In this document: positions 1 through 26,122 of the stretch, one piece after another
Layout: each line of letters starts with the position of its first letter
How positions within the stretch are numbered: the stretch's first letter is position 1
Source: a virus
Strand: one strand, 5' to 3'
DNA: 26,122 nt
Virus record (IMG/VR): IMGVR_UViG_3300013285_000066
Span: 1 to 26,122 of that record
Notes under the pieces: model-generated
What the model saw: only the letters and a program-made list of their open reading frames with translations
The model's database searches: none
What the model was told of the DNA's origin: nothing
Position numbers and translations under genes: made by a program

Positions 1-1
1 A

Positions 2-265
2 TATAACTCAATTAACGATCCTATTATATTGCCACAAGGTTTTTTAATGGCTCTTAGATGGTGTTTAGCAGAAAGATTAATGCCGATGTATGGTAAGGCT
101 TCTCAAACACAAATAGCCATGATTCAAGCATTTGCAGCACAAGGTAAATCAACCATTAAACGCACTAATATGAAGCCTATTCAATCAGCTAGATTCCAAG
201 ATGCTATGTTAGCAAGTAGGCAAAAAGATGCTGGTTGGATACTTTCGGGGGGTTTCTTCAGGTGA
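2..265 (+). CDS. P22 gp4-like head completion / DNA stabilization protein, 3' part
   Basis: The 5' end lies outside the window; the frame is open from base 2 and ends at TGA 263-265. The visible 87 residues read through LMALRWCLAERLMPMYGK and end WILSGGFFR. The pattern of a helix with ALxxxLAERLxPxYG, followed by an Ala/Lys-rich helix and a short RFQDAML segment, fits the C-terminal half of gp4-like tail accessory factors of P22-like podoviruses. Those proteins attach below the portal and close the packaged head. The next gene is a gp10-like protein, the usual partner of gp4, which supports the call. The family assignment is from memory of the pattern and position only. A run of six G occurs at 247-252 near the end, but the frame remains intact. 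Confidence 0.6.
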   Translation, partial: YNSINDPIILPQGFLMALRWCLAERLMPMYGKASQTQIAMIQAFAAQGKSTIKRTNMKPIQSARFQDAMLASRQKDAGWILSGGFFR

Positions 266-306
266 TAAATTCCGTTAAAAGATTATTTAGAAAGTAGGGT
301 ATAGAT

Positions 307-2535
307 TTGGACTTCGGTTTTGTTGGGCCAAGTTATGTTGCTCCATCCATTTATGTAAATGGCGAGGAGTGCATCAACTTTCGACCTGAAATTGATCCTA
401 CAAAACCACAGGGTGAACGTGGAGTAGTTGCTTTATATCCAACACCAGGCTTAACAGGTAAAGTCACATTATTTAATCAAGCACAAGTACGAGGTATGCG
501 TACCGTATCAGGTGGGCAATATTTAGTTGCTGTTTGTGGGCAATATGTTTATGTTTTAACTGCTAATTTAACACCCACAATTGTAGGGCAATTAAATACA
601 TCATCTGGTAGCGTAGGGATTACAGATAACGGATTAAATGTTTATATAACAGATGGGCAGTATCGCTATACATGGCGAATATCTAATCCAGCTTCTGCAC
701 AATTTATAGGTTCAGTTACAGGTACAACATTAACTGTGACTTTAATGAAATCAGGCACAATTGCAGTAGGTCAATCATTGTTTGGATTGGGTGTTACTGG
801 TGAAACAATTATTACAGCACTTGGCTCAGGTATAGGTGGAGTTGGTACTTATACCATTAATATTTCACAAACAGAACCATCTGAAGTATTTAATAGTGCA
901 ACAGTAGGTGCGGTGATTACAGGTTCAATTAGTGGCACAACTCTGACAGTTACTGCTGTAAGTTCAGGAACTTTATATCCTGGACAAACGGTGCAAGGTA
1001 CAGGCATAGCTGCTGGTACAGTTATCACATCTTATGGTGGTGGAACTGTATTGAGTACAGCAATAGCCACAGGTGGCACAGGATATGCCGTAAATGACAC
1101 GATTACTGTGCAAGGTGGTGTTTATGGTACAACCCCTGCAACTTATACGGTGGCGAGTGTAACGGCTGGTGCAGTAACGGCATTGACGGTGACTAACTCA
1201 GGAAACTATACAAGTAATCCTACAAACAACGTCAGTACATCAACATCAGGTTCTGGTACAGGTTTAACGCTAACATTAACATTTGGTACGGGTATTGGTG
1301 GCACAGGAACGTATGTTGTTAGTACAAGTCAAACAATTGCTTCAAGAACAATGTACGGTCTTAATTTTAGTATTTTGCCGACAAATGATGGGGCATTTAC
1401 AGGCGCAGACATTGTGGATATTGTTGATAACTACTTTATTTATAATCGACCTAATACACAACAATTTGCTGCGTCTAATATTTTAAGCCCTATAACCCCT
1501 GCGTTATCATTTGCTAGTAAGTTTACTGGCCCTGATAATTTAGTTTCTATTATTGCCGATCATGGACAAGTGTATTTATTGGGTGAAACTACAAGTGAAG
1601 TATGGTCAGATGTAGGTACATTTCCATTTCCGTTTCAAAGAATACCAGGCTCATCAAGTCAGCACGGTATAGTTGCGAAGTTTTCTGTTGCAAGAATAGG
1701 TAATTCATTTGCTTATTTAAGCCGTAATATTCGTGGGCAATCTCAAGTAATGATGATGAACGGTTATTTTCCTACACGAATATCAACTCATGCCGTAGAA
1801 AATACGTTAGTTGATCAATATGTTCAAGACGCTATTGCGTGGACTTATCAATTAGAAGGTCACGAATGTTATGTATTAAGTTTTCCTAGTTTAGATTTAA
1901 CTTGGGTATATGACGTTGCTACAGGAATGTGGCATAAATGGTTATGGATTGATAATCAAAATGTGTACCATCGTCACAGAGGTAATTGCCAAGCTAACTT
2001 TCAAAACATGAATTTAGTAGGTGATTGGGAAAATGGCAATATATATCAGTTAGATCAAAACAATTACACAGATAACGGCCAAGAAATACGCAGATTGCGT
2101 AGGGCAGTTCATTTAGTGGCTGATTATCAAAGAATGTATTTTGATGAATTACAAATCTATTTTCAGCCTGGTGTTGGATTGCAAAATGCACAACCTAGTT
2201 ATCCTACGCAAGCAAACAGAGTATTCTCATCACCATTCTTATTAGCTCCTAATCAAACATTTTTTATAGCTGCTGATGAAACTGTTTTAATTGGTCAAGT
2301 TATACCTAATGTAGGTGCAAACCCACAAGCTATGTTGCGTTGGTCAAATGACGGTGGTTCAACGTGGTCAAACGAACATTGGGTAAATATTGGTAAAGAA
2401 GGTAAATATAAGAATCGTGCTATTTGGAGAAGATTAGGTCAAGCTCGTGATCGAGTGTTTGAGGTTGTGGTAACTGATCCTGTAAAAGCGGTGATTGTAT
2501 CTGCTAACTTAAAAGCAACGGTAGGTGAATCGTGA
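307..2535 (+). CDS. P22 gp10-like packaged DNA stabilization protein (tail hub) with inserted beta domains
   Basis: 742 residues from a TTG start preceded by AGTAGGG. The N-terminus GFVGPSYVAPSIY, then INFRPE and LYPTPGL, and the C-terminus NRAIWRRLGQARDRVFEV match the gp10-like tail-hub family, which forms the ring below gp4 and retains DNA in the filled head. P22 gp10 is about 470 residues. The excess here is explained by Gly/Thr/Val-rich beta material at about residues 134-346. It has two copies of a unit beginning SGTTLTVT and ending GTYxxxxSQT, about 134-189 and 204-346. The second copy is split by another repeat-type domain (about 249-326, beginning ATGGTGYAVNDT). Such units are common in phage surface proteins and probably decorate the tail. 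The following gene overlaps the stop by 4 bases. Confidence 0.8.
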   Translation: MDFGFVGPSYVAPSIYVNGEECINFRPEIDPTKPQGERGVVALYPTPGLTGKVTLFNQAQVRGMRTVSGGQYLVAVCGQYVYVLTANLTPTIVGQLNTSSGSVGITDNGLNVYITDGQYRYTWRISNPASAQFIGSVTGTTLTVTLMKSGTIAVGQSLFGLGVTGETIITALGSGIGGVGTYTINISQTEPSEVFNSATVGAVITGSISGTTLTVTAVSSGTLYPGQTVQGTGIAAGTVITSYGGGTVLSTAIATGGTGYAVNDTITVQGGVYGTTPATYTVASVTAGAVTALTVTNSGNYTSNPTNNVSTSTSGSGTGLTLTLTFGTGIGGTGTYVVSTSQTIASRTMYGLNFSILPTNDGAFTGADIVDIVDNYFIYNRPNTQQFAASNILSPITPALSFASKFTGPDNLVSIIADHGQVYLLGETTSEVWSDVGTFPFPFQRIPGSSSQHGIVAKFSVARIGNSFAYLSRNIRGQSQVMMMNGYFPTRISTHAVENTLVDQYVQDAIAWTYQLEGHECYVLSFPSLDLTWVYDVATGMWHKWLWIDNQNVYHRHRGNCQANFQNMNLVGDWENGNIYQLDQNNYTDNGQEIRRLRRAVHLVADYQRMYFDELQIYFQPGVGLQNAQPSYPTQANRVFSSPFLLAPNQTFFIAADETVLIGQVIPNVGANPQAMLRWSNDGGSTWSNEHWVNIGKEGKYKNRAIWRRLGQARDRVFEVVVTDPVKAVIVSANLKATVGES

Positions 2536-2756
2536 GTTTAAATCCTAGCAATACTCCGTATCCACAGGTTGAGTTCATGGATGAACAGACTAAACGACCA
2601 ACTAGGGCATGGCAACAATTCTTTTTAAATATATTAAATTTTAATGATTCACCAAGTGCAACTGCTGGTTCAGCCAATTTACCTGCTAAACCTGTAGGAT
2701 TTATTAATGTAACGGTGAATGGTAAACCTTTTAAAGTGCCTTATTACAATGTCTGA
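2532..2756 (+). CDS. small conserved phage protein, unknown function
   Basis: 74 residues from a GTG start that overlaps the stop of the gp10-like gene (GTGA), so probably translationally coupled. The protein begins SLNPSNTPYPQVEFMDE, has RAWQQFFLNIL in the middle and ends FINVTVNGKPFKVPYYNV. This ending recalls a small protein often seen beside tail genes of podoviruses, where a similar beta hairpin ends in PYYN. No enzyme motif, signal peptide or membrane helix is visible. Its place between tail hub and ejection genes suggests a minor virion or assembly role, which is inference. Confidence 0.65.
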   Translation: MSLNPSNTPYPQVEFMDEQTKRPTRAWQQFFLNILNFNDSPSATAGSANLPAKPVGFINVTVNGKPFKVPYYNV

Positions 2757-3120
2757 TGCGTTAAAAATACTGTATGAATCAGTAAAAAATCGCACAGAAT
2801 TGGAATATAAGACATTTGAGCAGTTATTTAATGATTGGAAACAAATTCCCTTGTATCAAAATAATGTTTTAGTTGGATGTGTAATACAAAAAGGCAATGA
2901 GGTTCACATAGGATATGGTGAAAAACCAACCTTTTCGATACGCAAGCATTTAAAAGAAACATTGAAAAAAGTAATTGATGAATATGGGTATGCAGTAACA
3001 ATGGTTATGGAAAATTATGACAAAGGTTTAATTTTCTGTAAACGTCTAGGATTCTATGAAATTGCTAGAGAAGGTAGTAAAATTATACTTAAATGCGATA
3101 GGTGCAAATATGTTGACTAA
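2749..3120 (+). CDS. GNAT-like acetyltransferase-fold protein in the virion operon
   Basis: 123 residues. I chose ATG 2749 because it overlaps the previous stop (ATGTCTGA), typical of this operon; a longer in-frame start exists upstream inside the preceding gene. The N-terminal half is helical and charged, with LYQNNVLVGCVIQKGNEVHIGY as beta strands. The C-terminal half has LGFYEIAREGSKIILKC, the GNAT-type ending in which an enzyme's acetyl-CoA-binding core is followed by a GF(Y/x)E strand. T7 gp13-type internal virion proteins and several phage proteins of unknown substrate share this fold. The pyrophosphate-binding Q/RxxGxG/A loop is not clear, so it may be a degenerate, structural GNAT. 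Confidence 0.55.
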   Translation: MSDALKILYESVKNRTELEYKTFEQLFNDWKQIPLYQNNVLVGCVIQKGNEVHIGYGEKPTFSIRKHLKETLKKVIDEYGYAVTMVMENYDKGLIFCKRLGFYEIAREGSKIILKCDRCKYVD

Positions 3121-3973
3121 AATTTATGCTAGTAGGTCTCAAACTCGAACAATGGGTTTACACGACCCAATTGGTGACCCTTTTGGTGGGCCTGCCTATG
3201 GTGAAAGAAATGATCCAGTAACTGCTGGTATTGTTGTTGGTGGTACTGTATTGAGTGGGGCTATGCAAAGTGATGCTGCTAGAAGGGCTGCAAACACACA
3301 AGCAGACGCACAAAGACAAGCACAAGCACAAATTTTAACTGCTGGTCGTGAGGGAGCACAGCAATATGCCCCTTACACGCAATTAGGTCAAACAGGTGTA
3401 AATGCTTTAAATGCAAACTTACCGTATTTAACAAGTCAATTTAGCAACGCTGATTTAAATGCACAATTAGCACCTAATTATCAATTTGGTTTACAACAAG
3501 GTCAAGGCACAACCAATGCTGCTGCAAATGCCGCTGGTGGCATGATGAGTGGTAATGCTTTGCAAGGCTTAAATCAATTTAGTCAAAATTATGCACAAAA
3601 CGCATATCAAAACGCATTTAATAACTATCAAGCGCAACAAACCAATATTTATAACAAATTAGCTGGCATATCAGGAATTGGTTTACAAGGTGCTACTGGA
3701 ACTGCAAATGCGTTAATTGGCACAGGTACAAACGTGGCTAATTTAACTACAGGCATAGGTAATGCACAAGCAGCAGGGACAATTGGTCAAGCAACTGCTT
3801 ATGGCAATAATTTACAAAATGTGGGTAATTTAGCGTTTTTAAATAGTTTAGGTAAAGGTGGGTCTAATCAAGTTAATCAAGCTAATTCTGCCATGAATCA
3901 ATATGGAAGTGGAAATGTTTATGGATACGGTGGTCAAGGTCAAATTCCAAATCCTGATTACACTATAGAATAG
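3110..3973 (+). CDS. probable DNA-ejection / internal virion protein (Gln-Ala-Asn-rich)
   Basis: 287 residues from ATG 3110, which follows a GATAGGTG ribosome site and overlaps the end of the GNAT-like gene. An upstream in-frame ATG gives no better site. After a Gly-rich segment (VTAGIVVGGTVLSGAM, about 38-53) comes a long Ala/Gln/Asn/Gly region with repeated motifs such as QYAPYTQLGQTG, LAPNYQFGLQQGQG and NNYQAQQTNIYNKLAGI. This composition and position fit the small ejection-type proteins of P22-like phages (gp7 place) or PRD1 P32-like DNA transfer proteins. The glycine-zipper segment could insert in a membrane. The tail is low complexity and Gly/Tyr/Asn-rich. Function is inferred from composition and context. 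Confidence 0.6.
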   Translation: MLTKIYASRSQTRTMGLHDPIGDPFGGPAYGERNDPVTAGIVVGGTVLSGAMQSDAARRAANTQADAQRQAQAQILTAGREGAQQYAPYTQLGQTGVNALNANLPYLTSQFSNADLNAQLAPNYQFGLQQGQGTTNAAANAAGGMMSGNALQGLNQFSQNYAQNAYQNAFNNYQAQQTNIYNKLAGISGIGLQGATGTANALIGTGTNVANLTTGIGNAQAAGTIGQATAYGNNLQNVGNLAFLNSLGKGGSNQVNQANSAMNQYGSGNVYGYGGQGQIPNPDYTIE

Positions 3974-3982
3974 GAAATAATC

Positions 3983-5320
3983 ATGGCAGAAATTCAAAAA
4001 GCTGACTTAAGTATATATGGCAATTTAAATACGCAAAAGCCTATGTCATTGGCTGATATGTTAAATATTGGCAGAAGTAATTTAGCTTATCAAAAAGAAA
4101 AAGAATTATATGAATCAAGTGTTGAACAAGCTAAAGCACAAAGTAAATTCGCACAAATACAAGCAACTGGTGCAGAACAAAAAATGCCATTAGAAGTTGA
4201 ATCTGCACAAACAGTTTTAAATACTCAAAAATTAGAAAATTTAACAAAGCAAGCAAATACTTCTATACAAGCAATGCAAAAATTATCAGTAAAAGATAAT
4301 TTAACTTCTGATGATATTGTTAAAGAAGCAACAGAATTAAACAAAATACATGGTGGAACACCTGAAGCATTACAATCTATTTTGCAAAGTTTGCCTCAAA
4401 ATGCTTCTTCAATACAATTAAAAGGTTGGTTGGCACAAAAACAAGCACAAACCTTAAATTCTTTATCGCAATTAGAAAAATTATATCCTGGCGGTATATT
4501 GCCTGGTCAATTACCAACTAATCAATCCTATCAAGAACAAACCCCACAAACTGCTCAACCAACAACAAGAGTAACTCCTCAAGCAATGAATTTGCCAGAG
4601 TATAGTCAACCTGTTAAAACCCCTTATCCTATTAGAAATCCTAATTCTCCTTATTTGCCAATGCCGTCTGAAGAATCAGATAAATTGTCAGGAATAACTT
4701 ATAAAAATAATTTAATTAATAGGCAAACAAATTTAGTAACAGATAAACGAAATATTAAAGAAGTAATAAGCAAAGCTCGTGAATTACAACAAAGTGCAAC
4801 ATTGCCAACAGGTGGTGTTTTAGGTGCGCTTGAAAGAAAAGCATCTACATTTTTAGGAACTGAACAAGGAATTCGTTATAAAGAATTATCTAAAGATTTA
4901 GCAAATACACAAATGGCTAATATTACTGCTCAAGGCGGTTCACTAGATACTGTTGAAGGATTAAGATTAAAACGAATAGCTAATGGCGATGAAACATATC
5001 CGCCAAAAATATTAATTGGAATTGCCCAAAGAACTGAAGCAGATTTAACAAATTTAGATATGCAAGCAACAGGGGCTAAAAAGTTTTCTGATCGTTTTGG
5101 TGATAATAATATGAATAAATTTAAACAAGAATGGTCAAAAAACGCTGATAGCAAAATATTTCAAATTATAAATATTGCAGAAGATTCTAATATGTCTAGC
5201 GATGAAAAACATAAAGAAACAGAAAAACTGCTTGGGCCAGTAGGTTCTAAAGAACGTAAAACAGCGGAACAAAAATATCGTAATTTAATTAAATTACAGC
5301 AAACTGGATCACTAGAATGA
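3983..5320 (+). CDS. probable internal virion / ejection protein, coiled-coil
   Basis: 445 residues. ATG 3983 has AGGAAATAATC directly upstream. The N-terminal 170 residues are predicted helical and Gln/Lys/Ala-rich, likely coiled coil. Residues about 170-240 are Pro/Gln/Thr-rich and probably disordered. A second helical part follows, including SLDTVEGLRLKRIANGDETYPPK and ending in charged helices. No catalytic motif is seen. It lies between two other likely ejection proteins and overlaps the next gene by ATGA, so the three may be co-packaged as the equivalents of P22 gp7, gp20 and gp16. That equivalence is positional only; I do not recognise sequence identity with gp20. Confidence 0.55.
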   Translation: MAEIQKADLSIYGNLNTQKPMSLADMLNIGRSNLAYQKEKELYESSVEQAKAQSKFAQIQATGAEQKMPLEVESAQTVLNTQKLENLTKQANTSIQAMQKLSVKDNLTSDDIVKEATELNKIHGGTPEALQSILQSLPQNASSIQLKGWLAQKQAQTLNSLSQLEKLYPGGILPGQLPTNQSYQEQTPQTAQPTTRVTPQAMNLPEYSQPVKTPYPIRNPNSPYLPMPSEESDKLSGITYKNNLINRQTNLVTDKRNIKEVISKARELQQSATLPTGGVLGALERKASTFLGTEQGIRYKELSKDLANTQMANITAQGGSLDTVEGLRLKRIANGDETYPPKILIGIAQRTEADLTNLDMQATGAKKFSDRFGDNNMNKFKQEWSKNADSKIFQIINIAEDSNMSSDEKHKETEKLLGPVGSKERKTAEQKYRNLIKLQQTGSLE

Positions 5321-7929
5321 GTGATGACGTTCTTTCTTTAATTGGTGGAGAACAACCAAAAACTACTCCACAACAAGGCGGTAAAGTTAATGCCATGAAT
5401 GTTGGTAATATTCGACCTGTTGGTGGAACTGGATTTGTGCAACATCAAACATTTGAAGAAGGCATTAAAGCTATTGATGATAATTTAAAAGCCTATGGTA
5501 GTAAACATGGAATTAATACCATTAGAGGAGTTATATCTCGATGGGCTCCTCCAAGCGATAATAATGATACAGAAGCATATATTAGAAATGTATCTCAAAA
5601 AACAGGTATTAAACCTGATGATAAAATTGATTTAAGTAATCCTGTTATTCGACATATTTTAAGTGGCCCTATTATTTTGCAAGAAAAAGGCGCAAAAAGT
5701 TTTTTACAAAAAACAGATCAACAACCAAATCAACAACAAGGGCAGCAAATAACACAGCAACCAGCTGATGATGTTAGTAGTTTAATTTTAGGCACTACAC
5801 CAGTTAAGCAAGTTAAACAAGTCACGCAACCAATAGAAGAAAACCCTCAAGATACTGGCGCATTTGTTGGTTTCCCGCACTTAAAACGTCAAGCTCAAAA
5901 TGCAGTGCCAAGCCAAGCTAAACCGCAATTAGAGCAAATGGGTAGGGATTTAACCAATCCATCATTTATTGCTAAAGACCTAGCAGCTCTATTTGATAAC
6001 ACGATTGGCGGTGTATTGCCTTTCTTTGTTAAAAACGTATCCTACCCATCTACCCGATTTTTAGGTGCAGATAAAGCCGAAGAAATCTCCAATAAGTTAA
6101 CTAGTTATGTTGATAAACCAGTAGGTAAAGCATTTGGAATTACTAATGACCCTATATACCAAAATGAAGCACTTGGTAAAATTATGGGATTTATTGGCGA
6201 AAACAAAGAAAAAGGTGATGAATGGATTGCCAATCAATTAGGCATACCGAAAAGTGATGTTTCATTCTTTACTAATATGGCCATGCTAAAAGCAAATCCT
6301 GTTAAGGCGATTTCTAAGGCTGGAGAAGTATCTAAAACCGTTGCAGATTCATTAGGCGAAGCAGTGGCAGAAATGAAAAAACCACAAGGGAAACCTACTG
6401 TAACGCTTCAACCATTAGAACCAACCTTATCAGGTGTTGGTGCTGCAAAAACAAAAATTAACCCTTACGGCAGATTTACAGGTGAAGATATAGAATCAAA
6501 AGGTCAATATCCACAAGTAAAATTGTCACGAATTTCTAAAGATGTACCAAAAACAGAACAGTCACAAATAGCGCAAATTGTTAATGAAATTGGTAATGGT
6601 GAATTAGGTTTGCGTGAAGGAGTAAAAACACGCAATGAAAATACGCTGCGAAATGAATTTGCAGAAGCAAAAATGCCTAATCCAACAATGCGTGGACAAA
6701 TTTTAAAAGAGCAAATTGCTAATGAACAAAATGCTTTGTATAAATATGGTGAACAACGCATAACAAATACTGGTGCAAATAAAAATTTATTAAGTGATTA
6801 TGAACGTGGTCAAGTTATGCACGATGCAATTGCTAGTGAAGAAGGTTTATTAGGACATATAAAACAAGAAAAACAAAACTTATTTCAAGAAGCCAAAAAT
6901 AAAGTTGGCGATAATTCGATACAAACTACTCATGTAAATGATTTATTATCTGATCCACAATTTAAAGCTGGATTAGGATTAAAGAAAAACGAAGGAGTAG
7001 CTGCAAGTGCTGAAGAATTAATTAAATTAGCTAAAGAAATTGGTTTTAAAGATGAATTTGGGATTGTTCATCCACCAGGTAGTATAAGTGCTTATGACGC
7101 TGTAAAAAAAGCACTTAACGCTGATTGGTCACCAGACAATGCAAAAATTATTGCTCGTATTAATCGTGCAATTGATCAAGATATTGCGGCTGCTGGTGGT
7201 GAAGGTTTATATAAAAAAGCAGATAATTTGCATGAAGCTGAAAAAACATTGTTTGAATCAAAAGGTATGAAAGAATTATTTGGCGAACTTGATCCTAATG
7301 GAATACAAAAAGGCGTGCCATTTGAAAAAATAATTACTAAATTAAATCAAATGCCTGTTGATCAATGGAAACACGTTTTTGATACTTTAACTTTATTAGA
7401 AAATGGTTTAGTTAAAACAAAAAAATTTGAAATGCAAGTTCCAAAAGAAATACAAAATTATGCGAGGGTTGCTAAAGCAGAAATACTTGGTGGTTTAGCT
7501 AGAGAAATTTACCAAGCTGGTGCTAAAAATGCTGGGGAATGGAATAAAAATGCTGTACATACAGTTTTAAATGCAAGAGCTGAAAAAATTAAACATGGTT
7601 TTGCGCCAAGTGAACAAAAAGCATTTTATACATTAAATTTAGGTGGTCATTTTATGCAACCTAAACATGAATATGAAGGTGGGGGTTTACAACAACGTAG
7701 AGTTGGATTAATTGAAAAATCTATTCCTGGATTGTCAGAAGCAACTGGCGCAGCTATAGGTACGGCAATTGCGCCAGGCGTAGGAACTGCAATAGGTAGC
7801 TTTTTAGGTAGAAAACAAGGTGAAGCAACCCAAAGTAAATTGAGTGCAAAAAAAGAACAAAAAGAATCAAAAAAATTAGAAGAGCAAATGAAAAAAAATA
7901 TTAAACTTTCTGATATAGGAAAAAAATAA
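5317..7929 (+). CDS. large internal virion protein with N-terminal NxGNIRP-type domain and C-terminal glycine zipper
   Basis: 870 residues, coupled to the previous gene by ATGA. Residues about 28-130 contain NVGNIRPVGG, FEEGIKAIDDNL, RGVISRWAPPSDN and AYIRNVSQKTG. This domain recurs in phage virion proteins and is often annotated as a peptidoglycan-degrading or structural domain; it may locally open the cell wall during DNA entry. After a Gln-rich linker (about 130-170) there is a long helical body. Near the C-terminus (about 809-830) GTAIAPGVGTAIG is a glycine zipper typical of proteins that enter membranes, followed by a Lys/Glu-rich tail. Size and context fit a gp16-like ejection protein. 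The enzyme activity is not proven by the visible residues. Confidence 0.65.
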   Translation: MSDDVLSLIGGEQPKTTPQQGGKVNAMNVGNIRPVGGTGFVQHQTFEEGIKAIDDNLKAYGSKHGINTIRGVISRWAPPSDNNDTEAYIRNVSQKTGIKPDDKIDLSNPVIRHILSGPIILQEKGAKSFLQKTDQQPNQQQGQQITQQPADDVSSLILGTTPVKQVKQVTQPIEENPQDTGAFVGFPHLKRQAQNAVPSQAKPQLEQMGRDLTNPSFIAKDLAALFDNTIGGVLPFFVKNVSYPSTRFLGADKAEEISNKLTSYVDKPVGKAFGITNDPIYQNEALGKIMGFIGENKEKGDEWIANQLGIPKSDVSFFTNMAMLKANPVKAISKAGEVSKTVADSLGEAVAEMKKPQGKPTVTLQPLEPTLSGVGAAKTKINPYGRFTGEDIESKGQYPQVKLSRISKDVPKTEQSQIAQIVNEIGNGELGLREGVKTRNENTLRNEFAEAKMPNPTMRGQILKEQIANEQNALYKYGEQRITNTGANKNLLSDYERGQVMHDAIASEEGLLGHIKQEKQNLFQEAKNKVGDNSIQTTHVNDLLSDPQFKAGLGLKKNEGVAASAEELIKLAKEIGFKDEFGIVHPPGSISAYDAVKKALNADWSPDNAKIIARINRAIDQDIAAAGGEGLYKKADNLHEAEKTLFESKGMKELFGELDPNGIQKGVPFEKIITKLNQMPVDQWKHVFDTLTLLENGLVKTKKFEMQVPKEIQNYARVAKAEILGGLAREIYQAGAKNAGEWNKNAVHTVLNARAEKIKHGFAPSEQKAFYTLNLGGHFMQPKHEYEGGGLQQRRVGLIEKSIPGLSEATGAAIGTAIAPGVGTAIGSFLGRKQGEATQSKLSAKKEQKESKKLEEQMKKNIKLSDIGKK

Positions 7930-8660
7930 TGGCCGTCTTATTATCACCAATCGGTAATGGATTTCAATTCCTAACCACAACAGGATTACCTCTTAATGGT
8001 GGGTATATTTATACTTACCAAGCAGGTTCATCTACTCCTTTAACAACATATTCTGATGTTAATGGATTAATTCTTAATGCTAATCCTATTGTATTGGGTA
8101 GTGATGGTAGGCCACAAACTGAAATATGGCTAACGCAAGGATATTCTTATAAGTTTATTTTGACTGATTCTAGCAATAACCAAATACAGTCTTATGATAA
8201 CCTTTATGGTATTTTACAAAACGCACCTGCGGTATCTAATGTAGTTCCAACAGGATTAATTGCAATATGGTCAGGTTCTATTGGTTCTATTCCTAGTGGT
8301 TGGTTATTGTGCGATGGTACAAGCGGCACTCCTGATCTTAGAAACTCATTTATTTTAGGTGCAGGTAATAGCTATTCTGTTGGTCAAACAGGTGGCTCAA
8401 CAGATGCTATTGTTGTAAGCCATACACATACGGCTACCTCAGTCGTTACTGATCCTGGACACTCACACGTTACACCAAACTATGCAAACCCAGGTGGCGG
8501 GTTTTTATATTCAGGTAGCGGTGGCTCGCCTGGCGCTCCGTCTACAAATTCAGCAACAACAGGAATTACAGTAGCAACGACCAACGCATCAACAGGTGTA
8601 AGTGGTACAAATGCTAACTTGCCTCCTTATTATGCTTTAGCGTTTATTATAAAAAGTTAA
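7929..8660 (+). CDS. tail fibre / tail protein with phage collar domain
   Basis: 243 residues, start codon overlapping the previous stop (TAATG). Residues 1-100 (LSPIGNGFQFLTTTG, GSDGRPQTEIWL, YSYKFILTDSS) form a beta-rich head-binding-type region, similar in style to the N-terminal adaptor of P22 tailspike-like proteins. Residues about 105-160 hold a tail collar domain: PTGLIAIWSGS, IPSGWLLCDGT, TPDLRNSFILGAG. A Gly/Ser/Thr-rich segment with SHTHTAT and GHSH, metal-binding-type His motifs of trimeric fibres, follows, and the end PPYYALAFIIKS is the usual collar-domain finish. It is the only obvious host-range protein in the window. It has no catalytic spike domain, so binding without depolymerase activity is likely. 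Confidence 0.8.
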   Translation: MAVLLSPIGNGFQFLTTTGLPLNGGYIYTYQAGSSTPLTTYSDVNGLILNANPIVLGSDGRPQTEIWLTQGYSYKFILTDSSNNQIQSYDNLYGILQNAPAVSNVVPTGLIAIWSGSIGSIPSGWLLCDGTSGTPDLRNSFILGAGNSYSVGQTGGSTDAIVVSHTHTATSVVTDPGHSHVTPNYANPGGGFLYSGSGGSPGAPSTNSATTGITVATTNASTGVSGTNANLPPYYALAFIIKS

Positions 8661-8662
8661 TC

Positions 8663-8875
8663 ATGTCTGACTTTCAAATTGATCCTGTTAAATACGGTCA
8701 GCTTTGGGAAAAAGTTGATCAGTTGTCCACTAAAGTTGATAAACTTGAAGCTAGCATGGAAGAATTGCTTGCTTTGGCTAATAAAGGTCGTGGGGGTTTT
8801 TGGGTTGGCATGATGGTAGTTTCAGGACTAAGCACTATTGTTGGATATTTAACACATTTGTTTTCGAGTAAATAA
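8663..8875 (+). CDS. small coiled-coil plus single TM protein, holin-associated type
   Basis: 70 residues, ATG two bases after the fibre gene stop. Residues about 10-40 form a short coiled coil (LWEKVDQLSTKVDKLEASM). One hydrophobic segment follows, GGFWVGMMVVSGLSTIVGYL (about 45-64), then a short basic tail. The plan of a cytoplasmic coiled coil followed by one C-terminal membrane helix recalls XhlA-like lysis accessory proteins and small phage proteins next to holin genes. It opens a block of five consecutive membrane-protein genes that leads to the endolysin. A role in lysis timing or in anchoring another protein is inference. Confidence 0.6.
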   Translation: MSDFQIDPVKYGQLWEKVDQLSTKVDKLEASMEELLALANKGRGGFWVGMMVVSGLSTIVGYLTHLFSSK

Positions 8876-8876
8876 T

Positions 8877-9323
8877 GTGAATAATCCAATTGCAGAAGGG
8901 GCTAAAACTTTAGCAAATAGTCTTGAACAAAGCCGAGAAGCTGGTAAAAAACTTACTCAGTCTATCGAGAATATTCAACATGATGGTACAGAAGTAGCAT
9001 TACAAGAATTAGAAGCAAGAAAAAAACATAAGATACATGAACAAACCATAGAAAACTCAATGATATATCGAGCTATGCAAGAATATGAATCACAAAAAGC
9101 TATAATTATTGCGGAAAATAAAGCAGAAGCAGAATTTAAAGTTAAGTACGGTGCAAAAGAATGGAACAAGGTTTTAGAATTAAAAGCAGTTGTTGAAAAA
9201 GAACATAAAGAAAACGCTAGTTATTACGGTCACAAATTGCGTGATGTTAAACGAGTACAATTTTATTGTTTTTTAGCTGCATTTTTTATAACTTGTTTGT
9301 TGTATTACTTTGGACTTGTATGA
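8877..9323 (+). CDS. tail-anchored helical membrane protein, unknown
   Basis: 148 residues from GTG 8877, one base after the previous stop. Residues 1-115 are highly charged helix (Glu/Lys/Ala-rich, likely coiled coil). The C-terminus, about 124-146, is one hydrophobic segment (FYCFLAAFFITCLLYYF). This is a tail-anchor layout, the reverse of Rz-type spanins, which are anchored at the N-terminus. I therefore do not call it a spanin. No SAR or lipobox motif is present. Its stop overlaps the next start (ATGA), so the membrane genes here are coupled. Confidence 0.6.
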   Translation: MNNPIAEGAKTLANSLEQSREAGKKLTQSIENIQHDGTEVALQELEARKKHKIHEQTIENSMIYRAMQEYESQKAIIIAENKAEAEFKVKYGAKEWNKVLELKAVVEKEHKENASYYGHKLRDVKRVQFYCFLAAFFITCLLYYFGLV

Positions 9324-9478
9324 CATGGATAACCATTTGGTTCATTGTTTACAATATTGAACTTATTTTTTGGGCATACATTATTTATTTACATTTTATA
9401 GTTAAAATTAACCAAGAAAAAGTAAAGTATCCTACAAAAATGACGGTTAGATCAAAGAAAGATATAGTGCGTGGATGA
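9320..9478 (+). CDS. 52-residue membrane protein
   Basis: ATG 9320 overlaps the stop of the preceding gene (ATGA) and is preferred over an upstream in-frame TTG inside that gene. The protein starts MTWITIWFIVYN and is hydrophobic and aromatic over residues 2-28, then turns basic (KINQEKVKYPTK, RSKKDIVRG). This is one, at most two, membrane helices with a positively charged cytoplasmic tail. I do not recognise a family. Its position just before the holin and endolysin suggests a lysis accessory or antiholin role, but this is only contextual. Confidence 0.5.
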   Translation: MTWITIWFIVYNIELIFWAYIIYLHFIVKINQEKVKYPTKMTVRSKKDIVRG

Positions 9479-9548
9479 TGATTTGTTTAAATGGTGGACT
9501 ATGTTTGCATTGATTTGCATGATGTTAATTATAATATTAAAGGAATAG
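9471..9548 (+). CDS. 25-residue membrane micropeptide
   Basis: A GTG start overlaps the 3' end of the preceding membrane gene by eight bases and ends at TAG 9546-9548, one base before the holin start. The peptide has three acidic residues at the N-terminus (VDDDLFKWW), then one hydrophobic segment (MFALICMMLIIIL), then KE. The acidic head with a single helix resembles tiny phage membrane peptides that modulate lysis. Support is the exact fit between neighbours and the amphipathic design; the ribosome site (AAAGATATA) is weak. The frame could still be chance. Confidence 0.4.
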   Translation: MDDDLFKWWTMFALICMMLIIILKE

Positions 9549-9549
9549 T

Positions 9550-10047
9550 ATGGAATGGTTAAGTCAAATAGCACCAGGCATAGCAACTGCACTAGGTGGC
9601 CCACTTGCAGGATTGGCTGTAACTGCTATATCTAAAGCTCTTGGCATTGATGAAAAAGACGTACAAAACACAATTGAATCAGGTAAATTAACTTCTGATC
9701 AACTAGCATCTATTAAACAAGCAGAAATAGAATTGCAAAAACAGGCTAATGAGCTAGGATTAAATTTTGAAAAGTTGGCCACAGATGATCGTAAATCTGC
9801 TAGAGAAATGCAAGTTGCCACTAAATCTTATATCCCTGCCATTTTAGCTATTGGGGTGACTATAGGTTTTTTTGGTATTTTAGTAGGTTTAATGACTGAC
9901 AACGTAACCAAGTCAGATGCCTTACTTTTAATGTTGGGTAGTTTAGGCACAGCGTGGACAGCTATTGTAAGTTTTTATTTTGGCAGTTCTGCTCACTCTG
10001 AAAAACAAACAGATATGTTACATAGGAGTACACCAATTGGACAATAA
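9550..10047 (+). CDS. three-helix holin (GTA holin / DUF3154 type)
   Basis: 165 residues; AAAGGAATAGT lies before the ATG. An N-terminal hydrophobic Gly/Ala segment (PGIATALGGPLAGLAVTAI) is followed by a charged helix with the family-type motif LATDDRKSAREMQ (about 76-88). Two C-terminal membrane helices follow: IPAILAIGVTIGFFGILVGL (about 95-114) and a second with MLGSLGTAWTAIVSFYFGSS. This order is that of the 3-TM holins first described in gene transfer agents and common in phages. Holins oligomerise in the inner membrane and release the endolysin. The endolysin gene starts inside its last codons, which supports the assignment. Confidence 0.85.
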   Translation: MEWLSQIAPGIATALGGPLAGLAVTAISKALGIDEKDVQNTIESGKLTSDQLASIKQAEIELQKQANELGLNFEKLATDDRKSAREMQVATKSYIPAILAIGVTIGFFGILVGLMTDNVTKSDALLLMLGSLGTAWTAIVSFYFGSSAHSEKQTDMLHRSTPIGQ

Positions 10048-10546
10048 TTTTGACCGTTCTTTAAAGTTAGTTTTGAAGTCTGAAGGACTTTATAGCAATA
10101 ACCCTAAAGATCCAGGTGGCGAGACTATGATGGGGGTAACAAAATCAGCATGGTCAACATATTTAAAACGACCTATTGAAGATGGTGAGATGGCTAAACT
10201 TACCGTCGCTGACATTACACCATTTTATAAGGCACTTTATTGGAACAAATCTAAATGCCCAGACTTGCCAACAGGTATTGATTACATGGCATTTGACGCA
10301 TCGGTTAATATGGGTGTAGGGCAAAGTATCAGACTATTGCAGAAATCGCTAGGATGCGTTCCTGATGGAGTTATAGGCCCTAATACAATGAAATTAATTA
10401 ATGAAACAGATGTCAGTAATATGATAGATAAATATTCTGCACAAAAAGAACTGTTTTACAGATCACTAGCTTTATTTAATACGTTTGGTAAAGGCTGGTT
10501 AGCAAGAGTGGCACAAGTTAAACAAAATGCAAAGGAAATGTTATGA
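10037..10546 (+). CDS. GH108-family peptidoglycan hydrolase (endolysin)
   Basis: 169 residues. I chose TTG 10037 because AGGAG at 10024-10028 lies eight bases upstream; an earlier in-frame start would lie deep inside the holin gene with no site. The N-terminal domain has LVLKSEGLYSNNPKDPGGET, the GH108 signature with the catalytic Glu (residue 16) in a SEGxYxNxPxDPGG context, followed by GVTKSAW. The middle carries MAFDASVNMGVGQS. The C-terminal part, DGVIGPNTMKLI, is the peptidoglycan-binding domain usual in this family. There is no signal peptide or SAR segment, so release through the holin is expected. Confidence 0.9.
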   Translation: MDNNFDRSLKLVLKSEGLYSNNPKDPGGETMMGVTKSAWSTYLKRPIEDGEMAKLTVADITPFYKALYWNKSKCPDLPTGIDYMAFDASVNMGVGQSIRLLQKSLGCVPDGVIGPNTMKLINETDVSNMIDKYSAQKELFYRSLALFNTFGKGWLARVAQVKQNAKEML

Positions 10547-10743
10547 CAAATTTTAAAATTGATGGCAAACATCACGAATCAAAAAAAGGGCATTACGTTG
10601 TTGAACGTGAGCATGAAAAGGCAGAACACAACGAATTAAAACGTTTAGAAAAAAAATTAGATAAACATATTAATTTGCCAATGGAAAAAGCGCACCAATC
10701 TAATCAGAAAGATGCGCCTTTGCCACACATGAGAAAATATTAA
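10543..10743 (+). CDS. small charged protein, unknown, last gene of late block
   Basis: 66 residues, coupled to the endolysin by ATGA. It is very rich in His, Lys and Glu (HHESKKGHYVVEREHEKAEH), mostly helical (LKRLEKKLDKHI), with no membrane segment or known motif. Its TAA stop at 10741-10743 overlaps the stop of the convergent minus-strand gene. I do not recognise a family. Confidence 0.5.
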   Translation: MTNFKIDGKHHESKKGHYVVEREHEKAEHNELKRLEKKLDKHINLPMEKAHQSNQKDAPLPHMRKY

Positions 10744-10886
10744 GCCTCAGACCACAACATATCATTGCATAAAACTTCTTCAATTTTTGAAGCAATATTT
10801 GTATTTAATGCTGGCTTATAAACCCATTCTGGATCTTTCCAAGGTGGGTTGTCATTTGAATACTTAGATTCAGAATGTGGAGTCAT
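10740..10886 (-). CDS. 48-residue protein, last gene of early operon
   Basis: The start is at 10886 on the minus strand, with a strong AGGAGA site eight bases upstream, and it overlaps the stop of the HTH gene (ATGA). The product begins MTPHSESKYSNDNPPWKD, then PEWVYKPALNTN, and ends LCNDMLWSEA. It is acidic and Trp-rich with no known motif. The strong ribosome site and the coupling make it a likely real gene despite its size. Its stop overlaps that of the convergent late block by three to four bases. Confidence 0.6.
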   Translation of the reverse strand: MTPHSESKYSNDNPPWKDPEWVYKPALNTNIASKIEEVLCNDMLWSEA

Positions 10887-11077
10887 TTTGGTTCTCCTAC
10901 GCATTTATAAAGTTTAAAAGACTTAGATGGATGCCATTTATCTAAAATGGTATAACCAGCTTTACGCAGTTCTCCAACTCTAGTTGATAGTTTCATACCA
11001 CCACCTGCATTTAAAGCGTCTAATGGGCTAATCCAGCGTTTCTTAGCTAGTTTTACAATGATTTCGTATTGCGTCAT
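10883..11077 (-). CDS. small helix-turn-helix protein
   Basis: 64 residues. I chose the internal ATG at 11077 over one seven codons earlier because AAGGAA stands six bases upstream of it and it overlaps the preceding gene stop (ATGA). The sequence MTQYEIIVKLAKKRWISPLD, ALNAGGGMKLSTRVGELRKAGY, then a wing-like LDKWHPSKSFKLYKCV, matches small winged-HTH proteins found in many phages, which start MTQ..I...L....W.T..DA. DNA binding is likely; the target is unknown. It sits near the end of the early operon, not beside the control region. Confidence 0.7.
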   Translation of the reverse strand: MTQYEIIVKLAKKRWISPLDALNAGGGMKLSTRVGELRKAGYTILDKWHPSKSFKLYKCVGEPK

Positions 11078-11241
11078 GTTAAGTTCCTTTTCTGACATTC
11101 GTGAATAACGTGTTGAGGTATATCTATTGCATTTGGATATGATACATATTTACAGTCGTACACCTTTTGGGCAGGTAGTTCTGCAAGATATATAACAAAC
11201 CCACAAATAAAAGTTGATATAAGAAGGGCTGCTAGTTTCAT
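11074..11241 (-). CDS. 55-residue membrane-anchored or secreted protein
   Basis: The start is at 11241 (minus), preceded by AGGAGGG. The N-terminus MKLAALLISTFICGFVIYLA is a signal-anchor type segment: one Lys and then about 18 hydrophobic residues. The mature part, LPAQKVYDCKYVSYPNAI, ends with VIHECQKRNLT and holds two Cys that could form a disulfide outside the cytoplasm. Stop and next start overlap (ATGA). Similar short phage proteins (hydrophobic N-terminus, VYDC, a second Cys near the end) occur in other phages with unknown function. Confidence 0.65.
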   Translation of the reverse strand: MKLAALLISTFICGFVIYLAELPAQKVYDCKYVSYPNAIDIPQHVIHECQKRNLT

Positions 11242-11378
11242 TTAGTTGGCCCTCCTAATAATTTAGTTTCTAGTTCACGCAACTGATTTGACATTTCTTT
11301 CAGATGGGCATTTGTTTTATCTAATTCAGTCATGGCTTTTTCAAACATAGATTTCCAATACTCAGCGTCTTCAAGCAT
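11238..11378 (-). CDS. 46-residue coiled-coil protein
   Basis: ATG at 11378 (minus) with GGAG six bases upstream; it overlaps the end of the preceding gene by eight bases. The sequence, MLEDAEYWKSMFEKAMTEL, then KEMSNQLRELETKLLGG, is an uninterrupted amphipathic helix with a heptad pattern, so a small coiled coil. An alternative ATG four codons upstream is less well placed. No family recognised. The stop overlaps the next start. Confidence 0.55.
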   Translation of the reverse strand: MLEDAEYWKSMFEKAMTELDKTNAHLKEMSNQLRELETKLLGGPTK

Positions 11379-11712
11379 AAAGTTCTCCATTTTCAAAGTC
11401 TTGTTGAGCTTGTGCTTTTGCTAATTTCTCACGAGACTCAACTGAGATGCACCATAACAAACGACCAAGTTTTTCAAAGTCTTTTGATTTTAAATAATCT
11501 TCAATCGACTCTGCCTGTTCAATCGTTGCAGAAAAAACATCCTGGCTAAAGTTCTCAAACAATGTATGGTCGTAGTCAGCATTGTGATTGCATAATTCTT
11601 TTACACGTTTTTCAATAATATCTTCTGAAGCTGCGTGACGTTCTGCTTCTGTATCTGTACTTAACCAAGAATCAAAAGATGTGCCTGTAGACATAATATT
11701 ATATAAGCTCAT
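11371..11712 (-). CDS. acidic helical protein, unknown
   Basis: 113 residues from ATG 11712 (minus), which has AAGGGG upstream and overlaps the stop of the preceding micropeptide (TAATG). Another in-frame ATG six codons later is possible. Acidic and helical: WLSTDTEAERHAASEDIIEK, NHNADYDHTLFENFS, then AKAQAQQDFENGELYA. No catalytic motif, Cys cluster or membrane segment is visible. I do not recognise the family. Position in the early operon is the only clue to its role. Confidence 0.55.
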   Translation of the reverse strand: MSLYNIMSTGTSFDSWLSTDTEAERHAASEDIIEKRVKELCNHNADYDHTLFENFSQDVFSATIEQAESIEDYLKSKDFEKLGRLLWCISVESREKLAKAQAQQDFENGELYA

Positions 11713-11798
11713 TAAAATCCCCTTACAATAATCCAACAAACCAACGCTGGGCCAAATACTACAACTGCTCCAATAACTGCTTCTATAAATGTTTGCAT
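11712..11798 (-). CDS. 28-residue membrane micropeptide
   Basis: Start at 11798 (minus) with AAAGGGAAAT upstream, stop TAA overlapping the next start. The peptide is one membrane helix: MQTFIEAVIGAVVVFGPALV, then CWIIVRGF with a single Arg near the C-terminus. A good ribosome site, exact coupling and clean hydrophobic design suggest a translated gene. The Gly and Pro in the helix resemble small membrane modulators. Function is unknown; it is expressed with early genes, not with lysis genes. Confidence 0.5.
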   Translation of the reverse strand: MQTFIEAVIGAVVVFGPALVCWIIVRGF

Positions 11799-11838
11799 TT
11801 TATTTCCCTTTAAAATGATTAATGAATACAACAACTAC

Positions 11839-11867
11839 AGAATAATTAAGTTTTGTTAATAATGCAA
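11839..11867 (-). promoter_or_regulatory. possible sigma70-type promoter for the distal early genes
   Basis: On the minus strand TTGCAT (11862-11867), a 17-base spacer and TATTCT (11839-11844) lie about 40 bases before the 28-residue gene. Matches to consensus are partial. It would let the last six early genes be transcribed apart from the nuclease. Confidence 0.3.
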
Positions 11868-11906
11868 GTAAGTACATACCCTAATGTGCAAAAATACAAC
11901 AGAGGT

Positions 11907-11963
11907 AGTCAGGGATAACAACGTGATGGGGAAAAAGGGAGTAAACCCCTGTTACCCCTGACT
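11907..11963 (-). terminator. long stem-loop at the 3' end of the nuclease gene
   Basis: Arms 11907-11920 (AGTCAGGGATAACA) and 11950-11963 pair over 14 positions with one wobble or mismatch. The 29-base loop itself holds GGGG/CCCC. The stem contains the stop codon of the minus-strand nuclease. A T-run follows only about ten bases later on the minus strand, so this is not a classic intrinsic terminator; it may attenuate or protect the 3' end. Confidence 0.45.
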
Positions 11964-12695
11964 GAGATTATTCTTTATTCTAAAATAGGTTAATAAACAT
12001 TGAAACATTTTCCATCCACGTTGTAAATCTTCTTGATCTATTTCGTGAACTTGGGTTTCTGTTTCAGATACAAATACAATGGCGCATTTGGCCAATGGCA
12101 TTTTTAATCCATACGAGTAAGCAGAAAGTTGTAAAATATGTTCATCATAGACGGCAGCGTTTTTAAGGGATTCTTTTGTCTTAAAATCTACCACAATGCC
12201 CTCATCGCTGTATAAATCGCATTTACCAGCATATCCTAATTCATGTGCAAACGACTTTTCACAATGCCAAAACTGATCACCAAAATGATTGCGTAAAGCT
12301 TCTTCGGTTCTTTGTGTATAGTTGGGGTACTCAGGCATATATATTTGGCTAAAATAAGCCTCTAACACGTTGTGCATTTGTGTGCCTCGATTCATAGCAT
12401 CTTTGCCTGTACTACGAGAGTCTTCCGTAACTCGCTTTAACCAATCGGCTTCTGGTTCGTTTTCTCCACGAGGTAAGGTAAGACTAGCTAATAGGACTTG
12501 TTCTTGTTTCCAACGATCAAGACCAGGCTTAGACAAGACATTGATAATAGTCGTAACACTTGGCAACAATCCCTCTTTTTTTGCATCTGCAAGTGTTGTA
12601 TTGCGTACATTCCCGTTTTTGGCAATGCGTGTATAACTAGGTTGGCCATCGGCTGTGTACCAATGAGCTGAATTACTTTCTGTTGTAATGATCAT
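11952..12695 (-). CDS. PD-(D/E)XK superfamily nuclease (RecB/Cas4-like exonuclease)
   Basis: 247 residues, start at 12695 with AAAGGGAAA upstream. Motifs in order: RGTQMHNVLEAYF (about 103-115), the helix with the conserved GxxxH; GYAGKCDLYSD (about 154-164) with Asp160; VVDFKTKE (about 168-175) with Asp170 and Lys172; and QLSAYSYGL (about 189-197), the helix with the QxxxY. This is the complete RecB-like nuclease core. In phage recombination operons such enzymes pair with a single-strand annealing protein; Erf and SSB lie just upstream in the same direction. A 5'-3' or end-resecting exonuclease for annealing-type recombination is likely but not shown. Confidence 0.85.
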   Translation of the reverse strand: MIITTESNSAHWYTADGQPSYTRIAKNGNVRNTTLADAKKEGLLPSVTTIINVLSKPGLDRWKQEQVLLASLTLPRGENEPEADWLKRVTEDSRSTGKDAMNRGTQMHNVLEAYFSQIYMPEYPNYTQRTEEALRNHFGDQFWHCEKSFAHELGYAGKCDLYSDEGIVVDFKTKESLKNAAVYDEHILQLSAYSYGLKMPLAKCAIVFVSETETQVHEIDQEDLQRGWKMFQCLLTYFRIKNNLSQG

Positions 12696-12763
12696 ATTTT
12701 CCCTTTATGATATTTTAAAATTGTTTCTTAAATTACACAAAAACATTAACAAATTACATATTT

Positions 12764-12855
12764 ATACAAAATTCAAGAATACCGAACGGTAAACTTTTTC
12801 GTACATTTACACATTTTTTCATACAAAATTACCTATCGGTAAACTTTTTCGTACA
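12764..12855. repeat. two imperfect direct repeats with internal palindrome
   Basis: ATACAAAAT, then a variable gap, then CGGTAAACTTTTTCGTACA occurs at 12764-12805 and again at 12821-12855. The copies differ by a 6-7-base gap and a few bases; the common CGGT...TACA cores are exactly 50 bases apart. Copy one includes the perfect palindrome ACCGAACGGT (12781-12790). The pair lies between the nuclease gene and the genes upstream of it, where a regulator site or a replication iteron pair would be plausible. Confidence 0.6.
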
Positions 12856-12886
12856 CCATTGCATAAGCTAGTTCATTTGCAGTCAT
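12833..12886 (-). CDS. 17-residue putative leader peptide
   Basis: ATG 12886 (minus) overlaps the stop of the Cys4 gene (ATGA). The peptide reads MTANELAYAMVYEKVYR and ends at TAG inside the second direct repeat. Only the coupling supports it; the upstream AAAAAGGTGC is a fair ribosome site. It could be a short leader or simply chance. Confidence 0.25.
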   Translation of the reverse strand: MTANELAYAMVYEKVYR

Positions 12887-13038
12887 TTTTGCACCTTTTT
12901 GATAAACACAACTAATTCTATATGTTCGCCACACCAGTCATCAGGGGCTTTGTTTTGTAATTGTGGATACCTACGGCAAATGCCCATTGCATCAAATCCT
13001 TTAGGACTATACCAATATTTACAGGTTTTGCAGTTCAT
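12883..13038 (-). CDS. 51-residue Cys4 zinc-binding-type protein
   Basis: Start at 13038 (minus) with AAAGGGAAAGAA upstream. The sequence has CKTCKYWYSPKG, then GICRRYP, then DDWCGEHIE. The spacing CxxC...C...C with Trp/Tyr and the WCGE ending suggests one structural zinc. A second protein of the same pattern is encoded on the plus strand from 19348, sharing CRRYP and WCGE. Function is unknown; nucleic-acid or protein contact is possible. It lies between the SSB region and the nuclease in the early operon. Confidence 0.65.
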   Translation of the reverse strand: MNCKTCKYWYSPKGFDAMGICRRYPQLQNKAPDDWCGEHIELVVFIKKVQK

Positions 13039-13107
13039 TTCTTTCCCTTTAAAGTGAACACTATCCCATCACGCAAGTGCATGAAATTTCAATAAAGTTA
13101 ATAATCT

Positions 13108-13281
13108 TTACGAATAAACGATTTTTTCTGACAGTTCAGAAGTACGTTGTATTACTTGATTAACAAATCTGTTAAGTCCGACTTGATCAAATTGATACAC
13201 AGTACGTTCTTCATCTACACCAAAAAACTGTGTAAACGTGTCAGAATTATTCTTCGCATATTCACGAATCATATTATCCAT
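13108..13281 (-). CDS. 57-residue early protein, unknown
   Basis: ATG at 13281 (minus), seven bases after the ssb stop, with GAGGAAG five bases upstream. The product is MDNMIREYAKNNSDTFTQFF, then GVDEERTVYQFDQ, and ends TSELSEKIVYS. It is acidic, helical and soluble, with no known motif. The strong ribosome site and the tight spacing to ssb support translation. I do not recognise a family. Confidence 0.55.
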   Translation of the reverse strand: MDNMIREYAKNNSDTFTQFFGVDEERTVYQFDQVGLNRFVNQVIQRTSELSEKIVYS

Positions 13282-13288
13282 AACTTCC

Positions 13289-13705
13289 TCAGAACGGTAA
13301 ATCTTCTAAAATATCACCTAAAGATTGTGAAGGCTTGGTACTGATTTCTCCATAATCAACAGATGGGGTTTTTACTTCTTTACTACCCAACAACTGCAAA
13401 CTACTTGCTACAATGTTTACTGCATACTTTTCTACACCAGACTTATCCGTGTATTTATTTGTTTTGATTTTGCCCTCGATATATAACTGAGTGCCTTTAG
13501 TTACCAATTTAGAAGCAATTTCTGATAACTTACCAAAGCAACTAATGTTGTGCCATTCGGTTTGTTCTGACAAATTGCCACTTTTATCTTTATATTTTTC
13601 AGACGTTGCCAAGCTAAAACTGGTGACACCTGTGCCATCTTGAAACGCACGAGTCTCAGGATTCTTACCTACATGGCCTACTAAAATAACTTTATTAACC
13701 GACAT
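13289..13705 (-). CDS. ssb: single-stranded DNA-binding protein
   Basis: 138 residues, start at 13705, overlapping the end of erf by 11 bases. The N-terminal OB fold is clear: SVNKVILVGHVGKNPETR, FSLATSEKY, TEWHNISCFGKLSEIASKLV and KGTQLYIEGKI. A short linker leads to the acidic tip DILEDLPF, the bacterial SSB tail that recruits repair and replication proteins. An intact tip means it can engage host SSB partners. Its place directly downstream of the Erf annealing protein fits a recombination module. Confidence 0.95.
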   Translation of the reverse strand: MSVNKVILVGHVGKNPETRAFQDGTGVTSFSLATSEKYKDKSGNLSEQTEWHNISCFGKLSEIASKLVTKGTQLYIEGKIKTNKYTDKSGVEKYAVNIVASSLQLLGSKEVKTPSVDYGEISTKPSQSLGDILEDLPF

Positions 13706-14291
13706 TTGATTCTCCTAATTTTTTTTCTAGTAATGCAATTGCATTAATGGCTTGATTTCTGTCTAAAAGCGACACAGAAGGCTTTTTAAAGTAAGCAAGT
13801 AACTTAGCCTCATCTGAAGCAGTTTGTTCAATTAAAGCGTTTATAGACGCTATTTGTTGAGCAGTAATGCTTGGTGCTTTTTCGGCAACACTTGTTGCTT
13901 TTTCAGATGCAGAGTTTCCATCATCGTCAGCTTGGACAACTCCGACAATTGCTGCTAAAGCATATCTACGCATATATGTTATGGCTGATCCTGCACCTTG
14001 AGCATCTGGCTTAGAAACAGGCAAGCTCATATTTTGAGCTACCCATTCACCACTAGAGTGCGTCATTACAGTAGTTAATGTCATATTGCCATCAACATAA
14101 TCACCAGGAAACTGCATAATTGCTAAACCGTTGGCAGATAATAATTCTCTACAGGAATCCCAAACAGATTCAAGGTCGGCATAATTAGATTTAAAAAATG
14201 GATTTTTAGAATCTTTTTTAGCAAAGGTTAATTGGCCTTGCACAATAGCAAGGGCTGTGGCTAATTCTTTTACGGTAGCAGATGAGTTCAT
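13695..14291 (-). CDS. erf: ERF-family single-strand annealing protein
   Basis: 198 residues. I chose ATG 14291 with GGGG upstream, just after the previous stop; an earlier in-frame start inside the neighbour would add 17 unlikely residues. Core ERF motifs are NPFFKSNYADLESVWDSC, LSANGLAIMQFPG, TVMTHSSGEW, and the GSAITYMRRYALAAIVGV stretch followed by ADDDGNS. The C-terminal 60 residues are Ala/Ser-rich then helical (ITAQQIASINALIEQ). P22 Erf anneals complementary strands and circularises the genome after entry. With SSB and a RecB-like nuclease following in the same operon, this is a phage recombination set. Confidence 0.9.
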   Translation of the reverse strand: MNSSATVKELATALAIVQGQLTFAKKDSKNPFFKSNYADLESVWDSCRELLSANGLAIMQFPGDYVDGNMTLTTVMTHSSGEWVAQNMSLPVSKPDAQGAGSAITYMRRYALAAIVGVVQADDDGNSASEKATSVAEKAPSITAQQIASINALIEQTASDEAKLLAYFKKPSVSLLDRNQAINAIALLEKKLGESNVG

Positions 14292-14292
14292 A

Positions 14293-14481
14293 TCAATGCC
14301 CCATATACTGAACAAACGCAGAACGTGGCATACCACATTCAAACCAAATGACTTGTTTATCTTCTTCTGTCATTGTTCCGTATTCCATACGTTCTAATGC
14401 TTCTAAAAGTCTCATTTGACGTTCTTCTTGCATTACTCTCATTTCTTGCATTTCATCATCAATATCACTTGTATCAATCAT
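14293..14481 (-). CDS. 62-residue acidic protein, first gene of early operon
   Basis: Start at 14481 (minus) with AAAGGGAG six bases upstream, the first gene after the divergent control region. The sequence, MIDTSDIDDEMQEMRVMQEE, RQMRLLEALERMEYGTM and ending PRSAFVQYMGH, is Met/Glu/Arg-rich and strongly helical. No motif is recognised. As the first product of the early operon it could act on the host, but this is speculation from position only. Confidence 0.6.
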   Translation of the reverse strand: MIDTSDIDDEMQEMRVMQEERQMRLLEALERMEYGTMTEEDKQVIWFECGMPRSAFVQYMGH

Positions 14482-14581
14482 AGTTTTCTCCCTTTAAGTA
14501 ACTATGTTGTTATATTAACAAAAATTAATATATGTTGCAACAAGTGTTGTAAAATAATCAAAAATAAATTAAGATAACTTT
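14482..14581. promoter_or_regulatory. divergent control region with candidate operators
   Basis: Three palindromes share a TGTT...AACA or ACAA...TTGT theme: TGTTATATTAACA (14508-14520), TGTTGCAACA (14533-14542) and ACAAGTGTTGT (14540-14550). The minus-strand early promoter reads TTGCAA (14535-14540), 17 bases, TAATAT (14512-14517); the first two palindromes cover its -10 and -35. The third covers the -35 of the plus-strand promoter. A Cro-like protein is encoded directly to the right and is the obvious binder. Confidence 0.55.
14547..14575 (+). promoter_or_regulatory. promoter of the Cro-like gene, probably giving a leaderless mRNA
   Basis: TTGTAA (14547-14552), a 17-base spacer and TAAGAT (14570-14575). 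The ATG begins only six bases after the -10, so transcription should start at or next to the A of ATG. There is no Shine-Dalgarno sequence. Lambda cI from PRM is the known precedent. Confidence 0.45.
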
Positions 14582-14842
14582 ATGCAAACTACAACTAACA
14601 AACATAATTGGAATGATTCTATATTGATTGACTTGCTCGGAGGAACATATGAAGTTGCTAAATTATGTAACGTAGCACCTCCAGCAGTTGCACAATGGAG
14701 ACATCGAGGTTTACCACATGGTCAATTAGTATTTTTAGCGGCTAAACTAGAAAAAGATAGTCATGGTTTAGTTACTAGAAAAGATTTATTTCCTAATACC
14801 TGGTGGATGATATGGCCTGAGCTTGCAAAGAATAGAAAATAG
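14582..14842 (+). CDS. Cro/YdaS-like HTH transcription regulator
   Basis: 86 residues. The HTH is visible at about residues 18-45: LLGGTYEVAKLCNV, PPAVAQWRHRGLP, the usual recognition helix of Cro/YdaS-like regulators (VAQWR). The C-terminal part, LVTRKDLFPNTWWMIWPEL, is common to phage Cro-like proteins of this kind. It is transcribed away from the early operon across a region with palindromic operators. Role: repression of the early minus-strand promoter and probably of itself. No CI-type partner with a protease domain is found in the window. The start has no ribosome site, see the promoter entry. Confidence 0.8.
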   Translation: MQTTTNKHNWNDSILIDLLGGTYEVAKLCNVAPPAVAQWRHRGLPHGQLVFLAAKLEKDSHGLVTRKDLFPNTWWMIWPELAKNRK

Positions 14843-14850
14843 TTTATAAT
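14823..14850 (+). promoter_or_regulatory. sigma70-type promoter for the structured RNA region
   Basis: TTGCAA (14823-14828), a 16-base spacer and a perfect TATAAT (14845-14850), overlapping the end of the Cro-like gene. The predicted start is near G14858, exactly where the foldable region begins. Confidence 0.6.
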
Positions 14851-14857
14851 TTTAATT

Positions 14858-15220
14858 GTCAGGGGTGGAAGCCGACATGATTTAACTCAATAAGTGCCTA
14901 TTCACATGGGTTGGTTTTCTTACATAGATTTTATTGAGTTGATTTATGTTTAGACTTCCACACCAACTCAGTTGAATGGGCATTTTCATTTGGGTGACCG
15001 TACTCCACACGTCAGTAGTGATCCTAGATGGGATGCTTGGAAGGAAACATAGGCTAACGTACACTCCGTTGCAAGCCTCGCTAACTTAAATGGGTATAGC
15101 ACAAGATTAGGTTTAAATGAGTGGTAATAACCGTTCCTAATCGAATGAACATTAACTTAGGTAGCATTAGTAATAATATGTAGTACTTATTATTATGGAT
15201 GGATAGTGGGGTGACCACTC
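14858..15220 (+). ncRNA. candidate large structured noncoding RNA, family unknown
   Basis: The stretch from the Cro-like stop to 15258 holds no convincing protein gene but folds extensively. Stems seen by eye: 14865-14871/14955-14961 (7 bp, extendable past one mismatch); 14884-14893/14931-14940 (10 bp, perfect); 15051-15055/15074-15078 enclosing 15056-15059/15067-15070; 15105-15111/15136-15142 (7 bp, perfect); 15171-15178/15188-15195 (8 bp); 15205-15209/15215-15219. Possible tertiary pairs: loop 14908-14914 with 14963-14969 (7 bp including one G-U), and 15119-15124 with 15215-15220 (6 bp). A good promoter ends just upstream. No terminator is evident, so the 3' end is a guess. I tried and failed to match it to tmRNA, RNase P, a group I intron or a tRNA. 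Large phage RNAs such as GOLLD or ROOL remain possible. Confidence 0.55.
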
Positions 15221-15258
15221 AAGGTAGCGTATTGTTTAAAAATATAGATTAAATATAT

Positions 15259-15351
15259 ATGAATAGTAAAGATATTAAGAACTTTGAACAAAAATTAGAT
15301 AGAATCATTATTGTGTTAGTAATGATATTATTCTTTTTTTTATGGATATAG
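15259..15351 (+). CDS. 30-residue membrane micropeptide
   Basis: ATG 15259 to TAG 15349-15351, overlapping the next start by ten bases. The N-terminus MNSKDIKNFEQKLDR is a charged helix, followed by one hydrophobic segment IIIVLVMILFFFLWI to the end. The design of a basic/amphipathic head and one C-terminal membrane helix is clean, but no ribosome site is visible. It lies directly after the structured RNA region. Confidence 0.4.
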   Translation: MNSKDIKNFEQKLDRIIIVLVMILFFFLWI

Positions 15352-15533
15352 ATAAAACAAGTGAGGAGTACAGGCGTATAACAGAAGCTATTTCAACTTT
15401 ACAAACACCTTTACAACAACGTAGAAATTATTTGTTGCTTGTTGAAAAACATAGAGGTAAAGTTGCAGCAGAAGAATTAAAAAAAGAAATGGTAATGCAA
15501 TTTAACATCTTAAAAGGGAAAAAAGATGAGTAG
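15342..15533 (+). CDS. 63-residue helical protein, unknown
   Basis: Start overlaps the end of the membrane micropeptide, so it is probably coupled to it; no strong ribosome site of its own. The sequence MDIDKTSEEYRRITEAI, STLQTPLQQRRNYLLLVEKH and ending FNILKGKKDE is helical and charged. Small phage proteins with a similar S.EYRRI..AI.TL.TP.QRR.YL..VE pattern occur in other phages, function unknown. It overlaps the next gene by eight bases. Confidence 0.55.
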   Translation: MDIDKTSEEYRRITEAISTLQTPLQQRRNYLLLVEKHRGKVAAEELKKEMVMQFNILKGKKDE

Positions 15534-15669
15534 TTATTTAATATGGGCAATAGGTATAGTTTATCTATACGTTGCGATAGAACAAATCCTTAAAGGTAAT
15601 GTAGCTCTAGGTGTGTCATTTGTAGGATATTTTATAGGCAATATAGGCCTCGGATTGGTAGCTAAATGA
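15526..15669 (+). CDS. 47-residue two-helix membrane protein
   Basis: ATG 15526 has AAAGGGAAAA upstream. Two hydrophobic segments, SSYLIWAIGIVYLYVAI (about 2-18) and VALGVSFVGYFIGNIGLGLV (about 26-45), are separated by EQILKGN. The stop overlaps the methyltransferase start (ATGA). A small hairpin membrane protein; the family, seen in other phages in my memory, has no known function. Confidence 0.6.
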   Translation: MSSYLIWAIGIVYLYVAIEQILKGNVALGVSFVGYFIGNIGLGLVAK

Positions 15670-16556
15670 ATGAGTTGGCTCTTTTCGCAGGCGCTGGTGG
15701 AGGAATACTTGGGGGACATTTGCTCGGATGGAGAACAGTCTGTGCAGTCGAATGGGAAGCCTACCCAGCAAGCGTACTTGTCGCAAGACAAAATGACAAA
15801 ATACTCCCGCCTTTCCCGATTTGGGATGACGTACAAACCTTTGACGGAAAACCGTGGCGAGGAATTGTTGATGTCGTATCTGGAGGATTTCCATGCCAGG
15901 ACATCTCAGTTGCAGGAAAAGGAGATGGACTTGACGGTGAACGATCAGGAATGTGGCGAGAGATGGCAAGGATTATTGGCGAGGTTAGACCCAAATACGC
16001 ATTTGTGGAAAATTCCCCAATGCTCACTGCTAGAGGACTTGGAACAGTCCTTAGAGACTTGGCCCAATTGGGGTACGATGCGGAATGGGGTGTGTTGGGA
16101 GCAGATAACGTGGGAGCAAACCACCACAGAAAACGAATTTGGTTATTGGCTTACTTTAACAGCAACAGCAATATCAGGTCGCAGTTCACAAGCAATGGAA
16201 TACAGAACCAAGCAAAGAGAGAGTCAAGGACACAATACAGTTCAACCAGCCAATCTAGCGGAACAAGTAATGTATTCAGGCGAAATACCTTGCAAAGATA
16301 TGAAGAATCCAACATATTGGGGAACACCAAAAGCACAAGATTCTCGCCATGCGAGTTGGGACAGAGGAAAATCGAATCTTGGAGAACAAGTAGCTGGAAT
16401 TCACAATGGTGGGCATTTGAACCCAACGTGGACAGAGTGGCTGATGGGATGGCCGCTAGAGTGGACAGACTTAAAGCCATTGGAAATGGACAAGTTCCAT
16501 TGTGTGCAGCAACAGCTTGGAACATCCTTAAAGGAAGAATAGATGATAAATCCTAA
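15666..16556 (+). CDS. DNA (cytosine-5) methyltransferase
   Basis: 296 residues, ATGA-coupled to the previous gene. C5-MTase motifs in order: I, FAGAGGGILGG (7-17), binds S-adenosylmethionine; IV, GGFPCQDIS (73-81), catalytic Cys77; VI, ENS (115-117) in place of ENV; VIII, HHRKRIW (153-159); X, AIGNGQVP near the C-terminus. The target-recognition part (about 165-245) is Ser/Asn/Thr/Gln-rich and unusual. A second long frame (+1) is open through almost the whole gene and codes for another recognisable protein, so this region is probably under double constraint. Base composition differs from its neighbours: 30 of 60 G+C at 15901-15960 against 21 of 60 at 16681-16740. Likely role: protecting phage DNA from host restriction. 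Confidence 0.88.
   Translation: MNELALFAGAGGGILGGHLLGWRTVCAVEWEAYPASVLVARQNDKILPPFPIWDDVQTFDGKPWRGIVDVVSGGFPCQDISVAGKGDGLDGERSGMWREMARIIGEVRPKYAFVENSPMLTARGLGTVLRDLAQLGYDAEWGVLGADNVGANHHRKRIWLLAYFNSNSNIRSQFTSNGIQNQAKRESRTQYSSTSQSSGTSNVFRRNTLQRYEESNILGNTKSTRFSPCELGQRKIESWRTSSWNSQWWAFEPNVDRVADGMAARVDRLKAIGNGQVPLCAATAWNILKGRIDDKS
15871..16542 (+). CDS. nested +1-frame gene inside the methyltransferase (phage LNPxWxEWLMGWP family)
   Basis: 223 residues from ATG 15871, with GAGGAA six bases upstream; the frame is open further upstream to 15670. It begins MSYLEDFHARTSQLQEKE, then ECGERWQGLLARLDPNTHLW, then LETWPNWGTMRNGVCW, and ends LNPTWTEWLMGWPLEWTDL. I recall a widespread phage protein family with this series (HARTS, CGERW, DPxTxxWKxxQ, ETWPxWGxMRNG, EWLMGWPxGWT); the last motif resembles the C-terminus of some C5-MTases. 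The stop TAG is followed directly by the ATG of the next gene. Translation of both frames is inferred; the nested frame could be a widely mis-annotated shadow. Confidence 0.6.
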   Translation: MSYLEDFHARTSQLQEKEMDLTVNDQECGERWQGLLARLDPNTHLWKIPQCSLLEDLEQSLETWPNWGTMRNGVCWEQITWEQTTTENEFGYWLTLTATAISGRSSQAMEYRTKQRESQGHNTVQPANLAEQVMYSGEIPCKDMKNPTYWGTPKAQDSRHASWDRGKSNLGEQVAGIHNGGHLNPTWTEWLMGWPLEWTDLKPLEMDKFHCVQQQLGTSLKEE

Positions 16557-16866
16557 TGATGAAATACAACATATTGTTGACCTTATTGATGACTATGCTG
16601 AAGCAGATGCTAAATTAGCTTTTTTAGAATCTTATAAACACGCTTTAAAGGCTTTAAAAATGAAAGAGAGTACCAATCCATCTATTGCAGGTAAAGAAAT
16701 GGATGCGTTGGCTTCTGACGAATATATACAATATTGTGATGATTTATTTTCTGCTAAACATAATTATGCAAGATTAAAATTGATTATTGAAACTTGTAAA
16801 TTAAAAATAGAAGTTTTCAGAACTGAGTCTGCTACAAATAGACAAATAGAAAAAATAACTAGGTGA
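16543..16866 (+). CDS. helical phage protein, unknown
   Basis: 107 residues. ATG 16543 comes immediately after the nested gene stop (TAGATG), overlaps the methyltransferase end by 14 bases, and uses AAGGAAG as ribosome site. Sequence features: MINPNDEIQHIVDLIDDYAE, LAFLESYKHALKALKMKES, then DALASDEYIQYCDDLF and KLIIETCKLKIEVFR. The AxLxxxExxxKxxKAxxM...A..s..Y........A......L pattern recalls helical phage proteins encoded near Ref/NinG-type nucleases. No catalytic motif. GTGA overlap couples it to the next gene. Confidence 0.6.
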   Translation: MINPNDEIQHIVDLIDDYAEADAKLAFLESYKHALKALKMKESTNPSIAGKEMDALASDEYIQYCDDLFSAKHNYARLKLIIETCKLKIEVFRTESATNRQIEKITR

Positions 16867-17135
16867 AAAAAACAGAAAAAGAATTATATGGAAAAATTGC
16901 ACGATTGGGATGTATTCTCTGTTTGCATCTTAAACTCGGTACAACACAACCTGAAATTCACCACATTAGAAGATTTGGTGGGAAAAGAAAAAATGCCGAA
17001 GTCATTGGACTTTGCCCAGAGCATCATCGAGGGAATACTGGTGTTCACGGACTTGGCAGAAAAGGATTTGAATCTTGCTATGGAATTGACGAGCAAACCC
17101 TATTATTTCAAACAATGGAATTATTAAACTTGTAA
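16863..17135 (+). CDS. Ref-like / HNH-type RecA-dependent nuclease
   Basis: 90 residues from GTG 16863, overlapping the previous stop (GTGA) with CTAGGTG as a weak site. The order CILCLHL (CxxC), EIHHIRRFGGKR, VIGLCPEHHRGNTGVHG, then FESCYGIDEQTLL matches the Ref family, which includes phage P1 Ref, an HNH-like nuclease acting with RecA filaments. The metal and catalytic His are in HH and EHH. Close to the minimal length of the family (about 90-110). Context with Erf, SSB and resolvase-like VRR-NUC suits a recombination role. A second open +1 frame inside is judged a shadow. Confidence 0.8.
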   Translation: MKKTEKELYGKIARLGCILCLHLKLGTTQPEIHHIRRFGGKRKNAEVIGLCPEHHRGNTGVHGLGRKGFESCYGIDEQTLLFQTMELLNL

Positions 17136-17164
17136 ATCAGGTAGTGGTATGGCTAAATTACAAG
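17129..17164. terminator. weak inverted repeat between convergent genes
   Basis: CTTGTAA (17129-17135) pairs with TTACAAG (17158-17164) around a 22-base loop, between the ends of the Ref-like gene and the SprT-like gene. No clear T-run follows on either strand, so it is at best a weak bidirectional terminator. Confidence 0.25.
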
Positions 17165-17165
17165 G

Positions 17166-17534
17166 TTAGAATCCAATTTTGGATAAGCCATACATTTTAC
17201 ATATACGATTAGCATAAGACTTAAACACTCGATCATGCTCTGCCCAATGTTTAGTTTTAAATCGTTTCATATGTATAGTTTCATGCAAAATGCTTCCAAG
17301 TAACGCATCGTATGTATAATTTTTTGATTTATTTATACATATTTCATGCAATTCTGTTTCTTCATTAAACATATACGTTGCATACGCAGGTATAGTTTTA
17401 GCGTCATCTACATATAATTCATCTAAGCAGATAAATTCAATTTGTGCTGTATTTGGAAGTTTCCATTTATCGAGTGGTGGTAACTGACACACCATGCAAT
17501 AAATAATCTCACAAATTTTGGCTGATGGTGTCAT
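17166..17534 (-). CDS. SprT-like zinc metallopeptidase
   Basis: 122 residues, start at 17534 overlapping the metallophosphoesterase stop (ATGA). The motif HETIHMKRF (HExxH, about residues 84-92) gives the two zinc His and catalytic Glu; HWAEHDRVFKSYANRICKMYG downstream, with H in EHD, matches the SprT-like third-ligand region. Length and helix order agree with short phage SprT-like proteins, which lack the C-terminal zinc ribbon. Cellular SprT/Spartan proteases act on DNA-protein crosslinks; the phage substrate is unknown. Paired with a phosphoesterase in an isolated two-gene minus-strand unit. Confidence 0.75.
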   Translation of the reverse strand: MTPSAKICEIIYCMVCQLPPLDKWKLPNTAQIEFICLDELYVDDAKTIPAYATYMFNEETELHEICINKSKNYTYDALLGSILHETIHMKRFKTKHWAEHDRVFKSYANRICKMYGLSKIGF

Positions 17535-18535
17535 ACACCATATACCTTGCCACGAAATTCTATTGTATGGTCATTTTCATCGTGTACTTGGAATAACTCA
17601 GGCATAAGTAATCTACCTTTATAGAATGTCAGCATAGCAAACCCTGACCTCCAGTCCACAGGAGAATCTTCACAATAGTCTATAAACTGATTGCCTTTAG
17701 GGTGGGCTAATGTTCCTGTTTGTACACCATAAAAAGTCTTTTGATACCCTGTAAGTGGCTGTACGGCTAGTACATGAGTATGGCCAGTAACAATATTAGC
17801 TCCGAGAGCTGCTTTGACATTGTTATAACCAGCATAAGCTCCACCTTTTAATCTATGCTTGACAATGGTTTCATCATTTAACCAAAATGACCAACATGGC
17901 TGCCAAGATGGTAAATGATCCTTAAGACTAAATCCTTTAATGTTTTGGTATTGTGGTACTTGGGCAGATAAGAATGATTCAAATCGTGCGTCATGGTTGC
18001 CAAACGTATGTATTAAATTTTTTTTAAACTTGGAAACTGCTTCAATTTCACCCATGTAATGCGTAACTGCGTTTAGTTCTTCTAATACAGTAGGTGCATC
18101 ATTAAACATTATGCGTGGGTGTCGGCTAATTAAAGAACCGTCAAAAATATCACCATTGGCAATAATTACTTCTGGTTTGTATTCTTTAATTGCTTCTAAG
18201 AGTGCTAAGTATGCTGTAGTTTCCGTATCAGGATAGAAGTGAGCATCACTAAACACAATGACACGACCATTTTCTATGTTTGCACCACGTCTTACATTTA
18301 ATCTAGTTTCGTCAAGTTTTGCTTGTAGTTTTGCTCGTTCTTGCTCAGGCTTAAATTCTTTTTTTATTGTAAGTTCTATTGATTCAAGTTTAATGTTATA
18401 TTTTTTTTCTAATGATCTACGTCTTTTATATAAAGCTGCTAAATCTGAATTTATAACTTTGGCTAATTTTGAAGGTGACTTGTATTCATGCCATAATTGT
18501 ATAAAGTATTCATCCGTCACTAATGGTGGTGGCAT
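17531..18535 (-). CDS. calcineurin-like metallophosphoesterase with N-terminal HTH-like region
   Basis: 334 residues, start at 18535 with AAAGGA upstream. Metal motifs in order: FSDAH (95-99), NGDIFDG (127-133), FGNHDAR (178-184), a His near 227 and TGHTH (250-254), so the di-metal site is complete. The first 50 residues (YFIQLWHEYKSPSKLAKVI, AALYKRRRSLEKKYNI) look like a small helix-turn-helix, and residues 50-85 are a charged helix. The combination suggests action on nucleic acid, as in Mre11/SbcD or phage RNA/DNA phosphoesterases; the substrate is not known. It heads a separate transcription unit with the SprT-like protease. Confidence 0.8.
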   Translation of the reverse strand: MPPPLVTDEYFIQLWHEYKSPSKLAKVINSDLAALYKRRRSLEKKYNIKLESIELTIKKEFKPEQERAKLQAKLDETRLNVRRGANIENGRVIVFSDAHFYPDTETTAYLALLEAIKEYKPEVIIANGDIFDGSLISRHPRIMFNDAPTVLEELNAVTHYMGEIEAVSKFKKNLIHTFGNHDARFESFLSAQVPQYQNIKGFSLKDHLPSWQPCWSFWLNDETIVKHRLKGGAYAGYNNVKAALGANIVTGHTHVLAVQPLTGYQKTFYGVQTGTLAHPKGNQFIDYCEDSPVDWRSGFAMLTFYKGRLLMPELFQVHDENDHTIEFRGKVYGV

Positions 18536-18551
18536 ACAAGTCCTTTAGAAG

Positions 18552-18580
18552 TTTACATATTTATAACATAATATTATTAT
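18552..18580 (+). promoter_or_regulatory. promoter of the VRR-NUC gene, probably leaderless
   Basis: TTTACA (18552-18557), 17-base spacer, TATTAT (18575-18580), then exactly six bases before the ATG, the same geometry as the Cro-like gene promoter. No Shine-Dalgarno sequence precedes the ATG. Confidence 0.5.
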
Positions 18581-18587
18581 TTTACAA
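18560..18587 (-). promoter_or_regulatory. promoter of the phosphoesterase-SprT unit
   Basis: On the minus strand TTGTAA (18582-18587), 16-base spacer, TATAAA (18560-18565), about 25 bases before the phosphoesterase ATG. It overlaps the divergent plus-strand promoter almost completely, so the two should compete. Confidence 0.45.
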
Positions 18588-18871
18588 TGACATACGCAAA
18601 AAGAGTTGACCTAAACCATCAAGAAGTCGTAAAAACACTACGTTCGTTGGGTGCAACTGTCTTTGATGCAAGCAGAATGGGGCAGGGATTTCCTGATTTA
18701 GTTGTTGGTTATAACCATCAAACAGTCCTTGTCGAAATTAAATCAGGTGAGCAAAAGAAGTTTACGCAAGCGCAATTAAAGTTTATGGCTGATTGGAAAG
18801 GTTCGGCAGTTACAAGAATTAATGATACTGACGGTGCAATTCGACTAATAAAAGTTCTTGATATGCAGTAA
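18587..18871 (+). CDS. VRR-NUC domain nuclease (Holliday-junction-resolvase-like fold)
   Basis: 94 residues, the size of stand-alone viral VRR-NUC proteins. Sequence landmarks: RVDLNHQEVVKTLRSLGATV, then GQGFPDLVVGY with the metal-binding Asp, then VLVEIKSGEQKKFT with the ExK motif, then AQLKFMADWKG. This is the complete PD-(D/E)XK core of the VRR-NUC family. Such enzymes cut branched DNA; here it could resolve recombination or replication intermediates before packaging. It is the first gene of the right-hand plus-strand block, with no ribosome site and a promoter whose start lies at the ATG. Confidence 0.85.
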   Translation: MTYAKRVDLNHQEVVKTLRSLGATVFDASRMGQGFPDLVVGYNHQTVLVEIKSGEQKKFTQAQLKFMADWKGSAVTRINDTDGAIRLIKVLDMQ

Positions 18872-18885
18872 ATTTATAGTAAAAT
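18858..18885 (+). promoter_or_regulatory. probable promoter inside the 3' end of the VRR-NUC gene
   Basis: TTGATA (18858-18863), 16-base spacer, TAAAAT (18880-18885), upstream of the Gly/Lys-rich gene. Its transcript would begin close to the hairpin at 18891. Confidence 0.4.
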
Positions 18886-18890
18886 AAAGT

Positions 18891-18906
18891 ATCTCAATGG
18901 TGAGAT
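18891..18906 (+). promoter_or_regulatory. perfect six-base-pair hairpin or operator
   Basis: ATCTCA-ATGG-TGAGAT, followed by TTCTTTG. It lies directly at the predicted transcription start of the next gene. It could be an operator, a 5' stabilising hairpin, or a weak terminator for the VRR-NUC transcript. Confidence 0.35.
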
Positions 18907-18929
18907 TTCTTTGCAAAGGAAAAAATACA

Positions 18930-19277
18930 ATGAATTATGGTAAACCAGCTTCAGGCGAAAAAGAACCAAAAGGTGTTAAGTCATCTGATCGTACAGGCGA
19001 AAAAATGGGCGGCGAAAAAGGCCCTAACAGTTTAAAAGGTGTGCCATCGGTAACTGGCGCTAAAGCTCCAACAGGTGCAACTTCTAGCGATACATCTGGC
19101 GAAAGAAAAGCTAAACTTGTTGGCGGTGTAGCAATGGGGAAGGCTGATAGCATTGGTTCTCGTGACGCATCACATTTAGGTAAAAATGATGGTATGTGTG
19201 GCGAAATGAAAGGCGGTTCTAGAGAGCATGTTGCCTACGAACATAGCCGTATGGATCACGCACAAGATAAGATGTAA
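18930..19277 (+). CDS. Gly/Lys/Ser-rich disordered protein, unknown
   Basis: 115 residues from ATG 18930, with AAAGGAAAA upstream; an earlier in-frame GTG lies at the hairpin and is less likely. Composition is dominated by Gly, Lys, Ser and Ala, with repeated SSDxTGE/SGE motifs (VKSSDRTGEKMGG, TSSDTSGERKAK), and ends EHVAYEHSRMDHAQDKM. Almost certainly unstructured and basic. No family recognised. A strong terminator follows, so it may be expressed as a single-gene unit from the promoter upstream, perhaps at high level. Confidence 0.55.
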   Translation: MNYGKPASGEKEPKGVKSSDRTGEKMGGEKGPNSLKGVPSVTGAKAPTGATSSDTSGERKAKLVGGVAMGKADSIGSRDASHLGKNDGMCGEMKGGSREHVAYEHSRMDHAQDKM

Positions 19278-19283
19278 TTAAAC

Positions 19284-19322
19284 AAAAGCCCTAAATTCTC
19301 GGTAAAGAAAGTAGGGCTTTTT
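19284..19322 (+). terminator. Rho-independent terminator
   Basis: AAAAGCCCTA (19284-19293) pairs perfectly with TAGGGCTTTT (19312-19321), ending in a T-run. With the A-run on the left it could also work on the minus strand. It is the only classic intrinsic terminator I see in the window. Confidence 0.85.
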
Positions 19323-19347
19323 AACCAACACAACAGGATAATGTTGA

Positions 19348-19602
19348 ATGGCTAACAGTAATTTTAATAAGACTTGCCTAAATTGTATATATTTCTCAGA
19401 CCCAAATATGGTAATGGGAAATTGTCGCAGATACCCAACGTATCAAAATAGACACGCTACAGAATGGTGTGGCGAATTTCAACAAAATCCTAGTCCTGCT
19501 GCTTTAGAAAATCTTGTCGCAGATGTTACAAGAGAAACTATTATGGCAGAAGTTGGTTCAATAAAACCTAAACCAGGAAGGCCTAGAAAAAATGAATCTT
19601 AA
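19348..19602 (+). CDS. Cys4 protein with C-terminal AT-hook
   Basis: 84 residues. The N-terminal half, KTCLNCIYFSD, MGNCRRYPTYQN and EWCGEFQ, is a CxxC...C...C zinc-type module of the same pattern as the 51-residue early protein encoded at 12883-13038. The C-terminus has KPKPGRPRKNES, with a GRP core flanked by basic residues, an AT-hook for minor-groove binding of AT-rich DNA. AGGA lies upstream of the ATG at slightly long spacing. It overlaps the next gene by 11 bases. Likely a DNA-associated protein; its role is unknown. Confidence 0.65.
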   Translation: MANSNFNKTCLNCIYFSDPNMVMGNCRRYPTYQNRHATEWCGEFQQNPSPAALENLVADVTRETIMAEVGSIKPKPGRPRKNES

Positions 19603-19891
19603 ACCAATGCACGACAAAATTGTCGTTAAACCTATTGAAAGACAGAAATCAGCAATTATTGAAGTAATTATGGATGAACGAGATAATATGGGTACTGTCA
19701 TGGCTGTTGGCCCTGGCAGAAAACTACTTAACGGTAAGCGTGAGCCAATGCCTATTAGTGTAGGATCATTTGTTAGATTTGGCACAATGGGCAATGATGA
19801 ATATTTGAAGTATCAAGAATATTTTGAAGGCAATGAACGCTATTTAATCATGTCATGGGAAGATGTATGTTTTGAACAGGAGGTAGCATAA
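19592..19891 (+). CDS. GroES-like co-chaperonin (Cpn10 fold)
   Basis: 99 residues. Cpn10 features: MNLKPMHDKIVVKPIERQ (N-terminal strand), MGTVMAVGPG, the ISVGSFVRFG turn, then YLIMSWEDVCF at the end. The region between residues about 20 and 32 stands in for the GroEL-binding mobile loop. Viral GroES-like proteins such as T4 gp31 let host GroEL fold coat protein. It lies upstream of terminase, portal, scaffold and coat genes, which fits. Stop and next start overlap (TAATG). Confidence 0.75.
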   Translation: MNLKPMHDKIVVKPIERQKSAIIEVIMDERDNMGTVMAVGPGRKLLNGKREPMPISVGSFVRFGTMGNDEYLKYQEYFEGNERYLIMSWEDVCFEQEVA

Positions 19892-20055
19892 TGGCAACAA
19901 AACCTGGCTTATATGCCAATATTCATAAAAAACAGGCACGTATAGAACGTGAAAAAGCAGAAGGTAAACCAGTCGAGAAGATGCGTAAACCTGGTAGTAA
20001 AGGTGCGCCAACTGCTGAAGCATTTAAACAATCAGCTAAGACTGCGAAAAAATAA
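19891..20055 (+). CDS. 54-residue basic protein, conserved in phages
   Basis: ATG 19891 overlaps the preceding stop and has a perfect AGGAGGT site. The sequence MATKPGLYANIHKKQARIER, then EKMRKPGSKGAPTAEAF and QSAKTAKK, matches a small basic phage protein I have seen often (KPGLYANIHxKxxRI...EKMRKPG.KGAPT). Highly basic and probably unstructured, so DNA or RNA contact is likely. Function unknown. TAATG couples it to the next gene. Confidence 0.75.
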   Translation: MATKPGLYANIHKKQARIEREKAEGKPVEKMRKPGSKGAPTAEAFKQSAKTAKK

Positions 20056-20327
20056 TGAAAAAACACGACAAACCAATTGAACATAAAACTACAGGCAAGG
20101 GTAAGACTTACAATCCTACCGACAAAGGTGCTGGCATGACGGCTAAAGGTCGTGCTGAATACAATGCTAAAAACAATGCTAATTTAAAAGCACCAGCTCC
20201 TAATCCTAAGACTGAAAAAGACGAAGGTAGAAAGAAATCTTTTTGTGCTCGCATGGAAGGAGTTGTTAAACACGCTAAAGGCGATGCACCAAGAGCCAAA
20301 GCATCATTAAAAAATTGGAATTGTTAA
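20055..20327 (+). CDS. basic protein with SFCARM motif (resembles DUF6321)
   Basis: 90 residues, start overlapping the previous stop. Landmarks: KGAGMTAKGRAEYNAKNNAN, LKAPAPNP, then KKSFCARMEGV and the end ASLKNWNC. The GLTAKGRAxYN...LKAP...RKxSFCARM...ALxxWxC series is that of a phage family I know as DUF6321. Two Cys are conserved, one in FCARM and one at the C-terminus. Lys-rich, no membrane segment. Role unknown; it is grouped with other small basic proteins just before the packaging genes. Confidence 0.75.
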   Translation: MKKHDKPIEHKTTGKGKTYNPTDKGAGMTAKGRAEYNAKNNANLKAPAPNPKTEKDEGRKKSFCARMEGVVKHAKGDAPRAKASLKNWNC

Positions 20328-20614
20328 TGAGTGTAGAAATTTTAGATGATAGAAGTTTATTTGAAAAAATGATGAATCATTTTGGTTGGTATAAAACTCA
20401 AATGTCAGACCTTAAAATTGACAGATTAGAAGTTGATTACCGTTTTATTATGGAAATTCCAAAGGAAATTAAAAATGCCATTAATCAAGAGCAAGTCGCA
20501 AAAAGCAGTAGGCAAGAACATAGAGGCAGAAATCAAAGCAGGCAAACCCCAAAAACAAGCAGTAGCAATCGCCCTATCCGTCAAACGAGCAGCAGAAAAA
20601 AAGAAAGTGAGTAA
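20327..20614 (+). CDS. 95-residue protein overlapping a second gene in its 3' half
   Basis: ATG 20327 overlaps the preceding stop (TAATG). The first 50 residues, MSVEILDDRSLFEKMMNHFG, WYKTQMSDLKIDRLEVDYRF and MEIPKEIKNAI, form an ordinary folded pattern. From about residue 50 the frame is shared with the next gene and becomes Arg/Ser/Gln-rich (RQEHRGRNQSRQTPKTSSS). This tail may be a consequence of the overlap rather than a functional domain. Family not recognised. Confidence 0.5.
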   Translation: MSVEILDDRSLFEKMMNHFGWYKTQMSDLKIDRLEVDYRFIMEIPKEIKNAINQEQVAKSSRQEHRGRNQSRQTPKTSSSNRPIRQTSSRKKESE

Positions 20615-20618
20615 ATAA
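20475..20618 (+). CDS. 47-residue basic protein of the MPLxKSKSxKA family
   Basis: ATG 20475 with AAAGGAA eight bases upstream, inside the preceding gene in another frame. The sequence MPLIKSKSQKAVGKNIEAEI, then AGKPQKQAVAIALSVKRAAE, is a small Lys/Ala-rich helical protein very common in phage genomes (pattern MPL.KSKS.KA...N...E...G.PQKQA.AIA...KR.A). Strong pattern match and site make this the surer of the two overlapping genes. Function is unknown; its stop overlaps the next start. Confidence 0.75.
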   Translation: MPLIKSKSQKAVGKNIEAEIKAGKPQKQAVAIALSVKRAAEKKKVSK

Positions 20619-20806
20619 TGCAAATTGAATTCCATATTGACCAAATTAACGAAATGCTAAAGTTTCTTGATGAAGTACCTCATAGATACTCAAGAGGATT
20701 AGTTGACTTTATTCAAGCCCATACAAAAAAACAAATTGATGCAAAACAACCTGTTGCAGAAATACAACAAACTCCATCTGCACCTGTTGCAGAAATACAA
20801 CAATAA
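20618..20806 (+). CDS. 62-residue protein with C-terminal duplicated heptapeptide
   Basis: ATG 20618 overlaps the previous stop (TAATG). The sequence begins MQIEFHIDQINEMLKFLDEV, then HRYSRGLVDFIQAHTKKQID, and ends with PVAEIQQ repeated after TPSA. The duplication is also exact at DNA level. Helical, no family recognised. It is the last gene before the terminase unit. Confidence 0.55.
   Translation: MQIEFHIDQINEMLKFLDEVPHRYSRGLVDFIQAHTKKQIDAKQPVAEIQQTPSAPVAEIQQ
20750..20804. repeat. short tandem duplication in coding sequence
   Basis: CCTGTTGCAGAAATACAACA, preceded by A and followed by A, occurs twice, separated by about 11 bases, and encodes the PVAEIQQ repeats. Being exact, it looks recent. 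Confidence 0.7.
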
Positions 20807-20839
20807 GTTTTGTTAATCAAATAATTAGGAATTGTTACA

Positions 20840-21109
20840 ATGGCTGGTGCTCCTGAAGGCAATAAGAACTCTGCAAAAGGTAAACTCTTTCATGGAGAGT
20901 TGCGTAAAGTCCTTGTGCAAGAGGATGCTAAACGGTTGCGAACTATTGCTGAGAACCTAGTTAAAGCTGCGGAAGATTCTGAGCCCTGGGCAATTAAAGA
21001 AATTATGGATAGGATGGATGGTAAAGCTATACAAGCAACTGAGATTACAGGCGCAGACGGTGAGCCATTAACAGGTATTCAAGTAACATTTGTAAAGCCT
21101 AATGAATGA
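20840..21109 (+). CDS. probable terminase small subunit
   Basis: 89 residues; TTAGGAATTG precedes the ATG. The start MAGAPEGNKNSAKGKLF, then the helices ALRTI-type RLRTIAENLVKAAEDSEPWA and IKEIMDRMDGKAIQ, match small proteins found directly upstream of PBSX-type large terminases (MAGAPxGNxNAxKG...L..AA..GE.WAI.E..DR.DGK). They recognise the packaging site. Shorter than most TerS, with no clear separate HTH. The stop overlaps the TerL start by eight bases, which strongly supports the role. Confidence 0.7.
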   Translation: MAGAPEGNKNSAKGKLFHGELRKVLVQEDAKRLRTIAENLVKAAEDSEPWAIKEIMDRMDGKAIQATEITGADGEPLTGIQVTFVKPNE

Positions 21110-22370
21110 ACTTCAAGGGGCTATTGCAAAGGCTGAGTTTCCTGAGAAGTTATCCATACTATTCGACAAAGCTCGTTACAAGGTACTCTACGGAGGCAGA
21201 GGCGGTGCTAAAAGCTGGGGTGTTGCTAGGGCATTGCTTATTTTGGGGTGCAAATCTACCCTGCGCATATTATGTGCAAGGGAATTTCAAACATCCATTA
21301 AAGACTCAGTACACAAGTTATTATCAGATCAAATCTACGCATTGGGTTTAGAATCGTTTTACGAGATAACGCAGAACTCGATACGAGGTAAGAATGGTAG
21401 TGAGTTTTCTTTTATTGGATTAAAAAACAATATTGCCAATGTGAAGTCCTACGAAGGTGTGGACATTTGTTGGGTAGAAGAAGCACAGACTACTAGCCGT
21501 ACATCATGGAATGTTCTGATTCCAACAATTCGTAAACAAGATTCCGAGATTTGGATTACATTTAATCCTGAATTGGAGTCAGATGAGACATTTCAACGGT
21601 TTGTAATTAGTCCGCCAGAAGGTGCATTAGTACAAAAAATTAATTGGTCAGATAACCCTTGGTTTCCTGAAACACTAGACTTAGAACGTACTGCACTTAA
21701 GAATCGTGACCCTGAAGCCTACAACACCGTTTGGGAAGGTTTGTGTCGTGTAACGGTGGATGGTGCTATTTTTGCCAAAGAAATGCAAATGGCAGAACAA
21801 GACAATCGCATAACCAAAGTGCCTTATGATCCCATTAAACCTGTCCATTTTGTGTTTGACTTAGGCTGGGCAGATCATACTGCTTGGTGGGCAGTACAAT
21901 TTATTGGTATGGAAATTAGGATTATTAGATATTTTCAGGCTAACCAACAAACTATTTCTTGGCATATGGCTGAGTTGCAAAAGTATGGATATATGATTGA
22001 TACAATGTGGTTGCCGCATGATGCAGCAGCTAAAAACTTAGGTTCTGGTCGTAGCATAGAAGAAATTGTAAGAAGTTTAGGCCATAAGGTGCAGATATTA
22101 GACCGAGTGCCTGTAATGGATAGTATTAACGCTGCAAGGACTATATTTCCACGATGTTATTTTGACAGAGAAAACTGTGACGAGGGTTTACAATGTTTGC
22201 GTCATTATAAGTATGATGTGGCAGAAGATGGCTCATGGAGTCAGAAACCATTACACGATCAATATTCGCATGGTGCAGACGCATTTAGGATGCTTGGACT
22301 TATGGTAAGCGAGCCTAAAAAAACAAAACCAAAGAAAGTTTACATTGAACGTGGTTCATGGATGGGTTAA
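21102..22370 (+). CDS. terminase large subunit (PBSX / Terminase_3 type)
   Basis: 422 residues. Walker A GGRGGAKSWG (31-40), Walker B VDICWVEEAQ (120-129), then the coupling-type ITFNPE (152-157). The C-terminal nuclease shows VFDLGWADHTAWW (251-263) with the first catalytic Asp253, a second Asp in MWLPHDAAAKN and a third in SHGADAFRMLG, so the RNase H-like metal site looks complete. It pumps and cuts DNA at the portal. Length is normal for the family. A portal gene follows after 33 bases without overlap. Confidence 0.92.
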   Translation: MNELQGAIAKAEFPEKLSILFDKARYKVLYGGRGGAKSWGVARALLILGCKSTLRILCAREFQTSIKDSVHKLLSDQIYALGLESFYEITQNSIRGKNGSEFSFIGLKNNIANVKSYEGVDICWVEEAQTTSRTSWNVLIPTIRKQDSEIWITFNPELESDETFQRFVISPPEGALVQKINWSDNPWFPETLDLERTALKNRDPEAYNTVWEGLCRVTVDGAIFAKEMQMAEQDNRITKVPYDPIKPVHFVFDLGWADHTAWWAVQFIGMEIRIIRYFQANQQTISWHMAELQKYGYMIDTMWLPHDAAAKNLGSGRSIEEIVRSLGHKVQILDRVPVMDSINAARTIFPRCYFDRENCDEGLQCLRHYKYDVAEDGSWSQKPLHDQYSHGADAFRMLGLMVSEPKKTKPKKVYIERGSWMG

Positions 22371-22403
22371 AATACAACATAGTCTTTACATTTAGGGCAA
22401 ATT

Positions 22404-24467
22404 ATGGCTGAAGAAATCTTAGAGCAAGATGATCGTATTAATCAAGCTATGGAGTATTTACGTCAAGTTAATGACGTTGATTCCAATAATCGTGCTGAAG
22501 CCCTAGATGATGTTCGTTTTAGTGCTGGCGATCAATGGCCAGTTGACGTACAAAACTCAAGAAAATTAGAAGCTAGACCTTGCCTTACTATTAATAAAGT
22601 AGATGCGTATTGCCGTCAAATTGTTAATCAGATTCGTGAGCAACGACCAAGAATCAAAGCTCATGGCATGAATACTCAGTCAAACGAGAAACAAGCACAG
22701 ATTATTACAGGTATGTGCCGACACATAGAATTGCAATCAGATGCTGACCAGGCTTATTTAAATGCCGTAGATTACGCAGTTCGCATGGGTTGGGGATATA
22801 TAAGAGTAACGACAGATTACGTTAAAGATGATAGCTTTGACCAAGAAATCTATATTAGACCGATTGAAAATCCGTTTACCGTTTACTTTGATCCTAATTC
22901 CATCATGGCTGACGGCTCAGACGCAGAACGTTGTTTAATTACAACACTTATTCCTAAGAAAACATTTAGTGCAATGTACCCTGATGCTGAAGTAGATTCA
23001 GGTTTTGTTAGTCGTGGAACTGGTGATGTTGTAGGCATTTGGATACAAAAAGAAGATATCCGTATTGCAGAATATTGGTACACCGTGCGTGAAAGTGTTG
23101 TTTTATTACAACTATCGGATGGTTCTAGCATTTACGAAGATGAAATAGACAAAGATTTAATGAAAGAATTAGGTGTAGAAATCATTAATAAGCGTGATTC
23201 TGTACGCAAAAAGGTGAAATGGTGCAAAGTTACTGCAATGCAAGTCCTTGAAGAAGGCGAATGGGCAGGTAAATACATTCCAATTATCCCTGTTTATGGT
23301 CAGTCCACCATAGTGCAAGGCAAACATAAGCGTTTTGGCTTGGTCAGAATGGCTAAAGACCCACAACGGATGTATAACTATTGGTCAACTGCTTTGACTG
23401 AGACTGTGGCACTTGCTCCTAAAGCTAAATGGATACTTGCAGAAGGTCAAGATGAAGGTCATGAAAATGAATGGGCGCAGGCAAACATTAAAGCTATGCC
23501 TGTATTGCGTTATAAACAGACCGATATTGATGGCAGACCTGCAAACCCACCGATTAGACAAACACCAGAGTCACCGCCAACAGGTGCGATGGCTGCAATG
23601 CAATCTATGAATTTAGATTTACAAGCTGTGATTGGTATTTATGACCCAAATCAATTGCCACAAGGTATCCAATCAGGTAAAGCAATTCAAGGTCAGCAAA
23701 TGCAATCTGATATGACAAATATGCACTATTACGACAATTTAACAAGGTCAATTCGACAAGTTGGTCGTATTATTTTGGATTTAATACCTAAGATTTACGA
23801 TACACAACGTGCAATGCGTATTATTGGCGATGATGGTAAACCTGAGATTATGACCATTAATGAACGTAAGATGGATGAACAAGGTATCGAACGCATATTA
23901 AATGATATGAGCATTGGTGAGTTTGATGTGGTGATGGATACAGGACCAGGCTACAATTCTAAGCGTCAAGAAGCCGTAACTGCCATGATGTCATTGTTCC
24001 AAGCTGAACCTGCACTTGTACAAGTTGCTGGTGATTTACTTGTTAGAAATATGGACTTCCCTGGGGCTGACATTATTGCAGACCGTTTGGCAATTAATAA
24101 CCCATTGGCTCAGATTGATGATATGTCTGATATACCACCACCAATACAGATGAAGCTCAAGCAAGATCAGGCTACCATTCAACAAATGCAACAACAGTTA
24201 CAAGAGTTGCAAATGGTTATTCAACAACGTCAAGATATTGAAGGCGTTAAACAAGAAGCTGAGACAAAGCGTGAACTCATGCGTCAGACTACTAAAGCGC
24301 ACGATACTGAAATGCGTGTTGAAACTCAGGCACATGATACGGTTCTTAAAACTGAAACACAAAAAGAAATTGAAGGCATGAAAGCGCAATTAGCGTTACT
24401 TTTGGCGGATATGAATAAAACGTCTGCAAAAGAAGCAGAAGCTGAAGCAGTTGAAAGAGGAATATAG
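22404..24467 (+). CDS. P22 gp1-like portal protein
   Basis: 687 residues, close to the 725 of P22 gp1. Landmarks: FSAGDQWP (about 39-46), RPCLTINKVDAYCRQIVNQI then REQRPRIK, GWGYIRVTTDYV, NPFTVYFDPNS, and GSAMQ-like SGKAIQGQQMQSDM before the pore region. The C-terminus from about 560 is a long Gln/Glu/Lys-rich helix (KLKQDQATIQQMQQQLQEL), matching the helical barrel of P22-type portals that reaches into the head. It forms the dodecameric vertex through which DNA is packaged, with the terminase encoded just before it. The upstream site is AGGGC, modest. Confidence 0.9.
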   Translation: MAEEILEQDDRINQAMEYLRQVNDVDSNNRAEALDDVRFSAGDQWPVDVQNSRKLEARPCLTINKVDAYCRQIVNQIREQRPRIKAHGMNTQSNEKQAQIITGMCRHIELQSDADQAYLNAVDYAVRMGWGYIRVTTDYVKDDSFDQEIYIRPIENPFTVYFDPNSIMADGSDAERCLITTLIPKKTFSAMYPDAEVDSGFVSRGTGDVVGIWIQKEDIRIAEYWYTVRESVVLLQLSDGSSIYEDEIDKDLMKELGVEIINKRDSVRKKVKWCKVTAMQVLEEGEWAGKYIPIIPVYGQSTIVQGKHKRFGLVRMAKDPQRMYNYWSTALTETVALAPKAKWILAEGQDEGHENEWAQANIKAMPVLRYKQTDIDGRPANPPIRQTPESPPTGAMAAMQSMNLDLQAVIGIYDPNQLPQGIQSGKAIQGQQMQSDMTNMHYYDNLTRSIRQVGRIILDLIPKIYDTQRAMRIIGDDGKPEIMTINERKMDEQGIERILNDMSIGEFDVVMDTGPGYNSKRQEAVTAMMSLFQAEPALVQVAGDLLVRNMDFPGADIIADRLAINNPLAQIDDMSDIPPPIQMKLKQDQATIQQMQQQLQELQMVIQQRQDIEGVKQEAETKRELMRQTTKAHDTEMRVETQAHDTVLKTETQKEIEGMKAQLALLLADMNKTSAKEAEAEAVERGI

Positions 24468-24525
24468 TTGTATTTTTACAACAAAAGTATTAAGATAAGT
24501 AAACCTTACCAATGAGGTACATTGG
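24468..24525 (+). promoter_or_regulatory. two perfect hairpins in the portal-scaffold gap
   Basis: TTGTA-TTTT-TACAA (24468-24481), beginning right after the portal stop, and CCAATG-AGGTA-CATTGG (24509-24525), about 20 bases before the scaffold start. The second could set scaffold translation or be an RNA-processing site that fixes the scaffold to portal ratio. No T-run follows either one. Confidence 0.4.
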
Positions 24526-24545
24526 GTTAATTCTTGGAGAATTCC

Positions 24546-25418
24546 ATGTCAAATGTTTTAACAAGTGAGAATAGTGCCGAATTTTATGCAAACAAATTAG
24601 GTTTAGCTGCCGAATCTGCTCCTGAGGCTGTAGAAATTACAGAGCCAGTTGAGCAAGTAGAGGAACAGAGTGAACCAGTTGCAGAGGATGAGGAAAAAGT
24701 AACAGAAGAACGGAAACCCAATCCGAAACTTGAAAAGAGGTTTTCAGAACTTACGAAACAACGTGAGCAACTGCGTAAAGAAGCAGAAAGTGAACGTGGT
24801 AAACGTGAAGAATTGGAAACTCGTTTAAAGGCATTAGAATCACAGGCTGCACCTAAACAGGAGCAGAGCAGGGATGAAAAGCCGAAGCCAGATCAGTTTG
24901 TAGATGCGTTTGAATACGCAGAAGCATTAGCTGATTGGAGTGCTGAAAACGCTGTAATGAGAGCAAGACAGGAAGATATTGAAAAGAAAGTTCAAGAAGA
25001 ACGTCAAAAAGTTATATCAACTTGGAACACGAGACTTGAATCGACTAAATCAGAACTACCTGATTATGATGATATGGTGGCATCTAGCGATGTAGTTGTT
25101 AGCGATCAAGTACGAGATGCAATTTTAGAGTCCGAAGTTGGGCCACGCATTTTGTACCATTTGGCTGAGAACCCAGATATTGCAGAGAAAATCAGTAAAT
25201 CATCACTTATTACTGCTTTGAGACAAATAGGTAAATTGGAAGCTCTTTTTGAAAAGAATGAGCCTAAAGAAGTGAAAACTGTTGCTGTGAAATCTAAAGC
25301 ACCTGCTCCAATTAGTCCGATTAAAGCTGGTACAAGTGAACAAGTTGTTGTAACTGATACAGATAAAATGACTTATGCACAGTACAAGGCTATGAGACAG
25401 GCTAAAAGGATTAGGTAA
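24546..25418 (+). CDS. capsid scaffolding protein
   Basis: 290 residues from ATG 24546 with GGAG upstream; an in-frame TTG four codons earlier overlaps that site and is rejected. Residues 15-60 are acidic and Pro/Val-rich, 60-105 a charged coiled coil (LEKRFSELTKQREQLRKEAE), followed by helical segments with DQFVDAFEYAEALADWSAE. The C-terminus, DKMTYAQYKAMRQAKRIR, is a short basic helical hook, as in P22 scaffolding protein, where it binds coat. Position between portal and coat is diagnostic. No protease motif is visible. Confidence 0.85.
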   Translation: MSNVLTSENSAEFYANKLGLAAESAPEAVEITEPVEQVEEQSEPVAEDEEKVTEERKPNPKLEKRFSELTKQREQLRKEAESERGKREELETRLKALESQAAPKQEQSRDEKPKPDQFVDAFEYAEALADWSAENAVMRARQEDIEKKVQEERQKVISTWNTRLESTKSELPDYDDMVASSDVVVSDQVRDAILESEVGPRILYHLAENPDIAEKISKSSLITALRQIGKLEALFEKNEPKEVKTVAVKSKAPAPISPIKAGTSEQVVVTDTDKMTYAQYKAMRQAKRIR

Positions 25419-25446
25419 ACCCTAATTTATTTATAAAGGAAATATC

Positions 25447-25772
25447 ATGGCTAATAATTTATTAACCATTTCCAAAATCACCAACGAAGCGTTGATGGTA
25501 TTGGAAAACGAACTTACCTTTACTTCAGAAGTTGACCGTAATTACGATGATCAATTTGCTGTTGTAGGTGGTAAGATTGGTAACACAGTAAACGTAAGAC
25601 GTCCTGGTCGTTTTGTCGGTGCAGTAGGCCCACAATTAGTAGTTGAAGATTTCAACGAAACTTCTGTACCTGTTACATTGTCAACTCAGTTCCAAGTATC
25701 AACACAGTTCACGACACAAGACTTAGCATTATCTTTAGATATGTTTAGCGACCGTGTATTGAAGCCTGCCGT
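25447..25772 (+). CDS. P22 gp5-like major coat protein, exon 1
   Basis: AAAGGAAATATC precedes the ATG. The first 108 codons plus two bases of codon 109 are exonic: MANNLLTISKITNEALMVLE, YDDQFAVVGGKIGNTVNVRR, then TQDLALSLDMF and VLKPAV. This is the N-terminal arm and start of the HK97-type fold of P22-type coat proteins. Without splicing the frame runs into the intron and stops at TAA 25795-25797 after 116 codons, far too short for a coat protein (P22 gp5 has 430 residues). Joining base 25772 to 26022 restores the frame as VAAIANKIDRDG. Confidence 0.88.
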
Positions 25773-26021
25773 TAACAGTAGCGGCCTAATTCATTAAGAA
25801 TTAGGAAAACTGTCCCTGATTGACTTGGACGGCCTGAGGAGGCTAACAAGGGGCAAGCAAGAGGAAACTTTGTGCAGCCTGAACGACTAAGTGGGATGGA
25901 CTCAAAAGAGTATGCGATAGTCTGAACTCTGACATAACCTAATTGAAGTCAGAGAGAGCGATTCGAAGAAGTTGCTCCGCTACGAAAGTAGTCAGTAAGC
26001 GAAAGCTGAAGTAACAGAATG
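25773..26021 (+). ncRNA. group I self-splicing intron in the coat gene (249 nt, no endonuclease)
   Basis: Conserved pairings found by eye: P1, exon GCCGT (25768-25772) with the guide GCGGC (25781-25785), including the obligatory U-G at the splice site; P2, 25785-25792/25798-25805; P3, CTGTCCC (25810-25816) with GGGATGG (25893-25899); P7, GACTA (25885-25889) with TAGTC (25918-25922); P8, ACTC-AAAA-GAGT (25900-25911); a P9-type stem 25927-25933/25948-25954 and GAAA-capped hairpins (25980-25991, 26000 region). The last intron base is G26021. P10 pairs 3' exon TGCTG (26022-26026) with CAGTA (25776-25780). The P4-P6 part (25826-25880) was not fully resolved. No open frame for a homing endonuclease is present. 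Confidence 0.9.
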
Positions 26022-26122
26022 TGCTGCAATTGCGAATAAGATTGACCGTGATGGTTTAATTATGGCTACTGCTAACACAGCAAACATCGTTGGTGTTGCT
26101 GGTACTCCTCCAACTGGTTTGA
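26022..26122 (+). CDS. P22 gp5-like major coat protein, exon 2 (partial)
   Basis: T26022 completes codon 109 (Val); then AAIANKIDRDGLIMATANTA and GVAGTPPTGL follow up to the window edge, where the gene continues. The joined sequence KPAV-AAIANKIDRDG reads as the spine-helix region of P22-type coat proteins. The 3' part of the gene lies outside the window. Confidence 0.85.

Follow-up and report, generated by a model that had tools for sequence, protein, structure and literature searches.

On the plus strand of a 26,122-nucleotide stretch of viral DNA (IMG/VR record IMGVR_UViG_3300013285_000066, hereafter the window), we identified a member of a conserved family of structured RNAs extending approximately from position 14857 to position 15236 (probability about 0.97; Table 1). 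More than 70 IMG/VR contigs and the podovirus ctn9Y15 (MW202674) contain homologues. The initial annotation had proposed a large structured RNA adjoining a Cro-like gene, and both the homologues and the covariation of the helices support this proposal.

Table 1. Features of the RNA locus (positions in the window).
Feature	Position	Strand	Remarks
Cro/YdaS-like regulator gene	14582..14842	+	PHROG 35 transcriptional repressor, E 2.7e-12; directly upstream of the RNA
Sigma70-type promoter	14823..14850	+	-35 TTGCAA 14823-14828, -10 TATAAT 14845-14850; similar boxes in homologues
Whole RNA, about 380 nt	14857..15236	+	Inferred ends: 5′ from the promoter, 3′ where homology stops
H1, small hairpin UGUC/GACA	14857..14877	+	Homologue comparison
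PK1 5′ side, H1 loop GUGGAAG	14865..14871	+	Pairs with 14955-14961, CUUCCAC
H3	14884..14940	+	AACUCAAUAA 14884-14893 with UUAUUGAGUU 14931-14940; crosses H2; read by eye
H2, long hairpin	14895..14982	+	14895-14904/14973-14982 and 14907-14914/14963-14970, then a U-rich stretch
PK1 3′ side, CUUCCAC	14955..14961	+	Inside H2; H1-segment complementarity test
Conserved core (about 240 nt)	14999..15236	+	Present in every family member; model R1, alignment A4
S1, hairpin with loop in PK0	14999..15011	+	CG/GC/UA exchanges
PK0 5′ side, UCCA	15004..15007	+	Pairs with 15038-15041; C-G/G-C/U-A and A-U/G-C/C-G exchanges
P2, hairpin AUCC-UAGAUG-GGAU	15021..15034	+	Pairs 15021-15034 and 15022-15033 exceed all null values; helix 100% paired
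PK0 3′ side, UGGA	15038..15041	+	Covariation, 34-sequence alignment
P3, stem-loop	15051..15078	+	Pairs 15057-15069 and 15058-15068, E 0.07
P4, hairpin	15080..15100	+	Double-sided changes in all six pairs; helix 100% paired
P5	15105..15142	+	GAUUAGG 15105-15111 with CCUAAUC 15136-15142; loop carries the PK2 5′ side
PK2 5′ side, AGUGG	15120..15124	+	Pairs with 15215-15219; 15124-15215 G-C/A-U in 52/52, E 0.07
P7, variable-length extension	15165..15201	+	Pair 15167-15199, E 0.07; 98% paired
PK2 3′ side, CCACU	15215..15219	+	Covariation, 34-sequence alignment
Codirectional genes behind the RNA	15342..16866	+	63-aa ORF, small membrane ORF, C5 cytosine methylase, 107-aa ORF

The initial annotation described about 400 bases without a protein gene at 14843-15258, and we indeed found no convincing gene there, the sole ORF of at least 50 aa being a 60-aa frame on the minus strand. 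In 52 homologues, maximal stop-free runs do not exceed those of shuffled sequence and the core lengths represent all three residue classes, which rules out a protein-coding gene; the overlooked conserved codon structure that would have refuted the RNA is therefore absent from these homologues. The many stems noticed earlier are present in the sequence, with folding energies corresponding to z = -2.3 on the plus strand and z = -1.6 on the minus strand relative to shuffles. Stem energy alone is weak evidence, and it is the covariation described below that settles the existence of the RNA. An RNA on the minus strand was rejected because its fold is weaker and because the promoter and the homology boundaries fit the plus strand. 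The G+C content was also correctly reported to exceed that of ordinary intergenic DNA (0.39 in the RNA versus 0.20 in the intergenic region 14482-14581).

The first homologues came from loci found through proteins related to the window's Cro-like protein and terminase; these loci provided near-identical copies (L003, L007 and L004) as well as diverged ones (L002, L069, L052 and L034). Two conserved motifs scanned over 2.9 million viral contigs returned 74 and 26 stretches, and a joined three-part signature was present in 65 viral stretches. Nearly all motif stretches inspected are homologous across the whole core; two of the 74 (L138 and L157), in which the rest of the RNA is missing, were dropped. 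Loci retrieved through a neighbouring ERF gene added thirteen more RNA-bearing contigs, including a diverged one. Distant BLASTN searches against named phages yielded podovirus ctn9Y15 as the only real homologue; two annotated minus-strand hypothetical proteins of this phage, UOF80263.1 and UOF80264.1, overlie the RNA (MW202674.1 5130-5377; L002:3931-4178) and are probably spurious. In cellular genomes (84,980 species), the motif occurs four times, always as a chance match without the remaining RNA, and a bacterial or prophage origin was rejected for lack of any true match there. The model R1, built from positions 14996-15179 and scoring 157 bits on the window, gave one weak match (E 9.5e-5) against 369 genomes. 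No record tested carries more than one copy of the RNA.

The main covariation set consists of 34 diverse homologues and 31 base pairs in eight helices. Standard pairs occupy 96.9% of the cells (77.9% in shuffled and 33-42% in slid alignments), double-sided changes are found in 186 cells versus 48 after shuffling, and the covariation score reaches 0.525, compared to 0.173 for shuffled and at most 0.108 for slid alignments; an earlier alignment agrees. We also wrote a tree-aware test following the idea of R-scape, in which ancestral substitutions are redistributed on a FastTree tree to produce 30 null alignments. Watson-Crick helix pairs rank at the top of this test, nine of them with an E of about 0.07 or less, and these nine are paired in 44-52 of the 52 sequences. 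The compensatory changes that the initial annotation wished to see in homologues thus exist, and they are decisive for a structured RNA. The core contains two pseudoknots, one formed by the S1 loop with the strand behind P2 (PK0) and the other by the P5 loop with the 3′ end (PK2). Alignment was most difficult at P5, which is 67% paired in A3. The 8-nt loop of P4, UUAAAUGG (15086-15093), is invariant in the 34-sequence alignment.

Upstream of the core, an optional 5′ domain holds a third pseudoknot (PK1), supported by the complementarity between the H1 loop and a segment inside H2. In 21 lineages, the longest complementary match of the H1 segment averages 8.0 nt with the 5′ domain of its own lineage versus 5.6 nt with those of other lineages. 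The match does not exceed that of shuffles in a small number of lineages, and this test is weaker than the one applied to the core since the H1 starts were set by hand. In the window's own clade, the sequence of H3 varies, whereas its complementarity, judged by eye, is kept in L003, L004, L007 and L168. In several members (e.g., L069, L101 and L120), H2 ends in a U-run and resembles an intrinsic terminator ahead of the core, for which there are no termination data.

The family occurs in two forms. The long form (the window, L069, L099, L101 and others) combines a sigma70-like promoter, H1, H2 and the core. The core-only form (L094, L116, L191, L194 and L201) begins a few nucleotides behind the cro stop codon or, in L197 and L209, after an inserted cargo gene; having no promoter of their own, the core-only members can only be produced as part of the early mRNA. 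The own promoter claimed for the RNA is consequently valid for the window and not as a rule of the family, in which neither promoter nor 5′ domain is obligatory. The -35 box falls within the 3′ end of the cro-like gene, 16 nt upstream of the TATAAT box, with 10 of 12 consensus matches. The DNA of the window is A+T-rich, and sites defined by the consensus only are not more frequent than expected by chance (4 found, 6.4 expected). The TATAAT box pointed out by the initial annotation is present and a similar layout recurs in many homologues, such as TTGACA-17-AATAAT in L099, but the consensus by itself is no rarer than chance. In L099, similarity to its relatives starts at the -35 box and continues to directly behind CUAUUGUCC.

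The RNA heads the early rightward genes and usually directly follows a Cro-like gene, whose family precedes it in 28 of 56 loci; in the window, the product of this gene has Pfam matches to YdaS and P22_Cro, both below the cut-off. In almost every locus, and in several types of phage, the RNA and the genes behind it point the same way; the other orientation or a place away from early genes is almost never seen. No intrinsic terminator was found directly behind the core in the 56 loci. The layout differs in L099, a single 4.2-kb contig, which lacks about 1.2 kb of codirectional genes that follow the RNA in L140, L163 and L100, so that its intact RNA is followed at 18 nt by a convergent gene; the deletion may be recent. 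The C5 cytosine methylase of the window (PF00145, E 1.3e-32) is one of two plus-strand frames of about 290 codons that overlap almost completely (15666-16556 and 15670-16542); this double frame is also open in L052 (326 and 320 codons), and the second frame has no Pfam match. A TTAGGG(TTT/AAA)..TCCCTA-like element, possibly an operator or a small hairpin, is located shortly behind the RNA in many loci (L002:4217-4232, L094:5222-5237, L101:2792-2807, also L114, L125 and others). Cargo genes that by eye resemble PAPS-reductase/DndC-type enzymes adjoin the cro-like gene in L006, L156, L165 and L197, either between this gene and the RNA or in the RNA slot.

In six loci from other phage types (L110, L112, L132, L137, L139 and L162), the RNA is positioned 57-61 nt before a gene encoding a ParB-like protein or a shorter relative, with helicase and primase genes further behind. 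Such proximity to a codirectional gene would suit a riboswitch-like 5′ leader through which the first gene behind it is controlled at the level of translation or decay. We give this possibility very little credence: the distance and identity of that gene vary widely among loci, no expression platform was seen, and L099 has no such gene.

In close relatives, the same slot is filled by another RNA, either Betaproteobacteria-1 (RF02932) or an EGFOA-like RNA (RF02955). Betaproteobacteria-1 occurs within the window's own phage group at L009:1857-1975 (91 bits), and more widely in the cro-adjacent slot of the podoviruses L009, L185, L186, L190, L196, L202, L207 and L208, the equivalent slot of sister phages scoring 79.7-92.2 bits (cut-off 49.4). 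It shares with the new RNA its slot, neighbours and strand, starting a few nucleotides behind the stop codon of a cro or cargo gene, but differs in sequence, helices and size (a 120-position model), and the two models do not cross-match. Of 20 ERF-anchored loci scanned, ten contain the new RNA, seven RF02932 and none both; the chance of zero overlap is about 0.0015 by a hypergeometric count that ignores relatedness. Likewise, no whole record among those tested contains both, and RF02932 has no match in the window record. Between L209 (new RNA) and L207 (RF02932), homology stops 0 and 3 bases before the respective RNA models and resumes behind them from 4132/4176; the pairs L194/L208 and L197/L196 are similar, with 8-38 bases separating the end of homology from the RNA model. 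This clean swap between the same neighbours indicates that the new RNA and RF02932 are functionally equivalent, on strong but indirect evidence. The tails behind RF02932 in L185, L186, L202 and L207 (CACC..GG..AA..UAU; UUCC..UGGAAGAA) resemble parts of the new core, and model R1 does not match them. A scan of 369 genomes for RF02932 returned nothing; the controls were silent too, hence this is no proof of absence.

The EGFOA-like RNAs (L017:3680-3791 and, in L005, G002:13668-13760) score below the cut-off of 37.7 bits (23.8 and 19.7 bits; E 5e-4 and 2e-3 per record). They follow a 5′ domain similar to H1/H2, as if cores had been swapped. The EGFOA-like RNA also showed a short match to SPO1-type HNH genes. 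The window itself has no EGFOA match.

The exchange bears on a possible role in the replication origin, as a structured primer RNA or an origin transcript. The RNA is often directly upstream of replication genes (encoding a replication-initiation protein or ParB-like, helicase and primase proteins), but in the group of L069, L107, L131, L142 and L148 no gene cluster behind the RNA is a replication-initiation cluster, double-sided covariation points to a function of the RNA and not of a DNA site, and replacement by an unrelated RNA is hard to reconcile with an origin. We consider this role very unlikely.

The initial annotation recognised no known RNA class and left the choice between a distant member of the GOLLD or ROOL families and a new class. 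The Rfam covariance models it recommended, including those of GOLLD and ROOL, gave no match at gathering score in the window or at five homologous loci, and even at E values up to 10 the window produced only a chance match to Ms_IGR-7. A tRNA or tmRNA was excluded by ARAGORN and Rfam, RNase P RNA and group I introns by the Rfam covariance models, and identity with GOLLD or ROOL by the lack of any gathering-score match in the window. The new class is thus favoured, since no Rfam family matches, and the family is absent from Rfam 15, as tested. An earlier description elsewhere cannot be excluded, as publications on RNA motifs discovered by computation were little covered; within the same limits, we found no paper on Betaproteobacteria-1 or EGFOA RNA.

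The new RNA nevertheless recalls GOLLD and ROOL as a large, pseudoknotted phage RNA without known function, and its conserved 3′ and variable 5′ parts recall GOLLD, in which the 5′ part is less conserved than the 3′ part (PMC12286853). With several pseudoknots, a phage location and no obvious protein partner, it could be an ornate RNA that forms homo-oligomers or cages, for which there are no oligomerisation data. This is unlikely: besides the lack of an Rfam match, the new RNA is clearly smaller, GOLLD and ROOL occupy another genomic setting, often tRNA islands, with no tRNA in the window, and the RNA is replaced by the much smaller RF02932.

The data are compatible both with a free-standing RNA gene and with a cis-acting segment of the early transcript. 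Phage HK022 offers the closest precedent: its putR site lies some 270 nt beyond the PR start and acts without any phage protein (PMC9378689). Like putR, the new RNA is a structured phage RNA that lies in the cro region behind an early promoter and is codirectional with early genes. This position, after cro, before the early rightward genes and with no terminator directly behind, together with the conserved fold, the exchange with RF02932 and the EGFOA-like RNA in the same slot, and the core-only members made only within the early mRNA, leads us to place first, tentatively and at less than even odds, a cis-acting RNA that modifies the polymerase. Structure, position and exchangeability are observed; function, including polymerase docking and read-through, is inferred without functional data. 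The nascent RNA would fold on leaving RNA polymerase, act in cis on its own transcript and dock on the elongating enzyme, directly or via a host factor; the docked polymerase would then resist pausing and termination, and the genes behind the RNA would be expressed. A larger, unrelated RNA would thereby do what putR does in HK022, or nutR together with N in lambda. The nutR site of lambda occupies an equivalent place, and the antitermination systems found there differ among lambdoid phages.

Several observations count against the cis-acting model. The put RNA of HK022 comprises only about 70 nt and two stem-loops (PMC9378689), versus about 240-380 nt and up to three pseudoknots for the new RNA. 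HK022 has both putL and putR, whereas the new RNA is single-copy, with no leftward copy in the records tested, and, unlike for put, where RNA alone makes the polymerase read through terminators by way of its beta′ zinc-binding domain, antitermination has not been demonstrated. Behind the RNA, strong terminators show no enrichment (15 in 120 kb versus 9 in 84 kb of the leftward operon), a comparison of little weight either way. Finally, L099 keeps the RNA without codirectional genes behind it, and many members possess their own promoter, as expected of a free-standing RNA gene. The last two points also speak for the main rival, close behind and possible in our opinion, a trans-acting RNA produced early that binds a protein or ribonucleoprotein of host or phage, for instance as a decoy, a regulator or a means of sequestering the transcription or translation machinery. 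The complex fold and the invariant 8-nt loop suggest a binding partner, Rfam types RF02932 and EGFOA as sRNA genes, and slots near cro also house cargo genes. Such an RNA fits poorly with core-only members that lack both a promoter and a terminator directly behind, and with the near absence of copies in the other orientation or away from early genes.

This work adds a well-supported family of large structured RNAs, absent from Rfam 15 and confined to phages in our searches. It remains doubtful, although conceivable, that the new family, Betaproteobacteria-1 and the EGFOA-like RNAs are unrelated, interchangeable RNAs sharing one early-operon slot and the same job, most likely modification of the transcribing polymerase. 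If so, HK022 would not be an oddity: control of early phage transcription by RNA alone would be common and structurally diverse. Two orphan Rfam families would, in that case, acquire a function. The exchange with Betaproteobacteria-1, a swap carried out by nature, suggests that two orphan RNAs have equivalent tasks, and it makes the long-standing question of phage RNA function directly testable.
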